A stretch of DNA of 64,000 bases from Aliihoeflea sp. 40Bstr573 (GTDB taxonomy: Bacteria > Pseudomonadota > Alphaproteobacteria > Rhizobiales > Rhizobiaceae). Below the pieces are notes generated by a model. That model was not told the origin of the DNA. It searched no databases and was given only the letters and a program-made list of their open reading frames with translations. The position numbers and the translations under genes were made by a program. Within the stretch, counting starts at the first letter, position 1; the number at the start of each line of letters is the position of its first letter. The DNA lies in NCBI RefSeq assembly GCF_024105655.1, contig NZ_JAAAMH010000008.1, positions 62,001 to 126,000 on the forward strand. The letters run 5' to 3'. This document shows positions 1-64,000 of the stretch, piece by piece.

Positions 1-737
1 CCAAGGGCATACGCCACGGCTTCTTCACCCGTGCCGGCGGCGCTTCGCAAGGCATCTATGCCGGGTTGAACGTCGGCTTCGGCTCGGACGATTCGCGCGA
101 TGCGGTCGTCGAAAATCGCCGCCGTGCGGCCAGGTGGCTTGGTGTCCCGGAAACGCATCTGGCGACCGTTCACCAGATTCACTCGCCCGATGTCGAAATC
201 GTCACGCGGCCGATCCCCCCGGATGGGCGACCGAAAGCGGACGCGCTGGTGACCGCGACGCCCGGCATCGCGCTCGGCGTGCTGACGGCCGATTGCGGGC
301 CGATCCTCTTTGCCGACGCACGCGCGCGCGTCATCGGTGCGGCCCATGCCGGCTGGAAGGGCGCGCTCTACGGGGTCATCGAGAACACGCTCGCCGCGAT
401 GGAAAAGCTCGGTGCAAGGCGCGCCGACATCCACGCCGTTCTCGGCCCGGCGATCAGCGCCGCGAACTACGAGGTGGGCCCGGAGCGCGTCGCCGATCTG
501 ATCGCGGCGGACAGCGCGAACGACGCCTATTTCACGCCTTCGGCGACGGCCGGCCACGCGATGTTCGACCTGAACCGCTACACGATCGACCGGCTGAAGC
601 GCGCGGGCGTGACGGTTGACCATGTCGCGCGCTGCACCTATGCGGAAGCCGACAACTTCTTTTCCTACAGGCGGACGACGCACAGGCAGGAGCCCGATTA
701 CGGCCGCCAGCTCTCCGCCATCGTCCTGGAGACCTGA
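1..737 (+). CDS. pgeF: PgeF/YfiH-type laccase-domain purine nucleoside phosphorylase, 5' end outside window
   Basis: The frame is open from base 3, so the start codon and only a few residues are missing; about 244 residues are visible against roughly 250-260 for the family. It belongs to the YfiH/DUF152 (multicopper polyphenol oxidase-like) family. Members act on purine nucleosides, and E. coli PgeF also corrects a mis-made peptidoglycan precursor. Visible motifs are TADCGPIL with the catalytic Cys (about 285-310), AHAGWKG with the catalytic His (about 340-362), then GPAIS and YEVG. The next gene starts 4 bp downstream on the same strand, so cotranscription is likely. In rhizobia lgt and a methyltransferase gene often precede it; that would lie outside the window. 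Confidence 0.88.
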   Translation, partial: KGIRHGFFTRAGGASQGIYAGLNVGFGSDDSRDAVVENRRRAARWLGVPETHLATVHQIHSPDVEIVTRPIPPDGRPKADALVTATPGIALGVLTADCGPILFADARARVIGAAHAGWKGALYGVIENTLAAMEKLGARRADIHAVLGPAISAANYEVGPERVADLIAADSANDAYFTPSATAGHAMFDLNRYTIDRLKRAGVTVDHVARCTYAEADNFFSYRRTTHRQEPDYGRQLSAIVLET

Positions 738-741
738 TTTC

Positions 742-1893
742 ATGGCGCTGCATTTCGACAGAACCGAATTCGATTCCCGCCGCGACCGTCTTCTCATCGA
801 GATGGCCGAGCGCAAGCTCGACGCAATCCTGCTCTTCGCGCAGGAGAGCATGTACTGGCTGACCGGCTACGATACGTTCGGCTTCTGCTTCTTCCAGTCG
901 CTGGTCGTGAAATCCGACGGTTCGATGGTGCTTTTGACCCGCTCGGCCGACATGCGCCAGGCCAAGCACACCTCGACGATCGAGAACGTCGTTCTGTGGA
1001 CCGACCGCGACAGGGCGGACCCGACCGCCGATCTGCGCAACCTCTTGAACGACATCGACCTTCTGGGCTGCCGCATCGGCGTCGAGTACGACACGCACGG
1101 CCTGACAGGCCACAATGCGCGCCTGCTCGACGAACAGTTGAAGACCTTCGGCAAGATCGAGGATGCGTCCGATCTCGTCTCGCGCCTGCGCCTCTTCAAG
1201 AGCCCGGCCGAGATCAAGAAGGCCGATCGCGCGGCAGCGCTTTCCGACGACGCGCTCGACGCCGCGCTGCCCCTCATCCGGCAGGGCACCGACGAGGGCG
1301 CGATCCTGGCGGCCATGCAGGGCGCTATCTTCGAAGGCGGCGGCGACTATCCGGCCAACGAGTTCATCATCGGCTCGGGCGCCGACGCGCTTCTTTGCCG
1401 CTACAAGTCCGGCCGGCGCAAGCTGACCAAGACCGACCAGCTGACGCTCGAATGGTCGGGCGCCTTCGCGCGCTACCACGCGCCGATGATGCGCACGATC
1501 CTGGTCGGCAAGGCAAGCAAGCGCCATCAGGAACTCTACGAGGCCTGCCACGACGCGCTTCTGGCCGTCGAGAAGGCAATGGTGCCCGGCAATACGTTCG
1601 GCGACGTCTTCGACGCCCACGCCAAGGTGATGGAGGCGCGTGGTCTGACGCGCCACAGGCTCAACGCCTGCGGCTATTCGGTCGGCGCGCGCTTCACGCC
1701 GTCGTGGATGGACCGGCAGATGTTCTTCTCCGGCAGCCCGGAGCCGATCGCGCCCGACATGACGCTCTTTGCCCACATGATCATCATGGATTCGGATTCG
1801 GAGACCGCCATGACGCTCGGTCGCACCTACCTCACCACCGACGCCGCGCCCCGCGCGCTTTCGCGTCACGGCCTCGACTTGATCGTCCAGTAA
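742..1893 (+). CDS. M24-family creatinase/ectoine hydrolase-like pita-bread protein
   Basis: A 383-residue protein of the Xaa-Pro aminopeptidase/creatinase (M24) superfamily. The N-terminal creatinase domain covers about residues 5-135 and the pita-bread catalytic domain about 145-375. The usual metal-ligand pattern DxG...D.TR is replaced by LEWSGAFARYHAPMMRT, as in metal-free members such as creatinase and ectoine hydrolase (DoeA). A metal-independent C-N hydrolase is therefore more likely than a dipeptidase (inference). The frame is open further upstream, but the ATG at 742 sits 4 bp after the pgeF stop and starts the conserved region. The substrate cannot be told from the sequence, and no ectoine or creatine genes are adjacent. 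Confidence 0.8.
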   Translation: MALHFDRTEFDSRRDRLLIEMAERKLDAILLFAQESMYWLTGYDTFGFCFFQSLVVKSDGSMVLLTRSADMRQAKHTSTIENVVLWTDRDRADPTADLRNLLNDIDLLGCRIGVEYDTHGLTGHNARLLDEQLKTFGKIEDASDLVSRLRLFKSPAEIKKADRAAALSDDALDAALPLIRQGTDEGAILAAMQGAIFEGGGDYPANEFIIGSGADALLCRYKSGRRKLTKTDQLTLEWSGAFARYHAPMMRTILVGKASKRHQELYEACHDALLAVEKAMVPGNTFGDVFDAHAKVMEARGLTRHRLNACGYSVGARFTPSWMDRQMFFSGSPEPIAPDMTLFAHMIIMDSDSETAMTLGRTYLTTDAAPRALSRHGLDLIVQ

Positions 1894-1900
1894 CGGCATA

Positions 1901-2452
1901 GTGCGCATCATGGCCCTGACGACCCTCCCGCGGATCTCTGCATTCCTGCTGGCGCTGGCGCTGGCCGGCTGCACGAGTTCGAGCGGCGTTCAGCCCAATG
2001 CGCTGACCAGCACGCAGGAAGAGGCGATAGCGGCTGCGTCGTCGACCTCGGCCGGCGGCCAGCAGACGGCCTCGCTCGCCGCCGCGGCCGATCCGCCGCT
2101 TGCCATACCGCCGGCGATCGGCGCGCCGGAAAGCGCCGCCGTCCCGCTCAGCCAGCGTCTGTCGGCCCGCGCACAGGAACTTGGCATCCCGCTCGGATCG
2201 ACCGCCAGCGCCGCCGGCCTGACGATGAAGGGCTACTTCTCTGCCATCACCGAAGGCCCGCAGACCACCGTCATCTATGTGTGGGACGTCATCGACGCTG
2301 AGGGCAACCGGCTGACCCGCATCCAGGGCCAGGAACACGGCCCGAGCAGGGCGGGCTCCGGCTGGACCAGCGTGGAGCCCGAACTGATGCAGCGTATCGC
2401 CGACCAGACGATCGACGCCTACGCATCCTGGCTTCTCGCCCGCGCAGGCTGA
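1901..2452 (+). CDS. Putative lipoprotein
   Basis: A 183-residue protein with a lipoprotein signal: a short charged start, a hydrophobic stretch and the lipobox LAGC with the Cys near residue 23. A Ser/Ala-rich linker follows, then a compact C-terminal region (about 100-183) rich in aromatic and charged residues. Either the GTG at 1901 or the in-frame ATG at 1910 could start it; both keep the signal peptide. It follows the M24 gene by 7 bp and probably ends that transcription unit, since 119 bp separate it from prs. I recognise no enzymatic motif; similar short lipoproteins are frequent beside prs in rhizobia (recollection, not checked). Confidence 0.65.
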   Translation: MRIMALTTLPRISAFLLALALAGCTSSSGVQPNALTSTQEEAIAAASSTSAGGQQTASLAAAADPPLAIPPAIGAPESAAVPLSQRLSARAQELGIPLGSTASAAGLTMKGYFSAITEGPQTTVIYVWDVIDAEGNRLTRIQGQEHGPSRAGSGWTSVEPELMQRIADQTIDAYASWLLARAG

Positions 2453-2571
2453 ATCGCGCGCAAAGCGTGGGACAGGCCGAATTGAATCGGCACTGAATGA
2501 GGGCCAAGGGTTGCATTCACGGCGGGTGCCGGTAAAAGGCCGGTCAAATCCTTTGCCGGGGACCTCACTGC

Positions 2572-3504
<933 letters not shown>

Positions 3505-3521
3505 GAAAGCAGACGGACGCA

Positions 3522-3575
3522 AGGAAACGGTTCTGGTTGATCGCAGGGCCGAACGGCGTCGGCAAGACGCACTAG
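3522..3575 (+). pseudogene. P-loop (zeta-toxin-like) N-terminal remnant
   Basis: Right after prs, 17 codons read RKRFWLIAGPNGVGKTH before a TAG. The string FWLIAGPNGVGKT is a near-perfect start of the zeta-toxin/P-loop kinase family, with the Walker A motif GPNGVGKT. There is no start codon of its own and the frame stops just after the Walker A lysine, so only a scrap of the gene survives. I could not find the rest of the protein in the following bases in any frame. It is most simply the leftover of a deleted or recombined accessory gene next to chrA. Confidence 0.55.
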
Positions 3576-3756
3576 CGTTCAAGCTTGTCGTCGCGATCAG
3601 CGGCTCAGTGCCGCTGCCGCCGACCTCTGGCGCGTCCATGAGGCATCCGGGCCAAACCCCTGCCTGGCGCTCGAAGGCCGGGGAACGCGCCTCGACCATC
3701 AAGGTGAGAATTGCCTGGCAGGCGCCCACGACCGGATTCGCGACTTCGCCGCCACC

Positions 3757-5073
3757 CTATCCGACGAACAACCACCCCATCCCCACTAGCGCCGCCCCTG
3801 CCAGCACAACGATCAAATTGACGTGGAAGCGCAGCAACGCGATGGCGGCGGCGACCGCGATCAGCGCTGCCGCCGCATCGAAGGTCGCAAGTTCCGGCAA
3901 GAGGATGCGCAAAGGCCCCGCCCGCACTTCCGACAGCTGTGCGAACAGCACATGCAGGCCGAACCAGACGGCGAGGTTGGCGATGACGCCGACGACCGCT
4001 GCCGTCACCGCCGAAAGCGCGTTGGCCAGCCAGCGCACATTGCGAACGGTTTCGACAAAGGGCGCGCCGGCGAAGATCCACAAAAAGCACGGCACGAAGG
4101 TGAACCAGAGCGTGACGATGGCGCCGGCGACGCCGCCCGCCAGCGGCTCGAAGCCGGAAAGCCGCGCGCCGCCGAGGAAGCCGACGAAGACGAGCACCAG
4201 GATGAGCGGACCGGGAGTCGTCTCGGCAAGTCCGAGTCCTGTCAGCATCTCGTCCGGTCGCAGCCAGCCATAGATTTCGACCGCCTGCTGAGCGACATAG
4301 GCGAGCACCGCATAGGCGCCGCCGAAGGTGACCGCGGCCATGATGGAAAAGAAGCCGGCCTGCTGGGCGAAAACATTCTCGGCGCCCGCGATGAGATGGA
4401 TCAGCGCGAGCGGCAGGAGCCAGATCGCGAGCCAGACCGCCGTGGTGCGCAGGAAGCGCGGCCAGCTCGGGCGCGCCCAGTCCGGCAGGTCGCGCACGGG
4501 CGCTTTCTCGCCGCCCGCCTTGCCGTTGGCCGCCACGCCCAGCGCGCCGAGCGCGGCTGCAGCGAGGATGACGACCGGAAACGGGATCTGCAAGAGCGCG
4601 ATGGCGACGAAGGCGAGAACCGCGATCGCGACCATTTCCGGCCCCTTGATCGCCCGCTTCGAGACCTTCACCAATGCTTCGAGCACGATGGCGAGCACCG
4701 CCGCCTTGAGCCCGAAAAGCAGGCCCTGGACGATCGTCACCTCGCCGGCAACGATATAGATCGACGACAGAACGGTGATGAGGACTGCGCCGGGCAGGAC
4801 GAAGAGCAGGCCGGCAACCAGGCCGCCGATCGTGCCCTTGAGCAACCAGCCCGCATAGGTCGCAAGCTGCATCGCCTCGGGGCCGGGCAGCATCATGCAG
4901 TAGTTGAGCGCGTGCAGGAAACGCGGCTCGTCGAGCCAGTCGCGCTCTTCGACGAGCTCGCGGTGCATCAGCGCGATCTGCCCGGCAGGCCCGCCAAAGG
5001 AGAGAAGACCGATCTTGGCAAAGACGCGCGTGACTTCGGCGAGCGAGGGATTTGAATGGGGCTGCACTTGCAA
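3757..5073 (-). CDS. chrA: Chromate transporter (ChrA family)
   Basis: A 438-residue inner-membrane protein of the CHR superfamily, which expels chromate from the cytoplasm. It has the long form with two homologous halves. The first, with FAKIGLLSFGGPAGQIALMH (about 14-33), ends in a Gly-rich membrane core; the second repeats the pattern from about residue 250 (AVTFGGAYAVLAYV). MMLPGPEAMQLATYAGW (about 60-76) and TPGPLILVLVFVGFLGG (about 286-302) are the paired PGP motifs. About 10 hydrophobic segments are visible. It stands alone, flanked on both sides by gene debris, which suggests acquisition or retention within an accessory patch. No chrB-like regulator is present. Confidence 0.92.
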   Translation of the reverse strand: MQVQPHSNPSLAEVTRVFAKIGLLSFGGPAGQIALMHRELVEERDWLDEPRFLHALNYCMMLPGPEAMQLATYAGWLLKGTIGGLVAGLLFVLPGAVLITVLSSIYIVAGEVTIVQGLLFGLKAAVLAIVLEALVKVSKRAIKGPEMVAIAVLAFVAIALLQIPFPVVILAAAALGALGVAANGKAGGEKAPVRDLPDWARPSWPRFLRTTAVWLAIWLLPLALIHLIAGAENVFAQQAGFFSIMAAVTFGGAYAVLAYVAQQAVEIYGWLRPDEMLTGLGLAETTPGPLILVLVFVGFLGGARLSGFEPLAGGVAGAIVTLWFTFVPCFLWIFAGAPFVETVRNVRWLANALSAVTAAVVGVIANLAVWFGLHVLFAQLSEVRAGPLRILLPELATFDAAAALIAVAAAIALLRFHVNLIVVLAGAALVGMGWLFVG

Positions 5074-5129
5074 GATTCCGCTTCAGGTCGCCGCAAAACT
5101 AGATTGCGCTTCGTACCAGCTCAATGACA

Positions 5130-5355
5130 CATCCGATTCATTTCCAAGGGAAATCATGCGTTCGATTCCGATCGCATCGAGAAACGCAGTGTCGTGGCTG
5201 ACACGAGGAGCGCGCGCGAAAGTCGCGCAGGCCCACTTGACCTCGGCGATGGTGTCGAGGTCGAGATGATTGGTCGGCTCGTCCAGAAGCGGAAGTTCAC
5301 GCGCAGCGTCGGCGCGGAACGCCTGGCGCGCGAGCGCGGCGCAAAATTGTTCAAC
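5130..5355 (-). pseudogene. Degenerate ABC-F ATPase fragment (Walker B end)
   Basis: Between chrA and the secreted hydrolase, the minus strand encodes LLDEPTNHLDLDTIAEVKWA, followed by VSHDTAFLDAIGIERMISL. These are the Walker B/D-loop and H-loop regions of an ABC-F (Uup/EttA-like) ATPase, in the right order. The Walker A and LSGGE signature regions are missing, spacing is irregular, and the upstream frame has no family similarity. It is the decayed C-terminal piece of an ABC-F gene, not an active protein. The whole 5074-5480 interval holds only this remnant. Confidence 0.65.
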
Positions 5356-5480
5356 CCGCGCTTGCGCCGATGCGCCTAGCGACCGAAGATCAGGGTCAAC
5401 CGTCACACGACTGTTGGCTTGCCCCGCGAGAAGGCAGCCAGCTCGAAGGCAAACTCGAAACCTCAAGGGATGGAACCTGC

Positions 5481-6842
5481 ATGAAAATCGTATATGCGGC
5501 GGCTTTCGCAGCCGGACTCGCTACGGCGTTGACGCCGGCAATCGCTCAGGACGCGACCAAGCCAGCAACGGAGGCGTCGCAAGCCGCTGTGCAAAACCGG
5601 ATCGACATCATCCGCCCCGACGCGCCGGAGCTTGCCGCACACGGGGACCTTCCCATCGGGGTGCGTACGGTCGAGGTGACGAATGCCGACCAGATCGACG
5701 TGGCAAACACGACTGCCGGTGGCGAGCCGCCGCGCTATGACCGCAAGCTGACGCTCGAGATCTGGTATCCGGCGGCTGAAGGCACCGGCAATGAGGGCAC
5801 CTACACCACGCTCCTGCGCGACGGCGAGACCGAGGTGACGCTGACCGGGCGCGGCGTGCGCGACGCAGAACCGGCGGCCGAAGGCGGCCCCTTCCCGCTG
5901 GTCATCATCTCGCACGGCTATCCTGGAAACCGACTCCTTCTCAGCCACTTGGCCGAGAACCTTGCCACCAAGGGTTATGTCGTCGCGTCGATCGACCACC
6001 TGGAATCGACCTATGCCGACCAGGGCGCATTCGGCTCGACGCTCGTCAACCGCTCCCTCGACCAGCTCTTCGTCCTCGACGAGATCGAGCGCATGAGCGG
6101 TGAGGACGGCGACTTCCTTTCCGGCCTCGTCGACACCGCCAATACCGGCCTGATCGGTTATTCGATGGGCGGCTATGGCGCGGTGATCACCGCCGGCGCG
6201 GGCGTGACCGAGACGTCCGTCGGCTTTGAATGGGGCGCGCCGGCCGGCACGCTGGCAATCCACCAGTCCGGTTCGCCCGAACATGAAGACCGCGCTGAAC
6301 CGCGCATCAAGGCCGTCGTCGCCTTCGCACCCTGGGGTCGCCAGCGCGGCTTTTGGGATGCGGAAGGCATGAAGGGCATCGAAACGCCGATCTTCTACGT
6401 CGCCGGCTCGGTCGACGACGTCTCCGGCTACGAGGACGGCGTGAAGACGCTCTATGAGGAAACCGTCAACGCCGAGCGCTATCTCCTGACCTTCGAGAAC
6501 GCCAACCACAACGCCGCAGCCCCGATGCCGGCACCGGCCGAAAGCTGGGAATTCAGCGAGAAGCTCGGCTTCGCGCCCTTCGACCATTACGCCGACCCGG
6601 TCTGGGATACGGTGCGGATGAACAACATCGCCCAGCATTTCGTCACTGCCTTCCTCGGCAAGGAACTGAAGGGTGACGAGGAAATGGGCGCATATCTCGA
6701 CCTCGTCGAGAACGCCGCCGACGGCGTCACCGCACTCGACGACGAGGACAAGCCAACCGACGAGCACACCTACTGGAAGGGCTTTGCCGACCGCACAGCG
6801 GTCGGCCTGTCGCTGATGCACGCGATGCCGGCGGGCGAGTGA
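5481..6842 (+). CDS. Secreted alpha/beta hydrolase (dienelactone hydrolase / PAF-acetylhydrolase-like)
   Basis: A 453-residue exported hydrolase. The ATG at 5481 begins a clear signal peptide (MKIVYAAAFAAGLATALTPA, cleavage likely after AIA near residue 21); the longer upstream frame lacks this logic. The alpha/beta fold shows the oxyanion-region HGYPG (about 146-150), the nucleophile elbow GYSMGGYG (about 227-234) and a late NANHN that would carry the catalytic His (about 341-345). Length and layout resemble bacterial acetylhydrolase-type esterases with an acidic C-terminal tail. Substrate unknown. It is convergent with the AraC regulator: the two stop codons are directly adjacent. Confidence 0.8.
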   Translation: MKIVYAAAFAAGLATALTPAIAQDATKPATEASQAAVQNRIDIIRPDAPELAAHGDLPIGVRTVEVTNADQIDVANTTAGGEPPRYDRKLTLEIWYPAAEGTGNEGTYTTLLRDGETEVTLTGRGVRDAEPAAEGGPFPLVIISHGYPGNRLLLSHLAENLATKGYVVASIDHLESTYADQGAFGSTLVNRSLDQLFVLDEIERMSGEDGDFLSGLVDTANTGLIGYSMGGYGAVITAGAGVTETSVGFEWGAPAGTLAIHQSGSPEHEDRAEPRIKAVVAFAPWGRQRGFWDAEGMKGIETPIFYVAGSVDDVSGYEDGVKTLYEETVNAERYLLTFENANHNAAAPMPAPAESWEFSEKLGFAPFDHYADPVWDTVRMNNIAQHFVTAFLGKELKGDEEMGAYLDLVENAADGVTALDDEDKPTDEHTYWKGFADRTAVGLSLMHAMPAGE

Positions 6843-7640
6843 TCAGCCGGCCGCGCGGAAATAGGCGCGCGGCGCGGTGCCCAGCATGCGTGAGAACATG
6901 GTGGTGAAGGCCGGAACGCTGTCATAGCCGAGGTCCAGCGCGACGGCGGTGACGCTCTCGCCGTCGGCGAGCCGCGGCAGGGCGGCGAAGAGGCACGCCT
7001 GCTGGCGCCACAACCCCAGGCTGACGCCCGTCTCGCGCTGGAAGAAGCGCGTGAAGGAGCGTCGGCTCATGCCGAGGGCGGAGGCCCAGCCGTCGATGGT
7101 GACTTCCCGCGCCGGCTCGGCCAGGAATGCACGGCACCGCGCGAGAAGCCGCCGGTCGGACGGCAGCGGAAGACCGAGCGGGCGGATCGGCAGGCGAGGA
7201 ATTTCCTCCACAAGCAGCGCCATGGCGAGGTCGTTGTGCCGGCTGTCATTCGCGGCGGTGCGATCGGTGGCGACCGCCACCAGCGCACGCATCAGGTCGG
7301 TCATGCCCAGAACGACGAGATCGGGCGGCGCATCCGTGACCGCGCCGGGCTCGAGATAGACCGAGCGCATCCCCACCTCCCCCATCATCTCGACCGAATG
7401 GACGATGCCGGCCGGTATCCACATGGCGTGGTCGGGCGGGACCATCCACCGGCCGAAGGACGTGGAGATCATCGCGACGCCGCTTCGGGCATGAAGAAGC
7501 TGCGCGCGGCCGTGGCTGTGGGAGGGAACGACGAAACCGTCCGCATAGGACGACGCGCGGCCGACGACCGCGCCTTCCGCACGGTCCAGCGCGGCGAGGC
7601 TGTCGTTCAGTTCCGCCCTGGAGGCAGCGTCGTCGATCAT
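6843..7640 (-). CDS. AraC-family transcriptional regulator
   Basis: A 265-residue cytoplasmic DNA-binding regulator. The N-terminal half (about 20-110) is a cupin-like ligand or sensing domain with the HSHGRAQLLHA pattern. The C-terminal half (about 160-262) has the two AraC helix-turn-helix motifs, the second in the canonical form GYDSVPAFTTMFSRMLGTAP. It is divergent from the MFS exporter, with 89 bp between the start codons, so the exporter is its probable target. The N-terminal cupin plus this arrangement resembles regulators of efflux genes. The inducer is unknown. Confidence 0.9.
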   Translation of the reverse strand: MIDDAASRAELNDSLAALDRAEGAVVGRASSYADGFVVPSHSHGRAQLLHARSGVAMISTSFGRWMVPPDHAMWIPAGIVHSVEMMGEVGMRSVYLEPGAVTDAPPDLVVLGMTDLMRALVAVATDRTAANDSRHNDLAMALLVEEIPRLPIRPLGLPLPSDRRLLARCRAFLAEPAREVTIDGWASALGMSRRSFTRFFQRETGVSLGLWRQQACLFAALPRLADGESVTAVALDLGYDSVPAFTTMFSRMLGTAPRAYFRAAG

Positions 7641-7729
7641 GCTTTGGCCCGATCACGTAAGAAATCGACCAAACCACGAAAGCAGCCATCGAACAACGGG
7701 CATATAAGGCGGCGACAGGAGCCGCGATC

Positions 7730-8959
7730 TTGACCGACACGATCATCCAGCAAGCCCAACCGAACACGCAGACGGCCGCCAGACTTCCCGCCGAGACGAC
7801 GGCGTTCACCGTCATCTTCGCCGTCTCGTTCTGCCACATGCTCAACGACGTGATGCAGTCGCTGCTGGCCGCACTCTACCCGATGCTGAAGGCGGATTAC
7901 GGCCTGGCCTTCTGGCAGATCGGGCTCTTGACCATGGCGTTCCAGGTCACCGCGTCGCTGCTCCAGCCGGTCGTCGGCTTCTACACCGACAAGAACCCCA
8001 AGCCCTATTCACTGTCCTTCGGCATGGCATCCACCTTCTGCGGGCTGCTCATGCTGGCCTTCGCGCATTCCTACGGCTTCCTGCTCCTGGGCGCTTCGCT
8101 GATCGGCATCGGCTCGGCGATCTTCCACCCGGAAGCCTCGCGCGTGGCGCGCATGGCGTCGGGCGGGCGCTACGGGCTGGCGCAGTCGCTGTTCCAGGTG
8201 GGCGGCAATTTCGGCACCGCAATCGGGCCGCTGCTCGCCGCCTTCATCGTCGTGCCGCGCGGGCAGGCGAGCGTCGCCTGGTTCTGCGCCGCCGCGCTCA
8301 CCGGCATGATCATCCTCTATCAGATCGGCAACTGGTATCAGCGCTACACGGCCGCGCGAAAGGCACGCCCTGCCGCGCCCGCGATCGCGCTGCCGCGCAA
8401 CAAGGTGGTGGTCGCGCTGGTCGTTCTGGCGCTGCTCGTCTTCACCAAGAACATCTACATGGCATCGTTCACGAGCTACTACACCTTCTATGCGATCGAG
8501 CGCTTCGACGTGACGATCCAGCAGGCCCAGATGATGCTGTTCCTCTTCCTCGGCGCAGTCGCCTTGGGGACGGTCCTCGGCGGCCCGTTCGGCGATCGAT
8601 ATGGCTCCAAGACGGTGATCTGGCTGTCGATCCTCGGCATCCTGCCCTTCACCATGGCTCTGCCCTATGTCGGCTTCGAAGCGACGCTGGTGCTGACCTT
8701 CATCATCGGCGTGATGATCGCCTCGGCGTTTCCGGCCATCGTCGTCTTCGCACAGGAGCTGGTGCCCGGTCGCGTCGGCATGGTCGCCGGCATCTTCTTT
8801 GGCTTCGCCTTCGGCATGGGCGGCATCGCCGCCGCGGTGCTGGGTGTGGTGGCGGACGCGCGCGGTATCGAGTTCGTCTACACGATCTGCGCCTTCCTGC
8901 CGCTGCTGGGCCTGCTCACCGTCTTCCTGCCCAACATGCGCGAATTGCAAAGACGCTAG
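7730..8959 (+). CDS. MFS exporter, fosmidomycin-resistance (Fsr) type
   Basis: A 409-residue inner-membrane transporter with about 12 hydrophobic segments. The segment FCHMLNDVMQSLLAALYPML (about 35-54) and the GIGSAIFHPEASRVARMASG region (about 127-146) are characteristic of the Fsr branch of the major facilitator family, which exports fosmidomycin and other small drugs. The start is a TTG at 7730, supported by the Shine-Dalgarno AGGAG at 7717-7721 with 8-bp spacing; no suitable ATG exists. It faces the AraC gene divergently. Its TAG stop shares the palindrome CTAG (8956-8959) with the stop of the convergent cyclase gene. The true substrate is not known. Confidence 0.88.
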   Translation: MTDTIIQQAQPNTQTAARLPAETTAFTVIFAVSFCHMLNDVMQSLLAALYPMLKADYGLAFWQIGLLTMAFQVTASLLQPVVGFYTDKNPKPYSLSFGMASTFCGLLMLAFAHSYGFLLLGASLIGIGSAIFHPEASRVARMASGGRYGLAQSLFQVGGNFGTAIGPLLAAFIVVPRGQASVAWFCAAALTGMIILYQIGNWYQRYTAARKARPAAPAIALPRNKVVVALVVLALLVFTKNIYMASFTSYYTFYAIERFDVTIQQAQMMLFLFLGAVALGTVLGGPFGDRYGSKTVIWLSILGILPFTMALPYVGFEATLVLTFIIGVMIASAFPAIVVFAQELVPGRVGMVAGIFFGFAFGMGGIAAAVLGVVADARGIEFVYTICAFLPLLGLLTVFLPNMRELQRR

Positions 8960-10323
8960 GCTGCGACGAGTTCCGGCGCAAAGCTGACGCGGTTGCGGCC
9001 GCCACTCTTGGCCTCATAAAGCGCCGCATCCGCGCCCTCAAGCAGCGCGTCCATCGTCATCCCGTGATCGGGGAAAACCGCAACGCCGATGGACGCCGTG
9101 ATCGAGGGAAGCGAGTTGCCCCCCAGTTCGAGGCTGATCGCACTGATGCCCTCCCGCAGCTCGGCAATTTTCGCTTCGGCATCGGCATGATCGGCATCGC
9201 GCAACAGAAGCACGAACTCCTCCCCGCCATAGCGGAAGATCCAGTCGCCTTCGCGCATGTTGGCCTTGAGGTAGCCGCAAACCGCAACCAGCGCCGCATC
9301 GCCGGCCCCGTGACCATGCAGGTCGTTGAACCGCTTGAAGTGGTCGACATCGAGCATCGCGACGGCAAGCGGGCGCCCGGATCGATTTGCGTGCGCGATC
9401 TCCTTGGCCGCGACCGCTTCCAGATAGCGGCGATTGAAAACGCCGGTCAACGGGTCGCGGATCGACTGTTCCTTGAGCGTTTCGCGCATCCGCAGATTGG
9501 CCAGCGTCAACCCGAGCTGGCGCGCCACCATTTCCGCCAGACGCCGCAACGCATCCATGTCGGCGCCAAGTCCATCGGTGCCGTCGAGCGTGAGAAGGCC
9601 AAGTGTTTCGCCATGAGCGATCAGCGGAATGCACAGTCCGAGCTCGGGGTGCGTCAAGTGGTGGTCGCAGCACGGCGCGCTGCCGCCGGCTGACGTCTCG
9701 TGTATCTGCCCCCGCCGCAACCCCCAGCAATCCTCAGGCGCCAGGGAGCTGTCGACAGGCGCGCCACCGAACGCTGCGAGCGTCGTCAGCCGGTTGAGCG
9801 AAGCGGCATATATCCACAGAGCCCCCTGTCTGCCGGGGAACAGGCCTGCGAGCAGGTTCGTCGACAGGGCCGCAACCTCATCCAACGAGTTGCAGCTTTG
9901 CAGGAAATTGCTCGCTTCGTTGAGACGCGCGATCTCGTTGCGCTCGCGCTCGATGAGTTGTTTCCCCCGGTCGAGCGTCTCTGCATAGCTTGCGATTTCC
10001 TGGGCGGCCGCAGAGGGACGGTGAATTTCCCTGCGCATCATCACGTAGACAAACAGAACGAGCCCGATCCCCGCCCCGGTGAATACCCACGCCGCCGTCT
10101 GGATCGCGATCTTCTGGCTGTCGTAGGCGACCGCGTTGCGCGCCATCCTGAGGTCCAGTTCGAGCTGGATGATGCGCGACTGGTCACGGATTTCGTTCAT
10201 GACCGTGCGGCCTTGATGGGTCCCCACGTAGCGGCGTGACGCTTCGGAGCCTTCACGGGTGTGGGTGCTGATCGCAGATGCCATCTCGCTCAGCTTTTGT
10301 TCCGCAAGCTGGCGCATACGCAC
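8956..10323 (-). CDS. Diguanylate cyclase, distal part (TM-GAF-GGDEF) of an interrupted gene
   Basis: This is the intact distal part of a larger gene whose 5' part is at 10390-10635. From the first ATG after the break there are 455 residues: a membrane segment (about 75-95), a coiled linker, a GAF-like domain (about 139-275) and a GGDEF domain (about 285-445). The GGDEF domain keeps the active site GGEEF (366-370) and the inhibitory c-di-GMP site RxxD as REGD (357-360). It would make c-di-GMP if translated. The same frame runs upstream without shift to an amber codon at 10390-10392, so the N-terminal CHASE3 sensor is separated only by that stop. Internal initiation could still yield this part. 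Confidence 0.85.
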   Translation of the reverse strand: MRMRQLAEQKLSEMASAISTHTREGSEASRRYVGTHQGRTVMNEIRDQSRIIQLELDLRMARNAVAYDSQKIAIQTAAWVFTGAGIGLVLFVYVMMRREIHRPSAAAQEIASYAETLDRGKQLIERERNEIARLNEASNFLQSCNSLDEVAALSTNLLAGLFPGRQGALWIYAASLNRLTTLAAFGGAPVDSSLAPEDCWGLRRGQIHETSAGGSAPCCDHHLTHPELGLCIPLIAHGETLGLLTLDGTDGLGADMDALRRLAEMVARQLGLTLANLRMRETLKEQSIRDPLTGVFNRRYLEAVAAKEIAHANRSGRPLAVAMLDVDHFKRFNDLHGHGAGDAALVAVCGYLKANMREGDWIFRYGGEEFVLLLRDADHADAEAKIAELREGISAISLELGGNSLPSITASIGVAVFPDHGMTMDALLEGADAALYEAKSGGRNRVSFAPELVAA

Positions 10324-10389
10324 CGCGGGCTCGCGCAGCGTCGGGTCATCGGCCAGATGCGCGGTGAGTGCGAGCGCGGCCGGGTCAAC

Positions 10390-10635
10390 CTAGTGATAGG
10401 GAGCCAGGTACTGGCTGTCGGAGGTCATGAGATAGCCGCGCTGGCCCGTCTCCGCGTTGAGCACCGCCATCATGAACGCCGCAAGAAGGTCGCGGGTCTG
10501 CTGGGTGTGCGCGACGTTTTTGCTTGCCTCCATCAGCCGGTCGAGGCTGCGGAAGAACGCGATCGAATTGACGCACAGCACGCACAGGATTACCGCCAGA
10601 ACGGCGTAACCCCCGATCCGCCTGTAGGATTGCAT
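10390..10635 (-). pseudogene. CHASE3 sensor N-terminus, cut off by an in-frame amber codon
   Basis: 81 codons from the ATG at 10635 encode a membrane segment (about 7-27) and a CHASE3 extracellular sensor with the hallmark ETGQRGYLMTSDSQYLAPYH (about 62-81). A TAG at 10392-10390 then ends it. The frame continues unchanged (VDPAALALTAHLADDP...) into the membrane-GAF-GGDEF part, so the ancestral gene spanned 8956-10635. A single C-to-T change of CAG (Gln) would explain the stop. It could be a real inactivating mutation, a readthrough codon or a base-call error; the rest of the gene shows no other damage. Confidence 0.75.
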
Positions 10636-10900
10636 TTTTGGACTGCCCCTGCTGCCTCGCCGACATCGGTCGAGCCGGAAGAGACCCTAATGTAGTCATT
10701 GCTAATTATCGGTTACGGTGATCGCTTCGTCGCGATGTTGCGCCTTCTCCCATCTTGCGCTATGCAGCCGCCACCCGCGTAGACACCCTTGGAGGCAACG
10801 CGGGCGATCGTCGTTGGGATTTTCGTTCCAGCGGCTTTCGACGTTTGCGGCATATGGCGATCCGCCGTCGCAGGCGCTCCATAACCTGAAAGGAACTGCC

Positions 10901-11593
10901 ATGAGCCACGAGAGCTACACGCTCGAGGCCGAAGCGCGCGAAACGGTCGGTAAGGGGTCCGCCCGTGCATTGCGCCGCGAAGGTCGCGTCCCCGCCGTCA
11001 TCTACGGCGACAAGAAGGAACCCGTTTCGATTTCGCTCCCCTACAAGGAGCTGTTCATGAAGATCCACGGCGGTGGCTTCATGACGACGATCGCCACCGT
11101 CAAGGTCGGCGGCAAGTCGTACCAGGTCCTGCCCAAGGATTACCAGCTCGACCCCGTCAGGGATTTCCCGATGCACGTGGATTTCCTGCGCGTGTCGAAG
11201 CAGACCGTGGTCACCGTCGAAGTGCCGGTCCACTTCCTCAACGAGGAGAAGTCGCCCGGTATCAAGCGCGGCGGCGTGCTGAACATCGTCCGCCATGCGG
11301 TCGAGGTCCACTGCCCGGCCGATTCGATCCCCGACGCGCTGGAATTCGACCTGACCGGTCTCCAGATCGGCGATTCGATCCACATCTCGGCGATCGAACT
11401 GCCCAAGGGCGTCGAGCCGACCATTACCGACCGCGACTTCACGGTTGCCACGATCGCCGCCCCGGCCGTTCTGACGGCTGAGGAAGAGGCAGGCACGACC
11501 GAGGAAGCCGATGCCGAGGCCGTCGAGGTCGAAGGCGAGGAAGAAGCAGCCGAAGGCGACAACGCCGAGGCCAAGGAAGAAAAGGGCGAGTAA
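10901..11593 (+). CDS. rplY: Large ribosomal subunit protein bL25 (general stress protein Ctc form)
   Basis: A 230-residue protein binding 5S rRNA in the 50S subunit. It has the long Ctc form: the bL25 N-terminal domain (about 5-95, starting [20 protein letters not shown]), the beta-rich TL5 C-terminal domain (about 100-190), and a strongly acidic tail (Glu/Ala-rich, about 195-230). The ATG at 10901 has AAAGGA at about 10889-10894; the open frame upstream of it has no family similarity. The preceding 10636-10900 interval shows nothing else I can name. rplY followed by pth is a common order in alphaproteobacteria and supports both calls. Confidence 0.96.
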
Positions 11594-11614
11594 TCGTCCC
11601 GGCCTCAGCGCCGA

Positions 11615-11757
11615 ACCCTCACCCTGCATCCCTCCCCACAAAGGGGGAGGGAGGCCATCGCCGCCGCGATCCGATCGTCGGCGGCGTAACAGGGGTTCAA
11701 GGGAGGCTCGACGCTGACGCCCCTTCCCCCTTCGTGGGGATGGGATACTGGGTGGGG
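11615..11757. repeat. Dispersed palindromic repeat, copy A (between rplY and pth)
   Basis: An intergenic element with arms reading CATCCCTCCCCACAAAGGGG on the left and CTTCCCCCTTCGTGGGGATG on the right. It belongs to the family seen again near 26440, 27050 and 34953. Each arm is itself a small hairpin (CCTCCCC...GGGGAGG), and the two arms are roughly inverted relative to each other. The middle is not shared with copies B and C. Such elements could form strong RNA structure between the two genes. This is the most diverged of the four copies. Confidence 0.6.
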
Positions 11758-11837
11758 CGGCCCCCGTTCGAAAGAACCTCTACCGAGACGAGGCCCCGTC
11801 TTCCCAGTTCGACCCTTTCCGGGAGACACCAACGCCA

Positions 11838-12551
11838 ATGCGCATCATTGCAGGTCTCGGCAATCCCGGATCGAAATACGAGAACAACCGGCACAATGTC
11901 GGCTTCATGGCGGCGGACGCGATTGCACGCCGACATGCCTTTGCGCCCTGGTCGAAAAAATTCCAGGCATTGATCTCTACCGGCACGATCGGCACCGAGA
12001 AGGTGCTCCTGATCAAGCCGCAAACCTTCATGAACCTCTCGGGCCAGGCGGTCGGCGAAGCTTTGCGCTTCCACAAGGCCGCGACGAGCGACCTGATCGT
12101 CCTCTATGACGAACTCGACCTCGACCCCGGCAAGGTGCGCATCAAGACCGGCGGCGGCCATGGCGGCCACAACGGCATCAAGTCCATCGACGCCCATTGC
12201 GGCAAGGACTACACCCGCGTCCGCATCGGCATCGGCCATCCCGGCATCCGGGAAATGGTCACGAACCACGTCCTCGGAGACTTCGCCAAGGCCGACCACG
12301 ACTGGCTGGACCCGCTGCTCGACGCCTTCGCCGACCATGCCGAACTGCTGGCCAAGGGCGACGATGCCGGCTTCATGAACAAGGCCGCGCTGGCCGTTCA
12401 GGGCAGGAGGGCCGCCCCATCCGCCGCGCCCAAACCCGCCCCGAAAGCGCAAAGCCACATCCGCCAGGCGCGAGCGAACCAACCGCAGGTCAAGCTGCCG
12501 GAGACCGGCCCCATGGCCGCGATGCTGAAGAAGCTGTTCGGCAAGGAATAA
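11838..12551 (+). CDS. pth: Peptidyl-tRNA hydrolase
   Basis: A cytoplasmic enzyme that recycles peptidyl-tRNA by cleaving the ester bond. The N-terminal signature [18 protein letters not shown] (about 6-23) includes the catalytic His, and the second signature [13 protein letters not shown] (about 108-120) is present. At 237 residues it is about 40 longer than E. coli Pth. The extra length is an Ala/Pro/Lys-rich C-terminal tail from about residue 185, which is usual in rhizobial homologues. It lies 244 bp downstream of rplY, with repeat copy A between them. Confidence 0.97.
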
Positions 12552-12645
12552 CGCGCCTTGACCGGCGCATGAGAAGAGGTTCGCCCCTCCCTTTTCCACC
12601 CGCCAGCACGATATCGCACTGCGACCTCCAGCACGGTTTACACTC

Positions 12646-13233
12646 ATGCCCGACAACAACGACCTTGATACGATGGAAGCCGTTCTCGACACGATCGCCG
12701 ACGCTGGCGACGGCGAGCGCGTGTCGGTCGCAGACATCGTCAACGAGATCGGCGACGACGCGTTCGGGCCGTTGATGCTCATCCCGGCGCTGGTCGCCGT
12801 CACGCCCGCGAGCGGCATTCCAGGCCTCACCGCGACCTGCGGGCTGATCATCGCGCTCGTCGCGGTGCAGATCGTGATCGGGCGCAAGGCGCTTTGGCTG
12901 CCGGGCTTCATCCTGCGACGCACCATGCCGCGCTCCAAGCTCGACACCGCACGCAACTGGCTGGCAAGGCCTGCGCGTGTCATCGACCGGCTGACGGGAA
13001 AGCGCCTCGCCTTCCTCGTCAAGCCGCCCTTCTCCGTCGTGCCGGCAACGATCTGCCTTGCTGCCGGGCTGATCATGCCCTTCCTCGAGGTCATTCCGTT
13101 TTCCGGCTCGATCATGGCAGGCGCGGTGTCGCTGTTTGCGCTTTCCTTCGTCACCGAGGATGGAATCCTGTCGGTTCTGGCAACCGCCCTCGTAGGCGCG
13201 GCCGGCTATCTGGCCTATACCGCGATGGCCTGA
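12646..13233 (+). CDS. exoD: ExoD family membrane protein
   Basis: A 195-residue inner-membrane protein of the ExoD family, named from the Sinorhizobium gene affecting exopolysaccharide production and alkali tolerance; the biochemical role is unknown. After a short cytoplasmic start (about 1-35) comes the family core GDDAFGPLMLIPALVAVTPA (about 36-55). Hydrophobic segments lie at about 65-90, 125-150 and 170-190, with a conserved PGFILRRTMPR stretch in between. The ATG at 12646 follows a 94-bp gap after pth. Positioned between pth and ychF, it may share their transcript. Confidence 0.85.
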   Translation: MPDNNDLDTMEAVLDTIADAGDGERVSVADIVNEIGDDAFGPLMLIPALVAVTPASGIPGLTATCGLIIALVAVQIVIGRKALWLPGFILRRTMPRSKLDTARNWLARPARVIDRLTGKRLAFLVKPPFSVVPATICLAAGLIMPFLEVIPFSGSIMAGAVSLFALSFVTEDGILSVLATALVGAAGYLAYTAMA

Positions 13234-13304
13234 CCCTTGACCTTCGCGCCCCCATTCCCCATAGCCCCCACAACGAAAATTTCTGCCACAGGACGGGCAT
13301 TTCC

Positions 13305-14408
13305 ATGGGTTTCAAATGCGGCATCGTCGGGCTTCCCAATGTGGGCAAGTCGACGCTCTTCAACGCACTGACCAAGACGGCCGCCGCGCAGGCCGCCAAC
13401 TATCCCTTCTGCACCATCGAGCCGAACACCGGCGAGGTCGCGGTTCCCGATCCGCGCCTGAAGGCGATCGCCGGCATCGCGAAGTCGAAGGAGATCATTC
13501 CGACCCGCATCTCCTTCGTCGACATCGCCGGCCTCGTGCGCGGCGCCTCGAAGGGCGAAGGGCTCGGCAACCAGTTCCTCGCCAACATCCGCGAGGTGGA
13601 CGCGATCGTTCACGTCCTGCGCTGCTTCGAGGATGACGACATCACCCATGTCGAGGGCAAGATCGACCCGGTCGCCGACGCCGAGACCGTCGAGACCGAA
13701 CTGATGCTTTCCGACCTCGAAAGCCTCGAGCGCCGCGCGCTGCAGTTCCGCAAGCGCGCCGCATCGAAGGACAAGGAAGCGCTGACCGTGCTGCCGATGA
13801 TGGAGGCGGCGCTGACGCTTCTGCAGGACGGCAAGCCGGTACGCATGTTGCTCAAGGGCATCGCTGCGGAAGACCTGCGCATCCTCGAGGGGCTGAACCT
13901 CCTGACCTCCAAGCCGGTTCTCTACGTCTGCAACGTGGCGGAAAGCGACGCTGCTTCCGGCAACGAGCACACCGCCGCCGTCGCCAGGATGGCGGAGGCG
14001 CAGGGCGCGAGCACGGTCACGATCTCGGCCGCGATCGAAGCAGAGGTGGCGCAGCTTTCCGACGAGGAAGCCGCCGAGTTCCTCGGCGATCTCGGCCTCG
14101 ACGAGCCGGGCTTGGACAAGCTCATCCGCGCCGGATACGAGCTTCTCGACCTCATCACCTATTTCACCGCCGGCCCGAAGGAGACGCGCGCCTGGACCGT
14201 TGCCAAGGGCTCCAAGGCCCCGCAGGCCGCTGGCGTCATCCACACCGACTTCGAACGCGGCTTCATCCGCGCCCAGACCATCGCCTATGACGACTACGTA
14301 TCGCTGGGCGGCGAGACGGCGGCCAAGGACGCGGGCAAGGCGCGCGACGAAGGCAAGGAGTATGTCGTGCAGGACGGCGATGTGCTCTTGTTCAAGTTCA
14401 ACACCTGA
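13305..14408 (+). CDS. ychF: Redox-regulated P-loop ATPase YchF
   Basis: A 367-residue member of the Obg-like group that prefers ATP and associates with ribosomes and oxidative-stress control. Motifs: G1 GLPNVGKST (about 8-16), G2/G3 region with DIAGLVRGASKGEGLGNQFL (about 69-88), the unusual G4 NVAESD replacing NKxD (about 208-213), and a C-terminal TGS domain from about residue 280. The frame stays open upstream to 12894 across exoD, but the conserved MGFKCGIVGLPN start fixes the ATG at 13305. The pth-ychF neighbourhood is widely conserved. Confidence 0.96.
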   Translation: MGFKCGIVGLPNVGKSTLFNALTKTAAAQAANYPFCTIEPNTGEVAVPDPRLKAIAGIAKSKEIIPTRISFVDIAGLVRGASKGEGLGNQFLANIREVDAIVHVLRCFEDDDITHVEGKIDPVADAETVETELMLSDLESLERRALQFRKRAASKDKEALTVLPMMEAALTLLQDGKPVRMLLKGIAAEDLRILEGLNLLTSKPVLYVCNVAESDAASGNEHTAAVARMAEAQGASTVTISAAIEAEVAQLSDEEAAEFLGDLGLDEPGLDKLIRAGYELLDLITYFTAGPKETRAWTVAKGSKAPQAAGVIHTDFERGFIRAQTIAYDDYVSLGGETAAKDAGKARDEGKEYVVQDGDVLLFKFNT

Positions 14409-14417
14409 CGGGATGCC

Positions 14418-15383
14418 ATGATCCAGGCCTACGCGCTTCAAGCTGGGCTGCTGGTGCCCGTTGCCGTCACCGGCGAAGGGCGCGACGCCGCTGTCTGGAT
14501 CGACATGGCGTCACCCACCGACGCCGATGAAGCGCTGGTTGAGCAATGGCTCGGCATCGACGTGCCGACCCGCGACGAGATGAACGAGATCGAGCTCTCG
14601 TCGCGGCTCTACAGCGAAGGTGATGTTCAATTCATGACGGCGGCCATCACCGCCAACACCCATCAGGAACGCCCGCAGATCGGCTCGGTCACCTTCATCC
14701 TGGGGGCCGGCAAGCTCGTCACCGTGCGCTACATCGAACCCTCCACCTTCACGCGCTTTGCCGAGCGAGGCGCCCGCACGCCGCTCGGCTGCCAGAACGC
14801 GACGTCGCTCCTGCTCGCTCTGCTCGAGGCCATCGTCGGCCGGGCGGCCGACGTGATCGAGCAGGTCGGCGGCGACATCGCCGATCTGTCGGAGCGCATC
14901 TTCTACCCCGCCGCCAGCAAGGCCTCGCGCCGCGACCGCGACTTCCAGCTCATCCTGCGCAAGATCGGGCGCAAGGAGGAACTGCTCGCCAGCCTTCAGG
15001 ACAGCCTGCACACGCTGCAACGCGTCGCCGGCTACCTCGCCTACATCACCGACCGCGAGAAGGACCACCGCCACCGCATCCGCTCGCTATCGCGCGACGT
15101 CACCTCGCTCGCCGATTATTCCGAGCGGCTTTCGCAGAAGATTTTCTTTTTGCTCGACGCCACGCTCGGCATGATCTCGATCGAGCAGAACGCGATCATC
15201 AAGATCGTCTCTGTGCTGGCCACGGTCTTCTTGCCGCCAACGCTCGTCGCCTCGATCTACGGCATGAACTTCGAACACATGCCCGAACTCCACTGGACCT
15301 ATGGCTACCCGCTGGCGCTTCTGGCCATGGTGGCCGCGGCGGCCCTGCCCTTCTGGTACATCAAGAAGAAGGGCTGGCTGTGA
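14418..15383 (+). CDS. corA: CorA-family magnesium transporter
   Basis: A 321-residue divalent cation channel of the CorA family. The long N-terminal cytoplasmic domain (about 1-255) carries the sensing and stalk helices. Two C-terminal membrane helices follow (about 262-283 and 297-316), the first ending in the signature YGMNFEHMPEL (about 283-293), with the GMN selectivity motif. A positively charged tail KKKGWL ends the protein. It begins 9 bp after ychF, so it probably shares a transcript. Mg2+, Ni2+ or Co2+ could be carried; CorA-type Mg2+ uptake is the default assignment. Confidence 0.92.
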   Translation: MIQAYALQAGLLVPVAVTGEGRDAAVWIDMASPTDADEALVEQWLGIDVPTRDEMNEIELSSRLYSEGDVQFMTAAITANTHQERPQIGSVTFILGAGKLVTVRYIEPSTFTRFAERGARTPLGCQNATSLLLALLEAIVGRAADVIEQVGGDIADLSERIFYPAASKASRRDRDFQLILRKIGRKEELLASLQDSLHTLQRVAGYLAYITDREKDHRHRIRSLSRDVTSLADYSERLSQKIFFLLDATLGMISIEQNAIIKIVSVLATVFLPPTLVASIYGMNFEHMPELHWTYGYPLALLAMVAAAALPFWYIKKKGWL

Positions 15384-15453
15384 GCCGGAATCGGTTGCGT
15401 ATCGCGACGCTTGCGGCCAAACTATCGTTCAAGATTGAACAGGATTGCAAGGC

Positions 15454-15921
15454 ATGAGCGAAAAGCGCTGGGCGTTCGAGGATTTCACAGTGGGCCGCAC
15501 AATCGACCTGCCGGTAAAGCACGTCACCGCCGAGGAGATCGTCGACTTCGCCTCGCAATTCGACGCGCAGCCCATGCACCTGGACGAGGAGGCCGGCAAG
15601 GCTTCCATCCTCGGTGGCCTTGCCGCCTCGGGCTGGCACACCTGCGCGATGTTCATGCGCATGATGTGCGATGCCTTCCTGCTCGATTCGACCTCCCAGG
15701 GCGCCCCCGGCGTCGACTATGTGCGCTGGAAGAAGCCGGTGATCGCCGGCGACACCCTCTCCGGCACTTCGACCGTCACTGCCGCGCGCGTTTCGGCCAA
15801 GCGCCCCAACCTTGGCATCGTCACGGTCGAGCATCGCATCTTCAACCAGAAGGGCGAGACAGTCTGCGAACTCGCCAACACCGGCATGTTCCTGCTGCGC
15901 AATCCGGGAGTGGCCGCATGA
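15454..15921 (+). CDS. MaoC-family (R)-hydratase, first of a tandem pair
   Basis: A 155-residue hot-dog fold protein of the MaoC/(R)-specific enoyl-CoA hydratase family. The key pattern FDAQPMHLDEEAGKASILGG holds the catalytic Asp and His (FDxQPxHxDxxxA), followed by ASGWHTCAMFMRM. It likely acts on an acyl-CoA or similar thioester; the substrate is unknown. The ATG at 15454 is preferred over the upstream in-frame TTG at 15445. The next gene is a paralogue overlapping by 4 bp (ATGA), so the two may form a heteromeric hydratase. Confidence 0.85.
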   Translation: MSEKRWAFEDFTVGRTIDLPVKHVTAEEIVDFASQFDAQPMHLDEEAGKASILGGLAASGWHTCAMFMRMMCDAFLLDSTSQGAPGVDYVRWKKPVIAGDTLSGTSTVTAARVSAKRPNLGIVTVEHRIFNQKGETVCELANTGMFLLRNPGVAA

Positions 15922-16388
15922 CGCTCGACGACTATCTGATGATCGGCAAGCAGATCGATCTGGGCAGCCACACGTTCCGCGCCGACGAGATCAAGGAATT
16001 CGCCGCGAAATACGATCCGCAGCCCTTCCACATGGATGAAGCGGCAGCGGCCCAGTCCGTGTTCGGCCGCCTCTGCGCTTCCGGCTGGCACACCTGCGCC
16101 ATGTGGATGCGCTACAATCTGCAAAAGCGTCAGGACATGGAAGGCGCAGGCTGGGGCGGTGACGGCGAACAGCCGGTCTTCGGCCCCTCGCCCGGCTTCA
16201 CGAACCTGAAATGGCTGAAGCCCGTCTATGTCGACGAGACGATCACCTTCACCCGCACCGCCAAAGCCCACCGCACCGTCGCCTCCCGCCCCGGCTGGCG
16301 CGTGATGACGCTGATCTGCGAGGCGTTCGATTCGAGCGGCGACAAGGTGCTGGAGTTTGAAAGCGCGGTGCTGTTGAAGGCGGAGTGA
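15918..16388 (+). CDS. MaoC-family (R)-hydratase, second of a tandem pair
   Basis: A 156-residue paralogue of the preceding protein with the same active-site pattern, YDPQPFHMDEAAAAQSVFGR, and the shared ASGWHTCAMWMRY segment. The ATG at 15918 overlaps the previous stop as ATGA, implying translational coupling and equal amounts of both subunits. It carries a short insertion (about 70-90) not present in the first copy. The pair looks like a local duplication that diverged; the partner pathway (fatty acid, mesaconyl-CoA or other) cannot be deduced from neighbours. Confidence 0.85.
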   Translation: MTLDDYLMIGKQIDLGSHTFRADEIKEFAAKYDPQPFHMDEAAAAQSVFGRLCASGWHTCAMWMRYNLQKRQDMEGAGWGGDGEQPVFGPSPGFTNLKWLKPVYVDETITFTRTAKAHRTVASRPGWRVMTLICEAFDSSGDKVLEFESAVLLKAE

Positions 16389-16398
16389 GCCCAGTCCG

Positions 16399-16683
16399 TC
16401 AGTCCATCTGGGGCCATTGCTGCGCAGCATGGAGCACTCGCAGGATGGTCACGGCCCGTTCAGCTTCGGCATAGACGACGATGTAGTTCGAGCGAACCAC
16501 CATCTCGCGCGTGCCTGCGACACGTCCCGAGCGATAGAGCCTCGGATAGTCCGGCAAAACTGCCGCCCGGTCGACGATATCTTCCAGGAGCCGTTGACCG
16601 GCGTCCGGGTTGTCCGCCGAAATATAGTCAACGATGGCGATCAGATCATCACGCGCGGCCTGTTGCCACTCAAGAACGCGCAC
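16399..16683 (-). CDS. RelE/ParE-family toxin
   Basis: A 94-residue toxin of a type II toxin-antitoxin module. Family features: WQQAARDDLIAIVDYISADN at the start (helical hairpin), a central YPRLYRSGRVAGTREMVV strand region and YIVVYAEAERAVTILRVLHA near the end (about 67-86), as in ParE-like toxins. ParE relatives poison DNA gyrase, whereas RelE relatives cut mRNA on the ribosome; the long helical N-terminus here favours ParE. It overlaps the upstream antitoxin gene by 14 bp, the usual layout. Confidence 0.87.
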   Translation of the reverse strand: MRVLEWQQAARDDLIAIVDYISADNPDAGQRLLEDIVDRAAVLPDYPRLYRSGRVAGTREMVVRSNYIVVYAEAERAVTILRVLHAAQQWPQMD

Positions 16684-16966
16684 GGCGCCTGCTGTCGATC
16701 AAAGCCTGAGCTTCTTCGATGACCTGTCGATGCGGAATGGTTGGGCGCTTGTCGTCCAACGCCTCCTGAACTTTGGCACGAAACCAGGTGTCGTGGGCCT
16801 CGGGATCGACCGCCAGACCCGCCGGAAGTCCACCCTCTTTTGAAATTCGCGTCAGAAGAATTCGGACGGCATCCGACAAAGTCAGTCCTACATTTGCGAG
16901 CTTGGCACCCGCATCTTCCTTCAATTTGTCGTCGACGCGGACGTGGAGCATCGAGGTTTGCGCCAT
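16670..16966 (-). CDS. RelB/DinJ-family antitoxin
   Basis: A 98-residue antitoxin. Its N-terminus has the ribbon-helix-helix fold of RelB/DinJ (MLHVRVDDKLKEDAGAKLAN, about 6-25, then GLTLSDAVRILLTRI). The C-terminal part, rich in charged residues, should wrap the toxin. It is first in the operon and overlaps the toxin gene, so it is expected to autoregulate through the region 16967-17029. A DinJ/RelB antitoxin beside a ParE-like toxin is a common mixed pairing. Confidence 0.88.
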   Translation of the reverse strand: MAQTSMLHVRVDDKLKEDAGAKLANVGLTLSDAVRILLTRISKEGGLPAGLAVDPEAHDTWFRAKVQEALDDKRPTIPHRQVIEEAQALIDSRRRARS

Positions 16967-17029
16967 GGCTCAGCTCTCCGATGGATCATTCGAACATAAC
17001 GTAGATCAATTGAGATACAGGCGCAATTC

Positions 17030-17659
17030 CTAGGCTTTCCCCGTCACCAGCGCCGCCACGATCTGATCCCCCTCCCGCTCGCTGGCGCCAAGTCCAGCCG
17101 CCACGCCAGCGCGATCGGCTTCCGGTCGGTTCTGGCTCATCTTGCGCTTGCCGAAGAGGCGGGTGATCGGCAGGCGGAGGCCAACGATGCCGCGCAGTTG
17201 CGCGTCGATGAAGCGCTCCGGCGCATCCGTGATCGCCCAGGGCTCGGCGCGCGCGGCCTCGTGGCGAAGGGTCAGACGCGTGACCACGTCGCGCAGGCGC
17301 TCCGCATCCTCGAAGAACTCCACCGGCCCATGGGCATGGACGGCGACGTAGTTCCACGTCGGCACGACCTTGCCGTGCTCGCGCTTTGAAGCGTACCAGG
17401 ACGGCGTGACGTAGGCATCCGGGCCGGGGAAGATGACCAGCGCCTCACCTGTGGGCTGAAGCTGCCACTGACGGTTCGCCTTGGCGACGTGGCCGTAGAG
17501 CGTCCCGAACTCGCCCTCGTTCTCGTCGAGAATAAACGGCAGCGGCGTTGCGACAAGGCCCTCATCGGTCGAAGTAACGAGCGTCGATAGCCCCGCCTCG
17601 CGCATGATGGCGGCGAGCGCGGCGGGGTCGTCCTCACGGAAAGCGGGCGGCGTGTACAT
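17030..17659 (-). CDS. PaiB-like FMN-binding negative transcriptional regulator
   Basis: A 209-residue protein of the PaiB/FMN_bind_2 family with a split-barrel flavin-binding fold, named for B. subtilis PaiB, which represses sporulation and protease genes. Typical segments are MYTPPAFREDD at the start, PLPFILDENEGEFGTLYGHV (about 40-59), HVAKANRQW and YVTPSWYASKREHGKVVPTW (about 87-106). It has no classical helix-turn-helix, so a flavin-dependent enzymatic or pyridoxamine-oxidase-like role is also possible. It is monocistronic, downstream of apt on the same strand with a 65-bp gap. Confidence 0.88.
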   Translation of the reverse strand: MYTPPAFREDDPAALAAIMREAGLSTLVTSTDEGLVATPLPFILDENEGEFGTLYGHVAKANRQWQLQPTGEALVIFPGPDAYVTPSWYASKREHGKVVPTWNYVAVHAHGPVEFFEDAERLRDVVTRLTLRHEAARAEPWAITDAPERFIDAQLRGIVGLRLPITRLFGKRKMSQNRPEADRAGVAAGLGASEREGDQIVAALVTGKA

Positions 17660-17724
17660 GGGCCAATCCTAGCACCGCGGCCCGGTTGGGAAAGAGGCGG
17701 TCGACCGAAGAGGTTGGACCAGCC

Positions 17725-18270
17725 TCAGTGGCCTTCGAACGCGACCAGCGTGCGCACCGGCACGTCGAGCGCTTCGAGCTTCGCGCGCCCGCCAAGCTCC
17801 GGCAGGTCGATGACGAAGCAGGCTACGACGATCTCGGCGCCCATCTGGCGCAGGAGCTTCACCGCGCCCTCCGCCGTTCCGCCCGTCGCGATCAGGTCGT
17901 CGACGAGTATGACCTTTTCGCCCGGCGTGACAGCATCCTTGTGCATTTCCATCTCGTCGAGCCCATATTCGAGGCTGTAGGCGACGCGCACGGTCTCGTG
18001 CGGCAGCTTGCCCTTCTTGCGGATCGGGATGAAGCCGGCCGACAATTGGTGCGCCATCGCGCCGCCGATGATGAAGCCGCGCGCCTCGATGCCGGCGATC
18101 TTGTCGATCTTGGAACCGGCATAAGGATGCACCAGCTCGTCGATCGCCCGGCGGAACGCGCGCGCATTTCCCAAAAGCGTGGTGATGTCGCGGAACATGA
18201 TACCGGGCTTGGGATAGTCCGGAATGTTGCGGATCGCCGAGACGAGCGTGTCGTGAAGGGTGGTGTGCAT
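17725..18270 (-). CDS. apt: Adenine phosphoribosyltransferase
   Basis: A 181-residue cytoplasmic salvage enzyme turning adenine and PRPP into AMP. The PRPP-binding loop [20 protein letters not shown] (about 120-139) and the [15 protein letters not shown] (about 26-40) and [14 protein letters not shown] (about 64-77) blocks match Apt. Length is normal. It lies downstream of petC on the same strand, but a strong intrinsic terminator at 18342-18367 separates them, so apt should have its own promoter in 18271-18341. Confidence 0.95.
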
Positions 18271-18341
18271 GGCTGCCCCGGAGTGGATGAGCGCTATTGG
18301 TAGAAGATGGTGGCGGCGAAGGAAAGCGCCGCGCGGCCATG

Positions 18342-18367
18342 AAAAAGGGCGCCCGGAGGCGCCCTTT
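18342..18367. terminator. Intrinsic terminator after petC
   Basis: A perfect 7-bp GC stem (GGGCGCC at 18347-18353, GGCGCCC at 18358-18364) with a 4-base loop. Read on the minus strand it is followed by five T; on the plus strand three T follow. It ends the petABC transcript 20 bp after the petC stop and insulates apt. Confidence 0.85.
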
Positions 18368-18386
18368 GCAAATCATGGCGGAAACG

Positions 18387-19214
18387 TCAGTGCGCGACGT
18401 TCGCCCAGATCTTGCGCTTGGTGAGGTACACCAGAACCGCAAAGCCGATGAGGAACAGCATGACCACGAAGCCCATGCTCTTGCGGTCCTCCATATGCGG
18501 CTCGGCGGCCCACATCAGGAACGCGGTCACGTCATGCGCATATTGCTCGACGGTTTCAGGCGCGCCGTCATCATAGGAGATGAGGCCTTCCTGCAGCGGC
18601 GGCGCCATGGAGAGCGACGTGCCGGCGAGGAAATGCGGATTGTAGTACGTTCCCGGCTGCTGCTCGTAGCCCTCGGGCGCATCCTCGTAGCCGGTCAGCA
18701 GGTTGTAGATGTAGTCCGGACCGCTTTCGGCATACTGCGTGAAGATGTCGACGACGAAGAGCGGGAAGCCACGCTCCACGGCGCGCGCCTTGGCGATCAG
18801 CGACAGGTCGGGCGGAGCCGCGCCGTTGTTCGAGGCGGCGGCGGCTTCCGGATTGGCGAATGGCGACGGGAAGTAGTCGGACGGGATGGCCGTGCGCATG
18901 AACATTTCGCCATCGGCGTCCGGGCCGTCCTGGATTTCGTACTCGCCGGCCAGCGCGCGCACCTGCGCTTCCGAATAGCCGAGGTCTTCGAGCGTGCGGA
19001 AGGCCACGCGCTCGAGCCCGTGACAGGCCGCGCAGCCTTCGCGATAGACCTTGAGTCCGCGCTGCAGCTCGCCGCGGTCATAGGTGCCGAACGGGCCTGC
19101 GAAGCTCCAGTTCTGCTCTACCGGCTTGATCAGCGGATACTCCGCCGCGCTTGCCGCCATCGTCGCACCGACGACGAAACCGAGCGCGGCGATCCCCTTG
19201 AGAACAGTCTTCAT
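18387..19214 (-). CDS. petC: Cytochrome c1 of the bc1 complex
   Basis: The 275-residue periplasm-facing heme c subunit of ubiquinol:cytochrome c oxidoreductase. Seen: an N-terminal signal peptide (about 1-23, ending SAAEYPL), the heme motif CAACHG (about 57-62), an axial-Met region near the SLSMAPPL segment, and a C-terminal membrane anchor (about 248-266) ending in KRKIWANVAH. It is last in the petA-petB-petC operon, 33 bp after petB, and followed by an intrinsic terminator. Encoded as a separate c1, unlike the fused cytochrome b/c1 gene of Bradyrhizobium. Confidence 0.96.
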   Translation of the reverse strand: MKTVLKGIAALGFVVGATMAASAAEYPLIKPVEQNWSFAGPFGTYDRGELQRGLKVYREGCAACHGLERVAFRTLEDLGYSEAQVRALAGEYEIQDGPDADGEMFMRTAIPSDYFPSPFANPEAAAASNNGAAPPDLSLIAKARAVERGFPLFVVDIFTQYAESGPDYIYNLLTGYEDAPEGYEQQPGTYYNPHFLAGTSLSMAPPLQEGLISYDDGAPETVEQYAHDVTAFLMWAAEPHMEDRKSMGFVVMLFLIGFAVLVYLTKRKIWANVAH

Positions 19215-19247
19215 GTCGTGTCAGTCCTTTCGAGCCGGCGCGCCGGT

Positions 19248-20552
19248 TCAGCCTTTGGTTTCCGGCGACGCATTGGCGCCGGCGGGCTGGACGGATGCCG
19301 CCCCCTTGTTTTTGGCAAGCACCGCTTCGGTGATCGAATTCGGCAGGCGCTTCGGCGTCTCGATCAGGCCGAGCAGCGGCATGATGACGAGGAAGAAGCC
19401 GAAATAGTAGAGCGTGCCGATCTGCGACATGATCACATAGACGCCTTCCGCCGGGCGCGAGCCGAGCCAGCCGAGGAAGATCGAATTGACCACGAACAGC
19501 CAGAAGAACAGCTTGTACCAGGGACGATAGACGGCCGAGCGCACCTTCGACGTGTCGAGCCAGGGCACGAAGAACAGGACCGCGATGGCGCCGAACATGG
19601 CGAGCACGCCGCCGAGCTTGGAGTCGATCGGGCCGATGTTGAAGGTGATGGCGCGCAGGATCGCGTAGAAGGGCAGGAAGTACCATTCCGGCACGATGTG
19701 CGACGGCGTCTTCAGCGAATCCGCCATGATGTAGTTGTCCGCGTGTCCCAGATAGTTCGGGATGTAGAAGACGAAATAGGCGAACATGATGAAGAACAGC
19801 ACCATGCCGAACGCGTCCTTGATGGTCGCGTAGGGGGTGAAAGGCAGCGTGTCCGTCTTCTGCTTGACCTCGATGCCGGTCGGGTTGGTCTGGCCGGTGA
19901 CATGCAGCGCCCAGACGTGAAGGACCACGACGCCGGCAATCATGAACGGCAGCAGATAATGCAGCGAGAAGAAGCGGTTCAGTGTCGGATTGTCGACCGC
20001 GAAGCCGCCCAGGAGCAACTGCTGGATCCACTCGCCGACGAGCGGAATGGCGGTGAAGAAGCCGGTGATGACGGTCGCGCCCCAGAAGGACATCTGGCCC
20101 CACGGCAGGACGTAGCCCATGAAGGCGGTCGCCATCATCAGGAGATAGATGATCACGCCGAGGATCCACAGGAGCTCGCGCGGCGCCTTGTAGGAACCGT
20201 AGTAAAGGCCCCGGGCGATGTGAAGGTAGACCGCGACGAAGAACATCGACGCGCCGTTGGCGTGAACGTAACGAAGCAGCCAGCCCGAATTGACGTCGCG
20301 CATGATCTTCTCGACGGAATCGAAAGCCATGTCGACATGCGCCGAATAGTGCATCGCAAGCACGACGCCGGTGACGATCTGCACGACCAGCATGATCGAG
20401 AGGATGCCGCCGAACGTGTAGGCGTAGTTCAGGTTGCGCGGAACGGGATAGGAAACGAACGAGTCATGCACCAGCCGCGGCAGCGGCATGCGTGAATCGA
20501 TCCAGCGTCCGATGCCGGTCGTCGGCGTGTAGGTAGAGTGTCCACCGCTCAT
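19248..20552 (-). CDS. petB: Cytochrome b of the bc1 complex
   Basis: The 434-residue membrane core of complex III with two b hemes and the Qo/Qi sites. About eight to nine membrane helices are visible. The Qo-site motif PEWY occurs in [18 protein letters not shown] (about 288-305). Heme-ligating His pairs lie in [14 protein letters not shown] (about 68-81) and [13 protein letters not shown] (about 211-223). It starts 21 bp after the Rieske gene and precedes petC, giving the standard order. The C-terminal tail is Ala-rich and polar. Confidence 0.97.
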
Positions 20553-20573
20553 TATTGTAAGCTCTCTCTTTAC

Positions 20574-21137
20574 TTAGCCGATTCTGATGACCGTATCGGA
20601 AATGAATTCGTACACCGGCACGGGCAGGTTCGTCGGCGCCGGGCCGACGCGGATGCGGCCCGCGGTGTCGTAGTGCGACCCGTGGCACGGGCAGAACCAG
20701 CCGCCGAAATCGCCCGACTGGCCAAGCGGCACGCAGCCCAGATGGGTACACGAGCCGACCATGACGATCCAGTTCTCCATCCCCTCGCCTGCCGAGCGCG
20801 CCAGATCCGTCGCCGGTTCGGCGTCGCTGAGATTCTCGTTGCGGGCGATCGGGTCCTTGAGCTCGGACAGTTCGACGGCCTTCGCCTCGGCGACTTCCTC
20901 TTCGGTGCGGTTGCGGATGAAGATCGGCTTGCCGCGCCACTTCGCCGTCACCGACATGCCCGGCTCGATCGCAGAGACGTCGACATCGACGGTCGCGAGA
21001 GCCAGCGTCGAGGCGTCGGGACGCATCTGGTCGATGAAAGGCCAGACAGCGGCGCCTGCGGCGACAACGCCGGCCATGCCGGTGGCGATGTAGAGAAAGT
21101 CGCGGCGGGTCGGCTCGGTCGTATCGTTCACGCTCAC
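20574..21137 (-). CDS. petA: Rieske iron-sulfur protein of the bc1 complex
   Basis: The 187-residue Rieske subunit carrying the [2Fe-2S] cluster that takes electrons from ubiquinol. A Tat-type N-terminus [20 protein letters not shown] (about 11-30) acts as an uncleaved anchor. Cluster motifs are CTHLGC (about 129-134) and CPCHGSHYD (about 148-156). The start is the GTG at 21137, with AAGGA about 10 bases upstream; no better ATG exists. It is first in petABC, so the operon promoter should lie in the 217-bp gap 21138-21354. Confidence 0.96.
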
Positions 21138-21354
21138 GGGACTATGATCCTTATTGCCTCACTTTGACCGCAGGAAACCGTGATCTTCATCTGGTCCAGA
21201 CACGCTGCGCAACGGCAAGCGATGCCGGGAGCTTCCCCCAGTCATTTGGCGAAGGTTTCTATGCTCGCCTTGGGCGCTTGTCCAGCCGTTACAAGGCCGT
21301 GATGGCAGTTTGTCGCGGGGCCTGTTGATAGTCGAAAATGCCCGTTGGCGAGGA

Positions 21355-21663
21355 TCAACTGGCACCCAGCCGGGCCAGCACTTCGCCGGGAATCGCGTAG
21401 TCGGCGATGGCGTCGTGATGGCGGCGAAGGCCGATCAGTTCGCGCTGGATGAAATAGGCATGGACCGCCTCGGCGGCCGTTTTCAGCAGAACCGCACGCT
21501 GTGCGTCGCGCTCTTCATGGGCCGCGAGCGCGGCCAGCGCCGCGACGACGCGGTCGCCCGCGCGTCCCAGGGACGACGCCATCTCGCCGGCAAGTTCGTA
21601 GTCGAGCGTGTCGAGCCCCGTCTGGAGCCGCGCACCGCCCTGCCCGGGGAGCCGAAGCGCCAT
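21355..21663 (-). CDS. Small conserved hypothetical protein (possibly DUF6665)
   Basis: A 102-residue, Ala/Leu-rich helical protein starting MALRLPGQGGARLQTGLDTL, with a C-terminal LRRHHDAIADYAIPGEVLAR segment. The ATG at 21663 lies 4 bp after the stop of the second ABC exporter gene, so it is almost certainly cotranscribed and probably coupled. It has no signal peptide or membrane helix. Its shape resembles a small rhizobial family of unknown function that I believe is DUF6665, but that name is from memory. Function unknown; a role with the exporters is only suggested by position. Confidence 0.65.
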   Translation of the reverse strand: MALRLPGQGGARLQTGLDTLDYELAGEMASSLGRAGDRVVAALAALAAHEERDAQRAVLLKTAAEAVHAYFIQRELIGLRRHHDAIADYAIPGEVLARLGAS

Positions 21664-21667
21664 CGTC

Positions 21668-23563
21668 CTACTCCGCTGCCAGGCTCTGCGCGAGGAAGCC
21701 GCCGGACTGGCGCTTCCACAATTGCGCATAGAGCCCGTCGCGCGCGATCAGCTCTTCATGCGTTCGCTCCTCGACGATCCGGCCTTCGTCGATGACGATC
21801 AGCCGGTCGAGCGCGGCGATGGTGGAGAGGCGATGCGCGACGGCGATGACGGTCTTGCCCTCCATCAGCCGGTAGAGATTTTCCTGGATCGCCGCCTCGA
21901 CCTCCGAATCGAGCGCCGAGGTGGCCTCGTCGAGCATCAGGATCGGCGCGTCCTTCAGCATCATGCGTGCGAGCGCGATGCGCTGGCGTTGGCCGCCGGA
22001 GAGCTTCACGCCACGCTCGCCGACATGGGCGTCGTAGCCGGCGCGGCCCTTGGGGTCCGAGACCCCGGCGATGAAGTCGTGTGCCGCCGCGCCGCGCGCC
22101 GCCTCGACCACATCCGCCTCGCTGGCATCGGGGCGCGCATAGGCGATGTTGTCGTGGATGGAACGGTGCATCAGCATGGGGTCCTGCGCGACGACGCCGA
22201 ACTGCGCGCGAAGCGAGGCTTGCGTCAGCGTGCGGATGTCGCGCCCGTCGATCAGGATGCGTCCCGCCTCCACGTCGAAAAGCCGCAGGATGAGGTTGAC
22301 AATCGTCGTCTTGCCGGCACCGGAGGGCCCGACCAGCGCGACCTTCTCGCCCGGCCGGATGTGGAGGTTCAGGCCGTCGATGATGCCGCCATCCTTGCCG
22401 TAGTGGAAGGAGACGTTCTCGAAACGGATGTCCCCCCTTGCGCGCGGCGCAACGAGAGCGTCGGGCGCGTCGGTCAGCGTCGGCTCGACGGATATCGTTC
22501 CGGTTGCGTCCTGCACGGTCGCGTAGTTGCGGATGAGGCCGTTGATGTTGAACATCATGTAGCCGGACATCTGGTTGAGCCGGTAGGCGAGCCCCATCGC
22601 GGCGGCGATGGCGCCGGTGGTGGCGGCGCCCGCCATCCAGCTTTGCAGGGCCAGGAGGAAGATCGCCGCCATCATGAAGCCGTTGATGATGGCAACGGCG
22701 GCGCGCACGCGGGTGATGGAGCGCGTCAGCTTCTTCACCGCCATCAGATAGCTGTGCATGCCGTCACGAACGAAGGAATGCTCGCGCCCGCCCGAATCGA
22801 ACAGCTTGACGGCAAGGATGTTGGTGAAGGCGTCGACGAGGCGCCCGTTGACGATGGAGCGCTCGTCGGCCGTGCGCCGGCCGGCCGCGCGCAACGGCGG
22901 CAGGAGCTTCCAGCCGGCAAGACCATAGGCGATGATCCAGACGGCGAGGACCGCCAGCATCCACGGATCAACCGAGAACATGATCGTCGCCGCAAGCACG
23001 AGGAAGGTCACGAACCCCCACACGGTCTGCAGCGAGGAGATGATGAAGTCGCCCGTCGCTTCCGCCCCTTGCGTGATCTTGGTCGCGATGCGGCCTGCGA
23101 AATCGTTCTGGAAGAATGTGTAGGGCTGTTCGATCACCCGCCGGAACGCCTGCCAGCGCACGCGCTGGTAGAAATTCGGCGCGATCGTCTGCTCCTCTAC
23201 CACGGTCTGGAAGATCATCGCGACGGCGCGCACGATAAGGATCAGCGCGAGATAGCCCAGGATCGCCCAGCCATAGTCCGCGAGCAGCGCCGTCGGCGTC
23301 GTCGTTTCGAGAACGTCGATGATCCGGCCGAGCGCCCAGTAGAGCCCCGCATCCACGGCGCCCGTGAGCCCCCCGGCGATCAGCAGCAGGACGAACGGTC
23401 CCGGCGCCTGCCGGGCGAAGAAGCCGATGAAGCCGAACGCCGTCTTCGGGAGCACCGCGCGATCGGTATCGCCGAACGGTTCGATGACGTTCTCGACCCT
23501 GCGCCACGCCCGTTCGGTCGGGCGCGGCCTGGCATCGTTCGTCTTCTCCGGCGCTTCGCTCAT
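21668..23563 (-). CDS. ABC exporter, fused permease-ATPase (second of a pair)
   Basis: A 631-residue half-transporter with an N-terminal six-helix exporter domain (about 55-350) and a C-terminal ATPase. The ATPase has Walker A GPSGAGKTT, signature LSGGQRQRIAL and Walker B ILMLDEATSALDSE, all intact. The ATG at 23563 overlaps the stop of the upstream exporter gene as ATGA; an upstream in-frame start would lie within that gene. The two proteins share long near-identical ATPase stretches, which points to duplication and a heterodimer, as in MsbA/BmrCD-like multidrug or lipid exporters. Substrate unknown. Confidence 0.9.
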   Translation of the reverse strand: MSEAPEKTNDARPRPTERAWRRVENVIEPFGDTDRAVLPKTAFGFIGFFARQAPGPFVLLLIAGGLTGAVDAGLYWALGRIIDVLETTTPTALLADYGWAILGYLALILIVRAVAMIFQTVVEEQTIAPNFYQRVRWQAFRRVIEQPYTFFQNDFAGRIATKITQGAEATGDFIISSLQTVWGFVTFLVLAATIMFSVDPWMLAVLAVWIIAYGLAGWKLLPPLRAAGRRTADERSIVNGRLVDAFTNILAVKLFDSGGREHSFVRDGMHSYLMAVKKLTRSITRVRAAVAIINGFMMAAIFLLALQSWMAGAATTGAIAAAMGLAYRLNQMSGYMMFNINGLIRNYATVQDATGTISVEPTLTDAPDALVAPRARGDIRFENVSFHYGKDGGIIDGLNLHIRPGEKVALVGPSGAGKTTIVNLILRLFDVEAGRILIDGRDIRTLTQASLRAQFGVVAQDPMLMHRSIHDNIAYARPDASEADVVEAARGAAAHDFIAGVSDPKGRAGYDAHVGERGVKLSGGQRQRIALARMMLKDAPILMLDEATSALDSEVEAAIQENLYRLMEGKTVIAVAHRLSTIAALDRLIVIDEGRIVEERTHEELIARDGLYAQLWKRQSGGFLAQSLAAE

Positions 23564-25422
23564 TCGGCTGCGATGTCCTTTTCGCTTTCCGCCTCGTCTG
23601 GCAGAAGAAATCCGCCCGACTGCCGGTTCCACAGATGGGCATAAAGGCCGCCGCTTGCGATCAATTCCTCGTGGCGGCCGTCCTCGACGACATGGCCCTT
23701 GTCCATCACGATCAGCCGGTCCATCGCCGCGATGGTCGACAGCCGGTGCGCGATGGCGATGACCGTCTTGCCTTCCATAAGGCGGTAGAGGTTCTCCTGG
23801 ATCGCCGCCTCGACTTCCGAATCGAGCGCCGAAGTCGCCTCGTCGAGGATCAGGATCGGCGCGTCCTTGAGCATGACGCGCGCGATCGCGATGCGCTGGC
23901 GCTGCCCGCCGGACAGCTTCACGCCGCGCTCGCCGACATGGGCGTCGAAGCCCTTGCGCCCTTCCGGATCGGAGAGACCGGCGATGAAGTCCAGCGCCTC
24001 CGCCCGCCGCGCCGCCTCGATCATCATCTCCTCGGTCGCGTCGGGGCGGCCGTAGAGGATGTTGTCGCGCACGGAGCGATGGAGAAGCGAGGTGTCCTGC
24101 GTGACGACGCCGATATGCGCGCGCAGGCTCTCTTGCGTGACGTCGGCGATGTTCTGCCCGTCGATCATCAGTCGCCCGCCCTCGATGTCGTAGAAGCGCA
24201 GCAGGAGATTGACGAGCGTCGACTTGCCCGCGCCGGAGCGCCCGACGACGCCGACCTTCTCGCCGGGCCGGATGGCGAGGTCGAGCTTTTCGAGAACGCC
24301 TTTCTGCTTGCCATAATGGAAGCGGACATCGTCGAAGACGATCTCACCGCGCGGCACGACAAGTGCCTTGGCATCGGGCTTGTCGTCGACGATGCGCGGC
24401 AGGGAGATCGAGGCGATGCCGTCCTGCACGGTGCCGACATTCTCGAACAGCGCCGAGAGCTCCCACATGATCCATTGCGACATGCCCCAAAGCCGCAGGA
24501 CGAGGCCGAGCGCGACCGCGATCGCGCCGACCGAGACCGCATCGAGCTGCCACAGCCAGATGCCGAGCGCCGCGACGAAGAAAAGGCACAGCGAGTTGAG
24601 CACGTAGAGCAGGCCGTAAAGGCCCGTGACCAGACGCATCTGCCGGTAGACCGTGTCGAGGAAGGTGCGCATCCCGTCACGCGCGAAGGAGGCCTCGCGC
24701 TGGGCGTGGCTGAAGAGCTTCACGGTCTGGATGTTGGTGTAGCTGTCGACGACGCGGCCCGTCATCACGGAGCGCGCGTCCGCCTGTTCTTCCGAGACGC
24801 GGCCAAGCCGCGGCACGAAATAGAACATCAGGCCGACATAGGCGATGACCCAGCCGGCAAGCGGCAGCGCAAGCCGCCAGTCGGCCGAGGCGACGATGAA
24901 CAGCATGCCGAGGAAATAGACGACGACGTAGTTCAGCACGTCGAACGTCTTGATCACCGTCTCGCGCACGGCGAGCGCCGTCTGCATCAGCTTTGTGGCG
25001 ATGCGGCCGGCGAACTCGTCCTGGTAGAAGGTCATCGACTGCTTGAGCAGGTAGCGATGGACCTGCCAGCGGATGCGCATCGGGTAATTTCCGAACAGCG
25101 TCTGCTGCTGCAAAAGCGAATGCAGCATGACCATGCCCGGCAACCCGACGAGGACGAGCAACGCCATCCCGGCGAGCTGCCAGCCATTGTCAGCAAGAAA
25201 GGTCTCGCGATCCTGCGCGCTCAGCCAATCGACGATGTTGCCGAGGAAGGAGAACATCCACACCTCGGTGATCGCGATCGCCGCGATCAGGATCGCCGCC
25301 GGGATCAGGTATGGCCAGGCGTCCTTCGTGTAGTGCAGGCAAAACGCGAAGAGCGTCTTCGGCGGCTCGACCGGCTCTTCGGCCGGAAACGGGTCAAGAC
25401 GGGATTCAAACCAGCGGAACAT
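23560..25422 (-). CDS. ABC exporter, fused permease-ATPase (first of a pair)
   Basis: A 620-residue half-transporter: exporter membrane domain (about 35-330), then an ATPase with Walker A GRSGAGKST, signature LSGGQRQRIAI and Walker B ILILDEATSALDSE. The catalytic Glu after Walker B is present here and in its partner, so neither site looks degenerate. It is first in a three-gene set (this gene, the second exporter, the 102-residue protein) joined by a 4-bp overlap and a 4-bp gap. The promoter should lie in 25423-25956. The substrate is not evident. Confidence 0.9.
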   Translation of the reverse strand: MFRWFESRLDPFPAEEPVEPPKTLFAFCLHYTKDAWPYLIPAAILIAAIAITEVWMFSFLGNIVDWLSAQDRETFLADNGWQLAGMALLVLVGLPGMVMLHSLLQQQTLFGNYPMRIRWQVHRYLLKQSMTFYQDEFAGRIATKLMQTALAVRETVIKTFDVLNYVVVYFLGMLFIVASADWRLALPLAGWVIAYVGLMFYFVPRLGRVSEEQADARSVMTGRVVDSYTNIQTVKLFSHAQREASFARDGMRTFLDTVYRQMRLVTGLYGLLYVLNSLCLFFVAALGIWLWQLDAVSVGAIAVALGLVLRLWGMSQWIMWELSALFENVGTVQDGIASISLPRIVDDKPDAKALVVPRGEIVFDDVRFHYGKQKGVLEKLDLAIRPGEKVGVVGRSGAGKSTLVNLLLRFYDIEGGRLMIDGQNIADVTQESLRAHIGVVTQDTSLLHRSVRDNILYGRPDATEEMMIEAARRAEALDFIAGLSDPEGRKGFDAHVGERGVKLSGGQRQRIAIARVMLKDAPILILDEATSALDSEVEAAIQENLYRLMEGKTVIAIAHRLSTIAAMDRLIVMDKGHVVEDGRHEELIASGGLYAHLWNRQSGGFLLPDEAESEKDIAAE

Positions 25423-25443
25423 CGGGTCGGGTCTTTCAGGTTC

Positions 25444-25695
25444 TTAGAGGCGCTCGAGGCACAAGCGCAGATGCTGCGCGCCGACGGCGGGATGGATCGG
25501 GTCGAGAACGGCGTCGCAAAGCGACGACCTTTGTTCCGCGACCCTCATGTAGGGCGGCGCGGCCGGGCTTCCCATGCCGATGCCCGCACCTCCTGCCACG
25601 ACGATGGCAAGAAGCCCCGCGACGGTCAGTCCGCCGGCTAGGTCTCGGAGATCGGTCAGGCGCCGGACAGGGCGCAAATCGGGCTGGGGAAACAT
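25444..25695 (-). CDS. Possible small membrane protein, weakly supported
   Basis: An 83-codon frame lying within the 534-bp gap between the exporter pair and trmL. It begins MFPQPDLRPVRRLTDLRDLA and has one hydrophobic Gly/Ala-rich segment (about 23-42), with a basic N-terminal side that would favour Nin-Cout insertion. It ends 21 bp before the exporter start on the same strand, consistent with a leader gene of that operon. I recognise no family, and the C-terminal half looks like random high-GC coding. It may be spurious. Confidence 0.3.
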   Translation of the reverse strand: MFPQPDLRPVRRLTDLRDLAGGLTVAGLLAIVVAGGAGIGMGSPAAPPYMRVAEQRSSLCDAVLDPIHPAVGAQHLRLCLERL

Positions 25696-25872
25696 CGTCG
25701 AAATCTCAAAGGTCCGGTCGTCTTGCCGGCGGATTTCGAAAGCGGATGCTTCAGTGCGTCAGGGAAGCGTCGATCCGAAAACCGCAGGCGCGAAAAAAGC
25801 GCGGCGCGCGCGAATGCGGGATGGGAAGAATATGTTCATCGCGGGCCTCCTGTGGTTCGGGTGGAACGAGGC

Positions 25873-25890
25873 TGTTTCATATCCGAAACA
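25873..25890. promoter_or_regulatory. Palindromic operator candidate TGTTTC-N6-GAAACA
   Basis: A perfect 6+6 inverted repeat with a 6-base AT-rich centre, lying 67 bp before trmL. Symmetry and spacing fit a dimeric regulator such as a TetR or LacI type. It could serve trmL or the leftward exporter operon. I cannot name the regulator. Confidence 0.35.
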
Positions 25891-25956
25891 TGCCGGTTTG
25901 ACCACCCGCCCCCATTGGCGCTAGGGCGGGCTCTCGATTGCACCAAGGGAAAGACC

Positions 25957-26409
25957 ATGCGCATCGCGCTCTACCAGCCCGACATCGCCGGCAATACGGG
26001 AACGATCCTGCGCCTCGCCGCCTGCCTCGGGCTTGAGGTCCACATCGTCGAACCGGCCGGTTTCGACCTGTCGGACCGCAACCTGAAGCGCGCGGGCATG
26101 GACTATCTGGAAATGGCCGCGCTCACGCGCCATGTCAACTGGGCGGCCTTCCAGATGTGGCGGGAGAGCAAAGGCGCACGGCTCGTTCTTCTCAGTACCC
26201 GGGCCGAAACCCCCTATACCGATTTCACCTACGCGCCGGACGACGTGCTCCTCTTCGGCCGCGAATCCGCCGGCGTCCCCGACGCCATCCACGCCGCCGC
26301 CCAGCACCGCCTCACCATCCCCATGCGACCTGGCGCGCGCAGCCTGAATTTGGCAATGAGCGTCGCCATGGTCGCCGGCGAGGCAGTTCGGCAAGCTCGG
26401 ACGGGTTGA
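25957..26409 (+). CDS. trmL: tRNA (cytidine/uridine-34-2'-O)-methyltransferase TrmL
   Basis: A 150-residue SPOUT (alpha/beta knot) methyltransferase that 2'-O-methylates the wobble base of tRNA-Leu isoacceptors using SAM. Knot motifs: QPDIAGNTGTILRLAACLG (about 8-26), FGRESAGVP (about 100-108) and IPMRPGARSLNLAMSVAMVA (about 121-140). The ATG at 25957, near AAGGGA at 25945-25950, starts the conserved MRIALYQPDIAGN; the frame stays open upstream without similarity. Length is typical. It is monocistronic and followed by repeat copy B. Confidence 0.93.
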   Translation: MRIALYQPDIAGNTGTILRLAACLGLEVHIVEPAGFDLSDRNLKRAGMDYLEMAALTRHVNWAAFQMWRESKGARLVLLSTRAETPYTDFTYAPDDVLLFGRESAGVPDAIHAAAQHRLTIPMRPGARSLNLAMSVAMVAGEAVRQARTG

Positions 26410-26439
26410 GCCTGGCGGCGGCCGGCCGGATAGTGAAGA

Positions 26440-26581
26440 CCCCCACCCCTTACCCCTCCCCACAAGGAGGAGGGGGTCGCCGGCGTTGCGCACGTTCCTA
26501 CAACGAAACGCCATGTGGAAGACCGATATGCCACGTTGATGCCCTCCCTCCCCCTTGTGGGGAGGGGTAAGGGGTGGGGGT
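26440..26581. repeat. Dispersed palindromic repeat, copy B
   Basis: A repeat with outer arms CCCCACCCCTTACCCCTCCC and GGGAGGGGTAAGGGGTGGGG, which are perfectly inverted, each joined to a CCACAAGG-type hairpin. The core (about 26476-26541) contains CGGCGTTGCGCACGTT and matches the core of copy C read on the opposite strand at roughly 80 percent by eye. It lies just 3' of the DUF559 gene (minus strand). Confidence 0.8.
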
Positions 26582-26613
26582 GGGGCGCAGACGTTGCGAG
26601 CAGAAGTACGCCC

Positions 26614-27012
26614 TTACGCAACCCCGATCTCCCTCAAGATCGTCTCGATGCAGCCGTCGAAATTGTCGCCGAGTTCGCCGGTGTTGATTCGAAGCACTCG
26701 ATAGCCATCCATCGCCAGCCGCTCGTCCCGAAAACGATCGCGGGTCTGCCGATCAGGAAATTGATGATGCTCGCCATCGAGTTCGATCACCAAGTTCTTC
26801 TCATGGATGACGAAATCGACGACATATGGCCCGATTGGCGCCTGTCGCCTGACATGCACGCCATACCAGGTCCGAAACATTTTCAGTTCCGCCCACAGCC
26901 GACGCTCGCCGTCCGTCATGGTGCGATGGAGTTTTCGCGCCCGCGAAATGGAACTTGGGTCGATGGCGCTCGGCATATCGGCTTGCCCCGAGGTAGGCAT
27001 CAACGTCCGCAT
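26614..27012 (-). CDS. DUF559 domain protein (restriction-like PD-(D/E)xK fold)
   Basis: A 132-residue DUF559 protein. The family is related to very-short-patch-repair and other restriction-like endonucleases. Visible are RKLHRTMTDGERRLWAELK (about 26-44), PYVVDFVIHEKNLVIELDGE (about 62-81, with Asp and ExDG as candidate metal ligands), then QTRDRFRDERLAMDGYRVLR (about 88-107), ending in an amphipathic helix. The start may be the ATG at 27012 or at 26976; the latter gives a start closer to the conserved part. The gene is bracketed by inverted copies B and C of a 140-bp repeat, suggesting it moves or is copied as a unit. The cellular role of DUF559 proteins is not established. Confidence 0.85.
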   Translation of the reverse strand: MRTLMPTSGQADMPSAIDPSSISRARKLHRTMTDGERRLWAELKMFRTWYGVHVRRQAPIGPYVVDFVIHEKNLVIELDGEHHQFPDRQTRDRFRDERLAMDGYRVLRINTGELGDNFDGCIETILREIGVA

Positions 27013-27049
27013 TTATTGTCAAAGTTGCAAGAAGTTCTAACGAAGGGGA

Positions 27050-27188
27050 CCCCCACCCTTACCCTCCCCACAAGGGGGAGGGAGGGCGTCCACGTCGCAT
27101 ATTCGTCGTCCGCGTGGCGCTTCGTTGAAAAACGTGCGCAACGCTGGCGCCCCCCTCCTCCTTGTGGGGAGGGCTAAGGGGTGGGGGT
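27050..27188. repeat. Dispersed palindromic repeat, copy C
   Basis: The same element as copy B but in opposite orientation, with outer arms CCCCACCCTTACCCTCCCCA and CCTCCTTGTGGGGAGGGCTA. The core (about 27088-27150) aligns end to end with the core of copy B when reverse-complemented. It lies 5' of the DUF559 gene, so B and C form a widely spaced inverted pair around it. Confidence 0.8.
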
Positions 27189-27247
27189 ACACCGTCGCAG
27201 GAAAAAGCCCGAGCCACGTCACGGATGCGCACGGCGGACAGGCTCCC

Positions 27248-27526
27248 CTACCCCCCACTGATCGCCGTCAGCACGAACACTTCGTCCCCATCCGCAAGCC
27301 TGTGCCCAAGCTTCACCCTCTCCCCATCCACGAACACATTGATATGCCTGCGAATGGCCGGCCGAGAATCGCACAGCCGGTCGCGCATCCCCGGCCATAG
27401 CGCCTCCAGCCCGTCGACCATCTCGGCAACCGTTCCCGCCTTCATCTCGACCCGCCGCCCCGCCCCCGGAAACAGGTCGACGAGGATCGCCGGAAGCCGG
27501 ACGATGATGTCGGGCCGCTCAGTCAT
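27248..27526 (-). CDS. MoaD/ThiS-like ubiquitin-fold protein
   Basis: A 92-residue beta-grasp protein ending in the diglycine ISGG needed for adenylation and thiocarboxylate formation in MoaD/ThiS sulfur carriers. Visible features are IIVRLPAILVDLFPGAGRRV (about 7-26), HINVFVDGERVKLGHRLADG (about 61-80) and DEVFVLTAISGG at the end. No moaE, moeB, thiF or thiG lies nearby, so it is probably not the main molybdopterin subunit. It overlaps the Asp-box beta-propeller gene by 8 bp; I recall this pairing in other bacteria, which suggests a shared, undefined function. Confidence 0.85.
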   Translation of the reverse strand: MTERPDIIVRLPAILVDLFPGAGRRVEMKAGTVAEMVDGLEALWPGMRDRLCDSRPAIRRHINVFVDGERVKLGHRLADGDEVFVLTAISGG

Positions 27527-28601
27527 GAACCGTCAGCGTCTCGACCGACAGGATCGCCGGCATGTGCGCCTCGATTTCGCGCCATGTCTCGCCCTCGTCA
27601 TTCGAGGCGAAGAGCGCGCCGCCGCTGGTGCCGAAATAGACGCCGGCCTTGTCCATCCGGTCGGTCGCCATTGCCTGGCGCAGCACGCCGAAATAGGCGT
27701 TTTCCTGCGGCAGGCCGTTGCGCAGATCCTGCCAGGTACGGCCCGCATCGCGCGTGCGCCAGACCGCGGCTTTGGCGTCCGGCATGTAGCGGCCCTTGGT
27801 GTCGCCGTTGAGCGGCAGCAGGAAGAGCGTGTCGCGGTCCTTCGGGTGCGCGGCGGCGGGGAAGCCGAAGCTCGAGGGCAGGCCTTGCTCGATGCTCTCC
27901 CATTTCACGCCGCCATCGTCGGTGCGGTACATGCCGCAATGGTTCTGCTGGTAGAGCCGCCCGTTCGCGCCCGCCGCCATGACGACATTGTGCACGCACT
28001 GACCGAATTCGGGATAGTTCTCGCCCTCGGGCAGGAAGTCGGCGCGCGTGCCGCGGTTGCGCGGCTCCCAGGTCTCGCCGCCATCGGCGGTGTGGAAGAC
28101 GCCGGCCGCCGAGATGCCGACCCAGATCTTGTCGTCGTCGGCGGGGTCGATCACCAGCGAATGCAGGATCAGCCCTGCCCCGCCGGGGTTCCAGTGCGGC
28201 CGCGTCGGGTGCTTTTGCAGCCCCTCGACATGGCTCCATGTCTCGCCGTCGTCGTCGGAACGGAACAGCCCGGCCGGCTGGACGCCGGCATAGACGCTGC
28301 CATTATGCGCCGCCACGCTCCAGACCGATGAGATGGGCTCCTGCCCTTCGCCATAGGCAAGGCCGTTCGAGGAATGCGTCCATGTCCGGCCGAGATCGGT
28401 CGACTTCCAGACCGCCGGGCCAAACCACGCATCGCCGCCGCCGGCATAGAGCGTGCCGGTTTGCGGATGGGCGACGAAATGGTTGATCGGCCAGGTCTGG
28501 CAGAACGGGCCGGAGAGTTTCCAGTCGCGCCGCGCACCGTCGCTTTCCAGGATAAAGGCACCCTTCCTGGTGCCGACCAGTACCAGAACCTTGTCTGCCA
28601 T
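27519..28601 (-). CDS. Asp-box (BNR) beta-propeller protein, exo-alpha-sialidase-like
   Basis: A 360-residue protein of the sialidase/WD40/YVTN-like superfamily. Six Asp-box repeats (S/TxDxGxTW) are visible: STDLGRTW, SDDDGETW, TADGGETW, TDDGGVKW, TRDAGRTW and SNDEGETW. They mark a six- or seven-bladed propeller. The sialidase Arg triad is not obvious, so sialidase activity is doubtful. There is no signal peptide, so it should be cytoplasmic. The ATG at 28601 is preferred because GGAGG precedes it by about 5 bases; the upstream ATG at 28613 overlaps that site. Cotranscribed with the MoaD-like gene downstream. Confidence 0.85.
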   Translation of the reverse strand: MADKVLVLVGTRKGAFILESDGARRDWKLSGPFCQTWPINHFVAHPQTGTLYAGGGDAWFGPAVWKSTDLGRTWTHSSNGLAYGEGQEPISSVWSVAAHNGSVYAGVQPAGLFRSDDDGETWSHVEGLQKHPTRPHWNPGGAGLILHSLVIDPADDDKIWVGISAAGVFHTADGGETWEPRNRGTRADFLPEGENYPEFGQCVHNVVMAAGANGRLYQQNHCGMYRTDDGGVKWESIEQGLPSSFGFPAAAHPKDRDTLFLLPLNGDTKGRYMPDAKAAVWRTRDAGRTWQDLRNGLPQENAYFGVLRQAMATDRMDKAGVYFGTSGGALFASNDEGETWREIEAHMPAILSVETLTVHD

Positions 28602-28706
28602 CAGATCCTCCATTTTCCCGGCCGGGGAACATTACTCCTTTTGCAATGACGGTTGAACGACCCGCGGACCGACACCGCCCTGCGCAATTTTTTGAAAGCG
28701 TTGCGG

Positions 28707-28735
28707 CTTGTCACGCAATCATCGCTCGGCTATCT
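28707..28735 (+). promoter_or_regulatory. Promoter of the leuL-leuA leader transcript
   Basis: CTTGTC at 28707-28712 and CTATCT at 28730-28735, separated by 17 bp, resemble alphaproteobacterial sigma-70 -35 and -10 boxes. The leader ATG is at 28744, only 8 bases after the -10, so transcription should begin at or 1-3 bases before the start codon, giving a leaderless or nearly leaderless mRNA. Confidence 0.6.
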
Positions 28736-28743
28736 CTTCGACC

Positions 28744-28854
28744 ATGAATTCGTCGCGCGCCTCGTTCCCGATCTTCCCGGCCATCGTCGCCGTCGATCGC
28801 GCGCGCCTTGCCTCGCTTCTTCTCCTTCTTAGCGGCGATCGTCGGGTTGGCTGA
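28744..28854 (+). CDS. leuL: Leucine leader peptide (attenuator control of leuA)
   Basis: A 36-codon frame from ATG 28744 to TGA 28852-28854. Near its end it runs CTT CTT CTC CTT CTT, five consecutive Leu codons, after another Leu (RLASLLLLLSG). It sits 116 bp upstream of leuA on the same strand. A Leu run just ahead of competing hairpins is the classical layout of a leucine attenuator: when Leu-tRNA is scarce the ribosome stalls in the run and changes the downstream fold. It has no clear Shine-Dalgarno site, consistent with initiation at or near the 5' end of the transcript. Confidence 0.75.
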   Translation: MNSSRASFPIFPAIVAVDRARLASLLLLLSGDRRVG

Positions 28855-28899
28855 AGGAGCGCCCGGCGGTCGAAGTGCCGCCGAGGCCGAAAGCTCCTT
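28854..28899 (+). promoter_or_regulatory. Hairpin region directly after the leuL stop
   Basis: An outer stem AAGGAGC (28854-28860) with GCTCCTT (28893-28899) encloses an inner stem GGCGG (28865-28869) with CCGCC (28878-28882). The outer 5' arm abuts the leuL stop codon, so a ribosome finishing or stalled in the leader would affect which stem forms. No clear U-run follows, so it is probably not itself an intrinsic terminator. Confidence 0.5.
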
Positions 28900-28928
28900 G
28901 TCCCGACACCATTCCCACAGCTAGAAGT

Positions 28929-28958
28929 GCCCGCCGCAATACCTGATCGCGGCCGGGC
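28929..28958 (+). promoter_or_regulatory. Hairpin abutting the leuA ribosome binding site
   Basis: GCCCGCCGC (28929-28937) pairs with GCGG-c-CGGGC (28949-28958), nine base pairs with one bulged C. The leuA Shine-Dalgarno GAGGAG (28959-28964) begins right after the stem. It could control leuA by restricting translation initiation rather than, or in addition to, transcription termination. Confidence 0.45.
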
Positions 28959-28970
28959 GAGGAGACGAAG

Positions 28971-30683
28971 ATGAACGAGCAATCGAAGATCGTTGCGCCG
29001 AGCGCAAAGGGCATGCCCGACGCCGCCCGCAAATATCAGCCCTACCCGTCCGTGGATCTGAAGGACCGCACCTGGCCTTCGAAGCGGATCGAGAAAGCGC
29101 CGATCTGGTGCTCCGTCGACCTGCGCGACGGCAATCAGGCGCTGATCGATCCGATGGGCCATGACCGCAAGGCGCGCATGTTCCAGTTGCTGCTCGACAT
29201 GGGCTTCAAAGAGATCGAGATCGGCTTTCCCTCGGCCTCGCAGACCGATTTCGACTTCACCCGCTTTGCCATCGAAGAAGCGGGCGTGCCCGACGACGTG
29301 TCCTTGCAGGTGCTGGTCCAGTGCAGGCCCGAACTCATTGCCCGCACTTTCGAAGCGCTCGAGGGCGCGCGGCACCCGATCGTCCACTTCTACAACTCCA
29401 CCAGCGAGTTGCAGCGCCGTGTCGTGTTCGAAAAGGACGTCGCCGGCATCAAGGCCATCGCCACGGACGCGGCCAAGATGGTGGTCGACATGGCGGCGAA
29501 GACCGGCGGCGGCTACCGTTTCCAGTATTCGCCCGAAAGCTTCACCGGCACCGAGCTGGAAGTGGCGCTGGAAATCTGCAATGCGGTCACCGAGATCGTG
29601 AACCCGACGCCCGACAACAAGCTGATCCTCAATCTGCCGGCAACCGTCGAGATGTCGACGCCCAACATCCATGCCGACCAGATCGAATGGATGAGCCGCC
29701 AGCTCGACCGGCGCGATTCGATCATCCTGTCGCTGCATCCCCACAACGACCGCGGCACCGGCATCGCCGCGACCGAACTCGGCCTGATGGCGGGCGCCGA
29801 CCGCGTCGAGGGCACCTTGTTCGGCAATGGCGAGCGCACGGGCAATGTCGATCTGGTGACGCTGGCGCTCAACATGTACACGCAGGGCGTGGACCCGATG
29901 CTGGACTGCACGCAGATCGAGCGCATGAAGGACGTCTACGAATATTCCAACCAGCTGAAGATTCCAGAGCGCCACCCTTACGTCGGCGAACTGGTCTACA
30001 CCGCCTTCTCCGGCTCGCATCAGGACGCGATCAACAAGGGCATGAAGGCGATCAGGAAGGCCAACAAGCCGCTGTGGGAGGTGCCTTACCTGCCGATCGA
30101 CCCGCAGGACGTGGGACGCTCCTACGAGGCGATCATCCGCATCAACTCGCAATCGGGCAAGGGTGGGATCGCCTACATCCTGCAGGCCGATTACGGCCTG
30201 AACCTGCCGCGCAATTTGCAGGTCGAGTTCCGCGAGGACATCCAGGAGATCACCGACCGGGAGGGCAAGGAACTGCGCCCCAAGGCGATCTACGACCGCT
30301 TCCTCGACCTTTATGTGGACCAGCCGGACGGCCGCCTCAAATTCGTCGACCACCAGACATTTCCCGACACCAGCGTGAAGGGCCGCCGCGTGGTCGAGGC
30401 GACGATCATCGACAATGGCAAGGAGCTGCAGATCACCGGCACCGGCACCGGCCCGGTCGACGGATTCGTGGACGCGCTGTCGAAGCATGTCGGCGTCGAC
30501 CTGACGGTCCTCGACTATTCGGAGCATTCCATGCAGCGCGGCTCGAACGCGGCCGCCATCTGCTACATGGAGGTCGAGCATCCGGGCGGGAAGCTTTTTG
30601 GCGCGGGCATCAACACCAATATCGTCGCGGCCTCGCTCGAAGCGGTCGTCTCGGCGGCCAACCGCATTCTCGGTGCCAGATGA
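28971..30683 (+). CDS. leuA: 2-isopropylmalate synthase
   Basis: A 570-residue enzyme condensing acetyl-CoA with 2-ketoisovalerate, the first committed step of leucine synthesis. It has the long LeuA type 2 form: start MNEQSKIVAPSAKGMPD, the active-site entry IWCSVDLRDGNQALIDPM (about 44-61, with the RDGNQ motif), the second HMGL-like signature LSLHPHNDRGTGIAATELG (about 252-270, HxH metal ligands) and a C-terminal regulatory domain (about 440-570) for leucine feedback. It is preceded by leuL and its hairpins, so both attenuation and allosteric control are likely. The next gene overlaps it by 4 bp. Confidence 0.96.
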   Translation: MNEQSKIVAPSAKGMPDAARKYQPYPSVDLKDRTWPSKRIEKAPIWCSVDLRDGNQALIDPMGHDRKARMFQLLLDMGFKEIEIGFPSASQTDFDFTRFAIEEAGVPDDVSLQVLVQCRPELIARTFEALEGARHPIVHFYNSTSELQRRVVFEKDVAGIKAIATDAAKMVVDMAAKTGGGYRFQYSPESFTGTELEVALEICNAVTEIVNPTPDNKLILNLPATVEMSTPNIHADQIEWMSRQLDRRDSIILSLHPHNDRGTGIAATELGLMAGADRVEGTLFGNGERTGNVDLVTLALNMYTQGVDPMLDCTQIERMKDVYEYSNQLKIPERHPYVGELVYTAFSGSHQDAINKGMKAIRKANKPLWEVPYLPIDPQDVGRSYEAIIRINSQSGKGGIAYILQADYGLNLPRNLQVEFREDIQEITDREGKELRPKAIYDRFLDLYVDQPDGRLKFVDHQTFPDTSVKGRRVVEATIIDNGKELQITGTGTGPVDGFVDALSKHVGVDLTVLDYSEHSMQRGSNAAAICYMEVEHPGGKLFGAGINTNIVAASLEAVVSAANRILGAR

Positions 30684-31450
30684 GCGACCGCCTCGGCGCA
30701 CGCGTGATGGGGAACGGCGGCCACACGGTCGTCCTTCTCCACGGTTTCGGCGGCTCGCATTCGACCTGGACGGACATCCAGCCGGCGCTCGCGCGCGATG
30801 CCACCGTCATCGCCTACGACCTTCCCGGCCATGGCCGCTCTCTCGACTATCCGGGCGCGGGTCCTGCGACGGTGGCGGCCAAGGCCGTCGCCGCCGACCT
30901 GACGGCGCGCGGGCGCGAGCGGGTGCATCTCGTCGGCCACTCGATGGGCGGCGCGGTCGCCACGCTGATCGCGATGCGCTCGCCCGAGCGCGTGGCGTCG
31001 CTGACGCTCCTGGCGCCCGGCGGCTTCGGGCCGCAGATCAACGGCGAGCTCCTGAAGCGCTACGCCAACGCGCGCGATGCCGGCGCGCTGGGGCAGATCA
31101 TGGACGAAATGTCCGCGCCGGGCTTCTCAACGCCGCCGAAATACGTCCTCGGCCTTGCCGCCGTGCGCGGGGTGCCGGGCCAGCGCGACAGGCTCGACAC
31201 CTTCCATGGCGTCATCCAGAAGGATGGCGTGCAAGGTGAAATCCCGCGCGAGGCGCTGGGCAAGCTTGCGCTACCAGTCAACCTCGTCTGGGGCACCGCC
31301 GATCCGGTCCTGCCCTTTTCCCAGACCGGGAACCTGCCGGACAACATCCGCCTCACCGCCATCGACGGTGCCGGCCACATGCTGACGGTGGAGGCCAAAT
31401 CCGCTGTCCTCGCGGCGATCCGCGCCTCGCTTGCCGCCGGAAGCCCTTGA
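30680..31450 (+). CDS. Alpha/beta hydrolase, coupled to leuA
   Basis: A 256-residue cytoplasmic alpha/beta hydrolase. Motifs: HGFGGSHSTW (about 21-30, oxyanion HG), the nucleophile elbow GHSMGG (about 91-96), an acid in WGTADPVLPF (about 204-213) and the catalytic His in DGAGHML (about 230-236). The ATG at 30680 overlaps the leuA stop as ATGA, so translation is probably coupled; the frame stays open far upstream in the shadow of leuA. Such a thioesterase- or lactonase-like enzyme may simply share the transcript. No direct role in leucine synthesis is known to me. Confidence 0.87.
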   Translation: MSDRLGARVMGNGGHTVVLLHGFGGSHSTWTDIQPALARDATVIAYDLPGHGRSLDYPGAGPATVAAKAVAADLTARGRERVHLVGHSMGGAVATLIAMRSPERVASLTLLAPGGFGPQINGELLKRYANARDAGALGQIMDEMSAPGFSTPPKYVLGLAAVRGVPGQRDRLDTFHGVIQKDGVQGEIPREALGKLALPVNLVWGTADPVLPFSQTGNLPDNIRLTAIDGAGHMLTVEAKSAVLAAIRASLAAGSP

Positions 31451-31525
31451 CTTTTGGCCCGTTTTCGCCGGAATCGGGATTTAACGAAGCGTTAACCGTA
31501 CCCCCCGAGTCCCCGGAGCGCCGGC

Positions 31526-32104
31526 ATGAACGAAGCTTTGGAAGAAACGCCCGCCAAGGGCGAATTGCGTCGCCTCGCCGCCGCGATCCGCGAGGTGAAG
31601 ACCAACAATGCCGACCGCACCGACGTCGTCGTCGACCTGCGAGAGGCCCAGCAGACACGACTCGAAATCCTCGCGCAGGACCTGGAACAGGTCTTCGCAG
31701 ACATCCCCTCCGACGACGAGCGCTTCGATTTGAACGTCACCGGCGGGCTCCAGCCGCGCCTGTGGATCGACGCGGTCAGCCACGTCACGATGGGCCGCGA
31801 CAAGCGCACCTACCGCTTCCTGAAGGACACGCGCAACGGTCGCATCGTGCTTGCCGAGACGCCCGACATCCGCAAGGCTGCTGACGCGGTGACGCTCTAT
31901 GTCGCCGAGCGCATGGTCGAGCGCGAAGCGGTGCTGGCCGGCGACCGCGAACCGCCCGCCCCCGTCCTCGGCGTACTCGACCGCGAACCGGCCAAGGCCG
32001 CCTTCGACGTCTTCACCTCGCTCGCGCTGTTCCTCGCCGGTGCCTTCGTCGGCGTCGCCGCGGTGCTCTATTTCGCCTGGGACCGGCTGGCGATCAGCTT
32101 CTGA
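31526..32104 (+). CDS. Conserved hypothetical protein with C-terminal membrane anchor
   Basis: A 192-residue protein. A polar N-terminal domain (about 1-150) includes LRRLAAAIREVKTNNADRTD and an LQPRLWIDAVSHVTMGRDKR stretch (about 75-94). A single C-terminal hydrophobic helix (about 166-188) is positioned like a tail anchor, with nearly the whole domain in the cytoplasm. No enzymatic motif is recognised. It follows the hydrolase by 75 bp and overlaps the convergent metallophosphoesterase gene by 37 bp at its 3' end. Similar proteins are common in rhizobia (recollection); function unknown. Confidence 0.75.
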   Translation: MNEALEETPAKGELRRLAAAIREVKTNNADRTDVVVDLREAQQTRLEILAQDLEQVFADIPSDDERFDLNVTGGLQPRLWIDAVSHVTMGRDKRTYRFLKDTRNGRIVLAETPDIRKAADAVTLYVAERMVEREAVLAGDREPPAPVLGVLDREPAKAAFDVFTSLALFLAGAFVGVAAVLYFAWDRLAISF

Positions 32105-33021
32105 CCGGCATCTTCCGTCGGCAAGAGCGTCTGCGCGACGATCTCGCGCACGCCTTCATGGCCGTACATCAGGCCGCGCCGCTGGACGCGCACCCCCCAT
32201 CCAGCCTCCGGCCCGCCGTCGATCTCGATGAGATTGTATTGAGCGGCCGGCTTCGATCCGCCGATCGCCTGCCCCGCCGCGGCGACGCCCAGCACCGGCA
32301 CGCGCCCGTCCCGCCCCTCGAGCCAGTAGAGGCTCGGCAGGTGCGTGTGGCCGTGGAGAACCAGTTCGGCGCCGTGGCGCAGCATCACCTTCTTGAACCG
32401 GCCGATGCCGTAGAGCCGCTTGTGCTGGGGCGCCGCGCCGCGCACCGGCGGGTGGTGGATAAGGATCACCCGGCAAAGGCCCTTCGTCTTCGCCTCGTCG
32501 AGCATCCGGCCGAGCCGGCGAGCCTGCGTGGAGCCGAAATAGCCCGACGCCATGAAGGGCGCGGTCGCGCGCGCAGAAGAGACGCCGATGATGGCCATGT
32601 CTCCGCGCACGCGCATGAAGGGAAACGCGCCGCGATGGGCGGGCTGCGCCCTGCCGTCGCCCCACATCCACCGGCCCCAGGCCTTGCAGGCTTTGTCGAG
32701 CGCGCCCGGCACATAGGCGTCATGATTGCCCGGAACGACCGACACGTCGTCGCCATCGCCGACCGTCTCGAGCCACTGGCGCGCGACCTCGACCTCGGCA
32801 TCGAGCGCGAGGTTGACCAGATCGCCGGTGACCGCGATATGGTCAGGCGCGCGCGCCTTCATGTCGTCGAGCAGCATCCCGATCACCTGGTCGTGGAGAT
32901 TGGCTTTCCGGTTGCGCTGCCAGTTGATGTAGCCCGTGATCCGCTTCGAGGCGAGTTCACGATAGGACATGTCGGGAAGGGGGCCGAGGTGGACGTCCGA
33001 GAGATGAGCGAGCCTGAGCAT
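32068..33021 (-). CDS. Calcineurin-like metallophosphoesterase
   Basis: A 317-residue phosphoesterase with the full metal-binding set: LSDVHLG (about 6-12), GDLVN (about 64-68), GNHDAY (about 93-98), a His in LIHHPPV (about 187-193) and GHTHLP (about 224-229). It binds two metals and cleaves a phosphodiester or phosphomonoester; the substrate (cAMP, lipid or nucleotide) is open. The ATG at 33021 gives the compact start MLRLAHLSDVHLG; the longer upstream frame has no similarity. Divergent from the Nudix gene, with 50 bp between the starts. Confidence 0.9.
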   Translation of the reverse strand: MLRLAHLSDVHLGPLPDMSYRELASKRITGYINWQRNRKANLHDQVIGMLLDDMKARAPDHIAVTGDLVNLALDAEVEVARQWLETVGDGDDVSVVPGNHDAYVPGALDKACKAWGRWMWGDGRAQPAHRGAFPFMRVRGDMAIIGVSSARATAPFMASGYFGSTQARRLGRMLDEAKTKGLCRVILIHHPPVRGAAPQHKRLYGIGRFKKVMLRHGAELVLHGHTHLPSLYWLEGRDGRVPVLGVAAAGQAIGGSKPAAQYNLIEIDGGPEAGWGVRVQRRGLMYGHEGVREIVAQTLLPTEDAGQKLIASRSQAK

Positions 33022-33071
33022 ACCCTTCCTTACGATATGAAATTCCAGGTGACCACCCCGGGAGAAGCGCG

Positions 33072-33563
33072 GTGAACGAGACCTCCCGCTCAATGCCGAC
33101 ACGGCTGCAATGGTTGCGCATCAAGCTCTTCCACGGCTGGTTTCTCCTGCGCCGCCCGATGACGCTGGGCGTGCGCGGCATCGTCCACGACGCAAGGGCC
33201 GGCACGGTCTTCCTGATCCGCCACACCTATATCGGTGGCTGGCAATTGCCAGGCGGCGGCGTGGAAGTGGGAGAGACGATGCGGCTCTCGCTCGAGCGCG
33301 AGCTTGCCGAAGAAGGCAATATCGAGTTCACGGCCGAGCCGCGCCTCGTCTCGATCCACCTGAACCGGCAGGCGAGCCCGCGCGATCATGTCGCGCTCTA
33401 TCTCATCACCGAATATCGCCAGACGACGCCGAAGCTGCCCGACCACGAGATCTCCGAGGCCGGTTTCTTCCCGCTCGACGCCCTGCCCGAGGCGACCACG
33501 CCGGCGACCCGACGCCGGCTTGCCGAAGTGTTCGGCGACGCGGTGCTGGAGCATCACTGGTAG
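33072..33563 (+). CDS. Nudix hydrolase
   Basis: A 163-residue Nudix protein. The Nudix box is near residues 59-80: GGGVEVGETMRLSLERELAEEGN. In the consensus the end reads REUxEExGU, whereas here it is RELAEEGNI, so the conserved Gly is replaced by Asn and the Gly is shifted by one. The metal-binding Glu residues are kept, so it is probably active on a nucleoside diphosphate derivative. The start is a GTG at 33072 with GGAGA 6 bases upstream; the ATG at 33093 is an alternative. It ends just ahead of a convergent small gene. Confidence 0.87.
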   Translation: MNETSRSMPTRLQWLRIKLFHGWFLLRRPMTLGVRGIVHDARAGTVFLIRHTYIGGWQLPGGGVEVGETMRLSLERELAEEGNIEFTAEPRLVSIHLNRQASPRDHVALYLITEYRQTTPKLPDHEISEAGFFPLDALPEATTPATRRRLAEVFGDAVLEHHW

Positions 33564-33587
33564 CGCCGAAGGTGCGTGGAATGCGCC

Positions 33588-33845
33588 CTAATCTGCGGTC
33601 GGCAGCCGCCGGATGGTGAATTCGATGATGTCGTCGGGGCGCTCGGCCCAGCTTTCGATCTCGGTCCAGTAGGCCTGTTTCGGCCAGCGGTCGAACCACT
33701 CCTGCGCCTTCACGCGCGCGTCCAGGCGCGGCAGGCGAAACGTCTCGCGCACGAAACCGTCGCGCGGATGGGGGCTACCTTCTGCGCGATGCTTTTCGAG
33801 GCTGCGCCTCAAACCCTCCAGCGGTGGTCTGGCCGGCACCCGCAC
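33588..33845 (-). CDS. Small conserved hypothetical protein
   Basis: An 85-residue protein, rich in Arg and Trp, with the conserved-looking core RETFRLPRLDARVKAQEWFD (about 34-53) and the C-terminal EFTIRRLPTAD. The start is taken as the GTG at 33845 because AAGGAG lies 7 bases upstream of it; the frame also opens at a TTG (33866) with no site. It is convergent with the Nudix gene and divergent from hemF. No signal peptide or membrane helix. I believe rhizobial relatives exist but know no function. Confidence 0.6.
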   Translation of the reverse strand: MRVPARPPLEGLRRSLEKHRAEGSPHPRDGFVRETFRLPRLDARVKAQEWFDRWPKQAYWTEIESWAERPDDIIEFTIRRLPTAD

Positions 33846-33962
33846 GAAAGAACTCCTTGACCCCAACGTCCAACAGATTAGGGATCAGGGCGTCAAATTA
33901 CGAGTCAAATGTTGAACGCGTGCCGGCGCTCGCCGAATGCGCGCCTCCCCACGGAGCCATGA

Positions 33963-34877
33963 ATGGAACGTCCCGACATCCCGGCCGGCCTGCCCGACGA
34001 CATCGAGGCGAAGAAGGCGACCGCGAAGGCCTGGTTCGAGGAACTGCGGGGCAAGATCTGCGCCGCCTTCGAGGCGATCGAGGACGATCTGTCGGGACCG
34101 CACGCCTCCTGGGCGCCGGGCCGGTTCGAGCGCACCGAATGGCTGCGCGATGAGGGCCGTGGCGGCGGCGGCATCATGTCGATGATGCGCGGCCGTGTCT
34201 TCGAAAAGGTGGGCGTGCACACCTCGACCGTGCATGGCGAGTTCTCGCCCGAGTTCCGCAAGCAGATCCCCGGCGCCGACGAGGACCCGCGCTTTTGGGC
34301 GAGCGGCATCTCGCTCATCGCCCACCCGCACAATCCCAACGTTCCCGCCGTCCATATGAACACGCGCATGGTGGTGACCACGCGTCAGTGGTTCGGCGGC
34401 GGCGCCGATCTGACTCCGGTGCTGGACCGGCGCCGTGCGCAGGACGACCCCGATACGGTGGCCTTCCACAAGGCGATGAAATTCGTATGCGACAAGCACA
34501 AGGCCGTCGCCGACTACGACCGCCTGAAGGCCTGGTGCGATGAATATTTCTACCTTCCCCACCGCGACGAGGCGCGCGGCGTCGGCGGCATCTTCTACGA
34601 CTGGCTGAAGACGCCGGAGGACCAGGGCGGCTGGAACGCCGATCTGCGCTTTTCCCAAGATGTCGGCCGCGCCTTCCTCGTGGTCTACAACCACCTCGTG
34701 CGCAAGAACTTCAACGACAACTGGACCGACGCCGACCGCGAGGAACAGCTGATCCGCCGCGGCCGCTACGTCGAGTTCAACCTCCTCTACGACCGCGGCA
34801 CGATCTTCGGGCTCAAGACCGGCGGCAACGTGGATTCGATCCTCTCGTCCATGCCGCCCGAGGTGAAGTGGCCGTAG
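33963..34877 (+). CDS. hemF: Oxygen-dependent coproporphyrinogen III oxidase
   Basis: A 304-residue cytoplasmic enzyme of heme synthesis converting coproporphyrinogen III to protoporphyrinogen IX with O2. The family is very well conserved. Visible blocks are [20 protein letters not shown] (about 122-141), [10 protein letters not shown] (about 141-150), the [20 protein letters not shown] segment (about 193-212) and [20 protein letters not shown] (about 260-279). Length matches. The gene is alone; an oxygen-independent hemN/hemZ is not in the window. It is followed by repeat copy D. Confidence 0.96.
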
Positions 34878-34952
34878 GCATCAAATCGGTGGTGATCGGG
34901 CGAAGTCTCCACGGTTGCTGAAGGAGCCGGCGGATAGGTCTGTTTTCTTGAA

Positions 34953-35102
34953 GGTGACCCCCACCCTCCATCCCTCCCCACAAGGGGGAGGGAGGCATCC
35001 ACCTCGCGCTTTACCTTTAGGGGTGGAGCGATAGTGACGGCTCGATCGCAACGATCACGTCACCCTTCCCGTTGTGGGGAAGGAAAAAGGGTGGGGGTCA
35101 CC
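34953..35102. repeat. Dispersed palindromic repeat, copy D (complete ends)
   Basis: The best-defined copy. A perfect 15-bp terminal inverted repeat, GGTGACCCCCACCCT at 34953-34967 and its complement at 35088-35102, encloses hairpin arms CCTCCCCACAAGGGGGAGG and CTTCCCGTTGTGGGGAAG. The middle differs from copies B and C. It lies between hemF and a small leftward gene whose stop codon (35103-35105) touches its right end. Confidence 0.8.
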
Positions 35103-35315
35103 TCAATAAGAATCCCCTTCGAGCCCCGCATTCCCAGGACGCGGCATCCGACGCCGTAGACGACTGCGATGAAGGGCGGCACCTGCATGGGGCCATTGCG
35201 GCGTCAGCGGCAGGTCGGCGATTTCGTCCAGCGACATGGCGCGGATGGCGGAATGGGCGAGCGGGTCGTCCAAGCGCGGGGCGATTTCAACTTTTCTCCA
35301 GAAAAACTTGAGCAT
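35103..35315 (-). CDS. Small hypothetical protein divergent from a LysR gene
   Basis: A 70-residue frame from ATG 35315, with a good Shine-Dalgarno (AGGAG, 7 bases upstream). It begins MLKFFWRKVEIAPRLDDPLA and continues with AHSAIRAMSLDEIADLPL, a pattern that looks like real protein; the C-terminal third is Arg-rich and less convincing. The stop codon directly abuts repeat copy D, so the original C-terminus may have been cut by the element. Its start faces the LysR gene across 93 bp, the usual layout of a LysR regulator and its target. Function unknown. Confidence 0.5.
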   Translation of the reverse strand: MLKFFWRKVEIAPRLDDPLAHSAIRAMSLDEIADLPLTPQWPHAGAALHRSRLRRRMPRPGNAGLEGDSY

Positions 35316-35408
35316 CGGCTTTCTCCTGACTGGGAACCACGAGGGTTATCCGGCCAGATGATGCCGATTTCACTGGAGTTTGCCTCGCTCTCACTTTAGA
35401 AATTCTGC

Positions 35409-36305
35409 ATGCGTGAACTCAACCGCGTTCATATGAACGGCCTGCGCGCGGCCGAGGCCGTAGGTCGGCTCGGCGCGTTGCAGGCAGCCGCCGACGAACT
35501 TGGCGTGACCATCGGCGCCGTCAGCCAGCACGTCGCCCGCCTTGAAGCCGCCCTTGGCCGCCCCGTCTTTTCGCGCACACCGCGCGGGCTGGTGGCGACC
35601 GAGTTCGGCCGCACCTTTCTCGCACGGCTGACGACCGGCTTTGCCGAACTCGAGGGCGCGCTGAAGAGCGCGCGTCACAACCGGGCGAACGTGTTGACCG
35701 TGTCGGTCGCTCCCGTTCTCGCCTCCAAGTGGCTGGTGCCGCGCCTTGCAGGGTTTGCCGCACTTCACCCCGACATCACCGTCAGGCTCGACGCCTCTGT
35801 CGCCCTCGTCGATCTCGAGACGAGCGACGTCGACGTCGCCATCCGCGTCGGCGACGGCAACTGGAGCGGTGTGACGAAGACATTCCTGCTGCCGCAGGAG
35901 ATCTTTCCGGTCTGTGCGCCCGCACTTGCCCAACGGCTTCGCGAGCCGCACGACCTGACAAAGGTTCCGATCATCCGCGACGCGAATTCGACGCTCAAAT
36001 GGTCGACCTGGCTTGCGCCATACGGCATCAAGGAGCGTGAGCTCGCCGACGGGCACAGCTTCACCGATGCCGCGCTTTGCCTCGATGCCACAATCGCTGG
36101 TCAGGGCGTCATGCTCGCGTGGCAGACATTGGCGCAATACGCGATCGGCGCGGGCCAGCTCATCGCCCCCTACCCGCAGCGCGCCAAAACCGGACTGGGC
36201 TACTGGGCGATCACCTCGCCGCTGCAGTCACCGCCGCGCAAGGTGCGCGATTTCATCGCGTGGCTGGAGGGCGAACTGGACGAGACACGCCGCGCCTTTC
36301 CTTAG
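35409..36305 (+). CDS. LysR-family transcriptional regulator (GcvA-like)
   Basis: A 298-residue regulator with an N-terminal winged helix-turn-helix, LGALQAAADELGVTIGAVSQ (about 20-39) followed by HVARLEAALGRPVFSRTPRG (about 40-59), and a C-terminal substrate-binding domain (about 90-290). The sequence style resembles GcvA-like regulators in rhizobia. The ATG at 35409 or the in-frame ATG at 35433 could start it; the former gives MRELNRVHMNGLRAAEA. It is divergent from the small gene at 35103-35315, its likely target. The effector is unknown. Confidence 0.92.
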   Translation: MRELNRVHMNGLRAAEAVGRLGALQAAADELGVTIGAVSQHVARLEAALGRPVFSRTPRGLVATEFGRTFLARLTTGFAELEGALKSARHNRANVLTVSVAPVLASKWLVPRLAGFAALHPDITVRLDASVALVDLETSDVDVAIRVGDGNWSGVTKTFLLPQEIFPVCAPALAQRLREPHDLTKVPIIRDANSTLKWSTWLAPYGIKERELADGHSFTDAALCLDATIAGQGVMLAWQTLAQYAIGAGQLIAPYPQRAKTGLGYWAITSPLQSPPRKVRDFIAWLEGELDETRRAFP

Positions 36306-36406
36306 AGTTCGAATAAAGTTGCGCCCAAGCAACACAGATCGAACACGAAATTGCGAGCGCATTTTCGTTAAATCACCCATTAACCTTCTGCGTTAATCTC
36401 GCGTGC

Positions 36407-37165
36407 ATGAAAACAACGCGCATCGTTACATTAGCTTTGACTGTTGCATTGGGCTGGCCGGCGCTCGCCAGCGAGGTCGTGCCGTTTCCCGCTCTGCCGG
36501 CGCCGCAAATCCCGCAGACGGTTGGGAGCGTGACGCGCGAGACCGACTTCACACACAGCATCCACAAGCCGGCAGAGCCGAACGGCCGGACGATCATCCT
36601 GATGCATGGCTCGGGCGGCGACGAGACGACGCTGGTGCCGCTGGCGACGAAGATCGACCCGAATGCGACGCTGATCGGCATTCGCGGCCGCGTCGTTCAG
36701 GAAGGCGTCAAGCGCTGGTACAAGCGCATCACGCCGACGCGATTCGACCAGAGCGACATTCGCGGCGAGGCCGCCGCCTTCGAGCAGTTCTTCGCCCGAC
36801 TGGTCAAGAGCGAGGGGATCGACCTCGAACGGACGACATTCCTCGGCTATTCGAACGGCGCAAACCTGATCGCGGCGCTGTCGGTGCTGCATCCCGACGT
36901 GGTCAAGACAGCCGTCCTGCTGCGCCCGATGCCGGTCCTCGAAACCGCACCGCATGCGAACCTCGCCAAGGCGAAGTTCCTGACCATTGCCGGCCGCGAC
37001 GACACGCTCTACGCGCCTTTCGCACCCAAGCTGGAAGCGATGTTCAAATCCTGCGGCGCGGATGTGGTGGCAAAGACCATCATCGCCGGCCATGACATCG
37101 GCGACGAGGACGCAAAGATCGCGTCCGAATGGCTGGCGGGACTGAAAATCGCGTCGGCGCAGTAG
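36407..37165 (+). CDS. Secreted phospholipase/carboxylesterase-type hydrolase
   Basis: A 252-residue exported alpha/beta hydrolase. It starts with a signal peptide (MKTTRIVTLALTVALGWPAL, cleavage near ALA-SEVV at residue 22). Motifs: MHGSGGDETTL (about 66-76, oxyanion), nucleophile GYSNGAN (about 146-152), an acid in AGRDDTLY (about 201-208) and a His in AGHDIGDED (about 228-236), matching the phospholipase/carboxylesterase (Abhydrolase_2) group. It stands alone, with a possible terminator at 37187-37206. Confidence 0.83.
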   Translation: MKTTRIVTLALTVALGWPALASEVVPFPALPAPQIPQTVGSVTRETDFTHSIHKPAEPNGRTIILMHGSGGDETTLVPLATKIDPNATLIGIRGRVVQEGVKRWYKRITPTRFDQSDIRGEAAAFEQFFARLVKSEGIDLERTTFLGYSNGANLIAALSVLHPDVVKTAVLLRPMPVLETAPHANLAKAKFLTIAGRDDTLYAPFAPKLEAMFKSCGADVVAKTIIAGHDIGDEDAKIASEWLAGLKIASAQ

Positions 37166-37186
37166 GTTTCCGCAGGTTCAACAGAG

Positions 37187-37206
37187 CCACTCCTTTGCAG
37201 GAGTGG
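37187..37206. terminator. Possible bidirectional terminator between convergent genes
   Basis: A perfect 7-bp stem (CCACTCC at 37187-37193, GGAGTGG at 37200-37206) with a 6-base loop between the esterase (+) and the L,D-transpeptidase (-). T-runs on either side are weak, so the call is tentative. Confidence 0.45.
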
Positions 37207-37240
37207 GTTGAATTGTTCTCCGCTGGCAAGGACCAGGCCG

Positions 37241-37864
37241 TCAGGCCTGGATCACCACGACCTTGGCACCAACCGGCACCCGCTCGTAAAGATCGATGAC
37301 ATCGTGGTTGAGCATTCGCACACAGCCCGAGGACATGGCGTGTCCGATGGACTGCGGCTGGTTGGTGCCGTGGATGCGGAACATGGTGTCGCGGCCGCCG
37401 CGGTGGAGATAGAGCGCGCGCGCACCGAGCGGATTGTTCGGGCCGCCGGGCACGCCGCCGGCGAATTCCCGGTTGCGCGGGTCGCGGCTGATCATGTTGG
37501 CGGTCGGCGTCCAGCTCGGCCACTGCGCCTTGCGACCGACGGTGGCGTTGCCGCGCAACGCGAGCCCTTCCTTGCCGACGCCGATGCCGTAGCGCATCGC
37601 GCGGCCATTGCCCATGACGTAGTAGAGACGGCGGGCGGGCGTATCGACGACGACCGTACCCTTCGGATGCTTCGTCTCGTAGGCAACCTCCTGCCGGCGC
37701 AGCTCGGGCTTGATCTTGTCGAGCGGAACGGCGCGCAGCGGAAAGCTCTCGTCCGGCAGCGCGGCGTAGTTGAGCATGGCGCTGCGGTATTCGGTGCCGG
37801 CGGCCGTGCAGCCGGCGAGAAAGATCGGAAGGCCGGCGAGAAAGCCGCGACGCGAGATGGACAT
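37241..37864 (-). CDS. L,D-transpeptidase lipoprotein with Tat-like signal (copy 1)
   Basis: A 207-residue periplasmic peptidoglycan cross-linking enzyme (YkuD/ErfK fold). The start MSISRRGFLAGLPIFLAGC joins a twin-arginine SRRGF motif to a lipobox LAGC, so it is probably a Tat-exported lipoprotein. The catalytic motif is HGTNQPQSIGHAMSSGCVRM (about 164-183), with the HGT...SSGC(V/I)R pattern. The start at 37864 is set by AAAGG 7 bases upstream; an ATG further upstream adds 11 residues without signal-peptide logic. A second, longer relative lies at 49901-50668. Confidence 0.88.
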   Translation of the reverse strand: MSISRRGFLAGLPIFLAGCTAAGTEYRSAMLNYAALPDESFPLRAVPLDKIKPELRRQEVAYETKHPKGTVVVDTPARRLYYVMGNGRAMRYGIGVGKEGLALRGNATVGRKAQWPSWTPTANMISRDPRNREFAGGVPGGPNNPLGARALYLHRGGRDTMFRIHGTNQPQSIGHAMSSGCVRMLNHDVIDLYERVPVGAKVVVIQA

Positions 37865-38037
37865 GATGTTGCCTTTAACGAAGAAACCCCTGGACATTTT
37901 CGTAAACGCGTATGGTTAACGATATCTTCCCGGGCAGAAATTTGAAGGAACTTCCGAACCGTCGTCTGGTTGAGATGCATCGACGCCACACCGGACGTCG
38001 GGTATAATTGCCCATTGCCGAAGAGAGGAGAAGACCG

Positions 38038-38223
38038 ATGAAGGAATTTCATTGCGGCTCACTCGTTCCAGGTTGCGACTGGCACACCCGTCATAACGAA
38101 GAGGCCGAGGTGATGCGACGCGCGGTCGAGCACATGCGCCAGGCGCATGGCGAGGACACGATCCGCGAAACCATGGTCGAGGCCATTCGCTCCCGCATCA
38201 CCGATGCGCAGAAGGCCGCCTAG
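38038..38223 (+). CDS. DUF1059 small protein
   Basis: A 61-residue protein of the DUF1059 family, with the hallmark FHCGSLVPGCDWHTRHNEEA (about 4-23, containing CGxxxPGC) and VEHMRQAHGEDTIRE. Cys and His residues could bind a metal, but this is inference. The ATG at 38038 has GAGAGGAG about 8 bases upstream. It is convergent with cca and shares the stop palindrome CTAG (38220-38223) with it. Function unknown. Confidence 0.85.
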   Translation: MKEFHCGSLVPGCDWHTRHNEEAEVMRRAVEHMRQAHGEDTIRETMVEAIRSRITDAQKAA

Positions 38224-39485
38224 GATTTGAGCGCGAGAAGGTCGCGGGCGCGCTCGACGAGCGCCTCGCGGTCGATCGTGAAGCTGGATGACACCCACTC
38301 ATCCTTGAGGATTGCGAGCGCCTTTCCAAGGCGCTCGTCCGCTGCGGCGCCGAGCGCGACGAGGTCGCGACCGTGCAGCGGAAACTGCGGCGCCTGCCAA
38401 TTCTCGGCATATTTCAGCAGTTGCGAATATTGACCGGCGGCGAGGAGATCGAGGTCGTTCTGGACGCCGCGCACGCGCGCGGCCGCGAGAGCCAGCTTCA
38501 ACTTATCCACACCGGGCTGGTGTCCAGCCGCAAACATGCGCTTTGCGAGCGCAATCTCGCTGGTTTCAGCCGGGATTTCGCCGAAACCGGCCCATTCGTG
38601 CAGCCTTTTCGCTTCGTTCTTCGAAAGTTTCAGCCGCTCGGAAAGGCTATCCACGCGCTCCTTCATAGGCGGGATGATCGCCATGAGACGCACAAGCGGA
38701 TCGACCGCCCAGCCAAGATCGCGCTCAGCGGCGACGAGGCCGGGGACGGCATCGATGCCCCATTTCTCGCTCTCGGGAAGCACCGTGGTCAGCACCCCGG
38801 ACTGGCGCATCCAAAGGAGCGCGCGGGAGGGGTCGGGAGCGGAGAGGAGTTTCTTCAGTTCCGCCCAGATGCGTTCGGCGGAAAGCTGGTCCAAACCGGA
38901 CTTCAGCCGCGCCGAAGCCTTGATTCCCTCCGCATCCGGCCGCCCGGAGCCATACCAGGCGAAGAAGCGGTAGAAGCGCAGGATGCGCAGGTAATCCTCG
39001 CGGATACGGTCCTCCGCACTGCCAATGAAGCGCAAGGTTCGCGTCTCAAGATCCGCGACGCCGCCAACGAGGTCGAGGACCGTGCCGTCGGCAGTGGCGT
39101 AGAGCGCGTTGATTGTGAAGTCGCGCCGTTTGGCATCCACCTGCCAGTCGCGGCCGAAGGCGACGGTGGCGTGGCGGCCATGGTTCTCGACATCGGCCCG
39201 CAAGGTCGTGACTTCAAAGGGTTTTCCGTGCGCGACGACGGTGATCGTGCCATGCGCCTTGCCGGTCGGGACCGGTTTGAATCCGGCTTCGATGGCACGC
39301 TTTTCCGTCTCCTCGGGCAGGCAGGTCGTGGCGATGTCGATGTCGGTGACGGCTTCGCCAAGAAGCGCGTTGCGCACCGCGCCGCCGGCGATCCGCGCCT
39401 CTTCGCCATTCGCGGACAGAACGGCAAGGAGCTTTTGCAGCACCTTCTCCTTCAGCCAGGGCGCATCGGAAATGGAAACGCTCAC
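38220..39485 (-). CDS. cca: CCA tRNA nucleotidyltransferase / poly(A) polymerase family
   Basis: A 421-residue class II nucleotidyltransferase. Motifs: GGAVRNALLGEAVTDIDIAT (about 35-54, the catalytic GG...DxD), then the RRDF block within VDAKRRDFTINALYATADG (about 116-134) and the RILRFYRFFAWYGSG block (about 167-181). It adds or repairs the CCA end of tRNA. It overlaps the upstream Nudix gene by 4 bp, and that gene overlaps the DUF1285 gene, giving a leftward DUF1285-nudix-cca set that is divergent from the MoxR operon. Confidence 0.93.
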   Translation of the reverse strand: MSVSISDAPWLKEKVLQKLLAVLSANGEEARIAGGAVRNALLGEAVTDIDIATTCLPEETEKRAIEAGFKPVPTGKAHGTITVVAHGKPFEVTTLRADVENHGRHATVAFGRDWQVDAKRRDFTINALYATADGTVLDLVGGVADLETRTLRFIGSAEDRIREDYLRILRFYRFFAWYGSGRPDAEGIKASARLKSGLDQLSAERIWAELKKLLSAPDPSRALLWMRQSGVLTTVLPESEKWGIDAVPGLVAAERDLGWAVDPLVRLMAIIPPMKERVDSLSERLKLSKNEAKRLHEWAGFGEIPAETSEIALAKRMFAAGHQPGVDKLKLALAAARVRGVQNDLDLLAAGQYSQLLKYAENWQAPQFPLHGRDLVALGAAADERLGKALAILKDEWVSSSFTIDREALVERARDLLALKS

Positions 39486-40120
39486 GCGTAGAGCCTTTCA
39501 TAAAGCGTGCGAATGATGCCGGCGGTGACGCCCCAGATGTACCGTTCGCCGAACGGCATCGTGTAGAAGAAGCGCTCGCGCTCCTGCCAGATGCGGCTGT
39601 CGCGGTTGTGGTTCGCCGGGTCCATCAGGAAGGAAAGCGGCACCTCGAAGGCGTCGTCGACCTCGTCCTCGTTGAGAGTGAGCATAAAGCCAGGCCGGGC
39701 GACGCCGAGCACCGGCGAGATGCGAAAACCGGAGCCGGAAACGTAGTCCGGCATCCGGCCGACGATCTCGATCGTCTCCGCGCCGATGCCGATCTCCTCC
39801 TCGGTTTCGCGGATTGCTGCGAATTCGGGCGTCGGGTCGGTCGGATCGATGCGCCCGCCCGGAAAGGCGATCTGGCCGGAATGGCTGCGCAGTTTCTCGG
39901 TGCGCTTGGTCAGGATGATCGTCGCGCCATCGGGATGGTCGACGGCGGCGATCATGACGGCCGCGTCGCGCAGCCGCTCATGCACGATGAGATGGCGCAG
40001 ATCCGGGTTGAGACTGTGGTCGCCATAATCGGTATCGACGTGCGGTGCCTGCTCGCGCGCGGCGCGGCGGCGAAAATCGGCGGCCGAAAAGAGCGGCGCT
40101 TCGATTGCTTCAGCCCGCAA
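39482..40120 (-). CDS. CoA pyrophosphatase-like Nudix hydrolase
   Basis: A 212-residue Nudix protein of the CoA diphosphatase (NudL/PCD1-like) type. The Nudix box is in AFPGGRIDPTDPTPEFAAIR (about 86-105) followed by ETEEEIGIGAE, with the RExxEExGx core intact; the upstream LTKRTEKLRSHSGQIAF segment (about 71-87) resembles the NuCoA motif LL(T/K)R..LR.H.GQ(I/V)(A/S)FPGG. It should cleave CoA or its derivatives to phosphopantetheine and 3',5'-ADP. It overlaps cca by 4 bp and the DUF1285 gene by 11 bp, so all three are coupled. Confidence 0.9.
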   Translation of the reverse strand: MRAEAIEAPLFSAADFRRRAAREQAPHVDTDYGDHSLNPDLRHLIVHERLRDAAVMIAAVDHPDGATIILTKRTEKLRSHSGQIAFPGGRIDPTDPTPEFAAIRETEEEIGIGAETIEIVGRMPDYVSGSGFRISPVLGVARPGFMLTLNEDEVDDAFEVPLSFLMDPANHNRDSRIWQERERFFYTMPFGERYIWGVTAGIIRTLYERLYA

Positions 40121-40733
40121 GACGGTTCAGCTCCGCAATCGGCATCACCGGAAAGACTTCGCCCCTCGAGCGCACGCAAAACATGGCGCGGCCGCCCACC
40201 TCGATCTCCTCGCCGATCTCGGCGAGCTGGTACATGACCGGTCGCGCGACGAGCGCTTCGAGCCGGCCTCGGACATGGAGATAAGGTTTCAGTCCCCCCG
40301 TCTCGTCCTCGTCGACGAATCGCAACGGGTGCTCGGGACCCGCCTCGACCACATCGCCGACATTGGTGCGGAAGGTCAGGACCTGCCCCTCGCCCTTGCC
40401 CGAAACATCCATTTCGACGGCGAGAAAGTGCGCGTCCTCGACCCGGATGCCGACCTTTTCAACCGGGGTGACGAGATAGGTGTTGCCGTCCTCGTCCTTG
40501 CGCAGGACGGAAGAGAAAAGCTGGACGAGCGGCATGCGGCCGATCGGCGTTCCCATGTAGAACCAGGTGCCGTCCGCCTTGATCTCCATGTCGAGATCGC
40601 CGCAAAATTCCGGGTTCCACCTGTCGACGGGAGCCGCGCCCTTGCCGGCGCGCGCAGCGCGCGAAATGAGCGCTTCGAGGCCTGCGCTGTCGGTCGCTTC
40701 TGCCAGGCCTGGCGTTTTCTGTGCATCGGTCAT
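40110..40733 (-). CDS. DUF1285 protein
   Basis: A 207-residue cytoplasmic protein of the DUF1285 family, found widely in alphaproteobacteria beside cca. Conserved-looking blocks are RWNPEFCGDLDMEIKADGTW (about 39-58), FYMGTPIGRMPLVQLFSSVL (about 59-78) and LRFVDEDETGGLKPYLHVRG (about 138-157). The ATG at 40733 gives MTDAQKTPGLAEATDSAGLE; the frame is open further upstream with a sequence that looks non-coding. It is first in the DUF1285-nudix-cca set and faces the MoxR gene across about 110 bp. Function unknown. Confidence 0.85.
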   Translation of the reverse strand: MTDAQKTPGLAEATDSAGLEALISRAARAGKGAAPVDRWNPEFCGDLDMEIKADGTWFYMGTPIGRMPLVQLFSSVLRKDEDGNTYLVTPVEKVGIRVEDAHFLAVEMDVSGKGEGQVLTFRTNVGDVVEAGPEHPLRFVDEDETGGLKPYLHVRGRLEALVARPVMYQLAEIGEEIEVGGRAMFCVRSRGEVFPVMPIAELNRLAG

Positions 40734-40842
40734 CGTCACGAAATAGTCACTGTTGTTTCGCTTGTCAGCACAGGCGTACCATTTAAGTTGATCGCGCCGG
40801 TTGCGCCAAGGCGTGAATCGCCCCCAGCCCAAGGACGACGAC

Positions 40843-41847
40843 ATGAGCCTGACCATCAAGGAACCAGCGATGAGCGAGACCGAGATGGTGGCCGAGGCCG
40901 AACGCGCGCTGGCCGAGATCGGCAAGGTCCGGCAGGCGGTCGGCAAGGTGATTTTCGGCCAGGAAGCGGTGGTGGAGCGCACATTGGTGGCGATTCTCGC
41001 CGGCGGTCACGGTCTGCTTGTCGGCGTGCCGGGGCTTGCCAAGACCAAGCTCGTGGAGACGCTCGGCACCGTGCTCGGCCTCGACGGACGGCGAATCCAG
41101 TTCACGCCCGATCTGATGCCGTCCGACATTCTCGGTTCCGAAGTGATGGAGCAGAACGAGACGGGCCGCCGCTCCTTCCGCTTCATCCGGGGACCGATCT
41201 TCGCGCAGCTTTTGATGGCCGACGAAATCAACCGCGCCTCGCCGCGCACGCAGTCGGCGCTGTTGCAGTCCATGCAGGAATATCACGTGACGGTGGCCGG
41301 CGAGCGCCACGACCTGCCCTCGCCCTTTCATGTGCTCGCCACGCAGAACCCGCTGGAGCAGGAAGGCACCTACCCGTTGCCCGAGGCGCAGCTCGACCGG
41401 TTCTTGATGCAGATCGACATCGACTATCCCGAGCTTGCCGCCGAACGGCGCATCCTGATCGAAACGACAGGGACCGCCAACCAGAAGGCCGAAAACGTGC
41501 TCGACGCGGACCGGCTGAAGACCGTACAGGCGCTGATCCGGCGCATGCCGGTACCCGAAAGCGTGGTCGACGCCATCCTCAAGCTGGTCCGCTCGGCCCG
41601 GCCCGGCTCGGGCGATGCGCAGACCGACCGCCACGTCTCGTGGGGTCCGGGGCCGCGCGCCAGCCAGGCGCTGACGCTGTGCGCCCGCGCCCGCGCGCTT
41701 TATGACGGACGGCTCGCACCCTCGATCGACGATGTGCGCGACCTTGCCGAGCCGGTGCTGCAGCACCGCATGGCGCTGACCTTTGCGGCGCGGGCCGAGG
41801 GCATGACGGTTCGCGACGTGATCGCGCGGCTCGCAAAGGCCGTCTGA
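40843..41847 (+). CDS. MoxR-family AAA+ ATPase
   Basis: A 334-residue AAA+ ATPase of the MoxR group, cytoplasmic chaperones thought to activate partner complexes. Walker A is GVPGLAKTKLV (about 61-71), Walker B MADEINRASPRTQSALLQSM (about 125-144). The ATG at 40843 is preferred; an ATG at 40870 is the alternative. It is first in a tightly packed set of four (MoxR, DUF58, BatA/DUF4159, large membrane protein), where each start overlaps the previous stop by 1-4 bp. This is a Bat-like layout, and MoxR is expected to act on the VWA-like partners downstream. Confidence 0.93.
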   Translation: MSLTIKEPAMSETEMVAEAERALAEIGKVRQAVGKVIFGQEAVVERTLVAILAGGHGLLVGVPGLAKTKLVETLGTVLGLDGRRIQFTPDLMPSDILGSEVMEQNETGRRSFRFIRGPIFAQLLMADEINRASPRTQSALLQSMQEYHVTVAGERHDLPSPFHVLATQNPLEQEGTYPLPEAQLDRFLMQIDIDYPELAAERRILIETTGTANQKAENVLDADRLKTVQALIRRMPVPESVVDAILKLVRSARPGSGDAQTDRHVSWGPGPRASQALTLCARARALYDGRLAPSIDDVRDLAEPVLQHRMALTFAARAEGMTVRDVIARLAKAV

Positions 41848-42743
41848 TGGCTTCCGTCGGTGCGGTCAGCCCCGCCGTCGCCCCGCGCGACGCGCTGGCC
41901 CGTGCCCGCGTTCGCGCAGCGCTGGTGCCCGACCTGCTGATCGAGGCGCGGCGCGTGGTCAACACGGTGATCGCCGGCTGGCACGGACGGCGCAAGCGCG
42001 GCATCGGCGAGAATTTCTGGCAGTTCCGCCCCTATGTCGACGGCGAGGCGATCGCGCGGATCGACTGGCGGCGCTCGGCCCGCGACGACCACACCTATGT
42101 GCGCGACCGCGAATGGGAAGCTGCGCACACCGTGTGGCTTTGGGCCGATCCATCCGCCTCCATGCTCTTCCAGTCGAAGACGGCAAGCGTGTCGAAGGAC
42201 TCGCGCGCGCTGGTTCTGGCGCTGGCACTGGCCGAACTTTTGTCGCGCTCGGGCGAAAGGATCGCCTGGCCGGGGCTGACCGACCCCTTTTCGGCGCGAA
42301 ACGGCGCCGAGCGGCTTGCCGCCCAGATGATGCACGCGGCGAACCTGCCGACGCGACCGAACCTTTCCACCATGAAGCGCTTTTCCGACGTGGTGCTGAT
42401 CTCCGACTTCCTCGACCCTGTCGAGGAGACGCGCGAATGGCTGGACACGCTGGCGACGCGGGGCGTGCGCGCGCATCTGATCGAGATTTCCGACCCGGCC
42501 GAAGAGGAGTTTCCCTATTCCGGCCGCACCGAGTTTCAGGACCCGGAGACCGGCACCAAGCTGACCGCCGGACGCGCCGAAACGCTGCGCGAGGACTATC
42601 GCAATCTCTATGCGGCGCGCCGTGAGGAGCTTTCCGCCTGGGCGCGAAAGCTCGGCTGGAGCTACACCGTGAACCACACCGACAAGCTGGCTTCCGACGC
42701 ACTGGTGCGCGTCCATCTGGCGATGAGCCAGGGGAGCCGCTGA
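41847..42743 (+). CDS. DUF58 (VWA-like) protein
   Basis: A 298-residue DUF58 protein, the common partner of MoxR ATPases. The family signature is in GIGENFWQFRPYVDGEAIAR (about 52-71) followed by IDWRRSARDDHTYVRDRE (about 72-89). The following VWLWADPSASMLFQS resembles a VWA metal-ion-dependent adhesion site (DxSxS). No membrane helices are apparent, unlike many DUF58 proteins. The ATG at 41847 shares one base with the MoxR stop (TGATG). It likely binds the MoxR ATPase or the following membrane proteins. Confidence 0.9.
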   Translation: MASVGAVSPAVAPRDALARARVRAALVPDLLIEARRVVNTVIAGWHGRRKRGIGENFWQFRPYVDGEAIARIDWRRSARDDHTYVRDREWEAAHTVWLWADPSASMLFQSKTASVSKDSRALVLALALAELLSRSGERIAWPGLTDPFSARNGAERLAAQMMHAANLPTRPNLSTMKRFSDVVLISDFLDPVEETREWLDTLATRGVRAHLIEISDPAEEEFPYSGRTEFQDPETGTKLTAGRAETLREDYRNLYAARREELSAWARKLGWSYTVNHTDKLASDALVRVHLAMSQGSR

Positions 42744-45565
42744 TGGGGTTCCTGCCGCTTTCCTTCGGGCTGCCGGCGGTGCTGGCCGGATTGCTGGCTC
42801 TGCCGGTGATCTGGTGGCTCTTGCGCCTGACGCCGCCGAAGCCGCAGACGGAAGCTTTTCCGCCGCTGAAGATTCTTGCGCGCGTGCTGCGCAAGGAGGA
42901 AACGCCGCATCAGAGCCCCTGGTGGCTGACGCTTCTGCGCCTTGCGATGGCGGCGCTGATCATCTTCGCCCTGGCCGAACCGGTGTTCAATCCGCGCGAG
43001 CGCATCTCGACAGGCGGCAATGCGGTGGCGATCGTCATCGACAATGGCTGGGCGTCCGCGCCGGACTGGGCGATGCGGGTCGCGAGCGCCGAGCGGCTGA
43101 TCGCCGATGCGCAAGCCGAAAACGCACCCGTGCTGATCGCCTTCACGGTCGATGCGCCCAATGCCGAGATCGGCCCCTTCGACGCCGAGGCGGCGCGCGA
43201 GCGGCTGAATGCAGCCGAAGCGCGACCGGTGCCGGTGGACCGCGCGGCGACCTATGAGCGCGTTGCGCAGGCCCTGGCCGAGTTGCCGAACACCTCGGTG
43301 GCGGTTCTGTCGGACGGGCTGGCGAGCGAAGCGGACGACGCGGCCTTCGATCGGCTTCTCGCCAATGCCGGGGGCCTGATCTGGGCGACGCCGCAAGGGG
43401 TCACCGAGATCGGCCTGACGGCGACCGCGAACGAGCCTGACGCCTTCGTGGTCGAAGCGGTGCGGCCGACGGCCGATGCCGGGCCGCGCCAGGCGGTGGT
43501 GGCAGCACTCGACGACCGCGGCCGGCGGATCGCGGAGGCGCAATTGTCTTTCGGAGCCGGCGAAGCGGCCGCAACAGCGGCATTCGCCGTGCCGTTCGAA
43601 CTGCGCAACGACTTCAACTCGGTCGCGGTCGACGGCGAAGCCCAGGCCGGGGCCGTGCGTGTGCTCGACGAGAATTCACGGCGCCGGCGCGTCGGCCTGA
43701 TCGCACAAGGTGACGGCGACGAGGCGCAGCCGCTCCTTTCGCCGCTCCACTATATCAGCCGGGCGCTCGCGCCTTTCGCCGACCTCGTCGAGCCGTCGAG
43801 CGCAGACCTCGGCTCGGCGATCCCCGAACTGCTCGAGCAGCGCCCGGCGATGATCGTGATGGCCGATGTCGGCACGCTGCCGGACGAGGCGCACGCAGCG
43901 CTCACCGAATGGGTCGAGGGCGGCGGCACGCTGGTGCGCTTTGCCGGCCCGCGCCTTGCCGCGGCCGAGCCGGACGAGGATCTGCTGCCGGTGCGGTTGC
44001 GCATCGGCGAACGCGCGCTCGGTGGCACCTTGTCCTGGACCGAGCCGCAGGCGATCGCCGAATATCCGCAAGGCTCCCCCTTTGCCGATTTGACGCCGCC
44101 GGCCGACGTGACCGTGTCGCGGCAGGTGCTGGCAGAGCCGACCGCCGACATCGTCGAGCGGAGCTGGGTGAACCTTGCCGACGGCACGCCGCTCGTGACC
44201 GGCGCGCGACGCGGCGACGGGACGCTGGCGCTTTTCCACATCACTCCGCAGGCGACATGGTCGAACCTGCCGATCTCCGGCTCCTTCGTCGAACTGTTGC
44301 GCCGGCTGGTGCAGTTGTCGCGCAATCAGGGACCGGGCAATGCGCAGACCGGCAATGGCGAGGCGACGCTGCCGCCCTACCGGCTGATCGCCGCCGACGG
44401 CAGCCTGGTGCCGCCGACGCCCGACGCGCGACCGCTGGCGGTTTCCACCGAGGCTGCGGTGACGATCGAGAACCCGCCGGGGCTCTATGGCACCGAGGAA
44501 GGCGTCGTCGCGCACAATCTGCTGCCGCAGGACGCGACGCTGGAGCCGATAGCCCGTCCCGAGACGCCGCTCGCCGTTCGAGACGTGGCATATGGCTTCG
44601 ACGAACAGGTCGATCTGCGCGGGCCGCTCTTCGCGATCGCGCTGGCACTGATGATCCTCGACACGCTGGCCGTGCTGTGGCTCGGCGGAAAGCTGCGCCG
44701 GCCGCGCGCAGCGCGCGCCGTACCGGCCGCGCTGGCGCTCGCGCTGATAGGTGCGATTTCGATGCCGGATGCCCACGCGCAGGCCCAAGGGGAGGAAACC
44801 GACATCCAGCCGGGCGACGAGGAAGCGATCGCCGCCATCAGCCAGACGCGCATCGCCTATGTCCTGACCGGGGATTCCTCGATCGACGCGATCAGCCGTG
44901 CCGGGCTCGAAGGGCTCGGCCGGTTCCTGAGCGCCAAGACCGCTCTGGAGCCCGGCGAGCCGGTCGGCGTCGACATCGCCGTGGACGAACTCGCCTTCTA
45001 TCCGCTGATCTACTGGCCGATCGACGAAGGCAGCGAGATGCCGTCGCAGGCCGCGCTGGCGCGCATCGACGCCTACATGCAGGACGGCGGAACGGTGCTG
45101 TTCGATACGCGCGACCAGTTCGGCGCGGGGTTTGATGCCGGTTCGGCGAGCCCGTCGACCATGCGCCTTCGCGACATCCTCGCCAACATGAACGTGCCGC
45201 CGCTGGAGCCGGTGCCGGACGATCACGTCCTGACCAAGGCCTTCTACATCCTTCCCGAATTTCCAGGCCGCTTCAACGGCAGCCCGCTCTGGGTGGAGGC
45301 TTCGCAGACCGTGGAGGAAATGGCGGACCGCCCGGTGCGTGTCGGCGACGGCGTGACGCCGATCATGATCACCGCGAACGACCTGGCAGGCGCTTGGGCC
45401 ATCGGCGGCAACGGCGCACCGATGCTGCCCACCGTGCCCGCCGACCCGATGCAGCGGGTCTATGCCTACCGGGCGGGCGTCAACATCATGATGTACATGC
45501 TGACCGGGAACTATAAGTCGGACCAGGTCCACGTGCCCTCCATTCTGGAAAGGCTGGGGCAGTGA
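42743..45565 (+). CDS. BatA-like membrane protein with C-terminal DUF4159 domain
   Basis: A 940-residue membrane protein. The N-terminus has the BatA/aerotolerance-type double-membrane region (MGFLPLSFGLPAVLAGLLAL, helices about 5-25 and 58-78). A large extracytoplasmic region follows, with VVAALDDRGRRIAEAQLSFG (about 252-271) and two VWA-like or glutamine-amidotransferase-like folds. Further helices lie near 630-650 and 655-680. The C-terminal DUF4159 domain (about 700-935) carries IAVDELAFYPLIYWPIDEGS. It overlaps both neighbours by 1-4 bp. It is the largest protein of the MoxR cluster; function unknown, inferred to be envelope-related. Confidence 0.87.
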   Translation: MGFLPLSFGLPAVLAGLLALPVIWWLLRLTPPKPQTEAFPPLKILARVLRKEETPHQSPWWLTLLRLAMAALIIFALAEPVFNPRERISTGGNAVAIVIDNGWASAPDWAMRVASAERLIADAQAENAPVLIAFTVDAPNAEIGPFDAEAARERLNAAEARPVPVDRAATYERVAQALAELPNTSVAVLSDGLASEADDAAFDRLLANAGGLIWATPQGVTEIGLTATANEPDAFVVEAVRPTADAGPRQAVVAALDDRGRRIAEAQLSFGAGEAAATAAFAVPFELRNDFNSVAVDGEAQAGAVRVLDENSRRRRVGLIAQGDGDEAQPLLSPLHYISRALAPFADLVEPSSADLGSAIPELLEQRPAMIVMADVGTLPDEAHAALTEWVEGGGTLVRFAGPRLAAAEPDEDLLPVRLRIGERALGGTLSWTEPQAIAEYPQGSPFADLTPPADVTVSRQVLAEPTADIVERSWVNLADGTPLVTGARRGDGTLALFHITPQATWSNLPISGSFVELLRRLVQLSRNQGPGNAQTGNGEATLPPYRLIAADGSLVPPTPDARPLAVSTEAAVTIENPPGLYGTEEGVVAHNLLPQDATLEPIARPETPLAVRDVAYGFDEQVDLRGPLFAIALALMILDTLAVLWLGGKLRRPRAARAVPAALALALIGAISMPDAHAQAQGEETDIQPGDEEAIAAISQTRIAYVLTGDSSIDAISRAGLEGLGRFLSAKTALEPGEPVGVDIAVDELAFYPLIYWPIDEGSEMPSQAALARIDAYMQDGGTVLFDTRDQFGAGFDAGSASPSTMRLRDILANMNVPPLEPVPDDHVLTKAFYILPEFPGRFNGSPLWVEASQTVEEMADRPVRVGDGVTPIMITANDLAGAWAIGGNGAPMLPTVPADPMQRVYAYRAGVNIMMYMLTGNYKSDQVHVPSILERLGQ

Positions 45566-47631
45566 ACTGGTCCCTCGCCTTCGAACCGCTTCTTGCCTGG
45601 CCGTGGTTCGCAGCGCTGCTCGTGCCTGTCGCCGCGCTCGTCGCCTGGGGGCTCTTCGCCCGCCAGCGCGGCGCGTGGCTGCGGCTGGCGGCAATGGCGG
45701 CGCTGGCGCTCGCGCTCGTCAATCCCCTCCTCCTCGACGAGGAGCGCGAGCCGCTGAAGAGCGTCGTCGCGCTCGTCGTCGACCGCAGCCAGAGCCAGGA
45801 GATCGGCGACCGGCGCGCGACGACGGACCGGGCGCTGGAGGAGATGCAGGCGCGGCTGGCGCGGTTCGACCAGTATGACGTCCGCGTGGTCGAGACCGGC
45901 CAGGCGGATTCCGGCGACGAGAGAGCCGAGACGCGGCTCTTCGGCGCGCTCGACAGTGCCCTGCGCGACGTCGCGCCCTCGCGGGTCGGCGGGGCGATCA
46001 TGATCACCGATGGTCAGGTTCACGACGTGCCCGAAACGCTCGGCTTTTCCGGCCCGCTTCATGCGCTCGTGACCGGCGAGGAGGACGAATTCGACCGGCG
46101 CATCCGCTTCGAGCGCGCGCCGCGCTTCGGCATCGTCGACCGGCCGGTGACGATGAGCTACCGGGTGCTGTCGACGGACAGCGCGAGCGGGCCGGTCGAG
46201 GTGACCGTGCGCGTCAATGGCGAGCATGTCGTGCGCCAGACGGCGATCATCGGCGAGGAGACGAGCGTCGACATCGTCATCCCCAGCGCCGGCCGCAACA
46301 TCGTCGAGCTCGAATTTCCGGTCGCCGAGGGCGAGCTGACGGCGACCAACAACCGGACCATCGCGATCCTCGACGGTATCCGGGAGAATTTGCGCGTGCT
46401 GCTCGTCTCGGGCGAGCCGCATGCCGGCGAGCGGACGTGGCGCAACCTCCTGAAATCGGATGTGGCGGTGGACCTCGTCCACTTCACCATCCTGCGCCCG
46501 CCCGAAAAGCAGGACGGCACGCCTATCAACGAACTCTCGCTCATCGCCTTCCCGACGCGCGAACTCTTCGTCGACCGGATCAACGATTTCGACCTGATCA
46601 TCTTCGACCGATACCAGCACCGCGACGTGCTGCCGATCCTCTATTACGACTACATCGCCGAATATGTGGAGAATGGCGGCGCGCTCCTGATCGCGGCGGG
46701 GCCGGAATATGCGGGCAACCAGTCGATTTCGCGCACGCCGCTGATGGCGGCGCTGCCCGCATTGCCGACCGGCGAGGTGGTCGAACGAGCCTTTTACCCG
46801 CGCCTGACGGAAACCGGCGAGCGCCATCCGGTGACGCGCGGGCTGGAGGGCTCGGGACAGGAGCCGCCGCAATGGAGCCGCTGGTTCCGCCAGATCGGCA
46901 TCGAGCGGCCGCAGGGCGAGGTGGTGATGCAGGGCGCGGACGACATGCCGCTGCTGCTTCTCGACCGGCAGGGCGAAGGCCGCGTCGGCATGCTTCTTTC
47001 CGACCATGGCTGGCTGTGGGCGCGCGGCTTCGAGGGCGGCGGACCGCACGTCTCGCTCTACCGGCGCATGGCGCACTGGCTGATGAAGGAGCCGGAACTC
47101 GAAGAGGAACGGCTGACGGCGAATGCGCGCGGCATGACGCTCGAGATCGAACGCCAGACGATGGAAGACGAGGCCGGCGAGGCGACCGTGACGACGCCTT
47201 CGGGCGAAACGCTGACCGTGCCGCTGGCTGCCGGCGAGCCGGGCACGTTCGATGGCTCGGTGGAGACCGACGAGATCGGGCTCTACCGGATCGCCAATGG
47301 CGACCTCGAGACGCTCGCCCATGTCGGCCCGGTCAATGCGCCCGAATTCACCGACACCGTGTCCACGACCGAAATCCTCCAGCCGGTGGCTGACGCCAGC
47401 GGCGGCACCGTGCGGCGCATCGAGGCAGGACTTACCGGCGCGCTCGACCTGCCTAACATCGTGCCGATCCGCCCCGGCGCGGATGCGGACGGGCGCGGCT
47501 GGGTGGGGCTCCAGACGACGAACGACAGCGTGCTGCGCTCGGTTTCGCGCGTGCCGCTCTTCGCCGGCTTTTTCGGGCTGGCGCTTCTGCTCTTCGCTTT
47601 CGGCGCGGCCTGGTATCGCGAGGGCCGCTGA
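45562..47631 (+). CDS. Membrane protein of the MoxR cluster, VWA/GATase1-like
   Basis: A 689-residue membrane protein with two N-terminal helices (about 10-32 and 36-53) and a C-terminal helix (about 662-682) ending near FGAAWYREGR. The intervening extracytoplasmic part shows SVVALVVDRSQSQEIGDRRA (about 69-88), a VWA-like DxSxS site, and a central segment (about 270-370) of the class-I glutamine-amidotransferase-like fold used in VWA-BatA partners. The start is the GTG at 45562 overlapping the previous TGA (GTGA). It is the last gene in the operon. Its mutants' phenotype is unknown to me; role inferred from position only. Confidence 0.8.
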   Translation: MNWSLAFEPLLAWPWFAALLVPVAALVAWGLFARQRGAWLRLAAMAALALALVNPLLLDEEREPLKSVVALVVDRSQSQEIGDRRATTDRALEEMQARLARFDQYDVRVVETGQADSGDERAETRLFGALDSALRDVAPSRVGGAIMITDGQVHDVPETLGFSGPLHALVTGEEDEFDRRIRFERAPRFGIVDRPVTMSYRVLSTDSASGPVEVTVRVNGEHVVRQTAIIGEETSVDIVIPSAGRNIVELEFPVAEGELTATNNRTIAILDGIRENLRVLLVSGEPHAGERTWRNLLKSDVAVDLVHFTILRPPEKQDGTPINELSLIAFPTRELFVDRINDFDLIIFDRYQHRDVLPILYYDYIAEYVENGGALLIAAGPEYAGNQSISRTPLMAALPALPTGEVVERAFYPRLTETGERHPVTRGLEGSGQEPPQWSRWFRQIGIERPQGEVVMQGADDMPLLLLDRQGEGRVGMLLSDHGWLWARGFEGGGPHVSLYRRMAHWLMKEPELEEERLTANARGMTLEIERQTMEDEAGEATVTTPSGETLTVPLAAGEPGTFDGSVETDEIGLYRIANGDLETLAHVGPVNAPEFTDTVSTTEILQPVADASGGTVRRIEAGLTGALDLPNIVPIRPGADADGRGWVGLQTTNDSVLRSVSRVPLFAGFFGLALLLFAFGAAWYREGR

Positions 47632-47708
47632 TTTTTTCCGAAGGTTCGCTGTCGGAACCGACCGTCTCCGAACGTCCTGTGCGCGGACAATATTCAAGGA
47701 GCCATTCC

Positions 47709-48101
47709 ATGCGCATGATCTTCGTCAATTTGCCGGTCAGGGACCTCGCCGCCAGCCGCGCCTTCTTTTCGGCGCTCGGCTATTCCTTCAACGAGGATTT
47801 CTCGGACGACACGGCTGCCTGCATGGTGATCGCGGACAACATCTTCGCCATGCTGCTCACGCATGAGAAGTTCCAGGGCTTCATCAATGGCGAGATCGCA
47901 GACGGGCACAAGGTCACGGAAGTCCTGACTGCCCTTTCAGCCGACAGCCGGCAGGAGGTCGACGACATCCTCGCCAAGGCTCTGAAGGCCGGCGCCAAGC
48001 CGTGGAAGCCGATCATGGACATGGGCTTCATGTATGGCTGCTCGTTCCAGGATCTGGACGGGCATGTCTGGGAATACATGTTCATGGAGCAGCCGGCCTA
48101 G
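47709..48101 (+). CDS. VOC-family (glyoxalase-like) protein
   Basis: A 130-residue vicinal-oxygen-chelate fold protein with VNLPVRDLAASRAFFSALGY (about 5-24) and GCSFQDLDGHVWEYMFMEQP (about 110-129). The DLDGH box with an acid in WEYMF supplies typical metal ligands. It could be a glyoxalase, dioxygenase or resistance protein; sequence alone does not decide. The ATG at 47709 has AAGGAG 7 bases upstream. It is alone, downstream of the MoxR cluster by 77 bp. Confidence 0.85.
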   Translation: MRMIFVNLPVRDLAASRAFFSALGYSFNEDFSDDTAACMVIADNIFAMLLTHEKFQGFINGEIADGHKVTEVLTALSADSRQEVDDILAKALKAGAKPWKPIMDMGFMYGCSFQDLDGHVWEYMFMEQPA

Positions 48102-48143
48102 GCTACGCGCTGGCCAGCTTGGAAATCCTGCCGGCCTTCGAGA

Positions 48144-48656
48144 TCAAGCGTTGGCGACATCCGCGTGGCTGATCGCGCCATGGAGCGCAGCCGCGGCCCC
48201 TGGCACCAGTTCGAGAACCAGCAAGCGCGCCGGATCGACCGGCCAGGGCATGGTCATCGTGCCCGGCTTGACCTGCACGTAGCCGAGCGGGCCGTAATAG
48301 GGTGCGTCGCCGACGAGCACTATGGCGCGCGCGCCCTTCTGGCGGGCGGCATCGGCGGCCATTGCCATCAGCTTGCGGCCGATGCCGAGATTCTTCCAGG
48401 ACGGGCGCACCGCGAGCGGACCGAGCAGCAGCGCGCGACCCGCGCCGACCGCAATGGGCGTCAGCCGCACGGACGCGATGACATGGCCCTCAACCGTCGC
48501 GACGAAGGAGAGGTCACGCGCATGCGGCCCGCCTTCGCGGATCTTGTGGGCGGCGCGTGTGAAGCGGCCGGGGCCGAACGCGTCGGCGTTGATTTCTTCG
48601 ATCTCAGTGTCGTGGGAGGGCAGTTCCGGCGCGTAGGCGACGTCGGCAAGGGTCAT
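48144..48656 (-). CDS. GNAT-family N-acetyltransferase
   Basis: A 170-residue acetyltransferase. The acetyl-CoA-binding motif A is in LLLGPLAVRPSWKNLGIGRK (about 80-99, with the Q/RxxGxG/A variant NLGIGR), followed by KGARAIVLVGDAPYYGPLGY (about 110-129), the typical C-terminal half of YhbS-like enzymes. The ATG at 48656 starts MTLADVAYAPELPSHDTEIE; the frame is open upstream in unlikely sequence. It is convergent with the VOC gene. Substrate unknown. Confidence 0.87.
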   Translation of the reverse strand: MTLADVAYAPELPSHDTEIEEINADAFGPGRFTRAAHKIREGGPHARDLSFVATVEGHVIASVRLTPIAVGAGRALLLGPLAVRPSWKNLGIGRKLMAMAADAARQKGARAIVLVGDAPYYGPLGYVQVKPGTMTMPWPVDPARLLVLELVPGAAAALHGAISHADVANA

Positions 48657-48907
48657 GACGGGAATTCCGGATCGGGATGGAAAGGCATGTTTCGGACGGC
48701 AGCCAGCCGTCTTGCGCGCGGTCAGGCGCGGGTGCTCTTTCGTCGTCGCTCGATGCGGATTTGAGGCATGGAATTTCCCCCGGAGATTCGCTGCTAGCAT
48801 GAGAAGTGAGGAACGTCCACCGCGATGATTGACGATCTGTTCAATGCGCAGGATTTGGCTCCACGCGTCCCCTGCCCTACCTCCTTACCTAACAAGAGGA
48901 GCAAGAC

Positions 48908-49897
48908 ATGGGACTTCTGGTCGACGGCAAGTGGCAGGACAAGTGGTACGACACCTCCAAGACGGGCGGGCGGTTCGAGCGCTCGCAGTCGCAGTGGCGC
49001 GACTGGGTGACAGTCGACGGCGAGCCTGCCGAGGGCCGCACGCGCGGCTTCAAGGCCGAGCCCGGGCGCTACCATCTCTACGTCTCGCTCGCCTGCCCGT
49101 GGGCGCACCGGACGCTGATCCTGCGCAAGCTGAAAAAGCTGGAGGACGTGATCTCGGTCTCCGTCGTGCACCATTTCATGGGCGAGAACGGCTGGACCTT
49201 CAGGACGGACGAGGCGGCGACCGGCGACGATCTCTACGGGCTCGACTTCCTGCACCAGATCTACACCAAGGCCGATCCGCACTATTCGGGCCGTGTGACG
49301 GTGCCGGTGCTTTGGGACAAGAAGGAAGAGACGATCGTCTCCAACGAGAGCGCGGAGATCATCCGCATGCTGAACTCGGCCTTCGACGAGTGGGGTGACG
49401 ACAGCGTCGACTTCTATCCCGAGGAACTGCGCAACGAGATCGACGCGGTGAACGAGCGCGTTTACGACGCGATCAACAACGGCGTCTACAAGTCTGGCTT
49501 CGCGACGAAGCAGGAGGCCTACGAGCAGGCATTCGACGAGCTTTTCGCAGCGCTCGACGAGGTAGAGGCGCGGTTGTCGCGCCAGCGCTATCTGGCGGGC
49601 AATGTCTTGACGGAGGCCGACTGGCGGCTCTTCACCACGCTGGTGCGCTTCGACGCGGTCTACTATTCGCACTTCAAGTGCAACCAGCGCCGGATCGAGG
49701 ATTACGCGAACATTTCCAACTATCTGCGCGAGCTCTATCAGGTGCCGGGCGTGGCGGACACGGTGAACATGCACCACATCAAGAGCCACTATTACGGCAG
49801 CCACGAGACCATCAACCCGACGCGGATCGTGCCCAAGGGGCCAGAGCTCGACTTCGCCCGGCCGCATGACCGGGCGAAGATGAAGAAGGCGGCCTGA
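48908..49897 (+). CDS. yqjG: Glutathionyl-hydroquinone reductase (Xi-class GST, YqjG/ECM4-like)
   Basis: A 329-residue Xi-class glutathione S-transferase that reduces glutathionyl-hydroquinones to hydroquinones. The catalytic Cys is in SLACPWAHRTLI (about 60-71, CPWAHR motif). The long N-terminal lead-in (LVDGKWQDKWYDTSKTGGRF, about 4-23) and the C-terminal domain with the LPVGV-free YFSHFKCN region are family traits, and the length fits. The ATG at 48908 has AAGAGGAG 7-8 bases upstream. It is convergent with the second L,D-transpeptidase, with only 3 bp between the stops. Confidence 0.92.
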   Translation: MGLLVDGKWQDKWYDTSKTGGRFERSQSQWRDWVTVDGEPAEGRTRGFKAEPGRYHLYVSLACPWAHRTLILRKLKKLEDVISVSVVHHFMGENGWTFRTDEAATGDDLYGLDFLHQIYTKADPHYSGRVTVPVLWDKKEETIVSNESAEIIRMLNSAFDEWGDDSVDFYPEELRNEIDAVNERVYDAINNGVYKSGFATKQEAYEQAFDELFAALDEVEARLSRQRYLAGNVLTEADWRLFTTLVRFDAVYYSHFKCNQRRIEDYANISNYLRELYQVPGVADTVNMHHIKSHYYGSHETINPTRIVPKGPELDFARPHDRAKMKKAA

Positions 49898-49900
49898 CGA

Positions 49901-50668
49901 TCAGATCTCGAGCGGCTGCTGCTGCCGGGGCTGCGCGGCCTCAAGCTGGCGCCGGATGGATTCCGGCATCTCGCGCTGCGGGTACATCAAGGGCTCGTTC
50001 TGGAGGACGAGTACAGGCGTGTCGATCGAGACGCGCCCGTACAGGTCGATGATGTCCTGGTTGAACAGACGGATGCAACCAGATGAAACGGCAAGGCCGA
50101 TCGACCACGGCTCGGACGTGCCGTGGATGCGGTAGAGCGTGTCGCGACCGCCTTCGAAGAGGTAGAGCGCGCGCGGCCCGAGCGGATTTTCAAGGCCAGG
50201 CGGCATGCCGCCGGCCCATTGCGCGTTGCGGCCAGGTTCGCGCTCGATCATGGCCGGCGTCGGCGTCCAGGTCGGCCACTGCGCCTTGCGGGCAACGCGT
50301 GCCTCGCCCTCGAATTCGAGGCCGGCGCGGCCGACGCCGATGCCGTATCGCATCGCCATCCCGCCTTCCTGCACGAGGTAAAGAAAGCGGTTTTGCGTGT
50401 CGACAACGATGGTGCCGGGGCGCTCGGAACGGTGGTAGCGCACCTGCTGGCGGAAAAAGCGCTCATCGACATCGGAGATATCGATGGCCGGAAGCGGAAA
50501 CCGCTCGTTCGGCTGGGGCCCGTACATGGCCAGGAAATAGGGATCAGGACCCGGCTTCACCGTTTCGAGCGCAGCCGTCGAGGACATGCAGCCCGAAAGG
50601 ACCAACGGCGCGACAGCGCCAAGTGAAGCGGCCTGAAAAAGGAAGCGACGTCGAGACACACACATCAA
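49901..50668 (-). CDS. L,D-transpeptidase lipoprotein with Tat-like signal (copy 2)
   Basis: A 255-residue periplasmic L,D-transpeptidase, longer than copy 1. The start MMCVSRRRFLFQAASLGAVA again combines SRRRF (twin arginine) with a lipobox VLSGC (Cys near residue 27). The catalytic segment HGTSEPWSIGLAVSSGCIRL (about 181-200) matches copy 1 closely, with the active Cys in SSGC. The C-terminal tail is Gln-rich. The two copies are 12 kb apart and only partly similar outside the catalytic domain. It should form 3-3 cross-links or attach a lipoprotein to peptidoglycan; which one is open. Confidence 0.88.
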   Translation of the reverse strand: MMCVSRRRFLFQAASLGAVAPLVLSGCMSSTAALETVKPGPDPYFLAMYGPQPNERFPLPAIDISDVDERFFRQQVRYHRSERPGTIVVDTQNRFLYLVQEGGMAMRYGIGVGRAGLEFEGEARVARKAQWPTWTPTPAMIEREPGRNAQWAGGMPPGLENPLGPRALYLFEGGRDTLYRIHGTSEPWSIGLAVSSGCIRLFNQDIIDLYGRVSIDTPVLVLQNEPLMYPQREMPESIRRQLEAAQPRQQQPLEI

Positions 50669-50878
50669 TCAATCTACCCGATACAGGACGAGGAAACGCG
50701 GCGGAAGGCTGCCGTCTGGCAGCGAAGATCAACGTCCCTAATGCTGATGAACTGTGGCCGTGGACGGGACGAAATGCGGCGAAAACGAGTCATGCTCCCC
50801 ACTGTGTCGTTTGTGTCACAGCTTGAAATATGGCGAAATGCGCCGTGATTGCGGCATCGATCAGGCACATGCCCGAAA

Positions 50879-51787
50879 TCAGGCGAATGGCACCGCAGTC
50901 GTGCCGATCGGCAGTTTCGCCTCATGGTCGGGCTCGACATGGATGACGATGCGCACCGAAGGGATTTCTTCCTCGAGTGCCGCCTCGATGCGATCGCAGA
51001 TCAGATGGCTGTCGCCCACCGACATGTCCGCCCGCACGACCATGTGAAACTCGATGAAGGTGGCGCGGCCCGCGATCCGGGTCTTGAGGTCATGGATTTC
51101 GAGCGCGCCCTGCGAATTGGCCGAGATCAGGTCGCGGATGCGCAGGTGCTCCTCAAGGTCGACCGCACGGTCCATCAATCCATCGAGGGAGGCGGTGATG
51201 ACCTTCCATCCCTGCCACAAGATGTTGAGCGCGACGATGAGGGCGAGCAGGGGGTCGAGCATCCACCAGCCCGTGGCGACGGCCGCGAGAAGGCCGATGA
51301 GGACGCCCGCGGAGGTGACGACGTCCGTCATGATGTGATGGCCGTCGGCCTCCAGCGCGGGGGACTTGTGCTGTCGACCGTTGCGGATGAGGAGAAACGC
51401 CCAGAAGGCGTTGACGCTCGCGGCGGCCGCGTTGATGGCAAGGCCGAGCCCCGGCGCTTCGAGCGGAACCGGGTTCTGCCATGCGCGCCAGACCTCGGCG
51501 ATGATCAAGAGCGCGGCGACGACGATCAGCACGCCTTCGAGCACGGCAGAGAAGTATTCGGCCTTGTGATGGCCGTACTGATGATCCCGGTCGGCCGGCT
51601 TGTGGCTGACCGAAATCGCCCAGAACGCGGCAAAGGCGGCGATGACGTTGACGATGGATTCGAGCGCGTCGGAATAGAGCGCCACGGAGCCGGTGAGCCA
51701 CCAGGCGACGAATTTCAGGCCCATCACCGCGAAGGCGACGACGATCGACCAGGCCGCGAGGCGCCGGATCTTCTGCTTGGTGGTCAT
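50879..51787 (-). CDS. Cation diffusion facilitator metal exporter
   Basis: A 302-residue inner-membrane CDF protein exporting Zn2+, Fe2+, Cd2+ or similar. Six helices cover about 10-205. Metal-site residues appear in ALYSDALESIVNV (helix 2, about 36-48) and in LEADGHHIMTDVVTSAGVLI (helix 5, about 151-170). The C-terminal cytoplasmic domain has FIEFHMVVRADMSVGDSHLI (about 246-265), with the His/Asp metal site. It is next to trpE(G) but reads as a separate gene, 16 bp after its stop. Exact metal unknown. Confidence 0.91.
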   Translation of the reverse strand: MTTKQKIRRLAAWSIVVAFAVMGLKFVAWWLTGSVALYSDALESIVNVIAAFAAFWAISVSHKPADRDHQYGHHKAEYFSAVLEGVLIVVAALLIIAEVWRAWQNPVPLEAPGLGLAINAAAASVNAFWAFLLIRNGRQHKSPALEADGHHIMTDVVTSAGVLIGLLAAVATGWWMLDPLLALIVALNILWQGWKVITASLDGLMDRAVDLEEHLRIRDLISANSQGALEIHDLKTRIAGRATFIEFHMVVRADMSVGDSHLICDRIEAALEEEIPSVRIVIHVEPDHEAKLPIGTTAVPFA

Positions 51788-51803
51788 GTTCGAACTGTCG
51801 TCC

Positions 51804-53993
51804 CTAGGCCGCCTTCGTCTTCACCTTGCGCGGCAGATGCGCGACGACGTTCTCGATCATCCGCATGCCGGCATTCTGGCCGAGCGTCATGATGGATTCA
51901 GGGTGAAACTGGACGGCGGCAACCGGCTCGGACTTGTGTTCCAGCGCCATGATGACGCCATCCTCGGTTTCGGCGGTGACGAGAAATTCGGGCGGCAGGC
52001 GGACGGGATCGGCGAAGATCGAATGGTAGCGGCCGACCGTGACCTCCTTCGGCAGCCCGGCAAATACGACGCCGGGCTTCGTCACGCGGATGCGCGAAGG
52101 CTTGCCATGCATGGGCTCATGCAACTGACGAAGCTCGCCGCCATAGGCCTCCGCCAGCGCCTGCAGGCCGAGACACACGCCGAAGATCGGCAGATCGCGT
52201 GCGCGCGCCTTCTTGATCGTTGCCTTGCAGTCGAAGTCGGACGGCATGCCCGGGCCGGGCGAAAGGACGACGAGGTCGGGATCGACGCGGTCGAACACTT
52301 CCTCGGGCACTGGCGAGCGCACGGTGGCGACGGAAGCGCCAGTCTGGCGGAAATAGTTCGCCAGCGTGTGGACGAAACTGTCCTCATGGTCGACGAGCAG
52401 GATCGAGACCCCCTCGCCCACCTTCGCGCTTTCGCGGTGCGCGGCAGCGGAACTGCCGGGCGCGGCCTCGCGGATCGCGGCCAGCATGGCGGATGCCTTG
52501 AGTTCGGTCTCGGCCTCTTCCTCGGCCGGATCGGAATCGTTCAGGAGCGTCGCGCCGGCGCGAACCTGCGCGATGCCGTCCTTGATGCGAATGGTGCGCA
52601 AGGTGAGGCCGGTGTTCATGTCGCCGTTGAAATGAACCATGCCGATCGCCCCGCCATACCAAGCGCGCGGGCTCTTTTCGTTGGCTTCCAGGAAACGCAT
52701 GGCCCAAAGCTTCGGCGCGCCGGTGACCGTAACGGCCCAGGCGTGGGACAAGAACGCGTCGAATGCGTCCATGCCTTCGCGCAGGCGGCCCTCGATATGG
52801 TCGACAGTGTGGATCAGTCGCGAATACATCTCGATCTGCCGCCGGCCGATAACACGCACCGAGCCGGGCTCGCACACGCGGCTCTTGTCGTTGCGGTCGA
52901 CGTCGGAGCACATGGTGAGCTCGGACTCGTCCTTCTTGGAGTTGAGCAGCTTCAGGATCTGCTCCGAATCCGCGATTGCGTCCTCGCCGCGCTTGATCGT
53001 GCCCGAGATCGGGCAGGTCTCGACGCGCCGGCCCGACACGCGCACGAACATCTCCGGCGACGCGCCGATGAGGTATTCGTTTTCGCCAAGGTTGATGAAG
53101 AAGGAATACGGCGACGGGTTGATGGATTTCAGCTTGCGGCTGATCTCCGAAGGCCTGGAGACGCAACGCTCCATGAACATCTGGCCGGGCACGACCTCGA
53201 AGAGGTCGCCGCGCCGGAAGCTTTCCTTGGCGCGGGTGACGAGGCGCGCATATTCGCCAGGCTCGTGGTCGGAGCGCGGGGGGATGGTGTCGGACGGCCT
53301 GAAGGGCTGCTCGGCCCCGCCCCGCGGCAGGCCCTCGGTGGAAAAGCCCGCGCCGGCAAAGTCGTAGCGGTCGTGCCAGGCCTTGGCCTGATGATGGTCG
53401 ACGACGAGGATTTCATCGGGAAGATAAAGGACCACGTCACGCTGGCTTTCCGGCCGGTCGAGCTTGGGCGTGACCGGATCGAACTGGAAGGCGAGGTCGT
53501 AGCCGAACGCACCGTAGAGGCCGAGATTGGCGTCTTCCGGCGACTTGAACAACGAGACGATGACGCGCAGGACGGAAAAGACGGTGGGAACGCGGCTGCG
53601 CTCTTCCTCGGCGAAGGCGCGCGTCGGCTCGGCGACGGTGAGCGTGACGAGCGCGGGCGCGCGGACGAAGCGGATGACCTCGTCGAGGGCTTCGACGACC
53701 GGCGCGATTCCGTCGAGCAGCTTTTCACCGCGCGCATTGAGCGCTTCGATGCGCATGTCGCGGCCGCAGGCCGAGACGATCAGTGGCGGATCGACGATCG
53801 CCGTGTCCCAGCGCGTATAACGGCCGGGATATTCGTAGTTGGAGGAAAAGACGCAGCCACGGCGCGAATTCAGCGCATCGATATAGGTCTCGATGGCGCC
53901 GACATAGGGCGTCTCGTGGCGTTCGCGGGTGACGGTGACGCCGCCCTCGGTGCGGTAGCGCTCCGCGCCGTTTTCCAGAAGCTCTGTGCTCAT
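51804..53993 (-). CDS. trpE(G): Fused anthranilate synthase TrpE(G)
   Basis: A 729-residue fusion of the TrpE synthase domain (about 1-515) and a TrpG-type glutamine amidotransferase (about 530-725), the rhizobial form of the first tryptophan enzyme. TrpE motifs include [11 protein letters not shown] (about 330-340) and the [20 protein letters not shown] segment (about 440-459). The amidotransferase triad is in [16 protein letters not shown] (Cys) and QFHPES (His, Glu). The ATG at 53993 is preferred; the longer frame lies in the leader region. It is preceded by the trpL leader and an intrinsic terminator, so it is controlled by attenuation. Confidence 0.96.
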
Positions 53994-54037
53994 GATGTCC
54001 TTCCCCTCATCTGTCAGGTTCCGGATCGGCAGGTCCC

Positions 54038-54075
54038 AAAAAGACGAAGGCCGCCCGGAAAATTCCGTTGCGGCC
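54038..54075 (-). terminator. Attenuator terminator between trpL and trpE(G)
   Basis: On the minus strand GGCCGC (54075-54070) pairs with GCGGCC (54054-54049), with an inner stem CGGAA/TTCCG, followed by TTCGTCTTTTT (54042-54038 is the T-run). It is a full rho-independent terminator, 79 bases after the trpL ATG. The arm GGCCGC can instead pair with GCGGCC just after the trpL stop (about 54107-54112), giving the competing antiterminator. Confidence 0.85.
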
Positions 54076-54114
54076 AAACCTTAAAAACGCGCACGCAAGT
54101 GCTCGTGGCCGCTT

Positions 54115-54159
54115 TTAGCGGGCCCACCACCACTTGTTCGTGTGCGAATGCGCGTTCAT
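54115..54159 (-). CDS. trpL: Tryptophan leader peptide
   Basis: A 14-residue peptide, MNAHSHTNKWWWAR, from ATG 54159 to TAA 54117-54115, with three consecutive Trp codons near its end. This closely matches the rhizobial trpE(G) leader [14 protein letters not shown] of S. meliloti, an established attenuator. Stalling at the Trp codons when Trp-tRNA is scarce allows the antiterminator and trpE(G) transcription. The S. meliloti leader RNA also acts as a trans-acting small RNA, so this transcript may too (inference). It is too short for standard gene finders. Confidence 0.92.
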   Translation of the reverse strand: MNAHSHTNKWWWAR

Positions 54160-54166
54160 GGGCAAT

Positions 54167-54196
54167 CTCATACAAACGATCGGCCGCCGCGGCAAG
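54167..54196 (-). promoter_or_regulatory. Promoter of trpL-trpE(G)
   Basis: CTTGCC (54196-54191) and TATGAG (54172-54167) with an 18-bp spacer on the minus strand. Only 7 bases separate the -10 from the trpL ATG, so the transcript should start at or beside the start codon, as for the leaderless S. meliloti trpL mRNA. Confidence 0.6.
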
Positions 54197-54211
54197 CACG
54201 ATTGTGAGGTG

Positions 54212-54242
54212 TTGATCTTCCAGTAACTGGAAGGATTAGCGT
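54212..54242 (+). promoter_or_regulatory. MerR-type promoter and operator of cueR
   Basis: TTGATC (-35, 54212-54217) and TAGCGT (-10, 54237-54242) are separated by 19 bp, the overlong spacer typical of MerR-family promoters. A perfect 17-bp palindrome CTTCCAGT-A-ACTGGAAG (54217-54233) fills the spacer, as in CueR/HmrR operators. The cueR ATG is 40 bp downstream, so autoregulation is expected. Confidence 0.8.
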
Positions 54243-54281
54243 GAGCTTCCTATTTCATGAGTCGAACAGGAGTTGACCGCG

Positions 54282-54674
54282 ATGAACATCGGAGCTGCAT
54301 CCCGCCGTTCGGCCCTGCCGGCCAAGACGATCCGCTACTACGAGGAAATCGGCCTGTTGCGCCCGGCGCGCGCCGAAAACGGCTATCGCGACTATTGCGA
54401 CGCCGACATTCACCGGCTGAAATTCCTGCAGCGGGCGCGCGGCCTCGGCTTTTCGGTCGAGGAATGCCGCCAGCTCCTGTCACTTTACGGCGATTCGCAC
54501 CGGGCGAGCGCGGACGTGAAGGCGCTGGCGGCGACCAAGCTCGACCAGATCGAGCACAAGATCGCCGAGTTGCGGAGCCTGAAGAAGACGCTCACGCATC
54601 TGGTGAAGACCTGTCACGGCGATGCGCGGCCCGACTGCCCGATCCTCGACGAGCTGTCCGGCGCCTCTGCCTGA
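54282..54674 (+). CDS. cueR: CueR/HmrR-type copper-responsive MerR regulator
   Basis: A 130-residue MerR-family regulator: a winged helix-turn-helix MNIGAASRRSALPAKTIRYY (about 1-20) with the RYYEEIGLL and ENGYRDY motifs, a long dimer helix (about 75-110), and the copper loop CHGDARPDCPIL (about 112-123), the CxxxxxxxC pattern of CueR that binds Cu(I) (Ag, Au). The ATG at 54282 has AGGAG 9 bases upstream; an upstream in-frame TTG at 54273 has no site. Its promoter carries its own operator. The copper genes (ycnI, copCD) lie 1 kb downstream. Confidence 0.93.
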   Translation: MNIGAASRRSALPAKTIRYYEEIGLLRPARAENGYRDYCDADIHRLKFLQRARGLGFSVEECRQLLSLYGDSHRASADVKALAATKLDQIEHKIAELRSLKKTLTHLVKTCHGDARPDCPILDELSGASA

Positions 54675-55378
54675 CCGCCGCGGCGCCTGCGATAGAGCCG
54701 CAGCGCCGAGACCGTCAGCCAGGCAAGGCTCGCCCACGCCGCGCCCATCGCCCAGCCCGCGACGACGTCGCTTGGCCAATGAACGCCGAGATAAATGCGT
54801 GAGATGCCGATCATGAGCGTGAGTGTGATGGCCACGGCGAGCACGTAGGCGCGCACGCGCAGATTGTCGACGAAGCGCATGATGAGCGAACCGAGCGTCA
54901 GATAGACGATCGCCGAGACCATCGCATGGCCGGACGGGAAGCTTGGCGTATGCGTGTTGACGAGATGCTCGACGAGGTCGGGGCGCGGGCGCGCGTAAAG
55001 TTCCTTCAGGAGATGCCCGACCAGCGTTCCGGTGCCGATGGACAGGACGGTGTAGAGCGCGGGCCCGTTCTTGCGCGAGACAACGAGGAAGCCGATGACC
55101 GCCGCCACCAGCACGAGAATGACGGTGTAGCCGCCAAGCGCGGTGATCTCCGCCGCCGTCTCCTGCAGCCATTCGGGGCCGATCGGCGAGCCGCCGGGCG
55201 TGTGGAACCACAGGAAGATGCGCTCGTCGATGTCGTTGAGCTCACCGTCATCGAGTTCGTCGGCGATGGACAGGAAGAGCGCGATGCCCGCAGCGGCGAT
55301 GGCAAATACGATTAGCGGCAAGAACGCCGTGCGGTGATCGCGCATGCCGCGCACGAGTTCGGTGATGGATCGGTTCAT
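54614..55378 (-). CDS. PAP2-family membrane phosphatase
   Basis: A 254-residue inner-membrane lipid or undecaprenyl-pyrophosphate phosphatase with about six helices. The three PAP2 motifs are in order: KELYARPRP (about 126-134, KxxxxxxRP), PSFPSGHAM (about 147-155, PSGH) and SRIYLGVHWPSDVVAG (about 194-209, SRxxxxxHxxxD). Its 3' end overlaps the cueR gene by 61 bp, convergently. The ATG at 55378 is preferred; the longer frame has no similarity. It may act on undecaprenyl diphosphate, and its link to copper is only positional. Confidence 0.9.
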   Translation of the reverse strand: MNRSITELVRGMRDHRTAFLPLIVFAIAAAGIALFLSIADELDDGELNDIDERIFLWFHTPGGSPIGPEWLQETAAEITALGGYTVILVLVAAVIGFLVVSRKNGPALYTVLSIGTGTLVGHLLKELYARPRPDLVEHLVNTHTPSFPSGHAMVSAIVYLTLGSLIMRFVDNLRVRAYVLAVAITLTLMIGISRIYLGVHWPSDVVAGWAMGAAWASLAWLTVSALRLYRRRRGGQAEAPDSSSRIGQSGRASP

Positions 55379-55552
55379 GACGCCCCTTGGAAGTGAACTG
55401 TGGCGATAAGGATGGGGCAGGCAAAAGGTTGCGGCAAGACTTGCCGAGAGTTGCACGCGGCCATCGTCCATGCAGTCGGCTTGCGGCGCAAGGTGACCCC
55501 GGCGAACGCGGCGTGGCAAGGGACAGGTGCGACAAACGGCGTCAACCTTGCA

Positions 55553-55566
55553 TTGATCAAGATCAG
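55553..55566. promoter_or_regulatory. FNR/FixK-like box upstream of the copper genes
   Basis: TTGATCAAGATCAG matches the anaerobox TTGAT-N4-ATCAA with one mismatch at the last base. Its centre is 58 bp before the DUF2946 ATG; a class II site (centre at -41.5) would put the transcript start near 55601, 17 bp before that ATG. It suggests oxygen control of the copper genes. Confidence 0.5.
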
Positions 55567-55617
55567 TTTCTCCCCCGCCGCGCGGATGCTAATGTAGCCG
55601 CAGAGGGGAACGGAACG

Positions 55618-56007
55618 ATGCCGAACGGTCGGGGCAAGGTATTGGGCAAGGGCGTCGCGCTCGTCGCGGCCTATATGCTCGTGCTTCAGGCGCTGTTCGG
55701 CGCTTTCGCGGCCGGCGCCTCGGCAGGTGTGCCGATGCTCGACGATTTCGGCAATCCGCTGTGCATCACCAGCCACGAGCCGGGACCTTCCGGCGGCGAA
55801 GGCCGCGATCATTCGGGCATGCCCGATTGCTGCGCGCCCGGCTGCAGCATGTTCGCGCCGGCCACCGACGGCGACCGCGAGCCGCATGCGCTTTCCAATC
55901 CGCTGAAGGTTTTCCGCGCGACCTTCGTCGCGTTGCCGGCAATCGTAGCAACGGACGATGCCGCGCGCCGGCCGGGCAGTCCCCGCGCGCCGCCGCTGGC
56001 GGCCTGA
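55618..56007 (+). CDS. DUF2946-like small membrane protein
   Basis: A 129-residue protein with a hydrophobic N-terminal segment (about 9-33), then GNPLCITSHEPGPSGGEGRD (about 45-64) and MPDCCAPGCSMFAP (about 68-81), Cys- and His-rich stretches typical of DUF2946 proteins that sit in copper clusters. Cys and His residues probably bind copper (inference). The ATG at 55618 follows GAGGGGAACGGAACG. It is first of a rightward set with ycnI and copCD and is preceded by an FNR-like box. Confidence 0.7.
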   Translation: MPNGRGKVLGKGVALVAAYMLVLQALFGAFAAGASAGVPMLDDFGNPLCITSHEPGPSGGEGRDHSGMPDCCAPGCSMFAPATDGDREPHALSNPLKVFRATFVALPAIVATDDAARRPGSPRAPPLAA

Positions 56008-56130
56008 CACTCCTGATTTCATCCATCTGACGGGCAACCGCAGCTTCGCCTGCGCCCCGTCGGCTCTGCCCGCACCGCGCGCCGCACGACCGGCCGCCCG
56101 GGCGCATTTGATCCTTACGAAAGAACACCG

Positions 56131-56661
56131 ATGTTCAAGCACATCATCACCGCCGCCGGCCTGCTCGCGCTCGGCACCACGGTCGCCTCCGCCCATGTCT
56201 CGCTCGAAGGCAAGGAGGCCGCGATCGGCTCGACCTACAAGGCGGTCTTCCGCGTGCCGCATGGCTGCGAAGGCGAGCCGACCAATGTCGTGCGCGTGCA
56301 CATTCCCGAAGGCGTCATCGCGGTCAAGCCGATGCCCAAGCCCGGCTGGGAACTGGAAAAGGTGCGCGGAGACTATGCCACGACCTACGAGTATCATGGA
56401 TCGCAGGTGAGCGAAGGCGTGACCGAAATCGTCTGGAGCGGCGGCAATCTTGCCGACGACGAATATGACGAGTTCGTCCTGCGCGGCTATCTCACTCCTG
56501 CCCTCAACGCCGGCCAGACGCTCTACTTCCCGGTCGTGCAGGAGTGCCCGGGCGGTCTGACCGAGCGTTGGATCGAGGTGCCGGCGGAAGGTCAGTCGGC
56601 CGACGACCTCGAAATGCCGGCGCCAGGCGTCGCGATCATCGAGGCGACCGGCGGCCACTGA
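56131..56661 (+). CDS. ycnI: YcnI-family (DUF1775) copper-binding protein
   Basis: A 176-residue exported protein: a signal peptide (about 1-21) ends ASA, so mature protein begins HVSLEGKEA, where the N-terminal His is the Cu(II) ligand of the YcnI family (histidine brace). A conserved Trp/Glu pocket appears in VKPMPKPGWELEKVRGDYAT (about 69-88). It is probably a periplasmic copper chaperone acting with the copC-copD protein that follows after 69 bp. The family lies with copC/copD genes in many bacteria, including the B. subtilis ycnKJI operon. Confidence 0.93.
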   Translation: MFKHIITAAGLLALGTTVASAHVSLEGKEAAIGSTYKAVFRVPHGCEGEPTNVVRVHIPEGVIAVKPMPKPGWELEKVRGDYATTYEYHGSQVSEGVTEIVWSGGNLADDEYDEFVLRGYLTPALNAGQTLYFPVVQECPGGLTERWIEVPAEGQSADDLEMPAPGVAIIEATGGH

Positions 56662-56730
56662 CGGACGAGGATGCGGCGGCCGGCGCGAGGCGTGCCGGCC
56701 GCCCGATCGCAGCTTCAGGCGGGCGGACGC

Positions 56731-58329
56731 ATGCAACGAGTGAAAAGCGTAACCGGAATGGCAAGGTGGATCGCGGCGCTGGCGGTGCTGGTCGCGCTGG
56801 CGCTGTCCGGTGAAGCCGCCGCGCATGCTTCGCTGACCGGCGCCGAACCGAGGGACGGCGCGGTGATCGCGGCCGCTCCGCAGGTCCTGCGGCTTGATTT
56901 CAGCGAGCCGGTTTCACCGCTCGTCCTGCGCATGCTGCGCCCCGATGGAGATGCCGTCGACCTTGGCGATTTCGTCGTGCGGGATCGATCGGTGGAAATC
57001 GAGGCGCCGGCCGACCTGCAGCAGGGAACGCATATACTGACCTGGCGGGTGGTCTCATCCGACGGGCACCCGGTCGGCGGGTCTGTGGTCTTTTCGATCG
57101 GCGCGCCGAGCGCAGCGCCGCCCGTCGCCGAGCCGGTGGACTGGACAATGCGCACCGGCGTGTGGCTGGCGAAGATCGGGCTTTATGTCGGCCTGTTCGT
57201 CGGGGCGGGCGGCGCGTTCGCGATTGCGTGGTTCCTGCCCGCTTCGCGCTCCGGCGCAAGGCCCGGGCTGGCGGCCGTCGGGATCGGCCTGGTGGCGGCT
57301 GCCGTCTCGCCGGGCTTGCAAGGCCTCGACGCGCTCGGGGCGCCGATCGGGCGCTTCACCGAGCCCGTGATCTGGGAGGCGGGCCTGGCCACGAGCTACG
57401 GCCTGACGGTCAAGATTGTTCTCGGGGCGCTGGCTGCGGCCGGCATCGCCATTTTTTGCAGGAACGCTGCCCTGTCACGCATCGTCGCGACACTCGCGCT
57501 CGCCGCAGGCGCTTACGCGCTGACCGTCTCGGGCCATGCGAGCGCGGCCGAGCCGCAATGGCTGACGCGGCCGGCCGTGGCGCTTCATGCAGCGGCGATT
57601 GCCCTGTGGGTCGGCGCGCTGGTCCCGCTCGGGCTTGCGCTGAAGACGAATGCAGCCGATGCGACGCTCGGCCTGAAGCGGTTTTCGACGGTCATACCTT
57701 TTGCGGTTGCCGGACTGATCGCGGCGGGCATCGGGCTGGCGATCATCCAGGTGGAGACGCCGATGGCGCTGATCGGGACGGCTTATGGTAGGCTGCTGCT
57801 CGCCAAGCTTGGCTGCCTCGCGGTGCTGTTCGCGCTTGCCATAGTCAATCGCTGGAGGCTGACAAGGCCGGCGCTGGCGGGCGATGGGCGAGCGCTCGTG
57901 CGCTCGATCGCGGCCGAGACGCTGGTCGTGCTGGCTGTCCTCGCAATCGCGGCGGGCTGGCGCTTCACGCCGCCGCCGCGCGCACTCGCCATCGCCGCCG
58001 CGCAGCCCGCCTCGGTGCATATCCATACGCTCGAAGCGATGGCCGATCTTTCGGTGACGCCAGGCAGGGCGGGACCGGTTTCGGTGTCGGCGATGATCAT
58101 GACCGGCGATTTCGCGCCGCTCGACGCCAAGGAAGTCGCCTTCGTCTTCGCCAATCCTGAGGCCGGCATCGAGCCGTTTCGGCGGCAGGCCGCCAAGCCC
58201 GGCGACGGGACATGGCGCGCGGACGATGTGATCCTGCCGCTGGCGGGGCGCTGGACCGTTCGGCTGGATATCCTCGTCACCGATTTTGACATCGTGCGGC
58301 TGTCGACCGAGATCGAAATCAGGCCGTGA
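56731..58329 (+). CDS. copCD: CopC-CopD fusion copper import/resistance protein (YcnJ-like)
   Basis: A 532-residue fusion. A signal peptide (about 1-30) is followed by a CopC domain (about 31-125) beginning HASLTGAEPRDGA, where the first His ligates copper, with a second ligand in SSDGHPVGGSVVF (about 110-122). The CopD part (about 135-430) has eight or so helices, and a soluble C-terminal domain of about 100 residues follows. It probably moves copper into the cytoplasm or periplasm to supply cuproenzymes. The ATG at 56731 is chosen over an earlier open frame. Its end overlaps the DUF2254 gene by 11 bp (convergent). Confidence 0.9.
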   Translation: MQRVKSVTGMARWIAALAVLVALALSGEAAAHASLTGAEPRDGAVIAAAPQVLRLDFSEPVSPLVLRMLRPDGDAVDLGDFVVRDRSVEIEAPADLQQGTHILTWRVVSSDGHPVGGSVVFSIGAPSAAPPVAEPVDWTMRTGVWLAKIGLYVGLFVGAGGAFAIAWFLPASRSGARPGLAAVGIGLVAAAVSPGLQGLDALGAPIGRFTEPVIWEAGLATSYGLTVKIVLGALAAAGIAIFCRNAALSRIVATLALAAGAYALTVSGHASAAEPQWLTRPAVALHAAAIALWVGALVPLGLALKTNAADATLGLKRFSTVIPFAVAGLIAAGIGLAIIQVETPMALIGTAYGRLLLAKLGCLAVLFALAIVNRWRLTRPALAGDGRALVRSIAAETLVVLAVLAIAAGWRFTPPPRALAIAAAQPASVHIHTLEAMADLSVTPGRAGPVSVSAMIMTGDFAPLDAKEVAFVFANPEAGIEPFRRQAAKPGDGTWRADDVILPLAGRWTVRLDILVTDFDIVRLSTEIEIRP

Positions 58330-59578
58330 GAGTCCCTGCAACGCCCCGCGCGGCGGCGCGGACGGCCTCGATGTCCTCCTTGAGCGTAAGGGCGGCCTCT
58401 GCGCGGCGCAGCGCGATGTCCGAATGGCGCGCCGCCTCGATGCGAAAGCGCGGATCGTCGAGGGCGGAGAGCGCGGCGAAGGCCTTTTGCAGTCGCACTT
58501 GGACCTCGGCGATGCCCGCGCCATCCCGCGCGATCGGCGAATAGGCGTCATCGAAAAGGTCCGACAGCCTGACGGAGGCGACGTGGACGGCCGGAAAGCG
58601 AACCGGCTCGCGTTCCTCCGGCTCGTCCCAGATCGCCAGGAGGCGAACAGTGCGGCCGATGACGTCGATGGCGGTGCCCGGATCGTTGACGGCAGGCGAC
58701 AGCGCCCGCTGGGCGATCTCGGCAAGAACGGAGAGGCCGAAGCGCGGATCCTGATCGAAGGAACGCTCGCGGGCCAGCGAATAGGCGGCGGCGATCGCCT
58801 CGTGCACCTTGCCGTCATCTGACGCGATGCGCGCGAGGGGATGACGGGGATCGACGAATGTGCCGGGAAGCGCCAGCAAATAGATGGCGACGTTCTGCGA
58901 CTGCGCGATCTCCTGGAGCTTCGCCAAGTCGATGTGCTGGACATAGCCGATGAACGGCGCGGGGATCGCGACGGCATCGGCAGGAATGTCCTTCTCGCCG
59001 GCGAGATGGACACCGCCGAGATAGGGCTGCCGGCGGCGGCTGCGTAGCGCGTCGGCCGTCGCCTTCTCCACCACTTCGGTCGTATCACCCACCCGCCCCA
59101 GCCGCGTCAGATAATCGATCCAGCGCAGAAGCGTGGCGACGATCAGCAGCACGACGAAGATCGTGACCACGAACAGGATCACGCGGCCCCTTTCGCCATA
59201 GGCGTTCATCGACAGCGTGATGATCGCGACCAGGCTGTAGAGGAACGAGCCGACGAAGGTGGACAGCACGTTCTGCGACGTCGGGTCCTGCAGCAGGAGC
59301 TTGGTGGCGCGCGGCGTGACGTTGCTGGTGGCGGCCGAATAGGCGGCGACCATGGTCGAGAGCGAGAAGGTCGTCACCGCCAGCATGGACGAGGCGATAA
59401 TGGTGAGGATGTTGTCGACCGCCTCCGCGCCGATGGAGGCGGAGATGTCATAGGGGATGTACGGCCCCAGGACGATCGCGAGCAGGGCCGAGACAACGGC
59501 GAGCAGCGAGATCAGAGTGCTGCGGAACCACAGGCGGCGCGTTACGAGCCGGTAGATCCAGTTCCATTTCGAAACCAT
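58319..59578 (-). CDS. DUF2254 membrane protein
   Basis: A 419-residue protein with about four N-terminal membrane segments (about 15-38, 52-75, 102-126, 135-158). The conserved DUF2254 core includes TTFSLSTMVAAYSAATSNVT (about 68-87) and LLLQDPTSQNVLSTFVGSFL (about 93-112). The C-terminal half (about 180-419) is soluble and helical, with ALSPAVNDPGTAIDVIGRTV (about 292-311). The ATG at 59578 starts MVSKWNWIYRLV. It is downstream of fhs but insulated by an intrinsic terminator. Function unknown; ion channel-like activity has been suggested for similar folds, without proof here. Confidence 0.88.
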   Translation of the reverse strand: MVSKWNWIYRLVTRRLWFRSTLISLLAVVSALLAIVLGPYIPYDISASIGAEAVDNILTIIASSMLAVTTFSLSTMVAAYSAATSNVTPRATKLLLQDPTSQNVLSTFVGSFLYSLVAIITLSMNAYGERGRVILFVVTIFVVLLIVATLLRWIDYLTRLGRVGDTTEVVEKATADALRSRRRQPYLGGVHLAGEKDIPADAVAIPAPFIGYVQHIDLAKLQEIAQSQNVAIYLLALPGTFVDPRHPLARIASDDGKVHEAIAAAYSLARERSFDQDPRFGLSVLAEIAQRALSPAVNDPGTAIDVIGRTVRLLAIWDEPEEREPVRFPAVHVASVRLSDLFDDAYSPIARDGAGIAEVQVRLQKAFAALSALDDPRFRIEAARHSDIALRRAEAALTLKEDIEAVRAAARGVAGTLTA

Positions 59579-59655
59579 GCGCCCTTGTCCCCCAAGCGCT
59601 CCGAGTGAGCAACAACGCATATGGATGCCCAAGCGTTGCCTTTGCCTCATACAGC

Positions 59656-59680
59656 AAAAAGGGCGCCGAAGCGCCCTTTC
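59656..59680 (-). terminator. Intrinsic terminator after fhs
   Basis: A perfect GC stem (GGGCGC at 59661-59666, GCGCCC at 59671-59676) with a CGAA loop, flanked by A-run and T-run. On the minus strand, AAAGGGCGCTTCGGCGCCCT is followed by TTTT, 23 bp after the fhs stop. It is a strong rho-independent terminator. Confidence 0.88.
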
Positions 59681-59702
59681 GCACAGGATCATCGCAAGCC
59701 GA

Positions 59703-61382
59703 TCAGAACAGTCCTTCGATCTGGCCCTCATCATTGAGGAAGATCTTCTCCGAGGACGGCGTCTTGGGCAGGCCCGGCATGGTCATGATGTCGCCGCAGA
59801 CCGCAACGACGAAGCCCGCGCCAGCCGACAGGCGCACCTCGCGCACCGGAACGACATGGTCGTCGGGCGCGCCGCGCAGATTGGGGTCGGTCGAGAAGGA
59901 ATACTGCGTCTTGGCCATGCAGACCGGCAGGTTGCCGTAACCTGCCTGTTCCCACTGGTGAAGCTGGTCGCGCACCGACTTGTCGGCGATGGCATGCGAG
60001 CCGCGGTAGATGCGCTTGACGATCGTGTTGATCTTTTCGAAGAGCGGCATCTCGTCGGGATAGAGCGGGGCGAACTGGGACGCGCCGCTTTCGGCGAGCT
60101 CGACGACCTTGTTCGCCAGATCCTCGATGCCGGCCGAGCCATGCGCCCAGTGCTTGCACAGGATCGCCTCCTCGCCCATCGAGGCGACATAGTCCTTCAT
60201 CGCCTGGATTTCGGCGTCGGTGTCGGAATAGAAATGGTTGATCGCGACCACGGCCGGAACGCCGAACTGCCGCACGTTCTCGATGTGGCGGCCCAGATTG
60301 GCGCAGCCCTTTTTCACGGCCTCGACATTCTCGGCGCCCAGATCGTCCTTCTTGACGCCGCCATTCATCTTCATCGCGCGCACGGTGGCGACGATGACCG
60401 CGGCTGCGGGCTTGAGGCCGGCCTTGCGGCACTTGATGTCGAAGAACTTCTCCGCGCCGAGATCCGCGCCGAAACCGGCTTCGGTGACGACGTATTCGCC
60501 CAGCTTCAAGGCGGTCGTCGTCGCGACGACCGAGTTGCAGCCATGCGCGATGTTGGCGAAGGGTCCGCCATGCACGAAAGCGGGATTGTTCTCCAGCGTC
60601 TGGACCAGGTTCGGCTGCATGGCGTCCTTGAGGAGCACCGTCATCGCCCCGTCGGCCTTGATGTCGCGGGCATAGACGGCGGTCTTGTCGCGGCGGTAGC
60701 CGATGATGATGTCGCCGAGGCGCTTTTCGAGGTCCTTGAGATCGGTCGACAGGCAAAGGATCGCCATGACCTCCGAAGCAACCGTGATGTCGAAGCCGCC
60801 TTCACGCGGGAAGCCGTTGGCGACGCCGCCCAGCGAGCAGATGATCTCGCGCAGCGCCCGGTCGTTCATGTCCATGACGCGGCGCCAGGCGACGCGGCGG
60901 ATGTCGATCTGCTGCTCGTTGCCCCAGTAGATGTGGTTGTCGATGAGGGCGGAGAGAAGATTGTGCGCGGTGGTGATGGCGTGGAAATCGCCGGTGAAGT
61001 GGAGGTTCATGTCCTCCATCGGAACGACCTGCGCGTATCCGCCGCCAGCCGCGCCGCCCTTGATTCCGAAATTTGGCCCGAGCGAGGCTTCGCGGATGCA
61101 GACCACCGCCTTCTTGCCGATGCGGTTGAGCCCGTCGCCGAGGCCGACCGTCGTGGTGGTCTTGCCCTCGCCCGCCGGCGTCGGATTGATCGCGGTGACG
61201 AGGATCAGCTTGCCGTCCTTGTTGCCCTTCACCGACTTGATGTACTCGGCCGAAATCTTCGCCTTGTCGTGGCCGTATGGCAGGAGGTGCTCGTGCGGGA
61301 TGCCGAGGCTCGCCCCGATTTCCATGATCGGCTTCTTCTTCGCGGCCCGCGCGATCGCGATGTCGGACTTAACTTCGGCCAT
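59703..61382 (-). CDS. fhs: Formate-tetrahydrofolate ligase
   Basis: A 559-residue enzyme ATP-dependently attaching formate to tetrahydrofolate, giving 10-formyl-THF for one-carbon metabolism. Motifs: the ATP-binding [20 protein letters not shown] (about 67-86), [20 protein letters not shown] (about 124-143), [13 protein letters not shown] (about 271-283) and [17 protein letters not shown] (about 373-389). Length is normal. In rhizobia it links to serine and formate metabolism. It lies upstream of tdk in the opposite order of transcription: tdk then fhs, with 48 bp between. Confidence 0.96.
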
Positions 61383-61430
61383 TGAGGTCCCCCAGGAGGC
61401 TTGCTGCTCGGTTCTGTTCGCGACGGATTT

Positions 61431-62186
61431 TCAGCCGCGCGTCGGTTCGGATTCATGGCGGTTGACGCAGTTTCGCGCCGTCTCATTAAAGCCGCGCAAT
61501 GCACGGAATGCGACAGGACGAAAGCGCGATCCGGCCAGGATCGAAAAGCTGTATACAACCCGAATGGAGGGTCCCCCGGCCGTGAAGCCCACGAGGTCTT
61601 CGGGCGGAACGCGGCCCATCTCTTCCTCCCAATGCCGGCGGCACAGCGACACGTAGCGGTCCTCGCCGCCGATGGCGACCTGATCGCCCTCGAGCAGCGC
61701 CTTGCCGTTCGGCCCGAGGCGCACGACCATGGTGGCCTTGCGCCCGCACTTGCAGATGGTGCGGACTTCGCGCAGTTCATCGCCGATCGCCAGAAGAGCC
61801 TTCGAACCGGGGAAGAGCTCGCCGCGAAAATCGGTGCGCAGCCCGTAGCACATGACCGGCACGCCGAGCCGGTCGGCGACGCGGGCAAGCTGCCAGACCT
61901 GGTCCTCGGACAGGAATTGCGCTTCGTCGATGAAGACGCAGTGCAGCGGTTCGCGCCGCATCAGCGCCTGGACGGCGGCGAAAAGGTCGGTGTCGACCGT
62001 GAAGAGTGCGGCATCGGCGCCGAGCCCGAGGCGCGATGCGATGCGGCCGACGCCGGCGCGGTCGTCGAGCGCGGCGGTGAAGGCAGCCGTGCGCATGCCG
62101 CGCTCCTGATAGTTGTAGGATGCCTGCAAGAGCAGCGTCGACTTGCCGGCATTCATCGCCGAATAGTGGAAGTACAGCTTGGCCAT
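61431..62186 (-). CDS. tdk: Thymidine kinase, with an unusual C-terminal extension
   Basis: A 251-residue type II thymidine kinase, phosphorylating thymidine to dTMP. Motifs: HYSAMNAGKSTLLLQAS (Walker A, about 7-23), the lasso-adjacent FIDEAQFLSEDQ (about 85-96) and the zinc site CKCGRKA plus SLCRRHW (about 145-186). The family usually ends near residue 190-205, whereas this frame continues for about 55 residues with no similarity I can see. The stop codon may have been lost by mutation or frameshift, or the tail may be real. It ends 48 bp before fhs. The ATG at 62186 starts MAKLYFHYSAMNAGKS. Confidence 0.92.
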   Translation of the reverse strand: MAKLYFHYSAMNAGKSTLLLQASYNYQERGMRTAAFTAALDDRAGVGRIASRLGLGADAALFTVDTDLFAAVQALMRREPLHCVFIDEAQFLSEDQVWQLARVADRLGVPVMCYGLRTDFRGELFPGSKALLAIGDELREVRTICKCGRKATMVVRLGPNGKALLEGDQVAIGGEDRYVSLCRRHWEEEMGRVPPEDLVGFTAGGPSIRVVYSFSILAGSRFRPVAFRALRGFNETARNCVNRHESEPTRG

Positions 62187-62202
62187 TTCCCCTCTTAAGC
62201 CC

Positions 62203-62236
62203 GTTGCCCGCGAAGGTGGGAGTGCTGACGGGCAAC
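62203..62236. promoter_or_regulatory. Inverted repeat upstream of tdk
   Basis: An 8-bp inverted repeat, GTTGCCCG (62203-62210) and CGGGCAAC (62229-62236), with 18 bases between, lies 17 bp upstream of the tdk start. It could be a hairpin in the tdk leader or a binding site. No regulator is known to me for it. Confidence 0.35.
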
Positions 62237-62253
62237 CGTCCACGAAAAATCGC

Positions 62254-62265
62254 TGCACATGTGCA
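62254..62265. promoter_or_regulatory. 12-bp palindrome between tdk and choX
   Basis: TGCACATGTGCA is a perfect 12-bp palindrome in the shared upstream region of tdk (-) and choX (+), about 118 bp before the choX ATG. It might be an operator for choline-responsive control of choX; this is inference from position only. Confidence 0.35.
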
Positions 62266-62382
62266 ATATCAGGCCTTTCGACATGGTTCTTGAATCATCG
62301 GGCAAATGATGTTTGGCTTTGGCACCTCGTGAAAGACCGCGTTTCAAGCGGTGTTCCATAAATCCGATGGGAGACGAATTCG

Positions 62383-63330
62383 ATGTTGCGCAGCCGCACA
62401 TTCCTCACCACGCTTGCCCTTTCGACCGTGCTTTCGGCCGGAGCGGCGCTTGCCCAGGACCCCGAGGCCTGCCAGACAGTGCGCTTCTCCGATGTCGGCT
62501 GGACCGATATCACGGCGACGACCGGCACGGCCACGGTGCTCCTGGAAGCGCTCGGCTACGACACGAACGTGCAGGTTCTGTCCGTGCCGGTGACCTACGC
62601 TTCGCTCAAGAACGGCGACATCGACGTCTTCCTCGGCAACTGGATGCCGACCATGGAAGCCGACATCGCGCCCTACCGCGAGGATGGCTCGGTCGAAACG
62701 CTGGTGACCAATCTGGAAGGCGCAAAATACACCCTCGCCGTACCGAAATACACCTATGACAAGGGCCTGACGAGCTTCGACAAGATCGCCGAGTTCAAGG
62801 ACGAACTGAATGGACAGATCCATGGCATCGAGCCTGGAAATGACGGCAACCGGCTGATCCTCGACATGATCGCGGCTGACCAGTTCGGCCTGTCGGACTT
62901 CGAGGTGGTCGAAAGCTCCGAAGCGGGGATGCTCTCCGCCGTGACCCGCGCGGCGCGGTCGCAGCAGGATGTCGTCTTCCTGGGCTGGGAGCCGCATCCC
63001 ATGAACGCCAATATCGAGATGGAATACCTCGACGGCGGCGACGAGGTGTTCGGCCCGAACTATGGCGGCGCCACGGTGCACACCAACGTGCGCAAGGGCT
63101 ACACCGAGGAATGCCCGAATGTCGGCAAGTTGCTCACCAACCTCGTCTTCTCGCTCGAGATGGAAAACGAGATCATGGGCGCGATCCTCGACGACGGCGC
63201 CGACCCGCAGGCCGCCGCAACCGAATGGCTCAAGGCCAACCCCGACGTGCTGGCGCCGTGGCTCGAAGGCGTGACGACGCGCGACGGCGAGGATGGCGAA
63301 GCGGCCGTGCGCGCGGAACTCGGGCTCTAG
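62383..63330 (+). CDS. choX: Choline/betaine ABC transporter substrate-binding protein ChoX
   Basis: A 315-residue periplasmic binding protein. The signal peptide (MLRSRTFLTTLALSTVLSAG, cleavage near ALA-QD) is followed by EACQTVRFSDVGWTDITATT (about 28-47) and the core VFLGNWMPTMEADIAPYRED (about 84-103). YGGATVHTNVRKGYTEECPN (about 227-246) is typical of rhizobial ChoX. It binds choline (and acetylcholine) for import as osmolyte precursor and carbon source. It is first of the choXWV set; choW follows after 77 bp containing a strong hairpin. Confidence 0.92.
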   Translation: MLRSRTFLTTLALSTVLSAGAALAQDPEACQTVRFSDVGWTDITATTGTATVLLEALGYDTNVQVLSVPVTYASLKNGDIDVFLGNWMPTMEADIAPYREDGSVETLVTNLEGAKYTLAVPKYTYDKGLTSFDKIAEFKDELNGQIHGIEPGNDGNRLILDMIAADQFGLSDFEVVESSEAGMLSAVTRAARSQQDVVFLGWEPHPMNANIEMEYLDGGDEVFGPNYGGATVHTNVRKGYTEECPNVGKLLTNLVFSLEMENEIMGAILDDGADPQAAATEWLKANPDVLAPWLEGVTTRDGEDGEAAVRAELGL

Positions 63331-63353
63331 GCCCGGCAACGACGTGATTTCGG

Positions 63354-63378
63354 AGCGGCCGGCGACGATCCGGCCGCT
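63354..63378 (+). promoter_or_regulatory. Intercistronic hairpin between choX and choW
   Basis: A perfect 9-bp stem, AGCGGCCGG (63354-63362) and CCGGCCGCT (63370-63378), with a 7-base loop. It lies 30 bp before the choW start. No T-run follows, so it is likelier to protect or partly attenuate the transcript, keeping choX above choW expression. Confidence 0.6.
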
Positions 63379-63407
63379 TCGCGTTTGAACTTCGAGGGGA
63401 TGAGGCG

Positions 63408-64000
63408 ATGGACCCGGTTTCGGATTGGGTGGCAAGCGAGAAGATACCGGTCGGCGCATGGGGCCAGACCCTGTTCGATTTCCTGATCGGCAACTTCGCC
63501 TGGTTTTTCGATTCCATTTCCAATGGCTTGCGCTCGGTTCTGGATTCCCTGGTCGACGCCTTACTGTGGTTTCCGCCGGTCGTCGTGGTCCTTGCGATCG
63601 CCGCCCTCGCCTATGCGCTGAAGCGTTCGTGGAAACTGGCGCTGGGCGTCGTCATCGGACTTCTCTTCATCATCAACCAGGGCCTCTGGGCCGAGACGGT
63701 CGAGACGCTGGTCCTCGTGGTTTCGGCGGCCACCGCGTCGATGGCGATCGGCGTGCCGATCGGCATCTGGGCCGCGCACAACGACCGGGTCTATGCCTGG
63801 CTGCAGCCTGTGCTCGACCTGATGCAGACCCTGCCGACCTTCGTCTATCTGATCCCGGTGCTGATCCTTTTCGGCCTCGGCATCGCGCCGGGCCTCATCG
63901 TCACCATCATCTTCGCCTCGCCTGCCCCGATCCGCCTGACCTATCTCGGCATCAAGTCGGTGCCGAAGCCGATGCTGGAGGCCGGCGCCGCCTTCGGCGC
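63408..64000 (+). CDS. choW: Choline ABC transporter permease ChoW, 3' end outside window
   Basis: The frame from ATG 63408 stays open to the last base of the window; about 197 residues are visible. Membrane segments lie at about 22-45, 55-75, 80-95, 100-120 and 130-160. The sequence VLDLMQTLPTFVYLIPVLIL (about 138-157) and the start of the EAA-like loop PKPMLEAGAAFG (about 186-197) match ProW/OpuAB-type permeases. It is the second gene of choXWV; the ATPase choV should follow outside. The RBS GAGGGG-like site precedes it by about 9 bases. Confidence 0.9.
   Translation, partial: MDPVSDWVASEKIPVGAWGQTLFDFLIGNFAWFFDSISNGLRSVLDSLVDALLWFPPVVVVLAIAALAYALKRSWKLALGVVIGLLFIINQGLWAETVETLVLVVSAATASMAIGVPIGIWAAHNDRVYAWLQPVLDLMQTLPTFVYLIPVLILFGLGIAPGLIVTIIFASPAPIRLTYLGIKSVPKPMLEAGAAFG

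Follow-up and report, generated by a model that had tools for sequence, protein, structure and literature searches.

A conserved leucine leader peptide with competing RNA helices precedes leuA in Rhizobiaceae and may control the start of leuA translation

Leader-peptide control of amino-acid genes is textbook knowledge, and a short frame rich in leucine codons upstream of leuA raises the question of whether leucine sets the expression of this gene and, if so, at which step. We analysed a window of 64,000 nucleotides from Aliihoeflea sp. 40Bstr573 (contig NZ_JAAAMH010000008.1), in which the leuA product scores 862.8 bits against PRK03739.1 (cut-off 455) and 764.2 bits against TIGR00970 (cut-off 697.4). 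A sequence-only reading of this DNA had claimed a frame of 36 codons with five Leu codons before leuA. The frame is present, with the consecutive codons CTT CTT CTC CTT CTT at 28816-28830 and 116 bp between its stop and the leuA start at 28971 (Table 1). On the minus strand a frame of 660 residues (28719-30701) runs antisense to the whole of the leader and leuA, and is probably a shadow frame of the GC-rich sequence. From the comparisons that follow we consider that the element upstream of leuA is very probably a leucine-responsive leader-peptide switch of some kind.

Table 1 Features of the leuA upstream region in the window, and loci with two leaders in distant relatives
Feature	Position	Strand	Basis
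-35-like box CTTGTC, 37 nt before leader ATG	28707-28712	+	spacing in relatives
-10-like box GCTATC	28729-28734	+	TA at -13/-12 invariant in relatives
Leader peptide gene, 36 codons, MNSSRASFPIFPAIVAVDRARLASLLLLLSGDRRVG	28744-28854	+	ATG 28744, TGA 28852-28854
Segment 2 (CGATCGTCGGG), last leader codons, partner of segment 3	28836-28846	+	11 pairs, covariation
AGGAGC right after leader stop, partner of GCUCCU	28855-28860	+	6 pairs, covariation
Segment 3 (CCCGGCGGTCG), common to helix 2:3 and inner hairpin	28862-28872	+	alignment, permutation, folding
Segment 4 (CCGCCG), inner hairpin partner of 28864-28869	28878-28883	+	permutation P 0.002
GCUCCUU, anti-Shine-Dalgarno-like, partner of AGGAGC	28893-28899	+	covariation, masking test, folding
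Hairpin directly 5' of leuA Shine-Dalgarno site	28929-28958	+	folding and permutation
leuA Shine-Dalgarno site GAGGAG	28959-28964	+	sequence; 6 bases before ATG 28971
leuA, 2-isopropylmalate synthase, long form	28971-30683	+	NCBIfam PRK03739.1 and TIGR00970 above cut-off
Loci with two serial leucine leaders upstream of leuA	L119, L121, L123, L126, L128, L144, L150, L152, L153, L157, L184		

For comparison we took the best 30 of the 59 matching genomes of the window's family and the best 80 of 588 named records. These 110 loci gave 105 distinct upstream regions, which are biased to close relatives because they come from the best-scoring loci; five shared a core, so that 100 sequences entered the alignment. 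Seven of the 105 had no usable leuA start for permutation tests, and from the remaining 98 we kept 44 representatives. A script chose some of the leuA starts by their Shine-Dalgarno-like motifs, and these may be misplaced; the permutations remove phylogeny and base composition only partly. All 105 regions hold a Leu-rich leader, and in 103, all but L009 and L026, the leader closes with R-[VA]-x-stop. Leucine stands at codons -13, -12, -11, -10 and -8 in 86, 100, 103, 104 and 105 of the 105 leaders. The third base of these codons varies at -13 to -11, is nearly fixed at -10 and is fixed at -8, where every leader has CTT. Of the Leu codons in the leader tails 59% are CTT, compared with 10% in seven long frames of the window. 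The leader tails argue that the frame is translated and senses leucine, and that the RNA is under some additional constraint; because codons -10 and -8 are nearly fixed at the third base, such a constraint may explain part of the conservation.

Upstream of the leader, a box of the form [ACGT]TTG starts 36-38 nt before the ATG in 104 of the 105 relatives and at exactly 37 nt in 80, counted with a script that could choose among in-frame ATGs; all of these 80 leaders have TA at -13/-12 from the ATG. A sigma-70 consensus scan of 28600-29000 did not report the -10-like box GCTATC. The sole sigma-70-like site of that scan lies at 28714-28687 on the minus strand, pointing away from leuA and toward a minus-strand gene at 27519-28613. 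The trpL gene in the window also has a box (CTTGCC) 37 nt before its ATG, as counted by hand, and the excerpted text of two papers on S. meliloti (PMC7298713, PMC10117765) has trpL RNA beginning with its ATG. Since the promoter-like box keeps a near-fixed spacing, as for trpL, the leuA leader mRNA is probably leaderless or nearly so; the promoter-like spacing alone predicts a transcript start near 28742.

Within the RNA, the sequence-only reading had proposed an outer/inner hairpin at 28854-28899 and a third stem ending at the leuA Shine-Dalgarno site, and both are borne out. The former folds at -27.8 kcal/mol, better than any of 200 shuffles (z -4.57). The latter, with arms 28929-28937 and 28949-28958 folded in 28925-28964, reaches -17.7 kcal/mol (z -2.00, 5/200 shuffles as good), and its arms are conserved, with 0 of 2000 permutations as good among the 44 representatives. 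An alternative helix between segments 2 and 3 (28836-28846/28862-28872; helix 2:3) is predicted at -23.6 kcal/mol (z -4.33). Because helix 2:3 excludes the inner hairpin, such mutually exclusive folds would make the element a switch. The longer stretches 28810-28899 (z -0.71, 54/200 as good) and 28864-28970 (z -1.43, 17/200) are unremarkable against shuffles. Helix 2:3 alone is predicted to be more stable than the 3:4 pairing plus the outer stem in 38 of the 44 representatives, with the window among the six exceptions.

Both helix 2:3 and the pairing of AGGAGC with GCUCCU are kept by compensatory change. In the 100 aligned sequences the 11 pairs of helix 2:3 are paired in 99.8% of cells, three of them having changed on both sides, and the six pairs of AGGAGC/GCUCCU in 100% of counted cells, with two changed on both sides and the first pair left uncounted in 15 rows because of gaps. 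When the partners were slid by 1-3 columns only 32-59% remained paired, and none of 500 shuffles reached the observed pairing of either helix. A second alignment of 51 distinct rows gave 99.8% and 99.7%, respectively, and RNAalifold recovers helix 2:3 unaided. With partners permuted among the 44 representatives, helix 2:3 beat all 2000 permutations, and the AGGAGC/GCUCC and segment 3:4 pairings gave P values of 0.0015 and 0.002. Helix 2:3 and AGGAGC/GCUCCU cross, so that a pseudoknot is possible; both are conserved, though not necessarily formed together. AGGAGC and segment 3 are separated by 1 nt in 100/100 rows, and the other loops measure 7-12 and 13-25 nt in the representatives, lengths that would suit an H-type pseudoknot. 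The sequence-only reading had named a lack of conserved Leu run or stems in close relatives as what would refute it; the comparison finds both conserved and does not refute it. That reading was right about the Leu leader and about stems, which proved to covary; it missed helix 2:3, the promoter-like spacing and the dual pairing of GCUCCUU, which can pair with AGGAGC or with the leuA Shine-Dalgarno site.

So conserved an RNA could bind a protein or a small molecule, the leader frame being incidental. The core has 22 invariant columns among the 100 sequences, as in riboswitches, the last Leu codon is invariant at its third base, and a protein has been proposed for the actinobacterial LEU element in the available passages of PMC1262725. 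We nevertheless regard RNA-ligand binding as very unlikely, given that Leu is kept at codons -13 to -11 despite third-base changes and that the stop codon, the Leu run and the spacing of promoter-like box to ATG are all kept. Rfam, where Leu_leader is a leader family, speaks against a ligand too, its covariance models giving 0 matches over the 64 kb at gathering threshold and 0 at E up to 10 in 28650-29050.

A covariance model of the element, R1, matched 188 of 199 genomes of the window's family, once in 185 and twice in three (G023, G025 and G617); the sequences behind R1 are from the family, and some lie inside the genomes on which it was run, while the large searches used stricter filters. 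Eight of the 11 genomes that it missed are 1.0-2.0 Mb in size. In the 40 genomes listed for both R1 and LeuA, compared by hand, the R1 match always lies 63-146 nt before the LeuA match. Across the order R1 matched 3 of 101 genomes, all three belonging to the window's family. LeuA matched at 1e-100 in eight of the 101, five of them from outside the family and three from within, a result suggesting that this form of leuA is missing from much of the order. Mechanical ORFs are many here (109 in 24000-34000), and the leader might be a chance reading frame in a GC-rich upstream region; the conservation refutes this and leaves it practically no probability, with a leader in every one of the 105 relatives, R1 matches in nearly all family genomes and the compensatory changes described above. 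Comparison of sequences thus shows the leader with its Leu run, the two helices, the hairpin 5' of the Shine-Dalgarno site and the spacing of the promoter-like box. With its run of Leu codons and with exclusive helices that reach into the last leader codons, the element looks like a ribosome-dependent leader-peptide regulator.

At which step would such a regulator act? The element does not have the GC hairpin and U-run of a classical attenuator of the leuL/trpL type. The lack of a clear U-run terminator, remarked on in the sequence-only reading, is confirmed by a scan that reports no terminator-like site in 28600-29000 of the window. A separate scan for a hairpin with a T-rich tract finds one in 10 of the 105 leuA leaders and none in the other 95, and a further scan finds 12. 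The scan that gave 10 also matches its controls, the leaders of trpL and ilvI in this genome, both with hairpins and T-rich tracts. The trpL leader peptide, MNAHSHTNKWWWAR, lies before trpE at 54159-54115 on the minus strand of the window and is followed by hairpins and T-rich tracts. Upstream of ilvI (L113, G000:C22), the leader frame MLKTTLILVVGRRVGKVV is followed by a GC hairpin and TTTTTT, and is likely a classical attenuator.

Transcription of leuA could instead be attenuated in the classical way, by a terminator that is poor or is aided by a factor, although we hold this rather improbable. Helix 2:3 would then be the antiterminator and the hairpin 28854-28899 the terminator: a ribosome stalled by leucine starvation would allow helix 2:3, whereas a fast ribosome would cover segment 2 and the hairpin would form, a hairpin that pausing or Rho would help because it is without a U-run. 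The order and overlap of the segments are those of trp-type attenuators, the 3:4 pairing is conserved (P 0.002), the polarity works without a pseudoknot, and ten leaders do carry the T-rich tract. Yet terminator-like sites are missing from 28600-29000 and T-rich tracts from the other 95 leaders, although trpL and ilvI of the same genome have such tracts, and the conserved sequence GCUCCUU goes unexplained beyond its pairing. The leader could also be coupled to Rho or mRNA decay, the untranslated stretch being attacked after leader termination and protected by stalled ribosomes or structures. The 116 untranslated nucleotides before leuA, which hold no intrinsic terminator, would fit such coupling, but precise competing helices would not need to be conserved for it, and we judge it improbable. 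Leucine control of leuA is more likely to act at translation start than through an intrinsic terminator.

The full mechanism that we propose, to which we give an even chance, combines a leader ribosome that senses leucine, a pseudoknot and control at the leuA translation start. When leucyl-tRNA is scarce, the ribosome would stall in the Leu run and leave segment 2 free to pair with segment 3. AGGAGC could then capture GCUCCUU, forming a pseudoknot with helix 2:3, and the leuA Shine-Dalgarno site would be open and leuA translated. With plentiful leucine, the ribosome would reach the leader stop and cover segment 2 together with AGGAGC; GCUCCUU would be free to pair with the leuA Shine-Dalgarno site and lower leuA translation. 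We infer that the ribosome stalls, that the pseudoknot is a real fold and that the output lies at translation start. Were there no pseudoknot, GCUCCUU would also be free during starvation when helix 2:3 forms, and control would run in the wrong direction. In the relatives compared, the first base of AGGAGC ranges from the last base of the stop codon to 4 nt past it. This is inside the footprint of a ribosome, which extends about 12 nt downstream of the codon being read, a figure taken from an excerpt of PMC4833913.

Folding predictions bear on the last step. Folding 28864-28970 of the window alone, which mimics a ribosome at the leader stop, predicts a pairing of GCUCCUU with the leuA Shine-Dalgarno site. 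With a ribosome placed at the stop, masking GCUCCUU raised the predicted accessibility of the Shine-Dalgarno site from 0.36 to 0.49 over the 44 representatives (Wilcoxon 3e-6; 17 up and one down by more than 0.1, 26 within 0.1), in a test that was designed after seeing the fold program, which cannot treat pseudoknots, leave AGGAGC in a loop, and that should be weighed accordingly. GCUCCUU was the best of the masked segments tried in 14/44, and its predicted pairing with the Shine-Dalgarno site exceeded 0.25 in only 19/44. An earlier unmasked comparison of 102 of the 105 loci gave a weak shift, with mean accessibilities of 0.39 for a stalled ribosome, 0.34 for one at the stop and 0.22 when the entire tail of the leader is free; 34 loci rose by more than 0.1 and 16 fell. 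The masking result favours output at translation start in some of the family and tells us little about the others. Control of translation initiation, as the sequence-only reading had suggested, is thus favoured by the absence of T-rich tracts in most leaders and by the masking shift, but not by coevolution of GCUCCUU with the Shine-Dalgarno region, which was not significant by permutation among the 44 representatives (P 0.12). Pairings of this region with the Leu run (P 0.36, 44 representatives), segment 2 (P 0.30) and segment 3 (P 0.86) were rejected by permutation. In Ensifer-like lineages the leuA Shine-Dalgarno site is weak (-2.9 kcal/mol in L023 and L107), which weighs against the proposed mechanism.

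The element shares features with several described systems, compared here through the excerpted text of the papers cited. Like enteric leuL, it places a leader with Leu codons before leuA and has competing helices with the ribosome as the probable sensor; the attenuator of leuABCD works via a terminator structure (PMC6123439), in contrast to the window's leuA leader, which has no clear terminator. The actinobacterial LEU element likewise combines a Leu leader before leuA with a possible pseudoknot and no obvious terminator, and with a stem that takes in the leuA Shine-Dalgarno site, as one is predicted to do here, a likeness judged from the published description. Its authors favour a bound protein (PMC1262725), and work cited there found that codon mutations in the actinobacterial leuA leader deviated from the predictions of classical attenuation. 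The base stem of the LEU element is formed by the Leu run, whereas the same pairing in our set is no better than permuted (P 0.36).

Among rhizobia the studied case of a leader peptide, in the portions of the literature at hand, is trpL. The trpL/rnTrpL leader mRNA of Sinorhizobium meliloti is leaderless (PMC7298713, PMC10117765), as we predict for leuA, and trpL and the leuA leader of the window have the same 37-nt spacing of box to ATG; unlike the leuA leader, the window's trpL has hairpins with T-rich tracts and senses another amino acid. In Caulobacter, ilvL before ilvIH is a further alphaproteobacterial leader peptide for branched-chain amino acids, described in the excerpt as transcription attenuation (PMC4117421), and the ilvI leader of our genome has its GC hairpin and TTTTTT. 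Elsewhere, leuA1 is mentioned in PMC8829014, and the passages available mention an alphaproteobacterial ilvB leader (PMC1273637) and SEP5 as a possible Thr/Lys leader (PMC10117765), the last paper stating that its supplements hold translated 5'-UTR frames of S. meliloti. We found no account of a rhizobial or alphaproteobacterial leuA leader in the portions of the literature searched, which did not cover Vitreschak et al. 2004 (FEMS Microbiol Lett 234:357), where any earlier prediction would most likely stand; nor did we find expression data under leucine starvation, in a search of which little was aimed at rhizobial leuA.

To look beyond the family we picked by hand, from a larger set of matching genomes in other families and orders, about one locus of long-form leuA per genus; this gave 74 upstream regions (L116-L189), two of them short. 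When a leader and a helix were both required, 33 of the 74 held at least one such unit and seven held two, compared with 15 and 0 of 222 shuffled and 3 and 0 of 74 antisense controls; shuffles in these scans keep base composition only. By peptide pattern alone, tails of type I (L-x-L...P) occur in 38/74 and of type II (LRLIGG-like) in 34/74, with type I upstream of type II in 14/74, although the patterns overlap and some of these are one leader counted twice (controls for type I, type II and both: 25, 17 and 1 of 370 shuffled; 3, 1 and 0 of 74 antisense). With position limits, which had no separate control, 11/74 hold both types in series (Table 1). A helix like 2:3 scores at least 20 in 27 of 40 type II matches, compared with 27% of shuffles, and its sequence differs from that of the window, as in L123, where GGTCCGCGGGC pairs with GCCCGTGGACC. 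The window leader resembles type II in tail and place, and one reading is that they are homologous. The idea that type I leaders are transcription attenuators was dropped: a hairpin with a T-run occurs in 6/22 type I and 2/20 type II leaders, where shuffles give means of 2.4 and 1.4. Three regions from other families of the order with long-form leuA (L116, L117 and L118) have a different leader tail, LLLSRP or LLLSCP, with the leader stop codon inside a pairing CCCCTGA/TCAGGGG (TCGGGGG in L118).

It is conceivable, although short of probable, that Alphaproteobacteria with long-form leuA share an old leucine system of up to two serial leaders, of which the window's family keeps the proximal one in leaderless form with an anti-Shine-Dalgarno and pseudoknot switch. 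In such a system the terminating ribosome would hide AGGAGC and the anti-Shine-Dalgarno sequence would close leuA, to be reopened by the pseudoknot under starvation. If our proposed mechanism is true, an element that is found in 188 of 199 family genomes, and that has neither an Rfam match nor a clear terminator, would show how a leucine attenuator can act at translation start. If the wider view holds as well, most genomes of a large family would carry a translational leucine attenuator with a conserved pseudoknot that has no Rfam match, and the serial leader pairs in 11 of the 74 more distant regions would offer natural variants for studying change in such switches.
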